A DNA stretch of 47,066 bases. It comes from a virus. The notes under the pieces were generated by a model. It was not told the origin of the DNA, made no database searches, and was given only the letters and a program-made list of their open reading frames with translations. The DNA lies in IMG/VR virus record IMGVR_UViG_3300032668_000041, positions 1 through 47,066 of that record; one strand, 5' to 3'. The position numbers and the translations under genes were made by a program. Of the stretch, positions 1 to 47,066 are shown piece by piece. The stretch's first letter is position 1, and the number at the start of each line of letters is the position of its first letter.

Positions 1-127
1 TACGGATCGGACCAGAGTAGTCAGTGATACGAAATACCCGCCCCGGAGCAGCGAAAGACCCAAGAGAGTTCCAGATTAGACTTTGGGTACTCACATCCGT
101 CAAACATTCTCCGAACTCGGGCGACCA
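1..127. repeat. Terminal overlap of the contig, copy 1
   Basis: These 127 bases are identical to 46940-47066. The repeat falls inside one continuous minus-strand reading frame that closes properly only if the two copies are superimposed. It is therefore best read as the overlap left when a circular or circularly permuted genome is assembled, with 46,939 unique bases, and not as a packaged direct terminal repeat. Confidence 0.95.
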
Positions 128-1546
128 CGTTACCCCATTGTCATCACTAAAGGCGAGACTCAGGGGTTGCTTGATTGCTGAGTCAAGACCAACTGAGGCG
201 GTCAGCGTGAAGTTAGCCACCCCGATAGCTGACCTACCACGTGTGGGAATACCACCGCTAACTACATGTTGAACTTCTCTCCAACCTTCATCAAGAGGTT
301 GTGTGGGGTCAAGTGAATACAAGTACGGATAAAAGATATCTCCGCCGATTATGTCTGACCCCCACATAACCCCGTGAGTAAAACTCATACCGGGGAAACC
401 CTGAGACTGTAGGTGACACCATTCTTTTGTCGTAAAATCATAAGCCCAGTCACCCTGCGCTCCCAAGGATAAGACATAAAAACGATGACCATCAAGAACA
501 AACGTCCAAGCAGGTAATGCAGAACTACTGATAATACCCGTACCATAGGCGATCAAGACTGTGACCTGAGTTATGTTTGTGTCGGCACCACCTGTAGGAT
601 TGATACTGACAGTCCCATTAGCTATGGCAAAGGGCGAAAGCACAGAACTTGTATTCGGATCAGCGTCATAGATATCGTTGAAGTAATTGTTGACAGCGGA
701 CGGAACTGTATTAGTCACTATTGCTGTATTAGAGTTAGTTGTCGTAAATGTACTACCAATACCAGTATAGCTACCGGAAGGGCTCACGTAGCCGACTTGG
801 ATCGCACTAGTTAGGGTTGTCGTAGCTAAGGGTGTACCTAGTACGATATTTGAACCTGCTGTGTACGTTGCAACAGTAGCCAAGGTACCAATACTTCTTG
901 CACCAAGCCACCCAGCATTATACGTCCCAGTAGAACTACGGATAAATATATCATCTACCCAGTCATAGTATGTACGAGCAGACCCAACAAATCCGATCTG
1001 ATTAACGGCGGTACTACCTAAGCTGAGACTCACAGCTTGTATAAGAGGGGTACCTGTGCCTAAGTTGTCATTTACCCTCAGAGTGAATGTACCAGCGGAC
1101 TGACTATAAGACATCTCTAGGAAGTACCACGTAGCCGCTTGAGAAATTACACCAGAGGCGCTTGAGGCAATCACAGTATTAGTACTATCAGTCAAGGCTA
1201 TTGTACCGTCCGGTTGACACCAGAGTTGTGCAACAACGCCCCCAGTAGAAGACCCAAAGGAGCAGATATTAGATTGAAGTGAACTAGTAGGTAGAGCTGT
1301 GATGGCAAAACCTAAAGACATAAGCACTGTGCTTAGACTAGTTCTCAATTGTAGAACATTACTCTGACTAGGGGCAACTACACAGGTCATGGCATATGTA
1401 CCCGTTCTGGCACCCCACGCAGGAGTTCTTAGGACACCAGCTGAACCATCAGATGAGATTGTAGTCCACTGACTCTTTAGGAGATTAGCGTTTCCTGTCA
1501 AACCCGTACCGTATGTATCAAAGCCGTCCATATAAATAGCAGCCAT
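1..1546 (-). CDS. Tail/virion protein, split by the contig ends
   Basis: The frame opens at the ATG ending at 1546, overlapping the stop of the upstream gene (TAATG), and is open to base 1. It continues at base 46939 and stops at 46860, giving 541 residues (1,626 bases) in the circular genome. The sequence is rich in Thr, Ser, Gly, Asn and Val, with alternating small and beta-branched residues, as in beta-structured tail or fibre proteins. No enzyme motif was seen. It follows the gp10-like head-completion gene and precedes more virion genes, so a structural or receptor-contact role is inferred from position and composition. Confidence 0.85.
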   Translation of the reverse strand, partial: MAAIYMDGFDTYGTGLTGNANLLKSQWTTISSDGSAGVLRTPAWGARTGTYAMTCVVAPSQSNVLQLRTSLSTVLMSLGFAITALPTSSLQSNICSFGSSTGGVVAQLWCQPDGTIALTDSTNTVIASSASGVISQAATWYFLEMSYSQSAGTFTLRVNDNLGTGTPLIQAVSLSLGSTAVNQIGFVGSARTYYDWVDDIFIRSSTGTYNAGWLGARSIGTLATVATYTAGSNIVLGTPLATTTLTSAIQVGYVSPSGSYTGIGSTFTTTNSNTAIVTNTVPSAVNNYFNDIYDADPNTSSVLSPFAIANGTVSINPTGGADTNITQVTVLIAYGTGIISSSALPAWTFVLDGHRFYVLSLGAQGDWAYDFTTKEWCHLQSQGFPGMSFTHGVMWGSDIIGGDIFYPYLYSLDPTQPLDEGWREVQHVVSGGIPTRGRSAIGVANFTLTASVGLDSAIKQPLSLAFSDDNGVTWSPEFGECLTDVSTQSLIWNSLGSFAAPGRVFRITDYSGPIR

Positions 1547-3324
1547 TACACAGAACCTTGTGTTGCACGATAAAGACGGATACGCTCTTCTATACCATTG
1601 TTAGAGATTCTGTTCACCCCGTACTGAGCGTCAGTATTATCACCGAAGGCGTAGCCAATATTGTACACACGACCATCATCACTAACCAGTACAACACCGT
1701 TGTCCACCACAACCGGCGTACCCGCCAAGGCACCCCGTGCATAAACACGTCCTTCAATTGGTGCAAAAGGTGATTGAGAGTTACCAGTGGCATACCAGTT
1801 CTCCGTAGATTTCTCACCCATGATAAGAACCTGATCTCCAACCGTTCTCATACAGACGATACTATCTGGAGAACTTTCTTTGGAGGCAAAGTTAAGAGCA
1901 TTAATAAACGTATCACCAGGGTTGACCCAATAGAACTGTTGGCTATTGGTTACAGACACAAGAAGATAAGAGCTGACTTGAGTGATTGTAGTCGGAGTCA
2001 AACCACCAGGGATTGGACAGATAGTAAGTGCATCTGTACTACCAGATAGTGTAGCTCCCGATATGATCAGAGATGTACCGCCCGTTATGACAAGTGGGAT
2101 GAAATTACCGGAAGGACCAGCAATAAGAGCTGTAAGGTTAGCAGTAGACGGAGGCCCAGAAGAGCTCACGTTAGCGGTTGCAGTCGCACCACCGGGGCCA
2201 CCACCACCAGTGATATCTACTGTAGGGGTTGATATGTAACCGTAACCGACATCGGTCACCGTGAATGAGGCAACCGAGGAACTAGTACCAATTACAGCTG
2301 TTCCGGTCCCACCCCCACCATCTGATGTATCAACAACAACTAAGGGGGCAGAAGTGTACCCATGACCCCCGTTGTCAACTACAAAGCTAACAAGTGAGCC
2401 ATTATAAACGATACCTCGACATGTTGCCCCAGTACCACCACCTCCGACTAAGGTAGCTGCAATATAACCCGTACCCATGTAACCCCCATGGGTGTCAACT
2501 GTAATAGAAACAACCGGAGCACCAGACATCACAGCATTCGCGGCAGCACCAGTCCCACCACCACCGGAAATAGTGACAGTTGGGGTGGACGTATAGGAGC
2601 CACCAGCCCTTACAGTCAAACTAGTCACAGATGAAGGCGGAGCACTTGCTGCAGACACAGAAGGATGATGTTGAGTGATCGTTGAAGAATAATCCGTACC
2701 CGCTGTTCCACTAGCCAAGATCGCGAGGATCAATTGGTTTATTGGGTCATAGACAGATGCTACAGAAGTGGGATTAACTACGTAAGGGTAGCTAGATGTA
2801 CCTGCATCTAAGCTTGAGAAGGTAGTTCCCCAAGTATAATATACCCCACCAATCGCTACAATATCAACACCATTAACCACAGATCCACCCGTAACTGATA
2901 CTGTACCAGTAGCTTTGGATGTCCCTGAGTAGTACTGCAAAGTCGTCCCGTCAGCGATCCAGAGTTGTTCATACCCTGGACCTTTTTGCCAACCTACTTC
3001 TGGAGTCCCTGATCCATGGATAGTTCCAGTTATTTGTATCTTAGATTTGTCTTGGTTAACTCTGTACAGGTTAGCACCACAGACAACAAACAGTGAGTTG
3101 TTGAACAGCCCGCTAGGTGCATAACAACCACGCATAGAACCTAGACCCGCAAACCCACCTGGATCAAACGTTAGCAGTTCTGTAGTGCCCGGTCGAGCAA
3201 GAATAGATGAGCCTTCACGCGGATTAGCTGGGTTAAGTTCCAACCACCTGTTGAGAAGTTGCACTTCTGGCGCACCAGAATATTCTCTTTTATAGGCACT
3301 CTGACCAAGAGGGACTGAAGTCAT
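1546..3324 (-). CDS. P22 gp10-like packaged-DNA stabilisation / tail accessory protein with inserted Gly-rich repeats
   Basis: 592 residues. The C-terminal third (the NPGDTFINALNF to ENWYATGN stretch) resembles the P22 gp10 family, which closes the head vertex and forms part of the tail hub. The middle, about residues 225-390, is different: four or so repeats of roughly 40 residues carrying a GY(T/I)S-x-PTV pattern followed by GGGGTG. Such modules are known from phage fibres and bacterial adhesins and look inserted into an otherwise normal gp10-like protein. The gene is joined to its neighbours by short stop/start overlaps. The family assignment rests on motif memory and position next to a gp4-like gene. 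Confidence 0.75.
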   Translation of the reverse strand: MTSVPLGQSAYKREYSGAPEVQLLNRWLELNPANPREGSSILARPGTTELLTFDPGGFAGLGSMRGCYAPSGLFNNSLFVVCGANLYRVNQDKSKIQITGTIHGSGTPEVGWQKGPGYEQLWIADGTTLQYYSGTSKATGTVSVTGGSVVNGVDIVAIGGVYYTWGTTFSSLDAGTSSYPYVVNPTSVASVYDPINQLILAILASGTAGTDYSSTITQHHPSVSAASAPPSSVTSLTVRAGGSYTSTPTVTISGGGGTGAAANAVMSGAPVVSITVDTHGGYMGTGYIAATLVGGGGTGATCRGIVYNGSLVSFVVDNGGHGYTSAPLVVVDTSDGGGGTGTAVIGTSSSVASFTVTDVGYGYISTPTVDITGGGGPGGATATANVSSSGPPSTANLTALIAGPSGNFIPLVITGGTSLIISGATLSGSTDALTICPIPGGLTPTTITQVSSYLLVSVTNSQQFYWVNPGDTFINALNFASKESSPDSIVCMRTVGDQVLIMGEKSTENWYATGNSQSPFAPIEGRVYARGALAGTPVVVDNGVVLVSDDGRVYNIGYAFGDNTDAQYGVNRISNNGIEERIRLYRATQGSV

Positions 3325-5354
3325 CAGAAACCTTTACACGAATATGCGATGATATCACCACTGGTGGTATTAGCAGTGAAACTCACCGTAGTGGTAGAGT
3401 AGGTTTGTAGTGTAACAGTACGTGTTGGGTTGGTTAGATTTTGTGCAGTACAAACCCAACCGTTATTAGCTGTAGATGCGAAAGTGAACGTAATCGTCGT
3501 ACCAGTACAGGTAGTAGTTATGAATGCACCTGCCGTGTTACCACCGTAGAGATTAGAGATACTACAAGTTCCAGATGCAGTCGGTGCAGACCCTGTAGCA
3601 ATCTCAGCTGGTGATTTTATAGCAGCGCTGAACGACTGAGTTGAAGACCAGATGTTGACGCCATTCAACAGCGGAACCGTCGCGCCGGAAGTTCCCGTGC
3701 TGGCTGCCGCCGCCGTGCCGAGGGCGACATCTGAGCCACCAATGTTGTAGGTGGCCGCGCCCGTTGAACTGATGGTGATGGCACATGGCTGAGAAAAGGT
3801 GCTGCTGCGGAAGCACAGCCCCCCCGTGCCCGCCGTGATCTCGGCGTAGTTACTGCTGGCGTAGATGCTCAGCCCGATGGGGCCGCCCTGAGAAGTGTCG
3901 CCCACCGTCCAGGAGAGCAGAGTGCCGGTGTTGTTGTAGTTCGGCCCCGCTATCAGCCCGCGCCACCCGCGCTGGACGCCGTTCACCGTGATCAGGTTGG
4001 TGAAGTCAAGCGTACCACCGAACCAAGCAGTGTTCCAAATTGAGGTGCTATCGCTGGCGAAGCCAACCTCTCCGAAGCGAAGCTGGCCTTTCGTCAGGCT
4101 GTTGGCTGAATCATTCACTAAATAGGTGACATTGGGCCAAGTAGTGGAGTTGCTAGAGGCGGTTATGTCTACCACCGGGGCGCTAGCGCCGGCACCCGCC
4201 TTGTAGATGGCCAGGTTGCTGCACAGCGCGGAATTCGTTTGATAGCTCCAGCCCACGGAACCCCGAAACATGTTCTGGCCGCCGGAGTCATAGATGGCGT
4301 CGCACTGCGTGTCCTGGATGATGCCGTTCCACGTGTTCGAGCCCGCGTACTGCCGGAGGGTCAGGCCGGAACCGTCATTCGCTATCTTGCGGAATCCACT
4401 ACCCCAGACCTTGCCACTGACCTCGTTCTCCGAACCCGAGCCGGTGAACAGCATGCCGCTGCGGCCGGAGGGTCCGAAGTCCACGTGGTTGATGTGGTTG
4501 TCGTATGTGTTGATGTAGCCGTCGTTACCGCCACAACCATAGGCCACCAAGCCGTCGTAGATGTTGCTGCCTTCGCCCGTCAGCGAATAGCAATGCCCTC
4601 CGAAGTTGGCCACCCTGGTGTTGAGGATGCGGCCGGTGGGCAGGTTGGTGCCGGTGGGGTTGTTGGCCATGTACTGGGCATCATTGACCCCGGCGAAGGC
4701 GTTGTTGATGACGATGCCATGCTCGCTGTCAAGCCACGGGTCACTCTCCGGATTGCTGCTGTAAGGCGAACGGCCGTAGGTCCAGTTGCCGTTGAGGACC
4801 AGCCCGCTGATCAACCAGTTGGTGTCAAAGGCGTTGTCCAACGTGATCATTGCCGTGGTGGCACTCGAAGAGGATCCCCGCGTCTGTGTGATCATCACTG
4901 AACCCGGGATACCTACGTAACCAGACTTATTAGCTATCAATAGGCCGGTAGCTGTGTGATAGCACAGGCCAGGGGGTACGAAGATGTATGCACCACCTTT
5001 AGCGACCATGTACGCGTACGCTCCGGCCCAAGCTGCATCATCGTTTGCGGTACTACTACAGGGGACTGTACCGCTTGGATAGAATTGTGCGAGACTAATG
5101 TAACTGTTCATGAGGAGGAAAGCACCAATATCGCCTAAAGTCATTCTCATACTGGTGCAGGGGGGCGATGTAGTAGTGGTGCCAGGGCATCCGGTGCCGA
5201 GATGACCACCACCGTGTTCAACGTACAGATTATCCGCAGCTGTCGGAGCCGTATTCTCAGGGAGACGAGAAGTGGTGGTTGACTGCGAAAACGTCGGAGA
5301 CTCCATCCCTAGAGTCATGAGACCAGCAACAATAGTAGTCAGTAGTTTCTTCAT
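3324..5354 (-). CDS. Tailspike with N-terminal signal-like segment and beta-helix body
   Basis: 676 residues. The first 24 or so (MKKLL start, hydrophobic stretch, polar end at SPTFSQ) look like a Sec signal peptide, odd for a virion protein. Residues about 100-480 read like a right-handed beta-helix: a DDAAW segment, IFVPPG, and many short strands ending in Asn, Gly or Asp. That is typical of polysaccharide-degrading tailspikes. The C-terminus is Thr/Ser-rich. The DNA from about 3640 to 4870 is visibly more GC-rich than both ends of the gene, suggesting that the receptor-binding body was exchanged. Polysaccharide binding or cleavage is inferred from fold; no catalytic residues could be assigned. 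Confidence 0.75.
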   Translation of the reverse strand: MKKLLTTIVAGLMTLGMESPTFSQSTTTSRLPENTAPTAADNLYVEHGGGHLGTGCPGTTTTSPPCTSMRMTLGDIGAFLLMNSYISLAQFYPSGTVPCSSTANDDAAWAGAYAYMVAKGGAYIFVPPGLCYHTATGLLIANKSGYVGIPGSVMITQTRGSSSSATTAMITLDNAFDTNWLISGLVLNGNWTYGRSPYSSNPESDPWLDSEHGIVINNAFAGVNDAQYMANNPTGTNLPTGRILNTRVANFGGHCYSLTGEGSNIYDGLVAYGCGGNDGYINTYDNHINHVDFGPSGRSGMLFTGSGSENEVSGKVWGSGFRKIANDGSGLTLRQYAGSNTWNGIIQDTQCDAIYDSGGQNMFRGSVGWSYQTNSALCSNLAIYKAGAGASAPVVDITASSNSTTWPNVTYLVNDSANSLTKGQLRFGEVGFASDSTSIWNTAWFGGTLDFTNLITVNGVQRGWRGLIAGPNYNNTGTLLSWTVGDTSQGGPIGLSIYASSNYAEITAGTGGLCFRSSTFSQPCAITISSTGAATYNIGGSDVALGTAAAASTGTSGATVPLLNGVNIWSSTQSFSAAIKSPAEIATGSAPTASGTCSISNLYGGNTAGAFITTTCTGTTITFTFASTANNGWVCTAQNLTNPTRTVTLQTYSTTTVSFTANTTSGDIIAYSCKGF

Positions 5355-6223
5355 TAGAATGGAAATCCTGAATTGAATTGTGTATTGGGGTCACCGTAAG
5401 CTGGTCCATAAGCACCATATCCCCAGAAACGATTCCAGTGCGTCAAGTATAGTAGACCATTCTCGACAGGAACTTGGGTGGTTGATTGGCTGTACCGAGC
5501 AGAGAATTTAGTTTTAAATGATTTTAGCGCCTCAACTGATGCTGGGTGCATAATCTGCCCATAACGTGGATTGAGACGTAGAGCCAACATAATGATGAAC
5601 ATATCATCAAACTCAGGTGGGTATGGCATGATACCATTCAAATCTAGTGGACTGGACACAACCCAGTCACCTAGATCTTCACGATAGATCCATTCACGGG
5701 CTTTGTCGATCGCACTGTAAACCATCATAGGTTCACCTTCAATCGTTCGACCATTCCCATAAATGGTAAGAGTAACCGGAGTTGGCGTGTCACCCGTAGT
5801 TTCTAGAACAAGACCATCGGTTGTCTCAACAAGGATACCACCAGTTGTTTCAAGTTCTGAAGGGGAACTAAAATTGCCAACCACATCAACGATTCCCATG
5901 CGAGCACCATCATGAGGCTTTGGATGTAAATTAATGAAACCGTTCGCTGTAAGATTACACATAACACGGGTGTTAGTCTGAATAAACATGTCACCAGGAA
6001 TAGAATTATTCCACCAAGGATATCCCTTAGGACTAACGATATCGGCCTGACCGAGAGGAAAAGGGTTCAAGTTGTCTCCCATTTCATTACCACGAACACT
6101 GGCAACAATCGAAGACAGTCGGTCAAATGCCTCATTGATCTGGTTTGTCGTCGGAGAAACACCTAGCGGAATTAGATTAGTCTCCCGCAGAGCACTTGAG
6201 ATAATGGAAGCAACCGTCGTCAT
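5354..6223 (-). CDS. P22 gp4-like head-to-tail connector protein
   Basis: 289 residues. The N-terminus (SIISSALRETNLIPLG, then an alpha-helical stretch with a conserved AFDRLSSIV pattern) resembles P22 gp4-type tail accessory factors, which assemble under the portal after packaging. The C-terminal half has the usual aromatic and proline-rich PYPPEFDDMFI segment. Its place between the tailspike and small virion genes, close to a gp10-like gene, fits the P22 order of head-completion proteins. It abuts the tailspike start at 5354. The family call comes from pattern recognition. Confidence 0.7.
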   Translation of the reverse strand: MTTVASIISSALRETNLIPLGVSPTTNQINEAFDRLSSIVASVRGNEMGDNLNPFPLGQADIVSPKGYPWWNNSIPGDMFIQTNTRVMCNLTANGFINLHPKPHDGARMGIVDVVGNFSSPSELETTGGILVETTDGLVLETTGDTPTPVTLTIYGNGRTIEGEPMMVYSAIDKAREWIYREDLGDWVVSSPLDLNGIMPYPPEFDDMFIIMLALRLNPRYGQIMHPASVEALKSFKTKFSARYSQSTTQVPVENGLLYLTHWNRFWGYGAYGPAYGDPNTQFNSGFPF

Positions 6224-6224
6224 A

Positions 6225-6428
6225 TCAAGTTTCCTGTGGGGTTGAAGTCTCGTTCTTCTTGTCTTGGGTTCGCAGGTATCCGTGCCAAGCCAGCAATGAG
6301 ACTGATAGACTCAGAACCTCGAAGTTGAGATGCGCGAACATCCCAACTACGAAAGCTACTGTGACTAAGTACTGGGTGAAGGGTCGTGCGAAGGACCTTG
6401 AGAACTCTACGAAAGATGCTAAGGCCAT
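6225..6428 (-). CDS. Small membrane-associated protein
   Basis: 67 residues with one or two hydrophobic stretches (about residues 17-47: YLVTVAFVVGMFA, then LSLSVSLLAWHGYL) and a charged C-terminus (RTQDKKNET). It fills the gap between the gp4-like gene and the Gly-rich fibre gene. Small transmembrane proteins with a similar FARPFTQY-type start are common in phage virion regions; their function is generally unknown. The Shine-Dalgarno site is weak, so translation may be coupled to the gene before it. A rival overlapping frame of 75 residues lacks such features and was not chosen. Confidence 0.55.
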   Translation of the reverse strand: MALASFVEFSRSFARPFTQYLVTVAFVVGMFAHLNFEVLSLSVSLLAWHGYLRTQDKKNETSTPQET

Positions 6429-6434
6429 TGTTGT

Positions 6435-7184
6435 TTAGGCCGTCCATTCGATCAAGACCATACCGCCAGTTCCGTTACCACCGGCCGCGTTTTGCCCGCC
6501 TCCACCACCACCAGAACCGTAGCCAGTAGCATTGGAACCCGCGACGGAGGTTGCACCGCCCGCGCCCGCCCGACCTTTTGACGATCCTGAACCGCCGCCA
6601 CCACCAATATTAGCACCACCGGGTGTGAAGTAGACCCCGCCGCTATAGTCTCGACCCAAACCACCACCGCCCGACCCCGTTCCAGCCCCGGCGCCTCCAC
6701 CACAGCCGCCCACGAGGGGTCCAAATTGGGTGCCTCCGCCGCCCTGCGCGCCAGCACCCGATCCGCCCACTCCGCCCGCGGCCGCCGATGGACCAGACCC
6801 ACCCGCCCCACCGTTTCCACCATTGACCGCGCCGCCAGCAGACCCATAGAGACCCCCGTTCATTTGAGGTATTACGTTATTTCCACCAGTTACTGTGGTG
6901 ATACCTCCCGTCGTCCCGTTGGCGCCTATAGCTCCACCCACCCCCGCCGCCCCGATAGTAATGGAGAGTGTCCCGCCAGGGGTGACATTCATTTCCGCCA
7001 TATTAAGCTCGGACGGTGCGCCACCACCTCCACCCGCCCCACCCGTGGAATTGCCGCCGCCGCCGCCGGCCCCACCGGCGCACCCTGTCACGAATACTTT
7101 AGAGACACCAAAAGGGACCACAAACGATCCACTAGAAGTAAACAGTTGAGATTGGCTCTTAGAACCCGGATTACTTAGAGGCAT
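6435..7184 (-). CDS. Glycine-rich tail fibre / adhesin-type protein
   Basis: 249 residues, about half of them Gly. The N-terminal part (GSFVVPFGVSKVFVTGCAGG) is the familiar short beta-domain that precedes polyglycine arrays in phage fibre tips. The remainder is many runs of GGGG separated by Ala, Ser, Asn or Thr, compatible with a polyglycine-II helical bundle as in receptor-binding adhesins. It ends with GGMVLIEW, a usual closing strand. The role is inferred: it is probably a fibre tip or a structural accessory. It starts right at the stop of its upstream neighbour (7184). Confidence 0.75.
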   Translation of the reverse strand: MPLSNPGSKSQSQLFTSSGSFVVPFGVSKVFVTGCAGGAGGGGGNSTGGAGGGGGAPSELNMAEMNVTPGGTLSITIGAAGVGGAIGANGTTGGITTVTGGNNVIPQMNGGLYGSAGGAVNGGNGGAGGSGPSAAAGGVGGSGAGAQGGGGTQFGPLVGGCGGGAGAGTGSGGGGLGRDYSGGVYFTPGGANIGGGGGSGSSKGRAGAGGATSVAGSNATGYGSGGGGGGQNAAGGNGTGGMVLIEWTA

Positions 7185-8380
7185 TAGCTGATCTCCGTGA
7201 CGCGAGCATTACCGTTGGCGGTGACCCACCAGCCTCGGATCTGACCATTGAATTTGTAGGGAACCTCATAGTACCCCCCGGCGTTGATTTGAACTGAGTA
7301 GTTAGTAGCGCTAGTCGTACCCGTTCCGAGTCCAAGGTTCAGTTGGGACGTACTATCATTGAAAACAGTCGCGCCGAAGCGAGCCAGATTAGAAGCGAGA
7401 ATCAGAGTGTCAGCATTGGCACTGGCTACACTCGTAATAGTCCCGGTAGAACATCCGGCTTGATTGAAACGGGGAGTGTTCGCACCGACCGTCCCTGCAT
7501 TCACATCGACCGTAGACGGGAGGTTGGTCACGCCCACTGTGCCCCCAGTGGCTTGCATCGGGGTACCAAGAGTCGTATTGATAGTCGTCTGAAGAGCACT
7601 AGTTGCAGCGCCAGTCGGCAGGGGAAGTGACGCCGCTGTGACAGCCGTCGTGGGTGCCGTGTCGACGATCACATGCCCGATGACGCTCGTACCGCTGTCA
7701 ATAACCGCATGAAGGTTCGAGCCCGTCGGCTGGACTACCGTGACGTTACCAGAGATGTTAGCGCTGCCAATCGGGACAGGGCTCACCCAAGTAGAGACGA
7801 CGACCTTGTCATTGGCCGTATTGGCGATCCGAGCGTACAGGTTGCCCATAGACATATCGCATTCGAAGAATTCGTGACCACGGTCCATACGGAAGCCCGA
7901 GTTAGGATCCGTCGCGCCCGTCATGGCAGCGCCGCTCACAGCGATGTGAGAGCCATTAGTGGCGATGGCATAATTACCAGCCAAACGTGCAAGAACACTG
8001 GTGAGAGTCACAACACCAGAAACGTCAACCCCAGATACAAGCATAGAATCAGAGTTAATCGCAGCAGTAAAATTAGTGGCTGTAACAAGATTAGTCGCAC
8101 CAATAGCCACCGTAAAAGGGCCACTGCGAGTCGCCTGGAAAGTGTACGTTTCCGTACCTACAGTAACGGTCTGACCCGAGGTTGGCACACCAGAACTGAA
8201 GGTAACAGTACCCGTACCGGAAGTCCCATAGAGGTTAGGAGCGCTGGAGCCGAAGGCCAGGAACACGGGGATATGATGTGGGAAATAGCTGAGCCGTAGG
8301 AAGCCAGCTGTTGCCGACGCGGCAACCTGCACCCACCCGTCATTTGGGTGTAGATGAGTATTAGTAGTACTGGTAGTCAT
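7184..8380 (-). CDS. Virion protein of unknown role
   Basis: 398 residues, rich in Thr, Val, Ala and Gly. Residues about 55-140 carry a TVTVGTETYTFQA segment seen in many phage tail and decoration proteins. The middle is a run of short beta-type repeats (NVTVVQPTGSNLHAVI, then VIGHVIVDTAP), and the C-terminus has GGYYEVPYKFNGQIRGWW. It starts with a good ribosome site (AGGAG about ten bases before ATG), just after a hairpin that separates it from the coat gene. A decoration, fibre or tail-sheath-like role is possible; no function can be assigned. Confidence 0.7.
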   Translation of the reverse strand: MTTSTTNTHLHPNDGWVQVAASATAGFLRLSYFPHHIPVFLAFGSSAPNLYGTSGTGTVTFSSGVPTSGQTVTVGTETYTFQATRSGPFTVAIGATNLVTATNFTAAINSDSMLVSGVDVSGVVTLTSVLARLAGNYAIATNGSHIAVSGAAMTGATDPNSGFRMDRGHEFFECDMSMGNLYARIANTANDKVVVSTWVSPVPIGSANISGNVTVVQPTGSNLHAVIDSGTSVIGHVIVDTAPTTAVTAASLPLPTGAATSALQTTINTTLGTPMQATGGTVGVTNLPSTVDVNAGTVGANTPRFNQAGCSTGTITSVASANADTLILASNLARFGATVFNDSTSQLNLGLGTGTTSATNYSVQINAGGYYEVPYKFNGQIRGWWVTANGNARVTEIS

Positions 8381-8401
8381 CAGACTTTATTCTCCTAAAG
8401 C

Positions 8402-8427
8402 GGGGAGAGGCTTTTAAACCCCTCCCC
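8402..8427 (-). terminator. GC-rich hairpin after the coat gene (terminator or attenuator)
   Basis: On the minus strand, nine-base arms (GGGGAGGGG / CCTCTCCCC, one G-U pair) enclose an eight-base A/T-rich loop, followed by GCTTT. It lies in the 56-base gap between the coat stop (8437) and the next start (8380). The T tract is short, so it may only partly terminate transcription or may protect the coat mRNA end. Confidence 0.5.
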
Positions 8428-8436
8428 TATTGTCAA

Positions 8437-9807
8437 TTAGACGTCAGTACCAGAAGTGCCGTTAATACGGACAATACGGCGTTGATCCACGACATTAGCC
8501 GAGAGAGCGACATCGAAGCGTACTTGGTGTTCACCAGTATTAAACACGGAGTTCTGCCACATACGGATTGACAGCGGAACCTTGGTCAGGGACTTACGAG
8601 AACCAATACCAGTCGCGGGCATGATCAGGTCAGCGGTGGACACCACAACAGCGTCTTTGCTGAGAATAACCCGAGGACGGACAGCAGCCGAGGCGGTACC
8701 GACAAAAGTAACCGCAGCGGTGGAGCCGGGGATCGAATTCACAGTCGCATTAGCGGTGTTATTCGAAATCGTATTGAAGTCCGAACCGCTGGGGCTGGCA
8801 TTCTGCACGACGATTGCCGGGAAGATAGTGACTGCAGAACAAACACCACTAACCGCAGTGTAGTTACCAATTACTCGGAACTGTTGCAGGTGCGGAAGTT
8901 GAGCTTGCAGACGATTGTCCCAAGCGTAGACACCAGCGATAGTGAACACTTCACCATCCTTCAGCGTCTCAGTACCCGTACCAATAGTCAGGTTAACGGC
9001 CTGAGTCAGCCACAGACCAGGAGCAGTAGCAATACAGACCGAAGAGTAGTCGGAATATTGATTAGCGCCGTTCATGGCTGTGTAAGTCGGGTTACGCGAA
9101 CCGAGGGTAAGCGTCGGGAGTTGCTGGGTAAAGAGAGTCGGAATACCGTCAATCTCACCGGTAAAGCCCTTACGATAGACGCCCTTACCGAGGTCCGGCA
9201 GAGAGGCGTTACCCGAGACGGCATTCACATTCTGATTGAGAATTGCCGAACCAAGCGCCTGTCGGTCATAGTAGTTAAGGACAGCCCGGAAGTCAGCGTC
9301 TTCAACGCCTTCTTCTTTCAGCCGGGTGTAGCCACTAGCAACGTCGTTGTACTGCGATACGGGGTCGCCAGGAGTACCAAGCCAGTTGTTAGAGGCGTTG
9401 GTCGCAAAGCCCAGGATGTACGCGTCGATCTGTTCAGCAAGATTCAGAGCCGCACCCTTAAGGGCTTCAGACTCACGAGCCGCACCGACATCACGGATCT
9501 TCACGAAGTCGCCCCAGCCCATCGAAGAGCCAAAGACATCTTGGACTTTGTATTGTTGCGAACCGAACACAGTGTTCTGAACATCATTCGAGGTCAGGTT
9601 GTTGATACCGTTCGTGGTGTGGGTCACCAAGTAACGGGGCACGACTTGTTCGACGACAGTCAAAGCATTTCGGTCAGTCAGTTCATTATCGAACTTACGC
9701 CAAGTAACGAGCTCAGCGGAAGTCAGGTTGTTTTGGAAGATTGCAGCGAAGCTGTTGAGTACCAGCTTGGCCTGATCAACGGTAACGTTAGCGCCACCAG
9801 TAGTCAT
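8437..9807 (-). CDS. Major capsid protein, P22 coat family
   Basis: 456 residues, close to P22 coat (about 430). The pattern of an N-terminal helical region, an early EQVVPRYL segment, a long alpha/beta middle, and C-terminal HQVRFDVALSANVVDQRRIVRI agrees with the P22-type HK97-fold coat family. It follows the scaffold and portal genes in the standard head-module order. The start ATG at 9807 has an AAAGGAATTG ribosome site. It would form the icosahedral shell around the scaffold. Expression is probably high, being followed by a hairpin. Confidence 0.85.
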   Translation of the reverse strand: MTTGGANVTVDQAKLVLNSFAAIFQNNLTSAELVTWRKFDNELTDRNALTVVEQVVPRYLVTHTTNGINNLTSNDVQNTVFGSQQYKVQDVFGSSMGWGDFVKIRDVGAARESEALKGAALNLAEQIDAYILGFATNASNNWLGTPGDPVSQYNDVASGYTRLKEEGVEDADFRAVLNYYDRQALGSAILNQNVNAVSGNASLPDLGKGVYRKGFTGEIDGIPTLFTQQLPTLTLGSRNPTYTAMNGANQYSDYSSVCIATAPGLWLTQAVNLTIGTGTETLKDGEVFTIAGVYAWDNRLQAQLPHLQQFRVIGNYTAVSGVCSAVTIFPAIVVQNASPSGSDFNTISNNTANATVNSIPGSTAAVTFVGTASAAVRPRVILSKDAVVVSTADLIMPATGIGSRKSLTKVPLSIRMWQNSVFNTGEHQVRFDVALSANVVDQRRIVRINGTSGTDV

Positions 9808-9832
9808 TGATTACAATTCCTTTATGAATGGG

Positions 9833-10798
9833 TTATGAGAAGAACTCCCGCGTGAACGCGTCGAGGTCATCTGTGTCAGGGGCCACCGAGATAAAGGCTC
9901 CATTGGTCCCACGAGCCCGAGCAACGGGCGGAGTGGGAGCTTTAGACACCTTAGGTTTAGCGGCAAGCTTTTCGGCAGCAGCCTCGGAGAAGCGGACTTC
10001 GATCCGACCCAGTGCGAGGGTCGCTTTGCGGGCACCACTGTTTACGATCTTCATCGCTTCGTCGGGGTTGCTAGACAAATAGTAAAGCACCTGAGGCCCA
10101 TGATCCATCTCCATAAGGGTGTCGGTCAAGAACTGCGCGTAGGCCGGCTCCAGGGTTTGCCCCAGACGGTTTACAAGCACTTGACCTTTCTCAAGAAGAT
10201 CGGGGTACTCGGTAGTGGCAGTTTGGAGCTTGGAGTTCCAGCTTGTTTGGAGCTGGGCACGCTGCTCTTGCTGCTGACGTTGCTGCGCTTCAACCTGCGC
10301 CCGTTGATTGGCCTGAGTACGCTCTGCTTCCAGAGTGTAGCGTGTCAGATCACGAATGTAGGACGGATCGAATTCACCTAGAAGGTACTTTTCGGTGCCG
10401 TCTTCCGCCTTATCAAAGGGAGTTGGCTCGCCAGGAGCAGCCTTTACAGGCTCAGCCGGCTTGAGTTCAGCTATTTTGGCCTCGAATTCCCGGCGTTGCT
10501 GAGCAAGCTGGGCCTCGAAGTCACGTTTTACGTCTTCACGTTGCTTTACAAGTTCGTCAATACGATCCTGGACTGTTTTCTTCTTCGGAGCCGGTTCAAC
10601 GTACTCCTCTTTCAGTTCAGGTTCATCAGTTTCGGTCTGGTCGGCTACTTCGCCTTCTTCGACTTCGCCATCTTGTTCCACTTCCACCTTGGTCTCGGTG
10701 GGTTCGACTTCATTCTGACCAAAGAATTCATTCGTAAAAGCGTCAAGATCGTCGCTATTGTCGATTTGGACTTCTGTAGTTACTTCAGTACCACTCAT
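9833..10798 (-). CDS. Scaffolding protein
   Basis: 321 residues, highly charged, with an acidic N-terminal third and a Gln/Glu/Arg-rich coiled coil at about residues 85-205, typical of scaffolding proteins placed between portal and coat. Both ends carry the same short motif: DDLDAFTNEFF at residues 16-26 and DDLDAFTREFF at the extreme C-terminus. In P22-like scaffolds the C-terminus binds coat, so the terminal duplication is notable. The gene lies 25 bases upstream of the coat gene. Function is inferred from position, composition and coiled coil. Confidence 0.8.
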   Translation of the reverse strand: MSGTEVTTEVQIDNSDDLDAFTNEFFGQNEVEPTETKVEVEQDGEVEEGEVADQTETDEPELKEEYVEPAPKKKTVQDRIDELVKQREDVKRDFEAQLAQQRREFEAKIAELKPAEPVKAAPGEPTPFDKAEDGTEKYLLGEFDPSYIRDLTRYTLEAERTQANQRAQVEAQQRQQQEQRAQLQTSWNSKLQTATTEYPDLLEKGQVLVNRLGQTLEPAYAQFLTDTLMEMDHGPQVLYYLSSNPDEAMKIVNSGARKATLALGRIEVRFSEAAAEKLAAKPKVSKAPTPPVARARGTNGAFISVAPDTDDLDAFTREFFS

Positions 10799-10834
10799 TT
10801 AGGTTTTGCGGTCCTTCAACCGGGTGCACTCCGT

Positions 10835-13078
10835 TTATTGCGCGGTTTGAGAGCTAGCGGGAGTTGCTTGTTGGCTAACTTTCTGCGAGAGGGCTTTCTC
10901 AGCTTGTTCCGTAGTAGTCTGGAACTGCTGGTGGTCCATGGCCATTTGAGCAGGTTGGGTGCCCAGGTTGGCATGGTCCATGATTTCGTTGTGTTGCATC
11001 TGACGACGTTGGATATCGTGCTCATCAAGGGCCTTGCTAGCATCGAGCAGCTTGGCGATGGCCTGATATTCCATGTTGTCAGCCATACCACGGTCCTGAT
11101 TGAGCGCTTGGATGCGCTTGGTCTCAGCGTCGTACGATTGAATTTCAAGCTTCTTGAAGTCGATGGTCTTATCGGCCTTAAGGGCTTGGTTCTCTTGCTG
11201 GAGTTGTTGCAAGAGCTGTTGCATATGCTGGACAACCTCAGGAGGAATAGGCGGAGGACCACCATTCTCTTGTTGTTGCTCCGGAGACAGGAACTGCGGG
11301 GGAACAGTCTTTTGCAGACGTTCAGCCAGCTCTTCCGCACCGGGCCAGTCTTGAGCCTTGACAACCAAGTCACCCGCAATCTGCATCAGTTGCGGCCACA
11401 CTTGGATGGCATTCATCATGGCGTCGGCAGCTTCAACCCTACGGGTCGTGTAAGACGCACCAGTCGACAAAGCCACATCAAACATACCAGCACCCAGATC
11501 GATAGACTTCGGGTCCATCGGATCATTGAGCTTCTGGAACTTGATGCTCTCATCCTTACCGATCAGACGAACAACACGAGTGCCGTCATAGATCAAGGGG
11601 ATCAGTTGGTTGATAACGTCACCAGCTTCAAGCAGGGCGGCGTCGGCATTGTCGTAGTACGTCTGGGACGCAATGTCCCCTTCGTGCTGACGGCTCATGA
11701 TCGCCTTACCAGAAGTCTCGTTCGACCTCATACCAAGGCTAGCATCTTGGATACCCGAGACATCTTTCATGTCCTGGGTGTTCATGGCCACTTCTTGGAA
11801 GATGGCGGCCTGAGGTTGGGGCGGTTCAATCCGCTGGATGTTCTGACCGATGATGGCTTCGTCGTTGACGATAAGCAGCGGGTCACGGGTCAGGTGAGCC
11901 CTACGGAAGGCCTCTTGACGCCCTTCGATGGCGCTCTGTGTGGCCAGCCACTGAGCCTTCGGGGCGTACCCGAGCTGCTCCGCAGCAATAGACCTCCAGA
12001 AGTTCTTGAGGCGGCTGGGGTCCTTCATAAATCGGACAAGCCCATAACGGACTCGGCGGCCAGCGATGTTCACAATCCGACCGGACATGCGAATAATCGG
12101 GAGACGGTTCATACGATACTCGTACGGTCCCGCCAGGATGTCAGTGCCAGTGCAATAGTGCATCTGGGCGTACCGACACCAAACCACTCGTGTCTTCACG
12201 GGCGTCCCGTTTTCGTTGATGATGTCCTCCATATTGGAGTCATCGATCTCGTACATCTTGCCATTCTCGAAGAGGGCAAGTGTCTTTTCACGTTCGATCA
12301 TGCGCCAGTATTCAGTGACGCGATAAGCTTCTTGGTCTTGCCAACCCGCAAGGGTAACGCGGTCAATCTTGTCCACGTCTTCCAGGTTCGAACCGGGAGC
12401 CGCATTGGGCCACTTCCGGGTGAACTCTTCCTTGGGGATGCGGTCATCGACAAACACCCGTTGCGCATCACGTCCCGTGGGGTCGACACTAAAGCGGTCC
12501 CACACAGTCGCAAGCACGTCCTCAATGGGACGGATGAAGATGTCTTGGTCAAATACGTCGTCACTAGCGTATTCAACGGTAACTTTGAAAGCGCCGTCAC
12601 CGCACTGGATCATGCTTTCAAAGGCTTGGTCGTACGAGCGATCAGCACGAGATTGCATTTCGATGTTACGAACCAAGTCTTCCCGCACATCGGCAATCGG
12701 GACGTCCTCGTCATTAGACGGAACGACCTTAATCGCCTTCCGGCTCTCGCGCCAATCACCAACCAACTGAGCTGTGAACTGAGGGATGGTGTTGATGACG
12801 AGGCACGGAAGGTTCTTACGCTGGAGCAGGACAACGGGGTCCCATTGCTCACCAGCGGCAAAGCGTAGGTCGTCGATGGCCTCGTACCGGTTGATGCGAT
12901 CGAAGTTCACATCGTCCTGGTAGTTCTGACGCATATCCCGGAGGAAGTCCTCCTTAGACTTAAAGCCCTCAGGGACATAGTTCTTCTTTACCGGAGTGGC
13001 TTCCACCACGTCCAGTGAGCGAAGGCGCTGCTGTTCTTGAGTACGCTTAGGTGCGTGAGGATCGGCGTCGATGGCCAT
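10835..13078 (-). CDS. Portal protein, P22 gp1-like
   Basis: 747 residues, close to P22 portal (725). The N-terminal region (YQDDVNFDRINRYEAIDDLRFAAGEQW, shortened here) and the INTIPQFTAQLVGDWRESR pattern are typical of P22-type portals. The long C-terminal Gln-rich helical part would form the barrel inside the head. It forms the dodecameric ring at the packaging vertex and docks terminase. It is followed by scaffold and coat. A 790-residue open frame on the opposite strand is a shadow of this gene and its neighbour. Confidence 0.85.
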   Translation of the reverse strand: MAIDADPHAPKRTQEQQRLRSLDVVEATPVKKNYVPEGFKSKEDFLRDMRQNYQDDVNFDRINRYEAIDDLRFAAGEQWDPVVLLQRKNLPCLVINTIPQFTAQLVGDWRESRKAIKVVPSNDEDVPIADVREDLVRNIEMQSRADRSYDQAFESMIQCGDGAFKVTVEYASDDVFDQDIFIRPIEDVLATVWDRFSVDPTGRDAQRVFVDDRIPKEEFTRKWPNAAPGSNLEDVDKIDRVTLAGWQDQEAYRVTEYWRMIEREKTLALFENGKMYEIDDSNMEDIINENGTPVKTRVVWCRYAQMHYCTGTDILAGPYEYRMNRLPIIRMSGRIVNIAGRRVRYGLVRFMKDPSRLKNFWRSIAAEQLGYAPKAQWLATQSAIEGRQEAFRRAHLTRDPLLIVNDEAIIGQNIQRIEPPQPQAAIFQEVAMNTQDMKDVSGIQDASLGMRSNETSGKAIMSRQHEGDIASQTYYDNADAALLEAGDVINQLIPLIYDGTRVVRLIGKDESIKFQKLNDPMDPKSIDLGAGMFDVALSTGASYTTRRVEAADAMMNAIQVWPQLMQIAGDLVVKAQDWPGAEELAERLQKTVPPQFLSPEQQQENGGPPPIPPEVVQHMQQLLQQLQQENQALKADKTIDFKKLEIQSYDAETKRIQALNQDRGMADNMEYQAIAKLLDASKALDEHDIQRRQMQHNEIMDHANLGTQPAQMAMDHQQFQTTTEQAEKALSQKVSQQATPASSQTAQ

Positions 13079-13091
13079 CAGTTAACCTAGA

Positions 13092-13445
13092 TTACGAAGC
13101 CTGAGGAGCGGCGGGTGCGCTGTCACCGCTAGGGGCGGCAACTACGGGGGCCACAGGCAGAGCGCCTTGCAGCGAGGTCGTAATGGTAGCCAGAGCAGCG
13201 GTGGCGGCAACCACAGCGGCGTCGTCGGAGCTCGTGTCCACGATACCCTGAAGAGTTGTTACTACTTCAGCGACCACACCTTGCAGTGCGGTTACGGCGG
13301 TGGTAAGGGCTGCGACGTCAGTATCAAGTTGACTCATGTGTTTCTCCAATTTCAGTAGGCTGCGAATAAGTTCTTGGTCATCCCGAGCTAAAGCTAGAAG
13401 CTCACGATCTTGGTCATAGGTTCTACCTTCAATCATGCCATCCAT
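13092..13445 (-). CDS. Small helical protein between terminase and portal, possibly two products from one frame
   Basis: 117 residues from ATG 13445, overlapping the terminase stop by 13 bases. Residues 1-36 form a charged helix (DQDRELLALARDDQELIRSL). From Met37 the protein becomes an Ala/Thr/Val-rich coiled coil followed by a Pro/Ala tail. The Met37 codon (13337) has its own strong ribosome site (TTGGAGAAACAC before ATG), so an 81-residue shorter product may also be made. Small proteins of the MSQLDTDVAAL type are common beside phage head genes. Function is unknown. Confidence 0.6.
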   Translation of the reverse strand: MDGMIEGRTYDQDRELLALARDDQELIRSLLKLEKHMSQLDTDVAALTTAVTALQGVVAEVVTTLQGIVDTSSDDAAVVAATAALATITTSLQGALPVAPVVAAPSGDSAPAAPQAS

Positions 13446-14833
13446 CCTGTTGGAGACTCTTGCTTGCTCATGTCGTAGTATTCGTCCTGAACTTGCAAGG
13501 TCCTATCTGTTACGCCCTCTTTGACCAGACGGCGACCGGTTAGCTTGTCGAAGAGTTTAGTCAGACCCCAAACCAGAGCGTCAACTCGGTCAGGGGAACC
13601 GTTGGAGGTGTTGCGCACATTGTCGATAGAGAACATGCACATCTGGTCTTCTAGTTTGTCGAAGGTCCCAACGTGATGTACACGATGTTGTTCGTAAAGA
13701 GCAGATATTGGTTCAGCTCGGACAACCTTTCCTCGGCTGGCATGTACCAGCTCCACGGGGACAGAGCGATCCACAGCTCTAATTGTCGACTCAACCATCT
13801 GTCCACCTTGGTTCTTCTCCGCGATGATTTTGTCTGCGGCCCAACTGCGGTACAGACTAACAGCCTTCTTGGCCCAGTCTTCGGGGTTCCCTCGCATGGA
13901 GCCGTCTTCTAAGACATAACCTCGTTGATAACCTTCCTTATCGCGAGCCAATCCGACCACAATAATTCCGTGCTCATCGGAGTTTTCAGTATTGGAGACT
14001 GCTGGGTCAACTGCGACGTAGACTCGTTCCAAGTCGGCTGGTACTTCCCATATACGGGACTCGTCAATATTTTCTCTACTCCACAGTGCACCCGGGATGT
14101 CACCGAGAATTTCTCCTTCGAGTTCTTGGCGACCAAGGCGGGTGCCTCCGTAGCGTTCATAGAGTTGTTTGACCGTGTTGGAGGCTAGGTTGGATTGGTT
14201 GTCGAGAGTGGCACCCCGTGTGACCACTGTGTCCTCATCAGCGATGAGTTTCTTGATCAGTGGCAGGGGCCGGGGTGTGGTGGTGACGAGGACTTGAGGA
14301 TGGACCCCAAGCCGAAGTCCAAACTGAAGCTGGTCCCAGGTTTCCCCCATGTATCTAAATTTGGCAAGCTCATCAACCCACGCAAAGTGATGTTGGGGTC
14401 CTCTAAGCTGGTCTGGCTCGGTGGCATTGTAACACCACGCAGTAGACCCATTGGGCCAGGACAGACGTCGATTAGTTGGAGACCAGTTATCTTGGGTGAG
14501 AGTTGGGTCAACATTGACTAGCCCACTGTCCCCGAGGATCATGACGTCACGAGCGTCGGCGGCTGTTTCCGCGACAAGCGCAATCCGACAACCAGGAAAT
14601 TCTTCAGCCTTCTGTCTGATCCACTCGGCACCCATTCGGGTCTTGCCGAAGCCCCGGCCCGCGAGCACTAGCCATGTGTTCCAGAGACCTTCAGGGGCTC
14701 GTTGGTTAGGGCGTGCCCAGAAGTGCCAATGGGTCTTAAGCTCCGCCAGTTCCGCGTCTGAAAGGGACGACAGTAGGGCTGTCCGATCCTGCTCGTTCAG
14801 CGAGGCTAGCAATTCGGCTGGTGAAATCTGCAA
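13433..14833 (-). CDS. terL: Terminase large subunit
   Basis: 466 residues. Walker A is GRGFGKT at residues 59-65, and the Walker B region is FAWVDE, with D154 and E155. A C-terminal RNase H-like nuclease starts around residue 270 with VAVDPAVSNTENSDEHG, and a further acidic residue lies in DRVDALVWGL near the end. It is the ATP-driven DNA-packaging motor and head-filling nuclease. Its start overlaps the small-subunit gene by 98 bases, and both readings look genuine there. Confidence 0.93.
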   Translation of the reverse strand: MQISPAELLASLNEQDRTALLSSLSDAELAELKTHWHFWARPNQRAPEGLWNTWLVLAGRGFGKTRMGAEWIRQKAEEFPGCRIALVAETAADARDVMILGDSGLVNVDPTLTQDNWSPTNRRLSWPNGSTAWCYNATEPDQLRGPQHHFAWVDELAKFRYMGETWDQLQFGLRLGVHPQVLVTTTPRPLPLIKKLIADEDTVVTRGATLDNQSNLASNTVKQLYERYGGTRLGRQELEGEILGDIPGALWSRENIDESRIWEVPADLERVYVAVDPAVSNTENSDEHGIIVVGLARDKEGYQRGYVLEDGSMRGNPEDWAKKAVSLYRSWAADKIIAEKNQGGQMVESTIRAVDRSVPVELVHASRGKVVRAEPISALYEQHRVHHVGTFDKLEDQMCMFSIDNVRNTSNGSPDRVDALVWGLTKLFDKLTGRRLVKEGVTDRTLQVQDEYYDMSKQESPTGWMA

Positions 14834-15284
14834 CGGACGCCTTTATATGTTGCTCATGCTTGATCGCCTCGCCGTCGGCTCCGGTGATCTCTTGACGCTC
14901 TTTCCAAAGCGCAATAGACTTACCGAGCAATTCGATGGCACGGAGAGCAGAGTTTGGGTTGTCTTCTTGTGTTGCTTCGACGATCTGCATGAGCTTGTTG
15001 ATCAAGAATTCCGCCTTCACCTCATTCACTTGAGCGCGCTTGGCTTGACGTTTCTCGATTTCAGCAACGACCAGAGGATGGTTCATCAACTCGGCAGCCA
15101 TACGTTGGATGGCTTGGTCGCTCATGTTGTCAGTCTTATAGGCGGAAGCTTTGAGGGCCTTAACAGCACTGAATTCACCGACACCAAAATAACAATCCAC
15201 AAAGGACAGCATTTTGCCAGTGATCTTCTTACCTTTAGTACCGACGCTTGAAAGTCGGCCCTCTTTAATCGACAAATATGCCAA
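14736..15284 (-). CDS. terS: Terminase small subunit
   Basis: 182 residues from a TTG start with AAAAGGA twelve bases upstream. It has a Terminase_2-like layout: an N-terminal KGKKITGKMLSFVDCYF segment, a helix-turn-helix region with a phage-typical QAIQRMAAELMNHPLVVAEI helix, and a C-terminal basic tail. It would recognise phage DNA and load the large subunit. It is the first gene after the leftward promoters at 15341-15571. The 98-base overlap with terL is longer than usual. Confidence 0.75.
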   Translation of the reverse strand: MAYLSIKEGRLSSVGTKGKKITGKMLSFVDCYFGVGEFSAVKALKASAYKTDNMSDQAIQRMAAELMNHPLVVAEIEKRQAKRAQVNEVKAEFLINKLMQIVEATQEDNPNSALRAIELLGKSIALWKERQEITGADGEAIKHEQHIKASVADFTSRIASLAERAGSDSPTVVPFRRGTGGA

Positions 15285-15340
15285 CGGTTCGGAAATCCTT
15301 TTAAGCGACGACGAAAGTTGTCATCTCCACCTTATACATC

Positions 15341-15369
15341 ATTATACCACAAACAGACATCAAAGTCAA
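15341..15369 (-). promoter_or_regulatory. Leftward sigma70 promoter P1
   Basis: On the minus strand, TTGACT (15369-15364), a 17-base spacer and TATAAT (15346-15341), preceded by TGTGG. It lies about 57 bases upstream of the terS start and would drive the structural arm. An upstream T-rich CTTTTTCGGGG element lies 14 bases beyond the -35. Confidence 0.85.
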
Positions 15370-15542
15370 CCCTTTTTTATCAACCCCGAAAAAGAAAGAC
15401 AAAAAAGGTGTAATGTATACCTATAGGGACGCCCTACAAGTGAAGGTTTTGTTTGTGGATTTAGATGTCAACATAGATTTCTGTTTACAACAAGAGCGGA
15501 CTTTGTGAGTGACATCTATATGTATGTCTCACTCTATGAGTC

Positions 15543-15571
15543 ATTATACCATATTCTGAAGACAAAGTCAA
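15543..15571 (-). promoter_or_regulatory. Leftward sigma70 promoter P2
   Basis: On the minus strand, TTGACT (15571-15566), a 17-base spacer ending in TATGG and TATAAT (15548-15543). It resembles P1 in both hexamers, the flanking TGA after the -10, and the CTTTTTCGGGG element, here seven bases beyond the -35. It lies 202 bases upstream of P1. Confidence 0.85.
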
Positions 15572-15887
15572 TAGCCAGCCCCGAAAAAGGCCCACTTACT
15601 TTGTTGTGTCTCACCCCCACGTTACATAGTGGTTATCGAGACCCCGAAAATGCTAATTATTTTCTGTAGCGACTGTGGCAACCTCCAATGACGCGTGGGC
15701 GATCCGGGTTTCACCCATACCCCTAGGGGGTCACCCCGCATTGGAACGGGACAGGAACAGTTCACGCTTTCGTGATTGGACAAGGCATGGCATGGGGTGC
15801 ATAGTGTGATGGTCAAGCAAACACATACCGCTTGATGGCCTTGGTCCTACGGGACTAGGTGAAGCCCGCTCATAGGAGTGTGATGCA

Positions 15888-16133
15888 ATGGCACGGCTTA
15901 GTAACAAGCGTCGTCGTGACTTGAAGGTTAGACAAGCTCTAACTCTCATGGCACAAACCCGCGATCCATCCATGGTCGCAAAGGAAGGCGTCATCCGTTC
16001 GTCGCACAAGCCTGTCTTATTGCAAACACAAACCTTCCATGCACCACGTCCGTTAAACTTTGACGGGCAAGGCAAGCGCGGTCGCATTGTTGACGGTAAG
16101 GTAAAACTCATCCGTCAGAAGCGATTTCACTAG
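15888..16133 (+). CDS. Small basic early protein
   Basis: 81 residues, strongly basic (LSNKRRRDLKVRQ near the start, KVKLIRQKRFH at the end), with no recognised domain. The start has AGGAG eleven bases upstream. It is the first gene of the rightward arm. Basic charge and early position would suit a nucleic-acid-binding or host-takeover protein, but that is a guess. Its end overlaps by 26 bases with a possible gene on the other strand. Confidence 0.6.
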   Translation: MARLSNKRRRDLKVRQALTLMAQTRDPSMVAKEGVIRSSHKPVLLQTQTFHAPRPLNFDGQGKRGRIVDGKVKLIRQKRFH

Positions 16134-16383
16134 CGGGCTTGAATAGGGGCTTGACACGGTAACTTTCCGGGTCTAGCCTCTCGATTACACGGCCGGTTAA
16201 TATCCGGCTGACATAGCTAAGCGGGTCCTCCGGGACTTCCGGCCAATCAACTATGATTGGTGATCCATTCGGGGTAACTACCTGAAAGCTCATGCAAATG
16301 GGTCGACGGGAAAGCCTTGTTAGAGCAACGCCAAATGGCACGCTCATGTCTGGATCATTATTGAAGATTGGTGAAGTGCACAT
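16108..16383 (-). CDS. Possible leftward hypothetical protein inside the early region
   Basis: 91 residues from ATG 16383. The C-terminal two thirds (VVTPNGSPIIVDWPEVPEDP, then LSYVSRILTGRVIERLDPES) read as normal soluble protein, whereas the plus strand here is broken by many stops. A GAGG lies eleven bases before the ATG. A single minus-strand gene within rightward early genes would be unusual. Starts at 16345 or 16293 are alternatives. No family recognised. Confidence 0.35.
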   Translation of the reverse strand: MCTSPIFNNDPDMSVPFGVALTRLSRRPICMSFQVVTPNGSPIIVDWPEVPEDPLSYVSRILTGRVIERLDPESYRVKPLFKPASEIASDG

Positions 16384-16566
16384 GCCTAAATGGGCCTCTG
16401 TGTGCGTTAGGGTCAATCTTTGGCGCCTCATCCGTAAGATTAGCAACGGACAAGGCCAAAGCACGCCTTACGCGTTCCTATGAGCGACGATTGACGTTTA
16501 GCAAACGTCTTTCCAGTCGCAATGTGGGATAACGACGCGTAAGAGTGAAGCGTGACTTACATAACT

Positions 16567-16635
16567 GTTAGACATAAGCCATTGTAATGGTCAAGCGGCG
16601 CTTGGTGTCTAACGCGTAACACATAAGTGTTGCGC
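16567..16635 (+). ncRNA. Multi-hairpin structured element upstream of the 16663 gene
   Basis: GTTAGACA (16567) pairs with TGTCTAAC (16606-16613), enclosing two smaller hairpins (CCAT-TGTA-ATGG and CAAGC-GGC-GCTTG), so the 47 bases can form a three-way junction. A second hairpin follows at once (GCGTAACAC 16614-16622, loop ATAA, GTGTTGCGC 16627-16635). It is not a tRNA: there is no anticodon arm or T-loop. It could be a leader structure or a small RNA. Confidence 0.4.
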
Positions 16636-16662
16636 TATGGGGGTGCTCAACTGGAGCAACCC

Positions 16663-16866
16663 ATGAATAACCCTCCCGAATTAGCATATGACACCTTAGA
16701 GCCGGGCTTCGGCCCTAAGTTCGGTGTTACTGACAGTCAGTCATCGTCGTTTCATGCAGCGGCAAGGCGGACCTTTGCATGGTTCAATTCCTTAGAGCAC
16801 GCAAAGCAATTCTCTTCAAATAGACTATGCAAAGTGTGGGACCTGGAATTGGGCGTTAAAGTCTAA
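16663..16866 (+). CDS. Early hypothetical protein
   Basis: 67 residues starting MNNPPELAYDTLEPG. The ATG has GGAG six bases upstream, and that GGAG lies in a hairpin (GGGTGCTC 16641-16648 against GAGC-A-ACCC 16654-16662), so translation may be controlled. The sequence has a C-terminal aromatic/charged segment (FAWFNSLEHAKQF). No family recognised. The next gene starts four bases after its stop. Confidence 0.6.
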   Translation: MNNPPELAYDTLEPGFGPKFGVTDSQSSSFHAAARRTFAWFNSLEHAKQFSSNRLCKVWDLELGVKV

Positions 16867-16870
16867 TGCC

Positions 16871-17098
16871 ATGCGTAATCCGCAATACCTCGTACTCTAT
16901 CGTAACGATACAGACACGAAATCTCACATATTTGGTCCGTTCGTTACTCCGTCCATCGCGGACGAGTTCAAAGACCGTCTCCCAATACCGCAAAAAGGCG
17001 GGTATAAGCTTCGTCTCTATACAGAACCTCACACGTCCCGTGATGCGCAAGCAGCGGCCGCTAGATTGGTTGCTGAACGTAGCCGGGCTTTAACCTGA
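16871..17098 (+). CDS. Early hypothetical protein
   Basis: 75 residues starting MRNPQYLVLYRNDTDTKSHI. Its layout (QYLVLYRND, then KSHIFGPF, then a KGGYKLRLY strand) suggests a small alpha/beta protein. A competing frame from 16866 gives a Ser/Arg-rich product with poor codon texture and was not chosen. Ala-rich C-terminus. Function is unknown. It sits directly after the 16663 gene and probably shares its mRNA. Confidence 0.6.
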   Translation: MRNPQYLVLYRNDTDTKSHIFGPFVTPSIADEFKDRLPIPQKGGYKLRLYTEPHTSRDAQAAAARLVAERSRALT

Positions 17099-17110
17099 AC
17101 ACCACTCGCG

Positions 17111-17154
17111 CCCTCATAGCGCAACACTTATGTTGCGATTGGAACCTATGAGGG
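17111..17154 (+). promoter_or_regulatory. Shine-Dalgarno-sequestering hairpin
   Basis: CCCTCATAG (17111-17119) pairs perfectly with CTATGAGGG (17146-17154). Inside is a second stem, CGCAACA (17120-17126) with TGTTGCG (17131-17137), loop CTTA, leaving an eight-base bulge. The GAGGG ribosome site for the ATG at 17163 lies fully in the outer stem, so the structure should shut translation unless opened by heat, a protein or a ribosome. Confidence 0.65.
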
Positions 17155-17162
17155 AACCTACT

Positions 17163-17897
17163 ATGTCCGACAAAATGCTCTACGGCATTGCCATTCTGGA
17201 CAAGGATGCAATCAAGACTGATCAGGATGGTATCAAAACCACTCTGGCGGCCTTGGACCTGCGCATTCACCAAAATGCGGTTCAATGCCTCATCCATGCC
17301 GAAATTCACGGCGACACGTCGCTCATGCGGCGTTTGCTGGTCGACATCATCGACACGAAGACCGGCTATCGTCGTCAAGGTCTCATCAATTGGATGCGCA
17401 AGCATTCTCCGATGGAACTGACGAAGGACAACATCAATCTGTCCGGCACGCTAGAAGACGGCGAGAAGCGTCCTTTCTTGGTCGATCTAGCCAACAAGAC
17501 GCCTTTCTGGCTCGACGGCGACAACGCCGAGCACGTGGCTAAGCCCGTCTATCGCGACGCTTTGACCGGCAAGTTCGATCAAGCGATCCGCGAGTTTGAG
17601 AACGCCGTCGCCAATACCATCACGGTGAACGGCAAGCCGGCGGCGATCAATCCCGAGAAGCCGTTCTATGACGGCGTTCAGATCGGCAAGGCGGAGGAGT
17701 TCTTCCTTCAAATGAAGAACAACGTCGTGGCGTTCAAGAGCGCCATCAAGGACGACACTCGCGAGGTTAGGAACGCGCAAGCGACGCTGCGGAAGGCGCT
17801 CAACGGAGTCGATCCGGCGATCGCGAAGGCGATGCTCGGCGAGGTGCTGCAACCGCAGCACGAGAAGACCTCCGTGCTCGAAGAGGCGGCGGCGTAA
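17163..17897 (+). CDS. Early protein of unknown function
   Basis: 244 residues, GC-rich codon use (mostly G or C in third positions). The start MSDKMLYG is chosen because GAGGG lies eight bases upstream; an in-frame ATG at 17130 lies inside the hairpin that covers this site. Charged alpha/beta texture, with an LRIHQNAVQCLIHAEIHGD segment in the first third and helical repeats at the C-terminus. It has no transmembrane segment and no recognised catalytic motif. Its strong codon bias suggests high early expression. Confidence 0.8.
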   Translation: MSDKMLYGIAILDKDAIKTDQDGIKTTLAALDLRIHQNAVQCLIHAEIHGDTSLMRRLLVDIIDTKTGYRRQGLINWMRKHSPMELTKDNINLSGTLEDGEKRPFLVDLANKTPFWLDGDNAEHVAKPVYRDALTGKFDQAIREFENAVANTITVNGKPAAINPEKPFYDGVQIGKAEEFFLQMKNNVVAFKSAIKDDTREVRNAQATLRKALNGVDPAIAKAMLGEVLQPQHEKTSVLEEAAA

Positions 17898-17943
17898 GAC
17901 GGACCATGACCTGAGTATGTCTTAAAACTGCTCATCTTACACT

Positions 17944-18056
17944 TATGTGTTGATGAGAATGATCGCTAAACCCTCTTCACCTGTTAATCATGGTAAACCC
18001 TATCCACGCTAGGTTTGAAGCAGTGTGCTTTAGTCGATCATTCTCATCAACACATA
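17944..18056 (+). repeat. Perfect 22-bp inverted repeat
   Basis: The arms at 17944-17965 and 18035-18056 are exact reverse complements over 22 bases, and the match continues for five more (CTAAA) after a one-base bulge. They enclose 69 bases that hold a smaller AAACC/GGTTT stem. The right arm ends on the AGGAG ribosome site of a five-codon leader ORF. It could form a very stable RNA hairpin or be paired operator sites. Confidence 0.8.
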
Positions 18057-18067
18057 GGAGCTTTGTC

Positions 18068-18085
18068 ATGAACACCCCACAATAG
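18068..18085 (+). CDS. Five-codon leader ORF
   Basis: ATG AAC ACC CCA CAA TAG encodes MNTPQ. It has AGGAG seven bases upstream, stronger than the sites of most genes nearby. Its last codons lie in a perfect hairpin (CCCCAC 18075-18080, AATA, GTGGGG 18085-18090). This is the layout of a translational leader or a minigene that stalls or occupies ribosomes ahead of the gene at 18165. Whether it is translated cannot be seen from sequence. Confidence 0.4.
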   Translation: MNTPQ

Positions 18086-18111
18086 TGGGGATATGATACA
18101 CTTGTCTTTCG

Positions 18112-18161
18112 ACTAACCTTTTCCTTGACAAAAACAATATCAACAATTTCAAGAGGTTAGT
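18112..18161 (+). promoter_or_regulatory. Hairpin covering the ribosome site of the 18165 gene
   Basis: ACTAACCT (18112-18119) is the reverse complement of AGGTTAGT (18154-18161). The second arm takes in most of the GAGG ribosome site that serves the ATG at 18165. With the leader ORF just upstream, this looks like an attenuation device in which leader translation or RNA refolding frees the site. Confidence 0.5.
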
Positions 18162-18164
18162 GTG

Positions 18165-18743
18165 ATGATTAAACTGACTTATCAACAGGTCGTAGACCTT
18201 AAGCCGTGTTCCGTGTTGAAAATACCTAGCTTCGGCACTCTCCGCACAATGTCGGCTATACAAGCTCTCGACGCTGGCGTGTCGATTAGCGATCTCTTGT
18301 GGGTCGCTGCGAAGCTTGATAGGCAAGACTTGTGCGTTCAGTTTGCGCTAGCGTGCGCTAAGCGTGCGGTTCACTTAAACACTGCCCCGCCTGTGCAGCG
18401 GGCTCTGGACGCGGCACAGGCTTGGTTGGACAACCCGAACCGGGGAACCGCCAACACCGCCGCCGCCGCGTTCAGCGCCGCCAACGCCGCGGCCTACACC
18501 GCCAGCGCCGCCAACGCCGCCGCCAACGCCGCCGCCTACGCCGCGGCCTACACCGCCAACGCCGCCAGCGCCTACACCGCCGCCGCCGCCGCCAGCGCCG
18601 CCAACACCGCCGCCTACGCCGCCAACGCCGCCGCCTACGCCGCCGCCGCGTTCAGCGCCGCCAGTCTTCTCGAAAGAGGCGCGGCGAAAGAACGCGAGCG
18701 AGTTGAACAGCGTAGGATTTTCCTATCAATATTCGGCACCTAA
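18165..18743 (+). CDS. Ala-rich repeat protein, Imm5-like immunity-family type
   Basis: 192 residues. Residues 1-90 form a folded head (QAWLDNP at its end). Residues about 100-165 are a low-complexity run of AAN, AAS, AAY and AAF units from repeated GCCGCC-type DNA. A charged helix (AAKERERVEQRRIF) closes the protein. This layout matches proteins annotated as putative immunity (Imm5-like) in phages and bacteria, whose function in phages is unknown. The ATG with GAGG eight bases upstream is chosen over a GTG one codon earlier. The repeat tract is prone to length changes and to assembly error. Confidence 0.7.
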   Translation: MIKLTYQQVVDLKPCSVLKIPSFGTLRTMSAIQALDAGVSISDLLWVAAKLDRQDLCVQFALACAKRAVHLNTAPPVQRALDAAQAWLDNPNRGTANTAAAAFSAANAAAYTASAANAAANAAAYAAAYTANAASAYTAAAAASAANTAAYAANAAAYAAAAFSAASLLERGAAKERERVEQRRIFLSIFGT

Positions 18744-18824
18744 CATTTCGTTAGGTGTCACTAGCCCCGTCGGGGGTTATAGGTGGCATTTCCGCCACAT
18801 TCAGGGCTCAAGGAGGGCTCAATC

Positions 18825-19103
18825 ATGGACAACAAGGCCAAAATCGAGTGGGTTGACGTTACGTCTTCCAATCTCGCGCAAATCGCCCATGATGAGCAAT
18901 CTGGGTTGTTTGCTGTCCGGTTCTCCAACGGGGGCCTGTACGGCTACAAGAAAGTTGGACGCGATATTTTTGACGCCATGCCGAATGTCCCGTCGGCTGG
19001 TCGGTATTTTAACATGATGGTCAAGATTGGCCACGATTTCGTCAAACTGGACACTGAGGCTGAGCTGCTCGAATTGATCGAAGCCGAACGAGCGGCCGCC
19101 TAA
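18825..19103 (+). CDS. KTSC-domain protein
   Basis: 92 residues. The segment from residue 10 to about 66 fits the KTSC domain: VTSSNLAQIAHDEQSG, a VRFSNGGLYGY strand pair, then VPSAGRYFNMMVK. KTSC domains are small folds thought to bind nucleic acid or partner proteins; in phages they occur in early regions. AAGGAGG lies eight bases before the ATG. Three short hairpins (including CACCTAAC/GTTAGGTG at about 18736) separate it from the upstream gene. Confidence 0.75.
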   Translation: MDNKAKIEWVDVTSSNLAQIAHDEQSGLFAVRFSNGGLYGYKKVGRDIFDAMPNVPSAGRYFNMMVKIGHDFVKLDTEAELLELIEAERAAA

Positions 19104-19178
19104 AACACTTCCCCTTAGTTTTCGACTTACATTTGCCGACTATATCAACAGTCAACCGTCTCGTGAAGGATATGAGCG

Positions 19179-19499
19179 GTGGCAAACTCAGGATTTGTGA
19201 TTTCAATGTCGAAGAAAGCGGAAGAAGCGGCTCCCGTGGGCCGTCTGACCAACCTTTACATGACCATCAACACGGTCGATGTGAACGGTAAGACCGTGGG
19301 TTATCGGATCGTCGATCTGTATCACTACTGCACTCGGAACTGGCTGATGAACCATCAGTGGTGGGCGATGCACCAAGGCCATCTGGTCGAGGTCCAACCG
19401 GCGACGGCGGAAGAGATCAACGAGTATCTGGCCAAGAAGGCCAAGGAACTCCAAGACAAGTTCGCCGACGCTCCGGCTCAGGAACTCGTCGCGGCGTAA
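19179..19499 (+). CDS. Early hypothetical protein
   Basis: 106 residues from a GTG with AGGA eight bases upstream; an ATG at 19206 (MSKKAEEAAP) is the alternative and gives 97 residues. It is GC-rich with a YRIVDLYHYCTRNW segment and many Trp/His residues in the middle (MNHQWWAMHQGH), then a Lys-rich helix and an Ala-rich end. No family recognised. Codon use matches the highly biased genes at 17163 and 19678. Confidence 0.7.
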   Translation: MANSGFVISMSKKAEEAAPVGRLTNLYMTINTVDVNGKTVGYRIVDLYHYCTRNWLMNHQWWAMHQGHLVEVQPATAEEINEYLAKKAKELQDKFADAPAQELVAA

Positions 19500-19539
19500 G
19501 CGCAAGATTCGCCTTTGCGTAATTTCCCTACGCTAGGAC

Positions 19540-19567
19540 TTGACAAGTTTTTCAGTTCGTGTATAAT
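19540..19567 (+). promoter_or_regulatory. Rightward sigma70 promoter
   Basis: TTGACA (19540-19545), a 16-base spacer and TATAAT (19562-19567). Both hexamers are perfect consensus. Transcription would begin near 19574, leaving a leader of about 100 bases with three small hairpins before the 19678 gene. It probably serves that gene and the ligase cluster after it. Confidence 0.85.
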
Positions 19568-19573
19568 AGTTCT

Positions 19574-19677
19574 TAGAAAGACCACTTATTAGAGATTGAT
19601 TTTGATAACATCAATCAACTGACCCCTTAAAGGACATTAGGGGAGGGTCTAAGGACCCAGAAAAAGGAATGAGAACC
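19574..19677 (+). promoter_or_regulatory. Structured 5' leader
   Basis: Three stems in series: GATTGAT/ATCAATC (19594-19600, 19610-19616), CCCCT/AGGGG (19623-19627, 19639-19643) and GGGTC-TAAG-GACCC (19645-19658), then AAAAAGGA before the start. No match to a known riboswitch class was recognised. It may stabilise the mRNA or tune expression of the gene at 19678. Confidence 0.4.
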
Positions 19678-20103
19678 ATGGCTACCAAAGTCGCTGAAAA
19701 GCCCGCCGCCGATGTCGTCGCCAAGAAGCCGAAGGCTCCCGAACAGTTCGGTCCCACCTATCCGGGCCACTATCCGTCTGAAATGCGCACCCAAATGTGG
19801 CCGCTGTGCTGCGGTGCGCAGATCATCTCGGGCTTCAAGAACGTCGCCACGCTCAACGACGCCGAGCTGGACCAGCAGATCAAGGACACCCTCGCGGCGA
19901 TCCCGGACCACCAAATCTTCCACGACGAGAAAATCCGGCCCGCGTTCACGTTCCTGACTCTGAACCATAGCCAAACCGCGTCGCCGAAGCTGATGGCCGC
20001 CGTCGGACGGGCCGGCTTCAAGCTGATCTTCACCGGCAGCCCGCGCGGCTTCAAGCAGTCCTGGTTCCTGCTCGACACCTCGGGCACGTTCAAGGCCGCC
20101 TAA
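19678..20103 (+). CDS. Highly expressed early/middle hypothetical protein
   Basis: 141 residues starting MATKVAEKPAADVV, with a Lys/Ala-rich N-terminal tail and then a compact domain (MWPLCCGAQIISGF, then FTFLTLNHSQTASP, ending QSWFLLDTSGTFKAA). AGGA lies nine bases before this ATG; an in-frame ATG at 19669 is too close to it. A consensus promoter and structured leader precede it, and codon use is strongly biased. The following open frame continues in the same phase after its TAA. Confidence 0.75.
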   Translation: MATKVAEKPAADVVAKKPKAPEQFGPTYPGHYPSEMRTQMWPLCCGAQIISGFKNVATLNDAELDQQIKDTLAAIPDHQIFHDEKIRPAFTFLTLNHSQTASPKLMAAVGRAGFKLIFTGSPRGFKQSWFLLDTSGTFKAA

Positions 20104-20907
20104 ACCATCGGCGCCAAAAGTGAAGCGGGGATTATTGAGTCCGTCATAAGTTTTTATCCTGGCCTAAAGCCTCGGAGAAGCCCCACAAATCCTAGTGTTC
20201 ACGGTAATCCTTGCTCATTTGCTCTGTACGAAGACGATCTTTCTTCACTTTACGGCCCAAAAGCTGACATTTGTCACGCTTCTGTTGGGTTTAACTATAA
20301 ATTCAAAGATCATTTCATCACGTCCATCCCACTAAAGACGGACTGTGACATTCACTTCATCGTCATGCTGATGAAGTTCCCTTTCAGACAGTGGTCTGAG
20401 AACATCTCGTTAGAGATCAGTGACTCCGGAGAGTTTTATTTAAGGGTCCAGAACGTCAAACAAATCCCCCCACAAGTTCTTTACAACCTAGCTATTGCGA
20501 GCAGAACACCCGTTGAACACGGGTTCTTCTTCTTCAAGAACTGGGCCAAGATGGCTCAAGCTGGTCTAAATCCCATGCTTGCGTTCATCTTATCAACACA
20601 TTCACTTAAGGGAACCCGTAAGAAGGACCCCTTGCAGTGGACTTTTGATAGTGTCGTTGGTGAAGATTGGCATTTCTTCCTCGATCCGACTGTAAATTGG
20701 CAGAATGTGATCGAAAGTAAGGTCACTTTGCATCAATTTGACTCATGTACCCCCTGCAATACCATCTGGGGCGAGTACGATTACCTCTTTTTTGAGTCTT
20801 TGGAGGGTCTAACCCTTCAACAGATCAGCGATAAATTGGGCTATCCAGTCGATCCCAATCCTTCATTTCCACAATATAAGGGTAAAACCTATGTCCGCAA
20901 GGATTAA
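20104..20907 (+). CDS. Unknown protein of the ligase cluster, start codon unresolved
   Basis: The only ATG with a long frame is 20365 (180 residues), but it has no ribosome site. The same frame is open for 87 codons before it, back to the TAA at 20101-20103, and reads as normal protein (HGNPCSFALYEDDLSSLYGP, then FKDHFITSIPLKTDCDIHF), with no ATG, GTG or TTG. Candidates are ATT at 20131 or 20134, or a codon near 20185 that follows GGAG by seven bases. The C-terminal part has HGFFFFKNWAKMAQ. It overlaps the next gene by 17 bases. No family recognised. Confidence 0.65.
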   Translation, partial: TIGAKSEAGIIESVISFYPGLKPRRSPTNPSVHGNPCSFALYEDDLSSLYGPKADICHASVGFNYKFKDHFITSIPLKTDCDIHFIVMLMKFPFRQWSENISLEISDSGEFYLRVQNVKQIPPQVLYNLAIASRTPVEHGFFFFKNWAKMAQAGLNPMLAFILSTHSLKGTRKKDPLQWTFDSVVGEDWHFFLDPTVNWQNVIESKVTLHQFDSCTPCNTIWGEYDYLFFESLEGLTLQQISDKLGYPVDPNPSFPQYKGKTYVRKD

Positions 20908-21568
20908 GTTCTACTCTGAGGGCAGCGACTGGTCCCCCGGAGGCTCTATGAGCGACCTGCTTAACAGGTATAAGGAGTTCGAGGAGGTCTTCACCCCTTC
21001 GATCGCCGACATGATCATTTTCAACGGCGGGGCTGACATTGCCACGTCCATTTACGGCGAAGAGCCGGTGATGCGAGGGATTCCACTAGAAGTTTCCCGG
21101 CGGGACCAACGTGAAATGGACCTGTTCGACGAAGCCGTTGACCGTGGTCTCTTCATGCTCGGTATCTGTCGTGGTGCTCAGCTCCTGAACTGCCTCAATG
21201 GCGGCTCACTCTGGCAACATGTCGACGGACACCACTCGAACCACGATATGTTCGAGATCAAGACGGGTCGCATAATCTACACGACGTCGACTCACCATCA
21301 GCAGATGCGCCCCGCAAAGGGGGCCGAAATTATCTGCGTCGCCAACTGTTCCACGATCAAGCATCGTGACGACGAGAAGAAGGCGTTCGTCAAGCACATG
21401 GATCGTGCGACTGGCGACGACCTTGAGGTCTGCTATTACTCGAAAACTCAGACCTTGTGCATTCAGGGGCATCCCGAGTACGTTCCGTTGTCGGACTTCG
21501 CCAAGTGGTCCGTTGACCTCATCCTTTCCAAATATCATCAGGAGCGTTCCCTATCTGTGGCCTCGTAG
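20891..21568 (+). CDS. Class I glutamine amidotransferase / gamma-glutamyl hydrolase-like (peptidase C26)
   Basis: 225 residues. The nucleophile elbow is GICRGAQ with C93, and the rest of the triad is H194 and E196 in GHPEY. The family hydrolyses glutamine to feed ammonia to a partner, or cleaves gamma-glutamyl bonds as in PuuD. The early FNGGADI motif suits the oxyanion region. It lies directly upstream of a class II amidotransferase and peptide ligases, which suggests processing of glutamyl-linked products or ammonia supply. AAGGG lies seven to eight bases before the ATG. Confidence 0.85.
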   Translation: MSARIKFYSEGSDWSPGGSMSDLLNRYKEFEEVFTPSIADMIIFNGGADIATSIYGEEPVMRGIPLEVSRRDQREMDLFDEAVDRGLFMLGICRGAQLLNCLNGGSLWQHVDGHHSNHDMFEIKTGRIIYTTSTHHQQMRPAKGAEIICVANCSTIKHRDDEKKAFVKHMDRATGDDLEVCYYSKTQTLCIQGHPEYVPLSDFAKWSVDLILSKYHQERSLSVAS

Positions 21569-22677
21569 GAATAGCGGGCGACACAGGGTACGGTCGCTAC
21601 AAAGATATGTTCACCGACTTGTTGGTCGTTGACTCCATCCGTGGGATGCACTCCACGGGCGTTGCTTTCATCTCACGCTACAAGCTCGACTCTAACAAGG
21701 TCCTCAAGTGCGTGGGTCCGGCAACCAATCTCGTTCTCACCAAAGAGTACGAGGAGACCGCACGTAAGTCCGCCATGTGCATCATCGGCCACAATCGCTA
21801 TGCGACCAAGGGCGAGATCACGGTGGACAATGCTCACCCGTTCCAATTTGAGCATATCATCGGCGCTCACAACGGCACCCTCGACTATCAGGCGTGGAAG
21901 TGTCTGTACGAGAACGAGAAGTACGGCACCGACAGTCAAGCCGTCTATTCACACCTGAACCAATACGGTTTGCGGGAAACCGTTGACCAACTGCAAGGTG
22001 CATGGGCTCTCACTTGGTACGATCAAAGGGACCACACCCTGAATTTCCTCCGCAACGAGAAGCGGCCCCTGCACTACGCCTACTCTAAAGACCACACGAC
22101 CATCGTATGGGCCAGCGAATACTCCATGCTGGAGTTCATCATGGCTCGCTACGGCTTCAAGTCCGACGGCAAGGTCTATATGGCCGAGGAGGACAAGCAC
22201 ATTCGTTGGGAAATTCCTTTTGGGGCCAACGAAAAGATCAAGGGACCTTTCATGACGGAGATGAAGGCTCTTCCCGAACGCCCAAAATCGTGGATCGCCT
22301 GGGAGGGCGAAACGTATTACGGGTCAAATCTAAATCACGGGCACAGCTACGACGTGAACAGAAAGCACGACGCAAGCAATTCAAGCTCAGTAAAAAAGGC
22401 CAGTGAGGAAGACGCTCCCTGGGAAGACCTGCTGAAGAACCGTGTGGACACCAAGAAGTTCAGGCCTCCCTATAAGCGACTGAATGGCACCATCATCAAC
22501 AAGGAACTTTTCAATGGGTACGTGGCCGATGGCTGCGTCTTCTGCGACAACCATGACATCCCTTGGGGCGAGTTCATTCTCCCCCTGAAGGACGACATGG
22601 ACGGACGACGTATTTTCATGTGTGAGGATTGTTACAACGACGACAGCAACTTCGAATGTCTTCAATGGATGATTTAA
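21553..22677 (+). CDS. Class II (Ntn) glutamine amidotransferase, ATC start
   Basis: 374 residues if started at ATC 21553. The next codon is the catalytic Cys of the canonical start CGLVGIAGD, which must become residue 1 of the mature enzyme. AGGAG lies eight bases before ATC. The first ATG (21607) would remove the nucleophile. Other class II motifs are GMHSTG, GHNRYATKG, AHNGTLDY and a GTDSQAV segment. A C-terminal zinc-ribbon-like part has CVFC and CEDC. It probably releases ammonia from glutamine for amide synthesis in the adjacent ligase pathway. It overlaps the upstream gene by 16 bases. Confidence 0.85.
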   Translation: MCGLVGIAGDTGYGRYKDMFTDLLVVDSIRGMHSTGVAFISRYKLDSNKVLKCVGPATNLVLTKEYEETARKSAMCIIGHNRYATKGEITVDNAHPFQFEHIIGAHNGTLDYQAWKCLYENEKYGTDSQAVYSHLNQYGLRETVDQLQGAWALTWYDQRDHTLNFLRNEKRPLHYAYSKDHTTIVWASEYSMLEFIMARYGFKSDGKVYMAEEDKHIRWEIPFGANEKIKGPFMTEMKALPERPKSWIAWEGETYYGSNLNHGHSYDVNRKHDASNSSSVKKASEEDAPWEDLLKNRVDTKKFRPPYKRLNGTIINKELFNGYVADGCVFCDNHDIPWGEFILPLKDDMDGRRIFMCEDCYNDDSNFECLQWMI

Positions 22678-22678
22678 C

Positions 22679-22990
22679 TTGCGTGTCAAATGCGGGACGC
22701 AAGTCGGCGAGCTAACCAGTTTACCTGGGTGTTCCCAAATCGCTGTGTCTCATGATGTTTATTCAACTGCTAAGGGACAAGGGACTGGGTCAGAAGCTAA
22801 TAACCTTCGAATAGCTCTATGTCGTCAATTAGGTTATGACGTACTGCTATGTACTTCTGATCTTGCAAATTCATCTCAGATTTCGATCTTAAAGAAGAAC
22901 AGGTGGACAATGGCTTTTGTTTTTGCATCTTCAAAAACCCAGCACAATGTTGGGCTGTTCTATAAACGTCTGAATGTAGATATAGAATGA
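22679..22990 (+). CDS. GNAT-like acetyltransferase
   Basis: 103 residues from a TTG start with only a weak ribosome site. The segment KGQGTGSEANNLRI resembles the acetyl-CoA pyrophosphate-binding motif A (Q/R-x-x-G-x-G/A), followed by a YDVLLCTSDLANSSQI strand/helix typical of the later GNAT motif. It is short for the family (usually 140 or more) but looks complete at the C-terminus. In the cluster it could acetylate a ligase product. The stop overlaps the next ATG. Confidence 0.55.
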   Translation: MRVKCGTQVGELTSLPGCSQIAVSHDVYSTAKGQGTGSEANNLRIALCRQLGYDVLLCTSDLANSSQISILKKNRWTMAFVFASSKTQHNVGLFYKRLNVDIE

Positions 22991-23814
22991 CGACACCTAA
23001 AATCCTCGTGGGGGCAGACCCCGAACTCTTCATGAAGAATGCCAACGATGGCAGCTTTGTGTCCGCCCATGACCGTGTTCCTGGGACCAAGTACAAGCCG
23101 TTCAAGGTTGAACATGGGGCTGTCCAGATCGACGGCACCGCTCTGGAGTTCAACATCGACCCGGCCGCCACGGTGGACGAATTCGTTCGCAACATCAAGG
23201 CGGTTCGCAAGTCCTTGGAAGGCTTCGTGCCGGGCTACAACGTCGTGGCTGAGCCGGTGGCGCTCTACAACAAGAAGTATTTCCTGCACGACATCCCCGG
23301 CTACGCGAAGACCCTGGGCTGTGATCCGGACTACAACGCCTGGACCATGGATCAGAACCCTCCGCCGAACGCCGGCAAGACCCCGATGCGGACTGGCGCT
23401 GGCCATATCCATATCGGCTGGACCGATGGCGCTGACATCAACGACACCGAACACTACATCATGGCGTGTCGGATCGCTCGTCAGTGCGACTACTACCTCG
23501 GTATCCAATCCCTGCTCTGGGATGCGGACCCGACCCGACGCCTGCTCTACGGCAAGGCCGGCGCTTTCCGACCCAAGCACTACGGGGTCGAATATCGGAC
23601 GCTCAGCAACCGCTGGCTCGCGTCTGACGGCTTGACCAAGTGGGTCTACAACGCCGCTGTGTTGGCCACCAAGGACGCCTTCGGAGGCTTCTGGGCGGAA
23701 GACTCTTACGGCGACACGGCTCGCGAGATCATCGACACCAACAACACCGAGTGGTTCAACGACTATCAGTTCGACCTCGGCCTTGAAGGACTTCCGGTCG
23801 ATGTTGCTGTATGA
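22987..23814 (+). CDS. phiEco32-like COOH-NH2 ligase (type 2)
   Basis: 275 residues. GADPELF near the N-terminus, an ALEFNIDPA strand, AGHIHIGW in the middle and GVEYRTLSNRW near the C-terminus match the glutamine-synthetase-fold COOH-NH2 ligase family first noted in phiEco32-like phages. Such enzymes join a carboxylate to an amine using ATP. The Glu and His residues in these motifs would bind metal and nucleotide. The substrate is unknown. It forms a dense operon (overlaps of 4 and 14 bases) with a second amidoligase and an ATP-grasp enzyme. Confidence 0.85.
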   Translation: MTTPKILVGADPELFMKNANDGSFVSAHDRVPGTKYKPFKVEHGAVQIDGTALEFNIDPAATVDEFVRNIKAVRKSLEGFVPGYNVVAEPVALYNKKYFLHDIPGYAKTLGCDPDYNAWTMDQNPPPNAGKTPMRTGAGHIHIGWTDGADINDTEHYIMACRIARQCDYYLGIQSLLWDADPTRRLLYGKAGAFRPKHYGVEYRTLSNRWLASDGLTKWVYNAAVLATKDAFGGFWAEDSYGDTAREIIDTNNTEWFNDYQFDLGLEGLPVDVAV

Positions 23815-24418
23815 CAACTTTGAGGATTGTAAGGCCAAACTCGGTCAGACAATCATCTACTACAAGGGTAAGGCTGCCTATGTCAAAGACATCCAACCCA
23901 TCCCCAACGAAGCGGGGGACGTTTACATCGACTACAATCTGACACTTGCCTTCGTGGACAAGCGCAATATGCAGAAGGTGAAGCTGTCCGAAGCGGACAG
24001 TCTGAACTATCTGAAGTACCAACTCGGATACTGCAACTTCCACGGCACGGCTATTTACTGGTATCGCAAGCCGGTGAAGCAGTACAAGCAAGGGCTTAAG
24101 GCCGATCAAATGCACTACAAGATCACCAACCCGAACCTTATGCTGCACGATCAACCGTGGAACTTCACCCGGCCTATCATCGACATGCTGGAGGGTCGTT
24201 ATCCAACTGTCAAGGAGGCCGCTGAACTTCTGAAGAACGGTGCGGCTGTCATCCTGGCGTTCCACAAAGACTTTGCCATTGCTCACAACCCCGTTTTCGA
24301 TGAATTCGAACTGGAATACAAGGGTACGAAGATCGGTCGCACTCCTGACTTTGTGAATGTCAATCTCACCGACAAGTACGCCTATGTCAAAGAAGCACTG
24401 ATGGAGGCAGTCGCGTAG
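23801..24418 (+). CDS. Unknown protein of the amidoligase cluster
   Basis: 205 residues from ATG 23801 (MLLYDNFEDCKAKLGQTIIY). The N-terminal part has short beta strands (IIYYKGKAAYVKDIQ) like a small barrel. The rest is mixed, with an HDQPWNFTRPI motif. No family recognised. Its position between the two amidoligases, overlapping the first by 14 bases and abutting the second, makes it likely to be part of the same pathway, perhaps a substrate carrier or a recognition subunit. Confidence 0.75.
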   Translation: MLLYDNFEDCKAKLGQTIIYYKGKAAYVKDIQPIPNEAGDVYIDYNLTLAFVDKRNMQKVKLSEADSLNYLKYQLGYCNFHGTAIYWYRKPVKQYKQGLKADQMHYKITNPNLMLHDQPWNFTRPIIDMLEGRYPTVKEAAELLKNGAAVILAFHKDFAIAHNPVFDEFELEYKGTKIGRTPDFVNVNLTDKYAYVKEALMEAVA

Positions 24419-25642
24419 ATGTACACCAAGCCTATGCCTCTTGACCGAGGACTGGACGAAGAAATCCCCATTCATCCCCTTGCGCAACAGCACAAGGATG
24501 CTTTCGGGATTGAAATCGAGCTGGAAGGTCTGAACATTCGGACTGAAAAGCCGAATGTTCGCAAACTGTGGGGGATGCACGAAGACGGCTCCCTCCGGGC
24601 TCAGATCGCTGGCAGAGCCGGTGGTGTTGGTCAGACGTGTGAATACGTCTCGATCACTCCGTTGACCGAGGAGCAAGCGCTTGAGAGCTTGAAGACTTTG
24701 TTTGATTTCCTTACCAGTCCGGATGTGACTGTCTTCCCGTCCTACAGAACGTCAATCCATGTGCACGTCAACTGCGCCAGGGAAACGTGGAGGACGATCT
24801 ACAACTATATCACTCTGGCCATCATCTTCGACGAACTGTTCGTCAGCCAGAGTGGGGAACACCGGATCGGGAACAATTTCTGTCTGCGTTTTGTTGACGC
24901 CGAAGCTCCGGTTGAAGAGTTGGCCAAATCCATAGCCCAGTACGGGAACCTCAAGGGTGTCCCGCAGCACATGCGCTACAGCTCGACGAACTTCGCGTCG
25001 CTCTACAAGTTCGGGACCGTTGAGTTCCGTTCCATGGAGTGTCACACGGACTTCGAACGGGTCAAGAAGTGGATCAAGACGTTGCAGAAGCTGAAGGAAT
25101 CTGCCCGGGAGTTCCGAACTCCGCAGGACATCATCAACCTCTTCAGTCAATACAACGAGACTGAATTTGGTGTTCACATTCTGGGCAAGGACTTCACCCA
25201 ATTCGTCGAAACCCCCGATTACAAGAAGATGTTGCGTCGGGGTATGCGTCTCGCACAAGATTTCGCCTACGCGTCAACCTGGGAGGCCCAGACAAAGGCC
25301 ACAGAGTTGGAGCAACGCGCTGAGTACGAGAAGCAAATGGCGGCCATGAAGAAGAAGGTCGCCAAGCAAGCCTTACAGTGGGCGGAGCCTGGGGTCCCCC
25401 AGCCAATGCCCATGCCTAACTTCGCCATCCCGGTTCCCCCTGTGGGCTTTGCCGGTGGTGCGCAACTTGGGCAAGGATGGGCTCAAATGAACCAGTACAT
25501 TCAAGCTGATGCCGCTATGGCTCATATCAATCAGATCAACTACGCCGCTCAACCCCAACCTGAAGTCGTCGACTTTGATGATGATGAAGATCATGATGTC
25601 GAAGACTTCGACGAGGATCACGACGATGACGATTTGGATTGA
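24419..25642 (+). CDS. Amidoligase (Amidoligase_2-type) with Asp-rich C-terminal tail
   Basis: 407 residues. FGIEIELEG, HEDGSLR, TCEYVS, SIHVHVN and VEFRSM are the strand motifs of the glutamine-synthetase-fold amidoligases, with metal- and ATP-binding Glu and His. After about residue 300 come a Lys-rich coiled coil, a Pro/Met-rich linker (VPQPMPMPNF) and a tail of about 24 residues that is almost only Asp and Glu with a few His. Such tails occur in proteins that are glutamylated. GGAGG lies eleven bases before the ATG. It overlaps the ATP-grasp gene by 17 bases. Confidence 0.82.
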   Translation: MYTKPMPLDRGLDEEIPIHPLAQQHKDAFGIEIELEGLNIRTEKPNVRKLWGMHEDGSLRAQIAGRAGGVGQTCEYVSITPLTEEQALESLKTLFDFLTSPDVTVFPSYRTSIHVHVNCARETWRTIYNYITLAIIFDELFVSQSGEHRIGNNFCLRFVDAEAPVEELAKSIAQYGNLKGVPQHMRYSSTNFASLYKFGTVEFRSMECHTDFERVKKWIKTLQKLKESAREFRTPQDIINLFSQYNETEFGVHILGKDFTQFVETPDYKKMLRRGMRLAQDFAYASTWEAQTKATELEQRAEYEKQMAAMKKKVAKQALQWAEPGVPQPMPMPNFAIPVPPVGFAGGAQLGQGWAQMNQYIQADAAMAHINQINYAAQPQPEVVDFDDDEDHDVEDFDEDHDDDDLD

Positions 25643-26366
25643 TACGGCTGGTCGGCCGTCCAATGGTGCGAAAGTGCTTGCGGACAATCCGGGCTTCAAA
25701 CGCAATCTGACCTACAAGTTCATCAAACCGGGTGACACTGTGGTGAACTGGGGATCATCGAAGATGAAGCCTCTGCCTGAATGTCAAGTGCTCAACATGC
25801 CGTCTGCTGTGGCGGCTGCTGCCAACAAGCTCGTCGCCTTCGGGGAGATGGGCACCAAGGACGTCACGACCGTGGAATGGACGTCCAATCGTGAGATCGC
25901 TCAGAAGTGGTCAACCGACGGTTACACTGTTGTTGTCAGAAATAAGTTGACAGGCCATTCTGGTGATGGTATAATCATCATAGAGAAAGGAGAAGAAGTT
26001 CCTCAAGCTCCTCTCTATTCCAAGTACATCTTTAAGGTTAAGGAGTTCAGGGTTCATGTTGTCAACGGTCAAGTGATCGACACACAACAGAAGATCAGGG
26101 ATCCCGAAAAGACCCCTTCAATTTGGAAGGTTCGTTCTCATGAGAATGGCTTTATGTACGTTCGCAATAATGTCGAGGCCAATTCCAGCCGCGATGATCT
26201 TGCGATTACTGCGATGGTGGCGCTCAATCTAGACTTTGGGGCCGTCGACATCATCGAAGACAAACACGGCCACTTCTATGTGCTTGAGATCAACACCGCT
26301 CCGGGTCTTGAAGGTCAGACCCTAACTAATTATTTGGAGGCCTTCAAGGCATGTCAGCAACACTAA
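25626..26366 (+). CDS. ATP-grasp peptide ligase (RimK-like)
   Basis: 246 residues from ATG 25626, with GAGGA eight bases upstream. The frame also extends upstream through the antisense-free overlap with the amidoligase tail, but that part is low-complexity and lacks a ribosome site. The ATP-grasp signature is a VVVRNKLTGHSGDGIII loop, a YIFKVKEFRVHVV strand, and GAVDIIEDKHGHFYVLEIN with the metal-binding Glu and Asn. RimK-like enzymes add amino acids to carboxyl groups. A consensus promoter lies inside the gene at 25947. Confidence 0.82.
   Translation: MTIWIDTAGRPSNGAKVLADNPGFKRNLTYKFIKPGDTVVNWGSSKMKPLPECQVLNMPSAVAAAANKLVAFGEMGTKDVTTVEWTSNREIAQKWSTDGYTVVVRNKLTGHSGDGIIIIEKGEEVPQAPLYSKYIFKVKEFRVHVVNGQVIDTQQKIRDPEKTPSIWKVRSHENGFMYVRNNVEANSSRDDLAITAMVALNLDFGAVDIIEDKHGHFYVLEINTAPGLEGQTLTNYLEAFKACQQH
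25947..25975 (+). promoter_or_regulatory. Perfect consensus sigma70 promoter inside the ATP-grasp gene
   Basis: TTGACA (25947-25952), a 17-base spacer ending TGG, and TATAAT (25970-25975). Both hexamers and spacing are ideal. It points at the genes from 26351 on (ThyX, primase-helicase, polymerase) and could start a separate replication transcript. The protein sequence across it (KLTGHSGDGIII) is the conserved ATP-grasp loop, so the match may partly reflect codon choice. Confidence 0.75.
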
Positions 26367-26788
26367 AGGCCCGGCTTAAGTTCCGGGACGGCCTTCCTTG
26401 GAAGCTCCAGAAGCACATCACCGACAAGTATGGTTATGTCTTCGACGAGCGTGTCTTTCAAAAGCATGTGATCCTGAAAAAGCCTGTGAAGTTCATCATG
26501 GGCCATGCGCCGGCAAGGGGGACTATGGCACCGGCTGATAAGGTTGCCACGTTTCTCGCCCCAGCCCAACAGCAACCGAGCTTACCTCTTGTCACTCCCG
26601 ACGCGTTGACTGCGAACGATAAGATCGAGCTGGGAAGGAAGTGTATGGCCATCAAGGCCAACTTTCACGACCCATCAGCTAGCGCTGCTATGATCCGCTT
26701 TCGGATCGGTGAAATGGCCCGACCCCTGAACAGAGAGCAGAAGAACTTCTGTCAGGAGTGGGCAGACAGGAACGTGGATGCGTTGTAA
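26351..26788 (+). CDS. Hypothetical protein
   Basis: 145 residues, overlapping the ATP-grasp gene by 16 bases, with GGAGG ten bases before the ATG. The N-terminal half is basic (LKARLKFRDGLPWKLQKHI); a Pro/Gln-rich linker leads to a helical C-terminal domain (MIRFRIGEMARPLNREQKNF). No family recognised. It is the first gene after the internal promoter at 25947. Confidence 0.7.
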   Translation: MSATLKARLKFRDGLPWKLQKHITDKYGYVFDERVFQKHVILKKPVKFIMGHAPARGTMAPADKVATFLAPAQQQPSLPLVTPDALTANDKIELGRKCMAIKANFHDPSASAAMIRFRIGEMARPLNREQKNFCQEWADRNVDAL

Positions 26789-26990
26789 ATTGTGCGACGC
26801 CGAGGACAACACGATCTCGTGGGACCCGGTGAAGAAGGATTTTACGGATTGCCAAGAATGTCAATCGGTCATTCAGGAAGCCCTGGACGACTTCGCTGAA
26901 GAGGAGGACGAAGACGAAAGTAAACCTGAATTGGATCACGCCAAAGGCAGACCAAAATCTCGCCTACATGGCTCGGGTGTCCAACCCTAA
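26778..26990 (+). CDS. Small zinc-ribbon protein with acidic linker
   Basis: 70 residues. CKLC near the start (C3, C6) and CQEC about twenty residues later form a CxxC-CxxC zinc site. Then comes a strongly acidic stretch (EEEDEDESKPELD) and a basic end. Its 3' third overlaps the start region of thyX by 77 bases, and the acidic codons supply the GAGGAGG ribosome site for thyX. Possible roles are nucleic acid or protein contact; unknown. Confidence 0.7.
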   Translation: MRCKLCDAEDNTISWDPVKKDFTDCQECQSVIQEALDDFAEEEDEDESKPELDHAKGRPKSRLHGSGVQP

Positions 26991-27561
26991 AGCGACACCC
27001 GACGATCCTTCTGCGAAACTCATTAAGTATTTGATCGACCACAAGCACTGGTCGCCATTTGAAATGGTCTGCATGTGTGTGGAAATTCATACCACGCGTG
27101 ACATCGCCAGACAAATCCTCCGGCATCGAGCCTTCCATTTCCAAGAGTTCAGTCAACGGTACTCCGTGGTTGATGAGGAGCCGGAACTTTCCCCCGAAGC
27201 ACGACTACAAGACTCGAAGAACCGACAGAACTCCATCCCCGTTGACGATGACATCAAGAATGGGTATTGGCTTGACCTTCAAAATAAGGTCTGGGACTTC
27301 TGTTGGGTGGCGTACAAGGCGGCTCTGGCTGTCGGTATCGCCAAGGAGCTGGCCAGAAAGCTCCTTCCTGAGGGTCTGACCAAGACGCACATGTACATGC
27401 AAGGGACTATCCGTGACTGGCTGCACTATGTGGCCATCCGCACTGGTCCTGAGACACAACGTGAGCACCGTGACATTGCCTTCACCATTGAAAACTTCCT
27501 TGCCTCTGAGTGTCCAGACACCTACAAGGCCGCCTGTCAATCAGGGCTGCTGAAAGGATAA
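26914..27561 (+). CDS. thyX: Flavin-dependent thymidylate synthase ThyX, ACG start
   Basis: 215 residues if started at ACG 26914. The ThyX signature RHR-x7-S is present (R70, H71, R72, S80 by this start). The family N-terminus, M-K-V-x-L-x-x-I-T-P followed by an A-Y-M-A-R-V-S helix, is encoded upstream of the first ATG (26968), which falls inside that helix. AGGAGG ends six bases before ACG. The enzyme makes dTMP from dUMP with FAD, NADPH and methylene-folate. It is part of the nucleotide block with the deaminase and RNR. Confidence 0.85.
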   Translation, partial: TKVNLNWITPKADQNLAYMARVSNPKATPDDPSAKLIKYLIDHKHWSPFEMVCMCVEIHTTRDIARQILRHRAFHFQEFSQRYSVVDEEPELSPEARLQDSKNRQNSIPVDDDIKNGYWLDLQNKVWDFCWVAYKAALAVGIAKELARKLLPEGLTKTHMYMQGTIRDWLHYVAIRTGPETQREHRDIAFTIENFLASECPDTYKAACQSGLLKG

Positions 27562-27563
27562 CT

Positions 27564-28115
27564 ATGACGAAGGCATCACAAGTGAAGCCAGCTAAGATCA
27601 TCTTCCTCGACATCGATGGACCAATGATCCCCTACCGGGCGATGTTTCTGCCCGGCCAAACTCGCGTTATGACGGTGTTCGATCCGATTGCCGTCAGCTT
27701 CATCAACAATCTCTGCAAAGAGCATGGTTGGAAGGTCGTCCTCCACTCGTCCTGGATCAGGATCATGGGTGGTGAGTACACCCTGAACCACTGCATCAAT
27801 CAGGGTATCAAGGCGGAACACTTCCATGCTGATGCGTATTGCGATGAAAACATCAACTGGCGCTACACTCGTGTGGCCAAGTGGCTTAAGGACCATCCGG
27901 AAGTCACAGAATATGCCATCGTGGATGATGAGCCTTACCAAGACGATATTGAGTATTCGTCCGTTGCGTATCCTGATGGTATGAGTCTGCATATGGTCCT
28001 CGTCCATTACTATAACGGTTTCCTGTTCTCAACCTACAATGATATCCTTGCTCAAGGCAAATCGGAAGCTCCGGACGCCCCTCACCCGCGTTACCATATT
28101 GAGGACGACGACTGA
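27564..28115 (+). CDS. HAD-superfamily phosphatase-like protein
   Basis: 183 residues from ATG 27564, with AAAGGA just upstream. Motif I is FLDIDGPM (D-x-D), motif II is VLHSSW (Ser), and an acidic motif IV is AIVDDEPYQDD. These are the catalytic features of HAD phosphohydrolases, here of the short-capped type found in phages. Possible roles are nucleotide dephosphorylation or nucleic-acid end repair. The tail ends EDDD. It overlaps the next start (TGATG). Confidence 0.75.
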   Translation: MTKASQVKPAKIIFLDIDGPMIPYRAMFLPGQTRVMTVFDPIAVSFINNLCKEHGWKVVLHSSWIRIMGGEYTLNHCINQGIKAEHFHADAYCDENINWRYTRVAKWLKDHPEVTEYAIVDDEPYQDDIEYSSVAYPDGMSLHMVLVHYYNGFLFSTYNDILAQGKSEAPDAPHPRYHIEDDD

Positions 28116-28258
28116 TGGAAGATGACGTGGAATTGGAGATGGATTGTGATTGTCGTGAAGATAGTGATGAGCACGATCCTGGAGCTTACGAGTATCTTTG
28201 CAGGGGTTGCGGCGTTACTGTGGCTGCTGAAGACAGTGCATGGTGCGATGACTGCTGA
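28115..28258 (+). CDS. Tiny acidic zinc-finger-like protein
   Basis: 47 residues, starting inside the HAD stop (TGATG). It has CDC near residues 11-13, CRGC at 29-32 and CDDC at 44-47, so up to six cysteines that could bind zinc, and many Asp/Glu. It overlaps the start of the next gene by 11 bases. Too short for family assignment; the cysteine spacing and tight coupling argue that it is real. Confidence 0.6.
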   Translation: MEDDVELEMDCDCREDSDEHDPGAYEYLCRGCGVTVAAEDSAWCDDC

Positions 28259-28457
28259 TCCTCTAGAGCAAGGCGGCAAGCTCACAAGTTTCGACTACAC
28301 CTTTCTTAAGGGCGACGAAGAAGAATGGCCCTGTTGGGGTGCGGCTATGTCCGTAGTCATGGAGTATTGTCGAGGACAGGGGTTGGGCAGCTTCGGCAGT
28401 CCGACTTACAAGGGCCTCAGGAAGATGGAGGAATATGAGCGGGAGAACTTGGGTTAG
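28248..28457 (+). CDS. Hypothetical protein
   Basis: 69 residues starting MTADPLEQGG. It contains GDEEEWPCWGAAMSVVMEYC and ends with a charged helix (GLRKMEEYERENLG). The frame is open upstream to about 28122, where it would be a hydrophobic extension, but that region already encodes the zinc-finger-like gene. No family recognised. Its end overlaps the metallophosphoesterase gene by 23 bases. Confidence 0.6.
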   Translation: MTADPLEQGGKLTSFDYTFLKGDEEEWPCWGAAMSVVMEYCRGQGLGSFGSPTYKGLRKMEEYERENLG

Positions 28458-28977
28458 CGCGGACCACCACTTCGGTCATGCGAACATCCTAAACTTCAAA
28501 AGGGACGACGACACTCTGTTGCGTCCAGGATTTAAGGACATAGATGAGCATGATCAGTGTCTTATTGCAGCCCACAATTCAGTTGTGGACCACGGTGATC
28601 GAGTATACCTTCTTGGCGATGTCTGTATTAATCGCCGTTATCGTCATCTCCTTGGCCAGCTTAATGGTCGTCTGGTGCTGGTCAAAGGCAACCACGATAT
28701 TTTCAAGATCAATGACTACCTTCCGTTCTTTGACGACATCAGGTCGTACGTTGTTCAGAAGGACAAAGACGGCAACAAGGTAATACTGTCTCACATTCCA
28801 ATCCACCCTGACAGTATGGAGCGCTTCGGCACAAACATCCATGGGCACACCCATTACCAGAGTGTGAAAAACGATGCTCGATACGTGTGTGTGAGCATGG
28901 AGCACCTCCCTGACTACAAGCCAATCCAAATTCATCAGGCACTTAGCCTGCGAGGCGTGCGGGAGCTCGGACGCTAA
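28435..28977 (+). CDS. Metallophosphoesterase
   Basis: 180 residues. Calcineurin-like motifs in order: SADHHFGH (D-x-H), GDRVYLLGDV (G-D), KGNHD (G-N-H-D), LSHIPIHP (H) and NIHGHTHYQS (G-H-x-H). These bind two metals and hydrolyse phosphomonoesters or phosphodiesters. Similar short enzymes occur in many phages. Its 3' end overlaps the true start of the primase-helicase by 68 bases. Confidence 0.85.
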   Translation: MSGRTWVSADHHFGHANILNFKRDDDTLLRPGFKDIDEHDQCLIAAHNSVVDHGDRVYLLGDVCINRRYRHLLGQLNGRLVLVKGNHDIFKINDYLPFFDDIRSYVVQKDKDGNKVILSHIPIHPDSMERFGTNIHGHTHYQSVKNDARYVCVSMEHLPDYKPIQIHQALSLRGVRELGR

Positions 28978-30541
28978 CAGTCTATACGACGACGGGCACA
29001 CTCACTGTTTCGGGTGTGGTGACACCGTCTTTCCAGATAACAAGAGGGATGATCGCATCTCCAGCGAACCTAAAGAGCTGACCCAATTGGGCAAGCACTT
29101 TTCGGGGCTTGAGGATCGGAAGATCGCTCGTGGCTCCGCAGAGAAGTACGGAATTTGGCGTGAAAACGGTAAGACGTTCTTCCCCTACTTCAACGACAAC
29201 AAGCACCTTGCCAACAAAGTTCGGCACGGTGACAAGGAGTACTACAATGAGGGTGATCTCAAGCATTCTGGACTCTTCGGAAGCCAGCTATTCCCCGCCG
29301 GCTCTGCTAAGTTCATTACGTTGGTCGAAGGTGAATATGACGCCCCCGCCGCCTTCGAGCTTATGGGTTCTCGCTGGCCTGTTGTGTCTGTACGCAATGG
29401 AGCTGATGGAGCGGCTAAGTGTGTAGCCGACAATTTTGAGTACCTCAACTCCTTCTCGAACATTGTCATCTGTTTTGATAAAGACCAACCGAAGGTCCAT
29501 CCCGTTACCGGACAGATCAGGTATCCTGGACAAGAGGCTGCTGTGGCTGTGGCCGGTATGTTCCCTATCGGTAAAGTCAAGGTCCTCACTCTAGCGGAGC
29601 ACAAGGACGCAAACGACTATCTCAAGGCTGGAATGCGAGAGCAGTTCAATCGTGAGTGGTGGGGTGCGCCGGTCTTTACACCTACAGGCCTCAAGTTGGG
29701 GCGTGAAATGTGGGACGAGATCAGCACACCAAAAAACTATAAGACCGTCCCGTACCCGTGGGATGGTATGAACGACCAGACTTACGGAATTCGGTTGTCC
29801 GAGTTGGTTGTTGTGACCGCTGAAACGGGCGTGGGTAAGACGTCGTTCTTGAAAGAGATCGTCTTCAATATCCGCAAGGTTGACCCCGAAGCGGGGGTTG
29901 GACTGATGATGCTTGAGGAGCCTAACTCCGACACAGCCCTTGGTCTGATGTCTATCGAGGCCAATCTACCACTTCACCTCCCCGACGTTAGGGAGACCGT
30001 TACCACCGATGACTTGCGTAAATATTATGACGCAGTTATCAACACCGACAAGTTGGTTCTGTTCGACCACTTCGGGTCCAATAACATTCAAGAGATTTTG
30101 AATAAAGTCAGACACATGGCCAACCTTGGCTGCCAATACATAATTCTGGACCACTTGTCCATTGTTGTGTCTGACCAATCTGGTGATGAGCGGAAGCAGT
30201 TGGATGAGATTTCCACAAAGATCAAAACCCTTTGTATGGAACTGAACATCTCTGTGATTGCCGTAATCCATCAGAACCGCCAAGGACAAATCAGAGGTAC
30301 TGCGGGTGTTGAACAGCTCGCCAATATTGTCATCAAGCTTCATAGGGAGAAGCTGAGCGAAGACCCGTGGAGACGGAATGTCACTAAAGCAGTTGTTGAG
30401 AAAAATCGATTTTGTGGGAGGACTGGTCCTGCCGCTTACCTTCATTTTAACGAGCATACTGGCCGTCTGGAGCCTCTCCTCGACGACCAAGTAAAGGTGT
30501 ACAACGCAGGCGGTAACGCGGATGTGGATGTGTGGTCTTAA
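28910..30541 (+). CDS. T7 gp4-like primase-helicase, CTG start
   Basis: 543 residues if started at CTG 28910, close to T7 gp4 (566). The zinc-binding domain that reads the primer template is C14, C17, C33, C36 (CEACGSSD, then HTHCFGCG). It lies upstream of the first ATG (29087), and an in-frame stop closes the frame just before CTG with no canonical start between. GGAG lies seven bases before CTG. TOPRIM (VEGEYD, E140), Walker A ETGVGKT (305-311), Walker B YIILDHLSI and the C-terminal RFCGRTG segment follow T7. Starting at 29087 would give a primase-defective helicase like gp4B. Confidence 0.92.
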   Translation: MTTSQSKFIRHLACEACGSSDANSLYDDGHTHCFGCGDTVFPDNKRDDRISSEPKELTQLGKHFSGLEDRKIARGSAEKYGIWRENGKTFFPYFNDNKHLANKVRHGDKEYYNEGDLKHSGLFGSQLFPAGSAKFITLVEGEYDAPAAFELMGSRWPVVSVRNGADGAAKCVADNFEYLNSFSNIVICFDKDQPKVHPVTGQIRYPGQEAAVAVAGMFPIGKVKVLTLAEHKDANDYLKAGMREQFNREWWGAPVFTPTGLKLGREMWDEISTPKNYKTVPYPWDGMNDQTYGIRLSELVVVTAETGVGKTSFLKEIVFNIRKVDPEAGVGLMMLEEPNSDTALGLMSIEANLPLHLPDVRETVTTDDLRKYYDAVINTDKLVLFDHFGSNNIQEILNKVRHMANLGCQYIILDHLSIVVSDQSGDERKQLDEISTKIKTLCMELNISVIAVIHQNRQGQIRGTAGVEQLANIVIKLHREKLSEDPWRRNVTKAVVEKNRFCGRTGPAAYLHFNEHTGRLEPLLDDQVKVYNAGGNADVDVWS

Positions 30542-30542
30542 T

Positions 30543-32390
30543 ATGATTACATATTTGCCTGAACCACGAGATTACCACAAATATTGGGTAATTGATATTG
30601 AGACCGAACTCATTCCAGCTAATGGGCCTATAGGGGTTCAGAAGATTTGGATGATGTGCGCTTCTCGTATGGACCAAGAAGAGGTTTATTCTTTTGTAGG
30701 ACACGAAGAGATCAGGAGGTTCTTCGATGAGCTTCGCGGCAAAGAGGTATATTTTGTCGGTCATAATGCGATTTCGTTCGACGGGCCGGTTACTGCACGA
30801 CTTGTCAATGGACTTGCTAACACTTCTAACATTGTTGATACTCTGGTTCTCAGTTACCTCTATAATCCTGCTATGCCTGGTGGCCATTCCCTTGAAGCTT
30901 GGGGTGAACGCTTCAAGTACAGTAAAGGCTCTTTTTCAGACTGGTCTGGGTACTCTAAAGAAATGGAAGTCTACTGTATCCAAGATGTGAAGTTAACTAA
31001 GAAAGTCGCCAAAGCTCTTTGGGCACGGATGAAACGCTATGGTTATAGTGAGAAGTCCTGTCAGATTGAGCATGAAATTAGAGAGGTGCTTGATGAGCAA
31101 CAGAATAACGGATGGTCATTTGACATCCCAGGCGCGCAGGCTCTTTCTTCTCTCATCCGAGCTGAGCAGTCTGACCTTGAGCCTAGTATTCGAAGTCTCT
31201 TCCCTGCGCAGCTTGAAGAACAGGGAACGTACATTAGAAGAACTAAACTTGATGGAACTGATTTTGCTTCATATGATCGACATTGTAGGGACTATCCTAA
31301 GCTCCACGACAACGGAGATGGGACGTACACAACCCTAGCTTATGAAGACTTCAACATTGGCTCACCAAAGCAACGCGTCAAACGCCTGCTGAGCCTAGGC
31401 TGGGAGCCCGTTAACTTCACTGAGAACGGTTTCCCAAAGGTTGATGAAGACACCCTTGTAGCGTTCGCAGAAGCCTCTGGACGTCGGGAAGCGCAGGCAA
31501 TCGCTGACTGGCTGGTTCTCCAAGGTCGAGCTTCAATGATTGAAGGGTGGCTGAACAACGTAAACTATGAAGACCATTGTATGCACGGCAAGGTCTTGAC
31601 ATGTGCGGCAACTACTCGTCGGATGATCCACAGTAGTCCGAACACGGCTAACATCCCCAAAGCCAAGAAGAAGGTCAAGTATGGCATTGAATGTCGACGT
31701 CTTTGGAGAGCCCGACCAGGGCGAACTCAAGTTGGAGACGATGCCTCTGGACTTGAGATGCGCATGTTTGCTCAGTATCTTAACAATCCAGAAGCAACTC
31801 TACTCTTCACCGTCGGGGACCCACATATTAACAACACTCGAAACCTCGGACTACCAGATGAGATGCGCGACCTCACGGTCAAGAATGGATTTTACGCCTA
31901 TCTGTACGGAGCTGGAGATGCTAAGCTCGGGGTCACTCTTAAACCTGAACTTCAAGGGGATGAGCGTGGACAATATGGTCGATCAGCTCGTAGCATCCTT
32001 GAGCAAGGAACTCCCGGACTTGCACGACTCGTGGCTCAGATCGGGGCAGAGTTTAGTCAGACTGGAGGAATGCTTAAGACAATCGATGGAGGGTATGTTC
32101 GATGTCCTTCGGTTCGAGCAGCACTCAACTACAAACTGCAATCTGCTGGCGCTATAGTCTGCAAGGAAGCGGCTATCATTGCTCGACGTAAAATCAGAGA
32201 GCGTGGACTTGATGCTCTTCTGGTTGGTACAATCCATGATGAGAAGCAAAATGATTGCGACACGAAAGATGCAATCGAAGTGGGCGAAGTTAACAAAGCG
32301 GCGTATGGTGAAGCCGGGGAGGTGTTGGGATTTCACGTCCCACTCACCGGAGAGTACAAACTCGGAGCCAACTGGGCAGAGTGTCACTGA
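30543..32390 (+). CDS. T7-like family A DNA polymerase
   Basis: 615 residues (T7: 704). Proofreading exonuclease motifs: DIETE (D18, E20), GHNAISFD and YCIQDVKLT. Polymerase motif A is DASGLEMRMFA; motif B runs RDLTVKNGFYAYLYGAG with the usual Arg, Lys, Tyr and Gly; motif C is IHDEKQ. All catalytic acids are present. The start ATG follows the helicase stop by one base; the ribosome site is weak, so translation is probably coupled. The thioredoxin-binding loop could not be judged. Confidence 0.95.
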   Translation: MITYLPEPRDYHKYWVIDIETELIPANGPIGVQKIWMMCASRMDQEEVYSFVGHEEIRRFFDELRGKEVYFVGHNAISFDGPVTARLVNGLANTSNIVDTLVLSYLYNPAMPGGHSLEAWGERFKYSKGSFSDWSGYSKEMEVYCIQDVKLTKKVAKALWARMKRYGYSEKSCQIEHEIREVLDEQQNNGWSFDIPGAQALSSLIRAEQSDLEPSIRSLFPAQLEEQGTYIRRTKLDGTDFASYDRHCRDYPKLHDNGDGTYTTLAYEDFNIGSPKQRVKRLLSLGWEPVNFTENGFPKVDEDTLVAFAEASGRREAQAIADWLVLQGRASMIEGWLNNVNYEDHCMHGKVLTCAATTRRMIHSSPNTANIPKAKKKVKYGIECRRLWRARPGRTQVGDDASGLEMRMFAQYLNNPEATLLFTVGDPHINNTRNLGLPDEMRDLTVKNGFYAYLYGAGDAKLGVTLKPELQGDERGQYGRSARSILEQGTPGLARLVAQIGAEFSQTGGMLKTIDGGYVRCPSVRAALNYKLQSAGAIVCKEAAIIARRKIRERGLDALLVGTIHDEKQNDCDTKDAIEVGEVNKAAYGEAGEVLGFHVPLTGEYKLGANWAECH

Positions 32391-32447
32391 CACCATCTCA
32401 CTGATGTTCGATCCGATCCCACTGGACTGGAAGCGGAGACACACACT

Positions 32448-32639
32448 ATGAGACAGGGACCAGACTACTATCAGCGCTTTGAGTGGAGGTTCAACACGCC
32501 CATCATCACAGTGCCCCTGGAGCTTGTGTCTGACTTTGAAGACAGTGCATGTGTTCAGTTCCATGACAATGGAGACGGTACATTTCATTTGAGAATATTT
32601 GACAAACTCAACGATATCGATGTTGACAAACCCGCATAG
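32448..32639 (+). CDS. Small hypothetical protein
   Basis: 63 residues (MRQGPDYYQRFEWRFNTPII, then FHDNGDGTFHLRIF). The second part resembles short beta hairpins. GGAG lies a little over ten bases upstream. The promoter for the tRNA lies at its 3' end. No family recognised. Confidence 0.6.
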   Translation: MRQGPDYYQRFEWRFNTPIITVPLELVSDFEDSACVQFHDNGDGTFHLRIFDKLNDIDVDKPA

Positions 32640-32651
32640 TCGTGGTATACT
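32623..32651 (+). promoter_or_regulatory. Sigma70 promoter upstream of the tRNA
   Basis: TTGACA (32623-32628), a 17-base spacer ending TGG, and TATACT (32646-32651). Predicted start near 32658, about 24 bases before the tRNA. It would also feed the SSB-recombination genes that follow. It overlaps the end of the preceding coding region. Confidence 0.85.
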
Positions 32652-32681
32652 TAGTAGTAAGCTGAGAACTTACACAAACAA

Positions 32682-32755
32682 GCTGACATCGTTCAACTAG
32701 TAGGACCCGTTCTTGTAAAGCGGAAATCGGGGTGCAAGTCCTCGTGTCAGCCCCA
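32682..32755 (+). tRNA. tRNA-Thr, anticodon UGU
   Basis: 74 bases. Acceptor stem GCTGACA / TGTCAGC pairs perfectly. D arm GTTC/GGAC with an AACTAGTA loop. Anticodon stem CCGTT/AGCGG with loop CTTGTAA, giving anticodon TGT (reads ACA). T arm CGGGG/CCTCG with loop TGCAAGT. The CCA end is encoded. The D-loop lacks the usual GG, and base 26 appears to be missing, so it is slightly atypical. It may supplement a rare host tRNA. Confidence 0.85.
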
Positions 32756-32790
32756 AACAAAAACAAGAAACCGAATAGGATACAAACTGA

Positions 32791-33228
32791 ATGCTAATTC
32801 AAGGTAAGGCCAAGTGGGCTAAACTCATTGGTGAGCCCGCTTGGGGCTACAAGAACCAGCACAAGGAATGGTCGGTCGATGTCTATCTGGACAACGAGAC
32901 CGTTGCGAAGCTGACGGAAGAAGGCCTGAAGCCCAAGATTAAGGACAAGGGCGAAGGTCCGTACATCTCCTTCAAGCGTAAGGAACTGAAGCAAGACGGT
33001 ACTCCGAACAAGCCCATTCGGATCGTTGATCATCACAACAATCTGTGGGGCAACAAGCGGATCGGTAATGGTTCGACTGTCAACGTCAACTTCGCTATCA
33101 ACGAATATGGCAAGGGCGAGAAGGCCGCTAACATCCTGTCACTGCAAGTGTGGGATTTGGTCAAGTACACCGGGGGTGAATTCCCCACAAAAGAAGACGA
33201 TGAAAACTGGGAAAAGGACGCCGCGTAA
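32791..33228 (+). CDS. Single-stranded DNA-binding protein, T7 gp2.5-like
   Basis: 145 residues. Layout resembles gp2.5: an N-terminal strand region (AKWAKLIGEPAWGYKN), a basic beta middle (YISFKRKELKQDG), then IRIVDHHNNLW, GNGSTVNVNFAINEY and a final acidic tail (KEDDENWEKD) that would contact polymerase and helicase. It is shorter than T7 gp2.5 (232). It is encoded between polymerase and exonuclease, as expected for a replication SSB. Family call is by layout and order. Confidence 0.75.
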   Translation: MLIQGKAKWAKLIGEPAWGYKNQHKEWSVDVYLDNETVAKLTEEGLKPKIKDKGEGPYISFKRKELKQDGTPNKPIRIVDHHNNLWGNKRIGNGSTVNVNFAINEYGKGEKAANILSLQVWDLVKYTGGEFPTKEDDENWEKDAA

Positions 33229-33401
33229 TGCTGCAAATCGTTCTGGAAATCTTCGCCGTCATCGTCGCCTTTGGCGGTGGTGTTCTGGTTGGTGCTCATA
33301 ACGTAATTACCGTTGACGATGCGATCAAGACTGTCAACACTGCTGAGGCGCAAGCCGTTGCCGTGCTGACTAAGATTGGCGCACACAAGGCTGCTGCGTG
33401 A
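33228..33401 (+). CDS. Small single-span membrane protein
   Basis: 57 residues. It starts inside the stop of the SSB gene (TAATG). One hydrophobic stretch (IVLEIFAVIVAFGGGVLVGA, residues 4-23) followed by a helical tail rich in Ala and Val. The stop overlaps the GTG start of the exonuclease gene (GTGA). Function is unknown; the tight coupling supports that it is real. Confidence 0.65.
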   Translation: MLQIVLEIFAVIVAFGGGVLVGAHNVITVDDAIKTVNTAEAQAVAVLTKIGAHKAAA

Positions 33402-34255
33402 ACGAAGAACACCCGTTAGTCACATCGATCTATCGGGTGATGACTGAAGGAGCTGATCTGACTGAGGACCAAGTCGAGAACTTCGGCAAGGAACTTAGTC
33501 AGATCATCTTTCAACGTCTCACCGAGAAGAGGGACAGGCCCTTTACCCTTAGGATGTCTAACCTAGGTAAGGGTGCCCGTCAGCTCTGGTACGAGAGGAA
33601 GTATGGAAATGTCGAGAAGTTTGAAGGCAAAACTCTTATCAAGTTCCTCATTGGTGACATTACCGAACATCTTCTTCTCTTCCTCGCAGAGGTGGGCGGC
33701 CATTCTGTCACGCATAAGCAAATGGAAGTGGCTGTCGACGGAGTTAAGGGCCATATCGACGCGGACATCGACGGAGTAACCGTTGACGCGAAGTCCGCTT
33801 CGGCTCACGCTTTCAGAAAGTTCAAAGATCGTACCTTGGCTGACAACGATAGCTTTGGGTACATTGAGCAGCTTTCTGGTTATTGCATTGCCCGTGATAC
33901 TGACGGTGCTTTTCTTGCGATGGACAAAGTCACCGGAGAGCTCACTGTTTATCCGTTAAGCAGGGAGGAAGCCGGTCAACTAGACATCCATGGCAGGATC
34001 GCGTATCTGAAGGAAGTGGTACACTCAGACGTTATCCCCGATAGATGTTATCCTGATGAACCCGAAGGTGCATCCGGTAATCGGAAGCTTGGTGTCAACT
34101 GTTCGTACTGTCAGTCCAAAGATAAGTGCTGGGAGGACGCGAATGGGGGCCTTGGACTACGGACTTTCTTGTACTCAAGAGGGCCAGTATTCCTGACTCA
34201 CGTCGCCAAAGAGCCTAAGGTGTATGAGTCGGTTCAATTCCCGACAAAAGAATAG
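33398..34255 (+). CDS. PD-(D/E)XK exonuclease (RecB/Cas4-like)
   Basis: 285 residues from a GTG start. The nuclease core is GHIDADIDGVTVDAKSAS (the D and D-x-K of the PD-(D/E)XK fold) with a following QLSGYC helix. A C-terminal cysteine cluster (NCSYCQSKDKCW) plus earlier Cys residues could hold an iron-sulfur cluster, as in Cas4/AddB-type nucleases. It probably replaces T7 gp6 exonuclease in host DNA breakdown and recombination with the SSB and endonuclease I. Confidence 0.8.
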   Translation: MNEEHPLVTSIYRVMTEGADLTEDQVENFGKELSQIIFQRLTEKRDRPFTLRMSNLGKGARQLWYERKYGNVEKFEGKTLIKFLIGDITEHLLLFLAEVGGHSVTHKQMEVAVDGVKGHIDADIDGVTVDAKSASAHAFRKFKDRTLADNDSFGYIEQLSGYCIARDTDGAFLAMDKVTGELTVYPLSREEAGQLDIHGRIAYLKEVVHSDVIPDRCYPDEPEGASGNRKLGVNCSYCQSKDKCWEDANGGLGLRTFLYSRGPVFLTHVAKEPKVYESVQFPTKE

Positions 34256-34299
34256 TCGCCTCTATCGCGGCAATAAGAACACTAGAAGGAGAATGAACT

Positions 34300-34551
34300 A
34301 TGGATAATGACAACATCGTGAAGTTCGGTACTGTCGAAGGCGGCAAGCCCGCAGAAGACGACATCCCGATGAACGATTATGTGATCGTGGACAACCACGG
34401 TCGTGAGTATTACCACACGGGCTTTCTGCTGTTCACTAGTCAGTGCGTAGCCATCATGCAAGGGCGTGGCGGCCACACTGTTCCTGTCTTTATGATGCCT
34501 CTTTCCAATCTCAGCATGGTTGAGGTCCTTGACGACGAGGAAGTCAACTAA
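34300..34551 (+). CDS. Hypothetical protein
   Basis: 83 residues, acidic (MDNDNIVKFGTVEGGKPAED), with a beta-rich middle (YVIVDNHGREYYHTGFLLF) and an acidic end (LDDEEVN). GGAG lies ten bases before the ATG. It sits between the exonuclease and endonuclease I genes. No family recognised. Confidence 0.7.
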   Translation: MDNDNIVKFGTVEGGKPAEDDIPMNDYVIVDNHGREYYHTGFLLFTSQCVAIMQGRGGHTVPVFMMPLSNLSMVEVLDDEEVN

Positions 34552-34556
34552 ACCAT

Positions 34557-34907
34557 ATGGCTTTGAAGAGTGGTCTTGAACGGGCCATCGACGCCAACCT
34601 GAGGTCTCGTGGGATTAAGTTCACCTACGAGACCTTGGAGTTGCCCTACATCCTCCACGGTACATATCATCCGGACTTCATACTTCCGAATGGTATTATC
34701 GTGGAGGCTAAGGGCCTCCTCGACAGAGAGAGTAAGCGTAAGATGATCGCGGTCAAGAAGCAGCACCCCGAGTTAGATATTAGGTTCGTCTTCCAAGAGG
34801 CGGACAAGAAAGTTCCGAGGACAAAGCAGACCCATGGACAATGGGCCACCCGTAATGGGTACACGTGGGCCGAGGGATTGGTTCCGGAGGAATGGATAAA
34901 TGAGTAA
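34557..34907 (+). CDS. Endonuclease I (Holliday-junction resolvase), T7 gp3-like
   Basis: 116 residues. SGLERAIDANLRSRGIKFTY at the start, YHPDFILPNGIIVEAKG in the middle (the catalytic acidic residues and Lys of the gp3 fold), QHPELDIRFVF, and an ending WAEGLVPEEWINE match T7 endonuclease I closely along its length. It cuts branched DNA before packaging and helps degrade host DNA. It overlaps the next gene by 8 bases. Confidence 0.9.
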   Translation: MALKSGLERAIDANLRSRGIKFTYETLELPYILHGTYHPDFILPNGIIVEAKGLLDRESKRKMIAVKKQHPELDIRFVFQEADKKVPRTKQTHGQWATRNGYTWAEGLVPEEWINE

Positions 34908-35607
34908 AGTCCTAGTCCTTGACATCGAATGGAGCCCGGCTAAAGCTTACGTCTGGCGCATGTTCGACGAGAACATTTCACCTGATCAGTTGATCGATCC
35001 AGGTGGTCTCCTGTGCTTCTGTGCACACTGGGTTGGGTCTAAGGAATTCATGTTCTTCAGTGAGTGGACCGACGGCAAGCATGTGATGGCTGAGGCCCTC
35101 CGTGAGTTGTTGGACGAGGCTGATGCCGTTGTGGGCTACAACTCAAACAAGTACGATCTGCCCAAGATCAAGGGCCACCTTCTGCTGGAGGGCCTTAAGC
35201 CGTTTGCCCCTCCGACCTCAATCGACCTGATCAAGACTGTCAAAGGCCTTGGTTTCGTAATGAACCGGCTAGCTTATATAGCCCCTCTTCTGAACATCGG
35301 AAACAAGATGAAACACGAAGGGTTCATGCTTTGGAGGTCTGTCCTAGACGGAGACGGGAGGGCACAGGCCCGGATGAAGAAGTATTGCATCCAAGACGTT
35401 AAGGTCACGCTTGCTCTTTACAACAAGATCAAGCCGTACATCCTGAACCATCCTCATCTCGGGGATGACAAGGGGGCCTGTTCAGTCTGTGGATCAGATC
35501 ATCTTCAGTCTCGTGGGTATCGTCGTACCAAATACTTCAAGACACAACGCTTCCAGTGTATGGACTGCGGTGGCTGGCAGACAGGTGCGAGGACTAAAAT
35601 TGGTTGA
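34900..35607 (+). CDS. DnaQ-like 3'-5' exonuclease with C-terminal zinc ribbon
   Basis: 235 residues. RNase H-fold exonuclease motifs: LDIEWSP (D, E), GYNSNKYDLPKI (Exo II) and YCIQDVKVTL (Exo III). After about residue 190 comes a zinc ribbon with CSVCG and CMDCG. Similar predicted exonucleases (YprB/RNase_H_2-like) occur in phage replication blocks. A separate proofreading or host-nucleic-acid trimming role is possible, as the polymerase already has its own exonuclease. Confidence 0.8.
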   Translation: MSKVLVLDIEWSPAKAYVWRMFDENISPDQLIDPGGLLCFCAHWVGSKEFMFFSEWTDGKHVMAEALRELLDEADAVVGYNSNKYDLPKIKGHLLLEGLKPFAPPTSIDLIKTVKGLGFVMNRLAYIAPLLNIGNKMKHEGFMLWRSVLDGDGRAQARMKKYCIQDVKVTLALYNKIKPYILNHPHLGDDKGACSVCGSDHLQSRGYRRTKYFKTQRFQCMDCGGWQTGARTKIG

Positions 35608-35755
35608 CGAAGACGCAGTTGACACTTTGTTGTCGTTCCTTGATGAACGCTTCACCCCAGAGGAACTAACGGAGTTACTGGGCATCACAAACGATGATAT
35701 CTTTGATCGGTTCCGTGACAAGATTTTGGAATACGATTGGGAAGAATACCTGTAA
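35600..35755 (+). CDS. Small acidic helical protein
   Basis: 51 residues from a TTG start with GAGGA six to seven bases upstream, beginning VDEDAVDTLLSFLDERF after the initiator. Mostly helix, with an LTELLGITNDDIFDRF segment. It overlaps the exonuclease stop by 8 bases, and its TAA overlaps the next ATG. The frame is open further upstream but reads as non-coding there. Confidence 0.65.
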   Translation: MVDEDAVDTLLSFLDERFTPEELTELLGITNDDIFDRFRDKILEYDWEEYL

Positions 35756-36078
35756 TGGGACCATGTGCAAAGCAGACGGTAACTTGTACGCTCATCGCTC
35801 TAGATGGTGAGAGGTTCGTTGGAACCAATGCTTGCATGAACTCTCAAGCTGTGTGCCCTAGGGGTCCAGGTGAAGGATACGAGAAGTGTCACTCCATCTG
35901 TGCACAACTAGGGCACGCAGAAGAGCAGGTCCTGCAACGGGCGGGTTCTAAAGCATTTGGAGCAAGGGTGTATATTGAAGGCCACACTTGGTGTTGCCAG
36001 TCTTGCCAGATCAAACTATTCGAAAGTGGCGTTGAGGCGCTAACAATAGGAGCACCACCATATGCTGGTTGTGAATAG
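35755..36078 (+). CDS. Cytidine/deoxycytidylate deaminase-like enzyme
   Basis: 107 residues from the ATG in TAATG. The zinc motif is GHAEEQ (H-A-E) with the second Cys pair in CCQSCQ (C-x-x-C), in the fold order of CDA/dCMP deaminases. An extra Cys-rich segment (CMNSQAVCPR, EKCHSICAQ) may bind a second zinc. It would deaminate dCMP or a related base and supply dUMP for ThyX. It overlaps the next gene by 17 bases. Confidence 0.8.
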   Translation: MGPCAKQTVTCTLIALDGERFVGTNACMNSQAVCPRGPGEGYEKCHSICAQLGHAEEQVLQRAGSKAFGARVYIEGHTWCCQSCQIKLFESGVEALTIGAPPYAGCE

Positions 36079-36370
36079 CAAAGCACGAAAGGGCACACCG
36101 ATCTTCTCGGGTGTCCTGCGATACTTCCCTCTGGCACTCGCAGCAGTCGCGAGGGTGTCGAAGGCGGGGAACGACAAACACAATCCTGGAGAACCTCTAC
36201 ACTGGGCTCGGGAGAAGTCAACGGACCATGGGGACTGTATTATCAGGCATCAGATCGACTTCGATATTATCGAGAGTGAGACCAATGAATACCACGCTGC
36301 TTTGGTGGCTTGGCGAGCACTTGCTCAACTCGAGCTACTCGAAGAGAAGCGAAATGACTCTGCTAGTTGA
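36062..36370 (+). CDS. dATP/dGTP diphosphohydrolase-like protein
   Basis: 102 residues. GVLRYFPLALAAVARVS, HNPGEPLHWAREKSTDHGD, RH and HAALVAWRALAQLEL match the short all-alpha family annotated as dATP/dGTP diphosphohydrolase N-terminal domain (DUF5664). The acidic and His residues in the HWAREKSTDH region would bind metal. It may trim purine dNTPs. Related enzymes help phages that replace adenine by diaminopurine, but no PurZ is present here. AGGAG lies nine bases before the ATG. Confidence 0.7.
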   Translation: MLVVNSKARKGTPIFSGVLRYFPLALAAVARVSKAGNDKHNPGEPLHWAREKSTDHGDCIIRHQIDFDIIESETNEYHAALVAWRALAQLELLEEKRNDSAS

Positions 36371-36596
36371 TCCACCGTCTGGTTGGCAGTATGGATTTCC
36401 AGCAGAACTACAAGCGGACTATCCCGCACAACTCCGGGCTGCTGGATACCCTGAAAGGGACATTCAGTTTGCCTTAGAGCACTCACGATTTATCGGAACG
36501 CAGGAAGAACTCCATGGTTGGTATGAGCAAGCTGGATTTGAAGGATCGGAGACGACAACGCAGACGGAACCACGTAGCAAAGGACTTGAAGACTGA
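36354..36596 (+). CDS. Hypothetical protein
   Basis: 80 residues starting MTLLVDPPSGWQYGFPAELQ. Hydrophilic, helical in the second half (IGTQEELHGWYEQAGFEG), with no recognised family. It overlaps the diphosphohydrolase gene by 17 bases. Its TGA stop overlaps the CTG start of the next small gene (CTGA). Confidence 0.65.
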   Translation: MTLLVDPPSGWQYGFPAELQADYPAQLRAAGYPERDIQFALEHSRFIGTQEELHGWYEQAGFEGSETTTQTEPRSKGLED

Positions 36597-36745
36597 CAAA
36601 TACAGACAAAAAATCATTCCTAGTAAACGACAAAAAGAGACACAAATATCAGATGACGAGGAAACAGATTATTAACCAATTTGAGCAAATCGTAACAGCT
36701 ATCATGCTTCTTCGTTTTCAGATGGAGAAGAAGTTCGGTGAATGA
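36593..36745 (+). CDS. Small basic protein with CTG start
   Basis: 50 residues if started at CTG 36593, beginning MTNTDKKSFL with CTG read as Met. AAAGGA ends eight bases upstream. The CTGA overlap with the previous stop copies the ATGA coupling used elsewhere in this genome. The first in-frame ATG (36652) has no ribosome site and would leave 30 residues. The body is a basic helix (MTRKQIINQFEQIVTA). It overlaps the RNR start. No family recognised. Confidence 0.6.
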   Translation: MTNTDKKSFLVNDKKRHKYQMTRKQIINQFEQIVTAIMLLRFQMEKKFGE

Positions 36746-38609
36746 CTATCAGAAGTTCATCGCTTACTCTCGATACAGTAGGTGGCTTGAAGAAGAAAAT
36801 CGGCGAGAGAACTGGGATGAAGTTATAAGTCGCTATTGTACTTGGATGTCTAATCATGTTGGTATTCAGGACGCAAAACTTTGGGCTGAGCTAAGGTCAG
36901 CTATCTACAACCTTGAAGTTATGCCATCTATGCGTTGCTTGATGACTGCAGGTCCTGCCTTGAGTCGAACTCATGTTGCTGGTTACAATTGTGCTTATCT
37001 TACGGTAGACAGTTTGCGAGCCTTTGATGAGACTATGTATATCTTGATGTGTGGTACAGGAGTTGGTTTCTCCGTCGAGCACCAGTACGTAGATAAGCTT
37101 CCAGTTGTGAAAGATCTGATACAGACTGAACAGCCAACCGTTGTTGTTGCAGACAGTAAAGAAGGTTGGTCAAATGCTTTACGGTCTTTTATTAGTTATC
37201 TGTACCATGGCTACCAACCAAAGTGGGACACTAGCAAGGTACGACCTGCGGGAGCTCGACTCAAGACTTTTGGCGGGCGTGCTTCAGGACCCCAACCACT
37301 CGAAGGTTTGTTCATCTTCATTACTCAAATACTCGACAAAGTCAGGGGACGGAAACTAACTTCTCTCGAATGTCATGATATTATGTGTAAGATCGCTGAT
37401 GTAGTCGTTGTGGGTGGTGTTCGAAGATCAGCGATGATTAGTCTTTCAGACTTGGAAGACACTAAGATGCGGGCCGCAAAACGCGGAGAATGGTGGTCTG
37501 ATGAGGGACAAAGAGGACTTGCTAATAACAGTGCTGTATACGTGGGACGACCAACCATCGGAGAATTTATTCGAGAGTGGCAGTCGTTGTACGAGAGCAA
37601 GAACGGGGAACGCGGAATATTTAATCGTGAGGCGTCTCTGCGACAAGCTCAACGAAATGGACGACGAGACACTAATCACAAGTTTGGGACAAATCCCTGT
37701 AGTGAAATCATTCTTCGACCAAATCAATTTTGCAACCTGTCCGAAGTCGTCATCAGAGCTGGAGATAATCTTCAGAGCTTGGAGCGAAAAGTACGACTTG
37801 CAACAATACTCGGAACTTTTCAATCCACGCTTACTGACTTTAAATATCTACGACCTATTTGGAAGACGAACACCGAGGAAGAACACCTACTCGGAGTTAG
37901 CCTCACCGGAGTCTTTGATCACCCCGAGCTTGCCTTTCGACCAGATTGGCTGGAACGACTAAAAGAGGTTGCAATTGATACGAATAAAGAATACTCTGAA
38001 TTGCTTGGCATACAGCCTTCTGTCGCTGTCACTTGTATTAAACCTTCGGGTACAGTCTCCCAGTTGGTGGACAGCGCTAGTGGCCTTCATCCTCGGCATA
38101 GTCGTTACTATGTACGAACTGTACGAGGAGACAAGAAAGACCCCATAACTAAATTCATGATCGATCAAGGGATACCCTATGAACCTGATATCACTAAGCC
38201 CGATGATACGGTCGTCTTCAGTTTCCCACAGAAAGCACCTGATGGTGCTCTATGCCGCAGTGATCTGGGGGCTGTGGATCACCTTGAGCTTTGGAGGGTA
38301 GCACAAAAATATTGGTGTGAACACAAACCCTCCGTCACGATTAGCGTGAAAGAGAATGAATGGTTGGATATCGGGGCTTGGGTTTGGAGAAACTTTGACG
38401 TAGTCTCTGGGGTATCCTTCCTCCCATATAGTGAACACACCTATAAGCAGGCTCCTTATCAAGAGATCACTGCTGAAGAGTACGATGAATGGACACAAAA
38501 AATGCCCCAAGCAATCGCCTGGGACATGTTGAGTGACTATGAGTCAGAAGACACAACTACGGGAAGTCAAGAGTACGCTTGTACATCTGGTTTCTGTGAA
38601 ATAGTCTGA
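36738..38609 (+). CDS. Class II (adenosylcobalamin-dependent) ribonucleotide reductase
   Basis: 623 residues from a GTG start with GGAG ten bases upstream. Catalytic signature NPCSEI holds the thiyl-radical Cys; the first redox Cys is in AGYNCAYL; another Cys is in the CNLSEV segment; the C-terminal redox pair is CTSGFC, nine residues from the end. Length and layout match the monomeric class II enzyme. It needs B12 from the host and makes dNTPs with or without oxygen. It is the last gene of the rightward arm. Confidence 0.9.
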   Translation: MNDYQKFIAYSRYSRWLEEENRRENWDEVISRYCTWMSNHVGIQDAKLWAELRSAIYNLEVMPSMRCLMTAGPALSRTHVAGYNCAYLTVDSLRAFDETMYILMCGTGVGFSVEHQYVDKLPVVKDLIQTEQPTVVVADSKEGWSNALRSFISYLYHGYQPKWDTSKVRPAGARLKTFGGRASGPQPLEGLFIFITQILDKVRGRKLTSLECHDIMCKIADVVVVGGVRRSAMISLSDLEDTKMRAAKRGEWWSDEGQRGLANNSAVYVGRPTIGEFIREWQSLYESKNGERGIFNREASLRQAQRNGRRDTNHKFGTNPCSEIILRPNQFCNLSEVVIRAGDNLQSLERKVRLATILGTFQSTLTDFKYLRPIWKTNTEEEHLLGVSLTGVFDHPELAFRPDWLERLKEVAIDTNKEYSELLGIQPSVAVTCIKPSGTVSQLVDSASGLHPRHSRYYVRTVRGDKKDPITKFMIDQGIPYEPDITKPDDTVVFSFPQKAPDGALCRSDLGAVDHLELWRVAQKYWCEHKPSVTISVKENEWLDIGAWVWRNFDVVSGVSFLPYSEHTYKQAPYQEITAEEYDEWTQKMPQAIAWDMLSDYESEDTTTGSQEYACTSGFCEIV

Positions 38610-38629
38610 CAGCAAGCGCCGCAGACATT

Positions 38630-38665
38630 AAAGACCCCTAAGAGTGATCTTAGGGGTCTTTTTTT
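38630..38665. terminator. Strong bidirectional terminator between the two arms
   Basis: A perfect 14-base stem (AAAGACCCCTAAGA 38630-38643, TCTTAGGGGTCTTT 38648-38661), loop GTGA, and Ts to 38665 on the plus strand. On the minus strand the hairpin ends in TTTAATG, so it is weaker that way. It lies 20 bases after the RNR stop and at the stop of the leftward gene, as expected where the arms converge. Confidence 0.92.
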
Positions 38666-38894
38666 AGTACCGACGATTATTACCGCCCTTGCCCATATTC
38701 TCTGTGGATCGCGGGTTTACTCCTTTTACCTGTGGCGTCCGAGGGGGTTTAGCCTCGAAACCTTGAGGATTAGGACTACCAAACGCCCACTGATTTCCCG
38801 CATCGATGGGATTTGGAGATTGATAAGGACCACCTCCTTCCGGGCCAGCAAACCTCGTAGGAGTCGCTGCTGGCAAAATCTTAGGGGTTTTCAC
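38664..38894 (-). CDS. Small Pro/Gly-rich protein, last gene of the leftward arm
   Basis: 76 residues from a GTG start (MKTPKILPAATPTRF) with AAGGA nine bases upstream and GTGA overlap with the i-spanin stop. Extended, Pro/Asn/Gly-rich (GPEGGGPYQSPNPID) with a basic end. Likely a disordered virion-associated or lysis-accessory protein; no family recognised. Confidence 0.55.
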   Translation of the reverse strand: MKTPKILPAATPTRFAGPEGGGPYQSPNPIDAGNQWAFGSPNPQGFEAKPPRTPQVKGVNPRSTENMGKGGNNRRY

Positions 38895-39502
38895 TTCGGT
38901 TGATCCTTCTCTGCCTGAAGTTGTTGAATAGCCCAATCATGAGACGCTTGTAAACGAGCAGTGTTGACCGCACAGATTTCAGCGTCTGACCCACTGATAG
39001 TTATTTGCCTAGGAATGACGGTGTCTGCACTGGGTCCGTCAATGCCTTGGGCGGTTGGAAGTTTATAATTACCGGTGCCGATGGAACCACCTTTACTGGT
39101 CGCGTAGCGCACGAGGCTAGCGTTGTAGCGAGTAAGCAGAGCACTATAGTTGGTGTCAGCTTCATGACTGGCCGCCTTACTTTCTGTCTGGAGTTGTTTC
39201 TTTTCATTCTGTTCAGCTAGGTTGGCAGCAGCTTGAGCCGCAACAAACTTCGCATTGTCCGCCTTATGAGCGGCAACCTCCTCGATGTATCGAGTGTGCT
39301 CGTGGTAGAAGCCATAACCGGTTCCCACTTGTAGCACTACTAACAGACTAATAAGCCAAATTCTCCAATGATGGATGATGTTGTACCTCAAAGCTGTTAG
39401 TGCAGACAAAACCCCAGAGAGTATCTTAGTCGGGTCAATACCTGTAATGAACGGTAGGAGTTTACTACCGAGTGCCAGTAGGGGTGCCAGTAGTGGGAAC
39501 AT
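38891..39502 (-). CDS. i-spanin (Rz-like)
   Basis: 203 residues. One transmembrane helix (about residues 45-65, IWLISLLVVLQVGTGYGF) followed by a long coiled coil (YIEEVAAHKADNAKF onward, many Ala/Lys/Glu), the design of inner-membrane spanins. A separate lipoprotein is encoded inside it in another frame (39001-39165), the classic Rz/Rz1 layout. It joins the inner and outer membranes in the last lysis step. Confidence 0.85.
   Translation of the reverse strand: MFPLLAPLLALGSKLLPFITGIDPTKILSGVLSALTALRYNIIHHWRIWLISLLVVLQVGTGYGFYHEHTRYIEEVAAHKADNAKFVAAQAAANLAEQNEKKQLQTESKAASHEADTNYSALLTRYNASLVRYATSKGGSIGTGNYKLPTAQGIDGPSADTVIPRQITISGSDAEICAVNTARLQASHDWAIQQLQAEKDQPK
39001..39165 (-). CDS. o-spanin lipoprotein (Rz1-like), embedded in the i-spanin gene
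   Basis: 54 residues starting MKLTPTIVLCLLATTLASC. The lipobox is L16-A17-S18 with lipidated C19, then a Pro-rich periplasmic part (RPVKVVPSAPVIINFQPP). It is fully nested in the i-spanin frame. The frame is open upstream to 39207 with a basic stretch; the ATG at 39165 gives a normal signal peptide. It anchors the spanin complex in the outer membrane. Confidence 0.85.
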   Translation of the reverse strand: MKLTPTIVLCLLATTLASCATRPVKVVPSAPVIINFQPPKALTDPVQTPSFLGK

Positions 39503-39983
39503 CTTTTAGTCCTTTCATGCAGATAGTGTATTCTGCCTTACGTCTATTGTACAATCCATTTGAGTACTTACCAGCTATATTGACGTACTTAAGTAGGTCA
39601 GAACAGCCCTTAGCGTAATCACCAAGGTTAAAGTCCCTAGCTACAGAACTCTTATCATATGTACCAACACCAACATTGTAACTAAAGCTAATAGCCGCTG
39701 CCAAAATGGTTGGATATTTAATCAGACTCGGGCTGTACTTAAGGACACCGTTAGCAGCCTTCGTAGCATCTACCTGCGTCAGAGCATAACACTGGGCAGT
39801 AGTGTAGTATGTATTAACCTTTACGTCGGGTCCTGTATGTCCGTTGCAGATAGACAAAACTTGACCAACGTCAGGGTATGTTCGATGACGAAGACCTTCA
39901 AACTTCTGTATGTTAGGTATAGCGATAGACAGGGCAAGAGCAAGCACACCACCAGTCGCTATCGTAGCTCGTCGAACAGGCAT
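39465..39983 (-). CDS. SAR endolysin, GH24 lysozyme
   Basis: 172 residues. The N-terminus (IATGGVLALALSIAIP, residues 7-23) is a weakly hydrophobic signal-anchor-release segment. Catalytic region FEGLRHRTYPDV holds E29 and D38. The residue at the usual Thr position (D+6) is S44 in VLSICNGHT, a Thr-to-Ser change. FSYNVGVGTYDKS and NRRKAEYTIC follow the P21-type lysozyme. It is exported by Sec and degrades peptidoglycan when the membrane is depolarised. Confidence 0.88.
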   Translation of the reverse strand: MPVRRATIATGGVLALALSIAIPNIQKFEGLRHRTYPDVGQVLSICNGHTGPDVKVNTYYTTAQCYALTQVDATKAANGVLKYSPSLIKYPTILAAAISFSYNVGVGTYDKSSVARDFNLGDYAKGCSDLLKYVNIAGKYSNGLYNRRKAEYTICMKGLKDVPTTGTPTGTR

Positions 39984-40213
39984 CAGAGATGGGGCCTATT
40001 TTGGAAGAAACCCCAGACAGTAGTCAAGAGACCCAGAATCCCAGAACCCACAATAATCCAGACAAACCAAAGAGCTCCCATGCCTTTAAGTTTGAGATCA
40101 AGTAAGCTCTGTAGTTTCTCGGAGATCTCATCTTGTCTCTCCTCCCAGTGTTCAAATTTCATTTCCAATCGGGTGAGACGTTCTCCCACCGGTATCCTCT
40201 GGTCATTGTCCAA
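39983..40213 (-). CDS. Holin candidate, XhlA-like
   Basis: 76 residues. An amphipathic helix (LTRLEMKFEHWEERQDEI) is followed by one transmembrane span (ALWFVWIIVGSGILGLLTT, about residues 47-65) and a short basic end. This is the XhlA/class III-like holin design. It lies directly upstream of the endolysin. It would permeabilise or depolarise the membrane and activate the SAR endolysin. Confidence 0.7.
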   Translation of the reverse strand: MDNDQRIPVGERLTRLEMKFEHWEERQDEISEKLQSLLDLKLKGMGALWFVWIIVGSGILGLLTTVWGFFQNRPHL

Positions 40214-43200
40214 AGAGTTGCTCCCTTGCCGCTTGTTTCACTTGTTTCTCTACTTCTTTCACCGCAGCAATCTTGGTCTTGTCAGGGGTCTGAGCCCACT
40301 GAGGGTCGGCCATTAGCTGCTTAACTTGGTCCACGATGTTGACACCAGCCAACTGTTGATAGCTTTCAAACTCAGCGGTCGTCAGTTTCTTTGGTGTCTT
40401 TTCCCCGGTCGTAGGATCAGTGACTTGTACTGTACGCTGCACGGGGGTCACCATAGCGGCGGGAGTTAGAGCTGCCAGACGCTGAAGTTCAATCTTAGTC
40501 GGGTCTGTAGCCTCAGGAACACCATTACCTCTGACACCCGGAATGGCGGTGTGCACACCGGTGAGGCTCGCTCCAATTGGCATAGGATCACCATAGACAG
40601 AGTAACGAATAGGGAGAGTTTGACTCAGACCCGGAATAGCTGACTTAACATTATTGATAATTTCACCGACCGAATCACCATTGTTGTCAGGTCTTGTGTC
40701 TCGTTGATCAGAATCAATAAACTTACGGTTCAACTGATTTGAAATCCCCGGAACCCAAGACTTAGCTTCCTGCCCGGCAAACGAAGCGAACTGTTGTCCA
40801 GCATTCTCACCACGAGCATCAGCAGCATTTAGTGCGGGAACCACATCATGGATCCAACTGGTCTTTTCAAAATCATGAGCGACTGAACTAGCAGCCATCA
40901 TTAACGCTTTAACCCACTGACCGGTTGACATCCCGGTCTCGTACGCATCTCTAGCATCCTTGACCATCTGCTGAGTGGAATTATGAGGATCAAATGGATT
41001 GATCGACATATTGAGAGTACCACCAGTATTATACTGTCCATTCTCATGGACGGCATCAGGACGCCAGCCACCAGCCTCCATCTCTTTGAACTTGTCTGGG
41101 TTCGCTGGTCCCTGACCCGTTACAAGATTCTTTGCAGTACCAGCCGCACCCCACATCAGACCAAGTTTAATTGTTCCGTACACCATACGACTAATGGCTA
41201 GATGAGCTTCAGGTCCGCCGGCCGCTAACACCCTCCAGGTGGAAGGAGACAGAAGGGGCAATGGTGAACGCTCTATCGTACGCGTCAGAAGGCTATTAGA
41301 GGACACTCGCATGAATGGAGCTAGGTTAGATGCAAAAAAGGCTCCGAACCGCTCAGGGACGCTCATACTGGGCCTGTACGCACTTAGTTTACCAATCCAT
41401 TTAGTGAACGCATTAGGGTTCAACAGAAGAGACTTCTCAGACGCCGTTTTAGCTTCGTTCAACATTTTTTGTGTCGGATTGAAAGCATTAGCATCACCAG
41501 CGACCCGAATCATATCACGAGTCGGTTTAATACCTTGAGCAACAAAGTCCTCGACCGCTTTACGAGCACCAAGACCGTACAGTTGCTGAGCTTTAGCCGT
41601 AGACCTAAAGAATGTGTCTTGAGCCGTAATGAGGTTCATAGGCGTATTAATACCCGATAGAACACCACCGAACCTAGCATTATTACCACCGTAGTTAGAC
41701 GCACCGTTAGTGGTACTTACCGAACCACTAGGATCAACGACTTTACCTTCACCGGTCTTAGCTGCTTCAAGAGTATTGACATGAACCTCATGATCAAAGA
41801 CAGCGCGAAGCGCACCACGGACCCGTCCTTCCACTTCGAGAGAACTAATTCCAGGTTGGACTTTTTGGCCTGTAATACTCTCAATGAAGTTGTACATCTT
41901 ACCAACAGGCATAGCGAGTGCATGATCAATCACATCATGTGCAATACCAGTCATCATATCAAGAGGAGCTTTGACGTGAGTACTGAGGGACGACAACATA
42001 GCATTGAAATGGAAAGACGTCAGATATTGCTCCCAGTACGGTTTCGTCACCCCTGAGATCAAGATATTAGCCGCCTTTGGATTACCCGTAGCGAGAGCTT
42101 GTTTCAATGACCGAGCCCACCTAAGACCCTCCTCACTCGTTGGATCAACAAGAGCAGCTAGACCCTCATTGCCCTCTTCTTTGAGTTTGGTCAGCAGTTC
42201 TGACAGATTGCCATTTGAATAGTCGTGAAAAGCTTGAACTGCTCTAAGACCACGACCGAGTTCATTACTTTCATTCTTGAACCGACCGAATAGGCCGTGA
42301 AACTGTGCCACTTGTTGGGCGAGCTTCATCATATCCTTGGCACCAAAATCAGGTGTGTCAAGTTTAGATAGGGTGTCACGCAGTTGCGCATGAGCATAAT
42401 CAGTAGCAGCACCTAGACGGGTAACACGAGCGGCCAGTTCACCGGGATTACGCTGACGAAGGTCATTGATAGCACTCGGACTAATACCGTGTTCAAGTGC
42501 GGTGTCCATCACTTCTTTGTCATTGACTTTATTTGGAACGTAGTTGCCCTCAAAGTGCTTAGCTAGATCGTCCATAGTCTGTTGACTGTAGGTTGTATTC
42601 CGGCTACGGTTATCTTCAAATTGGCTACGTTTCATAAAGGTAGTAGATTTGCTCCCACCACCTAGATCAGTAGCTTGGTAGTTAACTTTACTACCTTTGA
42701 ATCCGTTAGCGGGAATGTCACGACCAACACCATTAATAACAGCACTATGAGCCATGGCAAGGATGTTGCGGACTTCAGCATCAGAATAAGATAGTGACAT
42801 ACCCATCTTACGTCCAATATTACGGACAACAAAAGACAGAGCGTCCATCAAAACCGGTTTGACGGGACCTTTCTCAGACATCTCAGCGAGAACTTCTTCG
42901 GCCGCTCTGGTACGATCTCCGCCGTACTCGTTAGGGTTCGCCTTTTGCCAAGCGTCCACGTCCTTACCGAACTGTCCAACATTACGATTAATTAGGCTAT
43001 TCAGAGTGGCGTCCAGACGATTCCCGAAGACTTGTTGAAGTCCGTTATGTCCGAGACCTTCATGATACAGAAGAGCATTTGCAGTCTCAACATCGGGTAC
43101 ACGGTCAGCAAAGATGTGTACCTGACCAGTGGCCGGATCGTGGAAACCAAGAACGTCTGGATCAGCACCAGCAGGATGATCAGCACTATTAACAACATTG

Positions 43201-44204
43201 ATAACAGGTGCCTTCTTCCAAGAGGCTATTTGTTGATTGATGTGAGCTTCAACATCTTGACGATGTTGTTCAGCCACTAGGTCAGGTGAACTTTCCGGGT
43301 GGAACATCGGATCAGCATAATCGGATGGGGCAATACCATTCAGCATGTCGTCCCGACGGGCCACCCACTCATTAACTGATCCTTGAGTTAACGGGGCCAT
43401 CTTCGTTTGGGCAACAAAACTGTGGATGTCTTCTGGTGTCCCGTGAGCCAGTACTTCATGGTACTGTTCAAGATCAGTAGGTGACATTCCACGATTACTC
43501 AACGGACTAGTAGTGGGATCAGGGGTCGGAGTCGTGTCCACACCTCGTTGATTAAAGAGGTCTTGAACGAACTGAGGGGCATGAGTCGGAATGCCCGCCA
43601 TGTGCGCAGCGAGGTGCACACCGCCGGGGGCGAGGCCGCCCAGGGTGCCCGCAGCAAGTTGTCCCCATGGTCCAGCACCAACCTCCGCAGCACCCTGAGA
43701 CGCGGCTCCTGAGGTAGCCCCAGAGATTGCATCAAAAACGGGTGCGGACGCCACAGCCTTGGCCACAGCTCCTAATGTCCCGGGAACTTTAACAAGACCA
43801 GCCACACCACCTGTAGCAAGTGCTTGAATAGCACCACCACCAGCAGCATTGATGATACGCTGACCCGCATTGGCTGGTTGTGGCAGACCCATAACGTCCG
43901 CAGCACTGTCAGCCCAGTCACGCCAAGGCGTTAGGGACTCACCATTTGTATGATCTTTTCCTGTAACTAGATTGGCAGCCGCAGCTACAGGTCCACTAAT
44001 CATGTCAGGGATTCCCGCAATACCTTCCATAACACCGCGAGTACCCACACCAAATCCTTGAACTCCAGGGATCGGCGTATGAACACCAGCGTACGGGTTT
44101 TTTGTCTGAACCTGTGGAGGGGGTGTTCCTAGTCCAGCATATGGGTCATTCTGTGTGGGACTATTGGAAGGGGGTGTTCCTAGTCCAGCATACGGGTCAG
44201 ACAT
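40203..44204 (-). CDS. Very large internal virion / DNA-ejection protein
   Basis: 1333 residues. Residues 3-40 hold three copies of an (N/D)PYAGLGTP-type repeat, two of them near-identical in DNA. Around residue 380 is LLYHEGLGHNG, an HExxH-like zinc-protease motif (HEGLGH). The rest is mostly helical with short hydrophobic parts (about residues 145-205, Gly/Ala rich). Size and place between lysis genes and other virion genes fit podovirus ejection proteins such as T7 gp16; large polyvalent proteins are another match. GVHTPIPGV near the N-terminus is echoed by GVHTAIPGV near the C-terminus. Confidence 0.75.
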   Translation of the reverse strand: MSDPYAGLGTPPSNSPTQNDPYAGLGTPPPQVQTKNPYAGVHTPIPGVQGFGVGTRGVMEGIAGIPDMISGPVAAAANLVTGKDHTNGESLTPWRDWADSAADVMGLPQPANAGQRIINAAGGGAIQALATGGVAGLVKVPGTLGAVAKAVASAPVFDAISGATSGAASQGAAEVGAGPWGQLAAGTLGGLAPGGVHLAAHMAGIPTHAPQFVQDLFNQRGVDTTPTPDPTTSPLSNRGMSPTDLEQYHEVLAHGTPEDIHSFVAQTKMAPLTQGSVNEWVARRDDMLNGIAPSDYADPMFHPESSPDLVAEQHRQDVEAHINQQIASWKKAPVINVVNSADHPAGADPDVLGFHDPATGQVHIFADRVPDVETANALLYHEGLGHNGLQQVFGNRLDATLNSLINRNVGQFGKDVDAWQKANPNEYGGDRTRAAEEVLAEMSEKGPVKPVLMDALSFVVRNIGRKMGMSLSYSDAEVRNILAMAHSAVINGVGRDIPANGFKGSKVNYQATDLGGGSKSTTFMKRSQFEDNRSRNTTYSQQTMDDLAKHFEGNYVPNKVNDKEVMDTALEHGISPSAINDLRQRNPGELAARVTRLGAATDYAHAQLRDTLSKLDTPDFGAKDMMKLAQQVAQFHGLFGRFKNESNELGRGLRAVQAFHDYSNGNLSELLTKLKEEGNEGLAALVDPTSEEGLRWARSLKQALATGNPKAANILISGVTKPYWEQYLTSFHFNAMLSSLSTHVKAPLDMMTGIAHDVIDHALAMPVGKMYNFIESITGQKVQPGISSLEVEGRVRGALRAVFDHEVHVNTLEAAKTGEGKVVDPSGSVSTTNGASNYGGNNARFGGVLSGINTPMNLITAQDTFFRSTAKAQQLYGLGARKAVEDFVAQGIKPTRDMIRVAGDANAFNPTQKMLNEAKTASEKSLLLNPNAFTKWIGKLSAYRPSMSVPERFGAFFASNLAPFMRVSSNSLLTRTIERSPLPLLSPSTWRVLAAGGPEAHLAISRMVYGTIKLGLMWGAAGTAKNLVTGQGPANPDKFKEMEAGGWRPDAVHENGQYNTGGTLNMSINPFDPHNSTQQMVKDARDAYETGMSTGQWVKALMMAASSVAHDFEKTSWIHDVVPALNAADARGENAGQQFASFAGQEAKSWVPGISNQLNRKFIDSDQRDTRPDNNGDSVGEIINNVKSAIPGLSQTLPIRYSVYGDPMPIGASLTGVHTAIPGVRGNGVPEATDPTKIELQRLAALTPAAMVTPVQRTVQVTDPTTGEKTPKKLTTAEFESYQQLAGVNIVDQVKQLMADPQWAQTPDKTKIAAVKEVEKQVKQAAREQLFGQ

Positions 44205-44207
44205 TAA

Positions 44208-45434
44208 TTACCTTACGAGCCAACGCCCATCAGACGTGAGGAAATGTGTCCCACTAGGGAGGTTTCTAGCTTGATCTGGTGTGACGGGTTTGCCACCATT
44301 AGCCACAGGATTATTAGGGCCAGCCATTGTAATAGGAACAGAAGATTGTTGACCACCACTACTACTACCAGTGGGTTGGCTACCTAGGTGAATACCAGCA
44401 CTACGAGGGGGCGAAGCAAAGTGAGAGAAGATAGCTTTCTCAGATGGAGTAGCCGTACCGTTGTCGATCTTTGCACCGATCTCATTTAGTTCAGTCGGCA
44501 TATTGGGTTGAGTCGGATGAGCATGAGCATAGATCTGAGCAGCAGTAATCCGACTACCAGCAGCAGTCTCTGTATTCTGTTGGGTCATGTCTTGGCCACG
44601 TTTAGTAGTGTCCGCTCGAAGTTGTTGACCAGCCGTAACACCCGCACCAGACATCATCCCAGGTTGCCATTGTTCCGGTGGGACCAGTCCGAAAGCCGAA
44701 CCGGCGTCTGAATTGGGGTCAAGTCGTTTAGCTATCGCATCAGCGCGTGAGTACGCTTGGGTGTAATCATCAATCGTCTTAGCACCACCTACCATATTAC
44801 CAACGTACGGCAACATCCGTTGAGTGGCTTGATCCGCTCGACTTTGTACCATAGATTGTTTGTACTGGTTATTTTGTTCTTGAATCTGCTGTCGAAGTTT
44901 CATCTCATTAGCTTGTTGCAAGACTTGTCGAGACGCTTCAGCAGCACCAGGAACCCCCGTAGCAGCAACTCGGGCAGCAGCAGCCATCGGATCAGTCTCA
45001 GCACCAACCATAGCTTGACTAATAGCTTGCTGGTCCATACGAGGTTGATACTGTGGTGCTCGATTCGAACCGACGAGGAATGCATCTCCAAGATGTCCAA
45101 GGATTTGCCCTAGAACACCATGTTGAGAGCGAGGAGAGGGAGATTGCTGGCTCTGCAGTTGCTGAAGACCCTGTAGCTCACCTGCATTACTCATAACTGA
45201 CGGATTAAATGGCGCGGCCGGCGCAACAGGAGTTACAGGTGGCCGTCTAGGCGCAGTGACAGTGATCTCACCTTGAGTGTCTGCGGGATCGGCAGCCTGT
45301 TGAGTCGGAGCCGGTGCAGCAGGTGTACCACTAAGCATAGCGAGAGTGGGATCGGCAGCCTGCTGCTGCTGACCACTCAAAGACTGAGCCAGCGTTGCAA
45401 GAAGACCTTGGGATTGAGGAGTCTGTACAGTCAT
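44208..45434 (-). CDS. Gln/Ala-rich internal virion protein
   Basis: 408 residues. Gln-rich tracts (GLQQLQSQQSPSP, QQQAADPTLAM) around a helical middle (ASRQVLQQANEMKLRQQIQEQ), with a Pro/Gly/Ser-rich end closing SDGRWLVR. Such proteins are common next to the giant ejection protein in podoviruses and travel in the head. Function is inferred from order and composition. Confidence 0.7.
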   Translation of the reverse strand: MTVQTPQSQGLLATLAQSLSGQQQQAADPTLAMLSGTPAAPAPTQQAADPADTQGEITVTAPRRPPVTPVAPAAPFNPSVMSNAGELQGLQQLQSQQSPSPRSQHGVLGQILGHLGDAFLVGSNRAPQYQPRMDQQAISQAMVGAETDPMAAAARVAATGVPGAAEASRQVLQQANEMKLRQQIQEQNNQYKQSMVQSRADQATQRMLPYVGNMVGGAKTIDDYTQAYSRADAIAKRLDPNSDAGSAFGLVPPEQWQPGMMSGAGVTAGQQLRADTTKRGQDMTQQNTETAAGSRITAAQIYAHAHPTQPNMPTELNEIGAKIDNGTATPSEKAIFSHFASPPRSAGIHLGSQPTGSSSGGQQSSVPITMAGPNNPVANGGKPVTPDQARNLPSGTHFLTSDGRWLVR

Positions 45435-45437
45435 ATA

Positions 45438-45956
45438 TCAGATCCCCGGAAAGATAGAGGGAAGTGCCGCACCAATAGAGCCAAGGAAGCCACCAAGCCC
45501 GCCTGTACTACTCGACCCACTGCTTGATCCACTGGAGTTCGAGACATTGCCGACCGAACCGACAACAGAGCCCGCTTGATTACCTGAATTAACAAGATTC
45601 TGAAGCGGATTTATGTAGTTTTGATATTGAGTATTAGCGTACTGCTGGCCGTACGTGTCGAGAGCTTTAGCGGTTGCACCACTGTCAAGTAGACCCGAAG
45701 CCGCATTGTTCTGTGTGATTGCTTGCGTACCCTGATTCAAACCGAACTGATAACCAGTAGAGTTCTGCCAGTTTTGAAAAGCAGCGTTCTGAGCAGCAGT
45801 TCCTTGACCACCTAACAGACCAGCCAATGTATTACTCGCTTGCGTTCCGTTACTAAGTTGAGAACCGAGTGCACCCGTAATCAATGGGTTATTCACATTA
45901 GAGGAACTAGATTGGTTAGAGGACGATTGTTGACTGCCTCCGAAGATTGAACTCAT
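45438..45956 (-). CDS. Ser/Gly/Gln-rich ejection protein (DNA-transfer-like)
   Basis: 172 residues. Ser-rich N-terminus (SSSNQSSSSNVNNP), then a helical segment with a QNWQNSTGYQFGLNQGTQAI pattern, an ANTQYQNYINPLQ stretch, and a low-complexity Gly/Ser end. This pattern is typical of small podovirus internal proteins annotated as DNA transfer protein. It is placed in an ejection gene cluster. Confidence 0.7.
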   Translation of the reverse strand: MSSIFGGSQQSSSNQSSSSNVNNPLITGALGSQLSNGTQASNTLAGLLGGQGTAAQNAAFQNWQNSTGYQFGLNQGTQAITQNNAASGLLDSGATAKALDTYGQQYANTQYQNYINPLQNLVNSGNQAGSVVGSVGNVSNSSGSSSGSSSTGGLGGFLGSIGAALPSIFPGI

Positions 45957-46351
45957 TAGTTAATGTCCTTATTTGTCATCATAAACAACTCGAATGGTTG
46001 ATCATCTATAGTAATTACACCTTGAGATTGGAAACCTAATTTACGAGATAACCAACGGGCCTTAAGATTAGTTAGTGGTGTTAACCCTGTAAGAACACTA
46101 ATATTATAACATGGATTGAAGATTTCGTCAAGGAAATTCAGTCCTGCGGTGATTGCTAATCGTCCTCTCGACTTGAAGAAATAATGTCCCTGCCATGTAC
46201 CGCGCTTCTCAAATAGAGCTAAGTCACCACAGTCGTTAACTAAGACTATGTTCGTTGGTTGATCTACCCACTCTTGTACATTGATATCATGGTTTGGACC
46301 AAGAAAAGACTCCACTGCTGGCTCTATTAATTTAGTATCAAATGTTCTCAT
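45956..46351 (-). CDS. GNAT-fold-like virion-region protein
   Basis: 131 residues. Strands DCGDLALFEKR, HYFFKSRGRLAI and a C-terminal ARWLSRKLGFQSQGV (resembling the late GNAT segment in which a side chain precedes a kinked strand) suggest an acetyltransferase-like fold, as in T7 gp13 and related proteins. A typical acetyl-CoA loop is not obvious, so it may be structural. It sits with the ejection genes. Confidence 0.55.
   Translation of the reverse strand: MRTFDTKLIEPAVESFLGPNHDINVQEWVDQPTNIVLVNDCGDLALFEKRGTWQGHYFFKSRGRLAITAGLNFLDEIFNPCYNISVLTGLTPLTNLKARWLSRKLGFQSQGVITIDDQPFELFMMTNKDIN
46103..46131 (-). promoter_or_regulatory. Leftward sigma70 promoter within the GNAT-like gene
   Basis: On the minus strand, TTGACG (46131-46126), a 17-base spacer and TATAAT (46108-46103). 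It would start a transcript for the ejection and lysis genes (45956 down to 38664). It falls in coding DNA, so the match could be chance, but spacing and hexamers are near ideal. Confidence 0.6.
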
Positions 46352-46863
46352 CAGACGTTAAGATTAGTCCCAACTAGTTGCCAAGTCGTCCCGTCAAATA
46401 CCGCAGTCAACCTGCGACTATGTGAAGTTAGATTGAATGTACCAATCCCAGAAGAGACTGTAACACTTGACGAAGAACTCTGAACAAAGAGCTCAACAGC
46501 TGTGCCTTTAGTAACTCCTGTCGTAGTTAAGGTAATCGTTCTAGTCGCCGTGAAAGCAGTAGTGTTGTGAACATAGTTAGTTGTGTCATTAGTGATAGTT
46601 GGTGTGAAGTCTGAGTCACCAAAGGTTTGGTATGTTGGGGTTGGTATAGTAATTGGACTAAACTGTAGACCTGTGGCTTTGCTGTTTACTTGGACAAAAC
46701 TCCCACTAGCGCCCCCATATGAGTTAGGGACATCTGCTAAGTCGGTAAAGTTGTATGAACTAATCTTGTTCCAAGCACGCTGAAATGCTGATGTAGGTTT
46801 ACCACCTGTGTCTACAATAGCGATGCGCCAATCTAAAGGACCGATCTGGCTTAAAATAGTCAC
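46351..46863 (-). CDS. Tail/virion protein with beta-rich C-terminus
   Basis: 170 residues from a GTG start within the preceding stop (GTGA). The N-terminal part (GPLDWRIAIVDTGGKPTSAF) resembles the start of phage tail fibre or adaptor proteins; the rest is Thr/Ser-rich beta structure ending LTAVFDGTTWQLVGTNLNV, a common fibre ending. Likely a tail fibre or virion attachment protein; no enzyme motif. Confidence 0.65.
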   Translation of the reverse strand: MTILSQIGPLDWRIAIVDTGGKPTSAFQRAWNKISSYNFTDLADVPNSYGGASGSFVQVNSKATGLQFSPITIPTPTYQTFGDSDFTPTITNDTTNYVHNTTAFTATRTITLTTTGVTKGTAVELFVQSSSSSVTVSSGIGTFNLTSHSRRLTAVFDGTTWQLVGTNLNV

Positions 46864-47066
46864 TGTCTACGTTGTCCTTCTTGGTCTTGACCAGAGTCAG
46901 CACCATTACCAATCGTCAAGACAACATCCACCCCATCAATACGGATCGGACCAGAGTAGTCAGTGATACGAAATACCCGCCCCGGAGCAGCGAAAGACCC
47001 AAGAGAGTTCCAGATTAGACTTTGGGTACTCACATCCGTCAAACATTCTCCGAACTCGGGCGACCA
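46860..47066 (-). CDS. C-terminal end of the split tail protein (with the repeated segment)
   Basis: This is the 3' end of the frame that starts at 1546. It continues in phase from base 1 to base 46939 and stops at 46860; the part from 46940 to 47066 duplicates 1-127. The C-terminus runs VDVVLTIGNGADSGQDQEGQ and ends in Arg and Gln. The join is exact, which supports the circular interpretation. Confidence 0.85.
   Translation of the reverse strand, partial: WSPEFGECLTDVSTQSLIWNSLGSFAAPGRVFRITDYSGPIRIDGVDVVLTIGNGADSGQDQEGQRRQ
46940..47066. repeat. Terminal overlap of the contig, copy 2
   Basis: This is the second copy of the 127-base terminal identity with positions 1-127. A length of 127 matches a k-mer size widely used by short-read assemblers, which supports an assembly overlap over a biological repeat. 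The packaging mode (headful, terminal repeat or cohesive ends) cannot be read from it. Confidence 0.95.

Follow-up and report, generated by a model that had tools for sequence, protein, structure and literature searches.

A conserved ligase module of lytic phages in which a C26 hydrolase-like protein alternates with a γ-glutamyl cyclotransferase

Related systems

Two bacterial pathways and one phage gene cassette are among the closest described counterparts of the locus analyzed here. The Puu putrescine pathway combines a ligase with the glutamine synthetase (GS) fold, PuuA, with the C26 γ-glutamyl hydrolase PuuD. In butirosin side-chain assembly, ATP-grasp ligation by BtrJ is followed by removal of the γ-glutamyl group by the cyclotransferase BtrG. 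For phages, the literature from 2013 onward describes a putative “peptidoglycan modification cassette,” which is reported, as PMC5498523 and PMC11945000 cite Hardies et al. (2013), from RIO-1/PSA-HP1, phiEco32, PA11, LUZ24, tf, PaP3, and CW02. The RIO-1/phiEco32/PA11-type cassette contains both amidoligase families, an ATP-grasp ligase, a class-II glutamine amidotransferase (GATase), and a γ-glutamyl-cleaving enzyme. It is located before the primase/helicase, and one small gene separates its COOH-NH2 ligase type 2 from its Amidoligase_2.

Gene content and distribution

The window, i.e., the whole analyzed stretch of 47,066 nucleotides (IMG/VR record IMGVR_UViG_3300032668_000041), shares these features of the phage cassette. 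Inspection of the sequence and its open reading frames places every gene named in a first-pass annotation on the + strand between 20104 and 26366, mostly overlapping. The features are as follows.

20104..20907, + strand, upstream protein (UPA), seventh module member; homologs lie directly upstream of the class-I GATase
20891..21568, + strand, GAT1, class-I GATase/Peptidase C26 with a PuuD-like γ-glutamyl hydrolase fold (PF07722)
21540..21555, + strand, GAT2 Shine-Dalgarno sequence AGGAG (21540-21544), 8-nt spacer, and ATC start (21553-21555), read from the sequence
21553..22677, + strand, GAT2, class-II (Ntn) glutaminase with an AUC start (PF13522, phrog_4736)
22679..22990, + strand, GNAT-like accessory ORF with a TTG start, outside the core; homologs in loci L022 and L038
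22987..23814, + strand, COOH-NH2 ligase type 2 with a GS-like fold (PF14395, phrog_3815)
23801..24418, + strand, phrog_11055 protein between both ligases (phrog_11055 match)
24419..25642, + strand, Amidoligase_2 with a Pro/Gln-rich linker and an acidic C-terminal tail (PF12224)
25559..25639, + strand, D/E-rich tail of the amidoligase, PEVVDFDDDEDHDVEDFDEDHDDDDLD, read from the sequence
25626..26366, + strand, RimK-like ATP-grasp ligase (PF08443, phrog_2599, PDB relatives)
26351..26788, + strand, small protein after the ATP-grasp ligase, kept only in near relatives (14 loci)

Genes for a DnaB_C/Toprim protein (29087-30541) and PolA (30522-32390) follow downstream, so that the module precedes primase/helicase and DNA polymerase genes as in the RIO-1/phiEco32/PA11-type cassette. 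It differs from that cassette in the C26-type GAT1 that replaces the cyclotransferase GGCT (as in PA11), in the additional GNAT-like ORF, and in the acidic tail of the amidoligase.

Pfam and PHROG matches bear out the annotated tight cluster of amidotransferases, two amidoligases, and an ATP-grasp ligase. The cluster had also been read as an enlarged version of the phage module, with two amidotransferases and a second amidoligase as additions to it; this does not hold. PA11, CW02, CVT22, and T5S1 possess the same set, and across 85 loci GAT1, GAT2, the COOH-NH2 ligase, phrog_11055, Amidoligase_2, and the RimK-like ATP-grasp ligase co-occur almost invariably. The Zobellviridae PA11, CVT22, CW02, and T5S1 also share this gene order, with small extra ORFs interspersed; their proteins are 22-51% identical in amino-acid sequence to those of the window, and T5S1 and CW02 carry a GGCT besides GAT1. 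The same components recur in changed order in phiEco32, LUZ24, RIO-1, BUCT695, BA6, and Slicky01. More than 300 GenBank phage records contain the module, among them phages of Pseudomonas aeruginosa, Escherichia coli, Vibrio, and Klebsiella, and some of the module phages are phage-therapy candidates. Among 84,980 species genomes, the ligase was found on only 11 short MAG contigs, which fits a strictly lytic lifestyle.

The locus thus belongs to a module conserved among lytic phages of the Zobellviridae, phiEco32-like, and LUZ24-like groups, and its combination of genes is not new. Alignment of the families shows the family-invariant residues of the module enzymes intact in the window; degenerate active sites, named beforehand as evidence against a multi-enzyme amide/peptide ligation module, were not found at the sequence level, and such a module is supported. 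The early-region copy is complete and apparently functional. Relative to the cassette as the two citing papers present it, the new elements are the alternation of C26 and GGCT, a recurrent AUU/AUC start of GAT2, an either-or acidic tail, and UPA as the usual seventh member.

GAT1 and its alternation with GGCT

GAT1 matches Peptidase_C26 (PF07722, E=3.5e-17), and a profile search retrieves Lin1909 and PuuD (6vtv, E=7e-9) as PDB relatives. The triad Cys93-His194-Glu196 is intact in the window and invariant in 39/39 sequences. GAT1 does not resemble the MurT-GatD system of lipid II amidation, in which a GATase_3 protein (GatD) is paired with a Mur ligase (MurT): it belongs to PF07722, and when the cluster proteins were searched against Pfam, none showed a Mur-ligase domain.

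The window holds no GGCT gene. In other phages, this unrelated γ-glutamyl cyclotransferase alternates with the C26 protein of the class-I slot. Among 92 near-complete, non-redundant records, 57 carry only C26, 20 only GGCT, 15 both, and none lacks both. The raw association has a Fisher p=4e-11, with the GGCT-only records coming mostly from one or two clades and the independent losses of GAT1 being so few (3-4 pairs) that a phylogenetic sign test has no power. On the tree, the presence of GAT1 changes 4 times and that of GGCT 13 times, and every lineage without GAT1 carries GGCT. In RIO-1 and Slicky01, GGCT sits directly upstream of GAT2, which is the place of GAT1. The catalytic Glu of GGCT (LEGY) is kept in 61/62 sequences.

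The alternation points to a γ-glutamyl bond that needs to be removed, and a comparison of some 90 phages suggests a route through a γ-glutamyl intermediate. This lends indirect support to the glutamyl-linked product put forward in the first-pass annotation and makes the question of what the module makes approachable. C26 relatives also include true glutamine amidotransferases, so GAT1 might be an ammonia supplier instead. GGCT-family enzymes, in turn, act on glutathione too. GAT1 and GAT2 could then be two ammonia suppliers, GGCT an unrelated glutathione scavenger, and the alternation an accident of clades, for which the few independent losses of GAT1 and the 15 records with both genes speak. 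This reading is unlikely, albeit the strongest of the alternatives, as it leaves unexplained why 0/92 records lack both genes, why GGCT is labile when GAT1 is present (13 changes) but never missing when GAT1 is absent, and why it occupies the GAT1 slot in RIO-1 and Slicky01.

GAT2 and its start codon

GAT2 matches PF13522 (E=2.4e-16) and phrog_4736 (E=1.7e-72), and its Cys2, Arg30, Arg82, Asn107, Gly108, and Asp127 are invariant in 39/39 sequences. The C-terminus is a four-Cys segment (CxxC...CxxC). GAT2 shares the class-II glutaminase domain and N-terminal Cys with glucosamine-6-phosphate synthase (GFAT), from which its PHROG takes its name, but only GATase families are matched and not the SIS isomerase domains of that enzyme.

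The ATC start at 21553 directly precedes the nucleophile Cys2, and a scan of the reading frame found no in-frame ATG, GTG, TTG, or CTG upstream. An AUU or AUC stands directly before the catalytic Cys in 25/132 loci, with about 14 changes on the tree, and the pattern was not found in any other module gene tested. A very rare start codon has thus evolved repeatedly in this gene. The E. coli genes infC and pcnB have AUU start codons that limit or regulate translation; they share with GAT2 the rare start in particular genes, whereas the phage codon is AUU or AUC, lies in a glutaminase gene, and is recurrent. A literature search on AUU starts in phage genes returned nothing relevant. The start matters for anyone cloning the module, because automatic gene calling can remove the catalytic Cys, as in phage O4, and a glutaminase expressed from the wrongly annotated gene would be dead.

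The ligases and phrog_11055

The COOH-NH2 ligase matches PF14395 (E=2.4e-9) and phrog_3815 (E=1.6e-79), and its window sequence contains the invariants GxDPE, ExN, R, GHxH, and EYR. Amidoligase_2 (PF12224, E=1.4e-13) likewise contains ExExE, HxHxN, R, and ExR. The protein between them begins at ATG 23801, matches phrog_11055 (E=1.6e-29), and is an obligate module partner: it is present in 85/85 loci, always between the two ligases, and phiEco32, LUZ24, and RIO-1 have an equivalent at this position (the LUZ24 and RIO-1 matches are weak). Sequence profile searches of the PDB with either ligase or phrog_11055 gave no significant match; the AF2 model of phrog_11055 (pLDDT 92.8) has EF-P as its best PDB match, a weak one (E=0.046). 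The ATP-grasp ligase matches PF08443 (E=2.6e-7, over the cut-off) and phrog_2599 (E=4e-75), has RimK/α-L-glutamate ligase as PDB relatives (E about 2e-10 to 2e-9), and keeps the invariant Glu/Arg/Lys/Asp/Glu/Asn. By PF08443, it shares the ATP-grasp domain of RimK, the enzyme that glutamylates ribosomal protein S6.

The upstream protein and the acidic tails

UPA is the usual seventh member of the module. In most Zobellvirid-like loci, a homolog lies directly upstream of GAT1; an iterated profile found 77 matches in 171 loci. Its Cys (CHA), Arg and Glu (RxxxE), and His (GH) are invariant in 38 sequences. No ATG, GTG, or TTG occurs before 20365, while the homology reaches back to about 20131, some 230 bases earlier. 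The AF2 model (pLDDT 86.8) has no PDB relative; relatives are only uncharacterized phage proteins, some of them in CVT22, CW02, GAP52, and crAss-like phages. The sequence confirms the acidic tail annotated on the second amidoligase. Among relatives, the D/E-rich tail is found on the amidoligase or on UPA but never on both (0/20, about 1 expected), an exclusivity that is only modestly significant.

Proposed mechanism and target

The preferred mechanism, which we rate at about an even chance, is an ATP-dependent γ-glutamyl/amide ligation combined with a γ-glutamyl removal step. GAT2, whose catalytic residues are intact, would hydrolyze glutamine to ammonia and glutamate, with its AUC start holding the glutaminase low or regulated. 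Judging from their folds, both GS-fold ligases and the RimK-like ATP-grasp ligase would then use ATP to make a series of amide bonds on an acceptor that is an amine or a peptide; at least one of these bonds would be γ-glutamyl. The C26 hydrolase-like GAT1 would finally trim or remove the γ-glutamyl group, a role that GGCT, through shared chemistry, would take over in the phages in which it alternates with GAT1.

The likeliest target would be an envelope component, e.g., a peptidoglycan precursor, modified for superinfection exclusion or lysis, although we hold this more tentatively than the chemistry and consider it somewhat doubtful. A peptidoglycan-type target with these purposes was proposed by Hardies et al. 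(cited in PMC5498523 and PMC11945000), and no sequence feature of the module identifies peptidoglycan as the acceptor. A more far-reaching version is improbable: a pathway exclusive to lytic phages, in which γ-glutamyl is ligated and then removed on a phage-encoded acidic-tail carrier, the product is not known in bacteria, and the recurrent AUU/AUC start sets the glutaminase dose.

Alternatively, the module could mark host or phage proteins, with the RimK-like ligase extending acidic C-terminal tails by Glu or short peptides and GAT1 or GGCT trimming what was added. Such protein tagging would agree with the nearest relatives of the ATP-grasp ligase (RimK/α-L-glutamate ligase), with the D/E-rich tails that switch subunit among close relatives, and with the weakly EF-P-like fold of phrog_11055 (E=0.046), EF-P being a modified translation protein; protein modification has also been proposed for related ATP-grasp operons, phage ones included (PMC4431377). 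We nonetheless regard it as unlikely, since the acidic tail occurs in a minority of loci only, no target motif is known, and two GS-fold ligases and a glutaminase exceed the needs of simple glutamylation.

Equally unlikely is a free small molecule or peptide (an inhibitor, metabolite, or signal) made via γ-glutamyl-protected intermediates. The interchange of GAT1 and GGCT would suit it, with GS-fold ligase and C26 hydrolase following the PuuA/PuuD logic and ATP-grasp and GGCT the BtrJ/BtrG logic. The parallels are incomplete, however: the module ligases belong to PF14395 and PF12224 with no match to the PuuA-type glutamine synthetase family, no PuuB/PuuC-like gene is recognized, and the ATP-grasp ligase and class-II GATase are extra. 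Unlike in the butirosin pathway, an acyl carrier protein was not found and GGCT is present in only part of the phages. Neither a carrier protein nor an oxidase or transporter is recognized in the module, and a macromolecule could equally be the substrate of all its parts.

Modification of phage DNA or nucleotides against restriction is very improbable: the module lies near primase/helicase and DNA polymerase genes (29087-32390) and the acidic tails look, on inspection, like SSB-type tips, but no DNA-modification enzyme was recognized among the module proteins, and the ordinary restriction digestion of the LUZ24-like module phage U17 (cut by 11/16 enzymes; PMC11945000) and of phage tf (cut by HaeIII, RsaI, HpaI, EcoRV, and SmaI; PMC3517423) disfavors DNA as the target and, with it, the earlier suggestion of a product that defends phage DNA.

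The GNAT-like ORF

The GNAT-like ORF was rejected as a core gene, as it occurs in 3/85 loci, its only homologs being at other positions in L022 and L038. Pfam and PHROG searches gave no direct family match for it, and what remains of its annotated GNAT-like label comes from the homolog in L022, which matches PF00583 weakly (E=3e-4).

Gene organization and distribution of the module

The window, a 47,066-base virus record of IMG/VR, holds the genes that the first-pass annotation had named from the sequence alone between 20104 and 26366 on its plus strand, in the order listed below.

Genes of the cluster
20104-20907, +, UPA, unknown protein upstream of GAT1
20891-21568, +, GAT1, class-I glutamine amidotransferase (GATase) of the Peptidase C26 family, PuuD-like
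21553-22677, +, GAT2, class-II (Ntn) GATase
22679-22990, +, GNAT-like ORF
22987-23814, +, COOH-NH2 ligase type 2
23801-24418, +, phrog_11055 protein, a small protein encoded between two ligases
24419-25642, +, Amidoligase_2
25626-26366, +, RimK-like ATP-grasp ligase

The six core genes (GAT1, GAT2, COOH-NH2 ligase, phrog_11055, Amidoligase_2, and ATP-grasp) match PHROG profiles with E-values of 1e-29 to 1e-79, far beyond chance. The GNAT-like label derives from one homologue with PF00583 (E = 3e-4). Homologues of this ORF occur only in the module loci L022 and L038, at other positions, so it is, judged by its distribution, accessory.

PA11, T5S1, CW02, and CVT22 (Zobellviridae) carry the core genes in the same order as the window. 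Across 85 loci, the window included, profiles detect the COOH-NH2 ligase in 85, phrog_11055 in 85, GAT2 in 84, the amidoligase in 83, the ATP-grasp ligase in 82, and GAT1 in 76, and many of the missing genes fall at contig ends. The same parts are found in phiEco32, LUZ24, RIO-1, BUCT695, Privateer, BA6, and Slicky01, in some of them in a different order. PMC5498523 and PMC11945000, citing Hardies et al. 2013 and Iyer et al., refer to this set as a peptidoglycan-modification cassette, with a putative role in stopping superinfection or preparing lysis. The first-pass statement that a second amidoligase and both types of amidotransferase are additions of this phage is thus wrong. The cluster is a further example of a known phage module, and its novelty as first framed is lost. 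The comparison adds two checkable points, namely an interchangeable gamma-glutamyl-removing enzyme and an AUU/AUC start codon that recurs in the glutaminase gene.

A tblastn search of 50,697 phage records finds 311 with the amidoligase and 317 with the COOH-NH2 ligase. A scan of 84,980 species genomes turned up the ligase in no more than 11 contigs, each belonging to a metagenome-assembled genome, which argues that the module is essentially confined to lytic phages. Seven loci (L039, L044, L049, L067, L069, L077, and L079) have two ATP-grasp matches, the first lying 5′ of GAT2 and the second beyond the amidoligase. Downstream of the module, 26968-28977 encodes ThyX, a HAD_SAK_2 phosphatase-like protein, and a metallophosphoesterase, genes that recur near the module in 11-22 relatives. 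On the other side, an ORF at 18162-18743 contains a long Ala-rich repeat (AANAAAYTA-like) with a GC content of up to 76%, unlike its surroundings.

Active sites

The window keeps every residue that does not vary across alignments of some 40 sequences. These are Cys93, His194, and Glu196 in GAT1; Cys2, Arg30, Arg82, Asn107, Asp127, and four C-terminal cysteines in GAT2; GxDPE, GHxH, and EYR in the COOH-NH2 ligase; ExExE, HxHxN, and ExR in Amidoligase_2; and Glu/Arg/Lys/Asp/Glu/Asn in the ATP-grasp ligase. The degenerate active sites that the first-pass annotation had named as refuting its proposal are absent at the sequence level, and the enzymes look intact. Among solved structures, GAT1 is closest to PuuD/Lin1909, GAT2 to the glutaminase domains of GFAT/PurF, and the ATP-grasp enzyme to RimK/alpha-L-glutamate ligase.

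Alternation of GAT1 and GGCT

The phiEco32-like and LUZ24-like phages lack GAT1 and possess a gamma-glutamyl cyclotransferase (GGCT), an unrelated enzyme. The GGCT gene of RIO-1 and Slicky01 lies immediately 5′ of GAT2, the usual place of GAT1, and the catalytic Glu of GGCT is kept in 61/62 sequences. Entire records were searched with PF06094 and with a GAT1 profile. Of the 92 near-complete, non-redundant records kept, 57 have GAT1 only, 20 GGCT only, and 15 both, and none has neither; L077 and L148, which have neither, were left out because in both the cluster lies near a contig end. The association has a Fisher p of 4e-11, a raw value uncorrected for shared ancestry. GAT1 changes just 4 times on the tree, and with few independent pairs behind it the sign test is without power. 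Both families cleave gamma-glutamyl amides, as established for PuuD and for GGCT/BtrG. The simplest reading of the alternation of two unrelated enzymes with this shared activity is that the pathway makes a gamma-glutamyl bond that would need removal or trimming.

Noncanonical start of GAT2

In relatives with an ATG start, GAT2 opens with Met-Cys-Gly, and Cys2 is the nucleophile. The window has ATC (21553) directly before this Cys, with AGGAG 8 nt upstream; no in-frame ATG, GTG, TTG, or CTG lies between it and the preceding stop. The codon is ATT in 18 and ATC in 7, the window among them, of 132 anchored loci (133 minus one record with ATG before an extra codon; near-copies included). Among distinct, uncut GAT2 genes it is ATG, ATT, ATC, TTG, GTG, or CTG in 119/120, and 16/120 have no canonical start whatever, versus 0/457 for four other module genes, in which the AUU/AUC state was looked for and is absent. 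The ATT/ATC genes also have stronger Shine-Dalgarno sequences (at least 5 matches in 17/25 versus 22/108 of the others, p = 9e-6). The state changes about 14 times on a tree of 72 records, so neither sequencing error nor a single ancestor accounts for it. Because the gene of isolate phage O4 starts with ATC, its GenBank protein (AMO43531.1) begins downstream and lacks the catalytic Cys2. AUU/AUC starts are known from only a handful of genes (infC, pcnB), whose translation they limit or regulate; by analogy, they would do so in GAT2.

Proposed mechanism and acceptor

Judged by the families of the enzymes, GAT2 would hydrolyze glutamine, the three ligases would form amide bonds at the expense of ATP, and GAT1 would remove a gamma-glutamyl group. 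The single likeliest guess for the acceptor is peptidoglycan, as published. Protein, which would be tagged, is a real rival, as is a free metabolite as the product. Modification of DNA is disfavored, since restriction enzymes cut the DNA of module-bearing phages in the ordinary way, as reported in PMC11945000 for U17 (11/16 enzymes) and in PMC3517423 for tf.

UPA, phrog_11055, and acidic tails

UPA, encoded directly 5′ of GAT1 and matched 77 times in 171 loci, is a usual seventh member of the module, and its invariant Cys, Arg, Glu, and His suggest an enzyme. A structure search with its predicted model (pLDDT 86.8) matched only uncharacterized phage proteins. Weak fold matches include crAss-like phage proteins (BFVD cr108_1, ctelJ1), and such phages might carry a related pathway. 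In the window, UPA is conserved well upstream (20104-20364) of its first canonical start at 20365; its true start may be noncanonical too, or the gene may be 5′-degenerate. The confident model of phrog_11055 (pLDDT 92.8) has no match beyond a weak EF-P-like one.

The acidic tail that had been noticed on the second amidoligase is present as a D/E-rich stretch at 25559-25639. It is shared by the amidoligases of L007, L013, and L017, and sits on UPA in L006, L010, L011, L012, and L014. Both proteins are present at 93 loci; the tail belongs to the amidoligase in 13 of these and to UPA in 7, and at no locus do both carry it. Such tails occur in 30/2152 other proteins of at least 150 residues. Several of the D/E-rich tails end in Phe, like SSB tips.

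Follow-up and report, generated by a model that had tools for sequence, protein, structure and literature searches.

Probable initiation of a phage thyX gene at an ACG codon within an overlapping zinc-ribbon-like reading frame

The thyX locus and its neighbourhood

The stretch of DNA analysed here, called the window, is a 47,066-base record of an uncultivated phage with genes for a portal protein and a DNA polymerase. It carries a thyX gene whose reading frame stays open between 26833 and 27561 and whose 5′ end overlaps a small upstream reading frame. Loci of relatives are referred to by number (L002 and so on). The following features are discussed:

26778–26990, plus strand: small zinc-ribbon-like open reading frame, 70 amino acids, CxxC...CxxC with an acidic tail (frame open 26730–26990; from the alignment of relatives)
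26902–26907, plus strand: AGGAGG Shine-Dalgarno, −12.0 kcal/mol; six bases (26908–26913) precede ACG
26914–26916, plus strand: ACG at the homologous ThyX start position, proposed initiation codon
26914–27561, plus strand: thyX, flavin-dependent thymidylate synthase, 215 amino acids from ACG (PF02511, phrog_85, AlphaFold model matching 4fzb/2cfa)
26968–26970, plus strand: first in-frame ATG, codon 19, within helix 1, without Shine-Dalgarno (duplex energy 0.0)
26985–26990, plus strand: CCC TAA, end of the upstream reading frame, read from the sequence
27564–28115, plus strand: HAD-domain gene beginning 2 nt after the thyX stop (PF18143), conserved beside thyX
32682–32755: tRNA-Thr, anticodon TGT

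By sequence, signature and predicted fold the encoded enzyme is an ordinary ThyX, for which FAD-dependent activity is predicted. A profile search matched the product to PF02511 with 127.6 bits (cut-off 24.8), a PHROG search matched it to phrog_85, and the stretch RHRAFHFQEFS contains RHR-x7-S, the ThyX signature. The AlphaFold model (pLDDT 90.3) had the solved viral ThyX structures 4fzb and 2cfa, presumably both from the virus PBCV-1, as its top structure matches (4fzb: E 5e-18, TM 0.77 by query), and these two led both the sequence-profile and the fold searches with the window's protein. The window's ThyX resembles them in sequence profile, fold and signature; its translation start alone is unusual. 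Purifying selection was found across thyX in the comparison of the window with L007 (dN 0.26, dS 1.35), which is the one pair that gave a ratio, dS being undefined (−1) in four of five pairs. On these sequence comparisons thyX is an intact, selected gene. A further ThyX match, in Synechococcus phage S-RIP1 (HQ317388.1, ∼22109–22730), falls into two pieces with no annotated gene beneath; a frameshift or an unannotated thyX is possible there.

The zinc-ribbon-like frame extends over thyX up to its nucleotide 77, and thyX lies in the +1 frame relative to it. Its four cysteines are invariant in an alignment with six to seven relatives. It had no Pfam, PHROG or named-phage match, and a single-sequence search returned no relatives, while an alignment search returned six loci. 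In eight distinct lineages (nine loci, L002 and L003 being identical) a small frame of the CxxC kind ends within thyX, and the frame relation of the two is constant throughout. The distance from the thyX start to the stop of the small frame is 11 nt in L007, L009, L012 and L143, 17 nt in L011, 41 nt in L002, 77 nt in the window and 104 nt in L141; L008 and L010 have different upstream frames that also stop at +11. The stop at +11 is lost in both the window and L002. A small CxxC protein (L204) was also seen on the contig of L010, far from thyX, so that pairing with thyX is not obligatory. The block of amidoligase, RimK-like ATP-grasp, zinc-ribbon-like protein, ThyX, HAD protein and the frame at 28435–28977 is largely kept in relatives. 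Since the HAD gene begins 2 nt past the thyX stop, it may be translationally coupled to thyX. At 24419–26366, upstream of thyX, an amidoligase gene (phrog_7469) precedes a RimK-like ATP-grasp gene (phrog_2599); this pair is conserved in most relatives and is possibly a cassette for the ligation of peptides or proteins, linked to this group of phages.

Position of the ThyX N-terminus

A preliminary description of this DNA had proposed that ThyX begins at ACG behind a strong ribosome site. Reading the sequence confirmed the arrangement: AGGAGG at 26902–26907, six bases, and then, from 26914, ACG AAA GTA AAC CTG AAT TGG ATC ACG CCA. The first ATG, GTG or TTG in the thyX frame is ATG 26968 at codon 19, and it is the sole canonical start in the frame; one able to yield the conserved N-terminus is therefore absent. 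The description had also placed this ATG inside a conserved helix and held that it would truncate the enzyme, which agrees with the model: a strand is predicted at residues 2–8 and helix 1 at residues 12–23, and a start at codon 19 would cut away the strand together with half of the helix. We rejected ATG 26968 as the main start on this ground and on its duplex energy of 0.0 kcal/mol.

A homologue alignment, suggested earlier as a check, was made from ten sequences (the window and nine viral relatives) and supports the proposed N-terminus. The majority N-terminus is M-x-V-x-L-x-W-I-T-P, with W7 and T9 invariant, L5, P10 and D13 almost invariant and ARVSN unchanged in all ten sequences. The start M-K-V-x-L-x-x-I-T-P given in the preliminary description therefore holds in outline, except that Lys2 occurs in the window and L002 only. 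Furthermore, substitutions were counted per codon position in the ThyX frame of eight relatives. Codons 2–18 gave 0.30/0.21/0.65 at positions 1/2/3, similar to codons 19–40 (0.21/0.17/0.62), and already codons 2–6 gave 0.36/0.33/0.73; codons −13 to −1 were flat (0.66/0.73/0.67). In the three lineages that lack a canonical start, the values were 0.31/0.20/0.59 downstream versus 0.51/0.69/0.56 upstream. The pair L002–L007 had no bias in codons 2–6 (0.6/0.6/0.6, five codons). As the bias sets in with codon 2 and none is seen further upstream, coding in the ThyX frame starts at about codon 1–2. Together, the alignment, the codon-position bias, the predicted strand and helix and the lack of a ribosome site at ATG 26968 make the proposed N-terminus well supported.

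Ribosome site and start codons in relatives

The duplex of the AGGAGG site with the 3′ end of 16S rRNA (−12.0 kcal/mol) was the strongest among 50 scored starts, which comprise 50 of the 51 starts of a rough gene set (16871 omitted, ATG 26968 included). The next-best start reached −11.9 kcal/mol, a practical tie. Only 0.3% of 3000 random plus-strand positions attained −12.0 kcal/mol, and AGGAGG is present 13 times in the window, both strands counted. Since 43 of the 51 starts have a Shine-Dalgarno-like match, the host probably uses ordinary Shine-Dalgarno initiation. AGGAGG falls within the Glu/Asp codons GAA GAG GAG GAC of the overlapping frame and is therefore in part a by-product of the acidic tail. 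The C of ACG is not dictated by that frame, as GAC and GAT both encode Asp there. RNA accessibility calculations predicted the final two G of AGGAGG to be mostly paired; the mean unpaired probability from −15 to +6 was 0.57, which is not decisive against a span of 0.18–0.60 at 15 other starts. Duplex energies in relatives were −6.6 (L002), −8.6 (L007), −9.3 (L009), −3.2 (L008) and −3.0 kcal/mol (L012). In L002, AGGAG stands seven bases from the start codon, compared with six for AGGAGG in the window.

Codons at the homologous start position vary among relatives: ACG in the window, CTG in L007 and in L002 and L003, TTG in L004–L006, L008 and L009, and ATG in L010 and L012, while L011 and L013 have ATG at a neighbouring codon. 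L002 and L003 come from two datasets and are identical over 6633 bases, so that the non-standard start of this lineage was observed twice. In L007 an ATA with better Shine-Dalgarno spacing lies one codon upstream, and an in-frame ATG lies 126 nt upstream within the zinc-ribbon gene. A protein tree of 25 rows joined the window and L002 as sisters (98/88) and grouped them with L005, L007, L008 and L009 (88/83, below the tool's 95/80 mark). Within this group of six lineages position 1 is ACG, CTG, CTG, TTG, TTG and TTG; ATG occurs in none, and three have neither ATG, GTG nor TTG at this position. The next relatives outside, L010 and L011, have ATG. All three non-standard codons are one base from ATG, with a chance of ∼0.004 when kinship and the choice of position are ignored (ATG and its one-base neighbours make up 10 of the 64 codons).

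A wider sample held at least 411 ThyX loci, of which 287 distinct ones were left after removal of 122 duplicates and two without anchor. They were taken from best-match lists and genome contigs, and fractions among them are not population frequencies. Among the matches listed, five distinct loci had no ATG, GTG or TTG within 36 codons (the window, L002, L007, L091 and L179); in the other 282 the nearest canonical start was ATG in 197, GTG in 49 and TTG in 36. L091 and L179 were discarded as candidates for non-canonical starts on account of an in-frame ATG (L091) and GTG (L179) somewhat further upstream, and the in-frame ATG of L007 calls for the same caution there. The whole upstream frame was free of these codons in three of 197 anchored loci among the matches listed, namely the window and the identical L002 and L003. 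As a control, the starts of neighbouring genes were aligned across relatives and were ATG in 15, GTG in five and TTG in one of 22 cases; the remaining one was a CTG at the aligned, putative start of the HAD gene in L002.

Initiation at ACG and its alternatives

We consider it most likely that translation of thyX begins at ACG 26914, a start that is probable though unproven. Of the initial proposal, the position of the N-terminus stands on alignment, codon-position bias and the missing site at ATG 26968; initiation by ribosomes at ACG itself is an inference, suggested by the weak starts of close relatives at the same position. An assembly error or minority variant at base 26915, with an ordinary ATG in the population, is unlikely but has an appreciable chance of being right. 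ACG is one base from ATG, ATG is the commonest nearest canonical start (197 of 282 distinct loci among the matches listed), and the sequence is known from a single contig; an exact-match scan with base 26915 left open, in a collection that may lack near-identical records, gave no matches, which leaves one assembly with this sequence. However, the three next-closest distinct ThyX among the matches listed have CTG, CTG and TTG, the sister's non-standard start was found twice, and ACG takes two changes from a TTG or CTG ancestor. Recent loss of the start with thyX hardly or no longer expressed and decay beginning has little probability in our judgement: the start and the upstream stop that are usual here are both gone, yet the frame is intact, RHR-x7-S is present, the strong Shine-Dalgarno is in place, and the window's terminal branch is not long (0.25 versus 0.35 for the sister).

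Other routes to a ThyX protein were weighed as well. Ribosomes on the upstream frame might shift by +1 and produce a zinc-ribbon–ThyX fusion without a separate start, as the constant frame relation in eight distinct lineages, the CCC TAA at the end of the frame and the extension of the overlap to +77 (window) and +41 (sister) after loss of the +11 stop would allow. We find this quite unlikely: a shift at CCC TAA would drop ThyX residues 1–25 including ARVSN, inspection by eye showed no slippery motif common to the window and L002, the ThyX frame is unconstrained upstream of codon 1, and an unsystematic look at relatives revealed no fused protein. Moreover, L141 combines a 104-nt overlap with an ordinary ATG, and relatives with the +11 stop vary in their starts (CTG in L007, TTG in L009 and L143, ATG in L012). 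A different near-cognate start, chiefly CTG 26926 at codon 5, would retain WITP, and as a start codon CTG generally outperforms ACG. However, it lies 18 nt from AGGAGG, would cost most of strand 2–8 and sits inside the codons 2–6 that already show the bias, which makes it very unlikely. Hardly any weight is given to a functional shortened ThyX from ATG 26968: it is the sole canonical start of the frame, but it has no ribosome site and would lose the structural elements named above. L012, whose codon 1 is ATG, has Leu at the same position; this Met is therefore a residue rather than a start. Initiator tRNAs carry a mismatch at the end of the acceptor stem; the phage tRNA-Thr was considered as an odd initiator and rejected, as its acceptor stem opens with a G-C pair and ends fully paired.

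In the best reading, the Shine-Dalgarno drives weak initiation at a near-cognate codon that lies within an overlapping gene. At ACG 26914 such a codon occupies the homologous start position and is properly spaced from the Shine-Dalgarno. The 30S subunit would be held over ACG by the strongest Shine-Dalgarno among the scored genes of the contig, and the initiator tRNA would accept the codon at low efficiency, giving full-length ThyX with an N-terminal Met at a low level. As the start lies in the tail of a translated gene, ribosomes passing through would prevent the site from closing and may also supply it. Termination-reinitiation could help in relatives whose upstream frame stops at +11: in L007, L009, L012 and L143 the arrangement is like that of the coupled overlapping pairs treated in PMC10666635, and unlike that of the window (+77) and L002 (+41). 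With a stop at +77, not a few nucleotides from the start, reinitiation of this type does not fit the window. The shift of the stop in both lineages means that initiation must lean more on the Shine-Dalgarno, as if its strength replaced coupling; with −12.0 in the window against −6.6 kcal/mol in L002, such compensation is clear in the window only.

Initiation at all 64 codons in E. coli was reportedly studied by Hecht et al. in 2017. We know of hardly any documented natural ACG initiation in bacteria, nor of any C-to-U editing in phage-infected bacteria of the sort that turns ACG into AUG. Such editing creates AUG at the chloroplast ACG sites of PMC9845219, which resemble the window in having a genomic ACG where AUG is expected, and bacterial-type ribosomes. 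Titles and abstract openings found in a literature search described no natural ACG start in bacteria or phages. Bacterial non-AUG initiation (GTG, TTG; rarely CTG, ATT, ATA), for which PMC11445065 gives examples in lacI and further regulators that start with GTG, is like the window in that a weaker codon reduces expression and turns up repeatedly and independently among related genes. It differs in that the window's codon overlaps another gene, and in that the second base of ACG is mismatched to the initiator anticodon, a much poorer class in PMC10158994 and PMC13232202. There, IF3-dependent initiation in vitro accepts nothing but Watson-Crick pairs at the first two codon bases (PMC10158994), and many active non-AUG codons carry U at base 2 (PMC13232202). 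By the same rule the engineered system of PMC10158994 would rule out TTG and CTG, both used by bacteria, and thus ranks ACG low without forbidding it. The case for ACG initiation is weakened by these second-base data and by the single assembly.

We infer a low output whose weakness is tolerated or selected. It is a tentative, rather doubtful idea that this phage lineage throttles ThyX, with a Shine-Dalgarno-rich site fixed while ATG was replaced by progressively weaker near-cognates, first TTG, next CTG and finally ACG, and that in this phage ACG truly serves as a natural start codon because an exceptionally strong Shine-Dalgarno inside an overlapping gene makes it workable. Gene finders limited to ATG, GTG and TTG would truncate or misplace such genes. 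A set of close homologues in which a single position is ACG, CTG, TTG or ATG, with or without a coupled upstream stop, amounts to a natural experiment on the extent to which a strong ribosome site can rescue a poor start codon.
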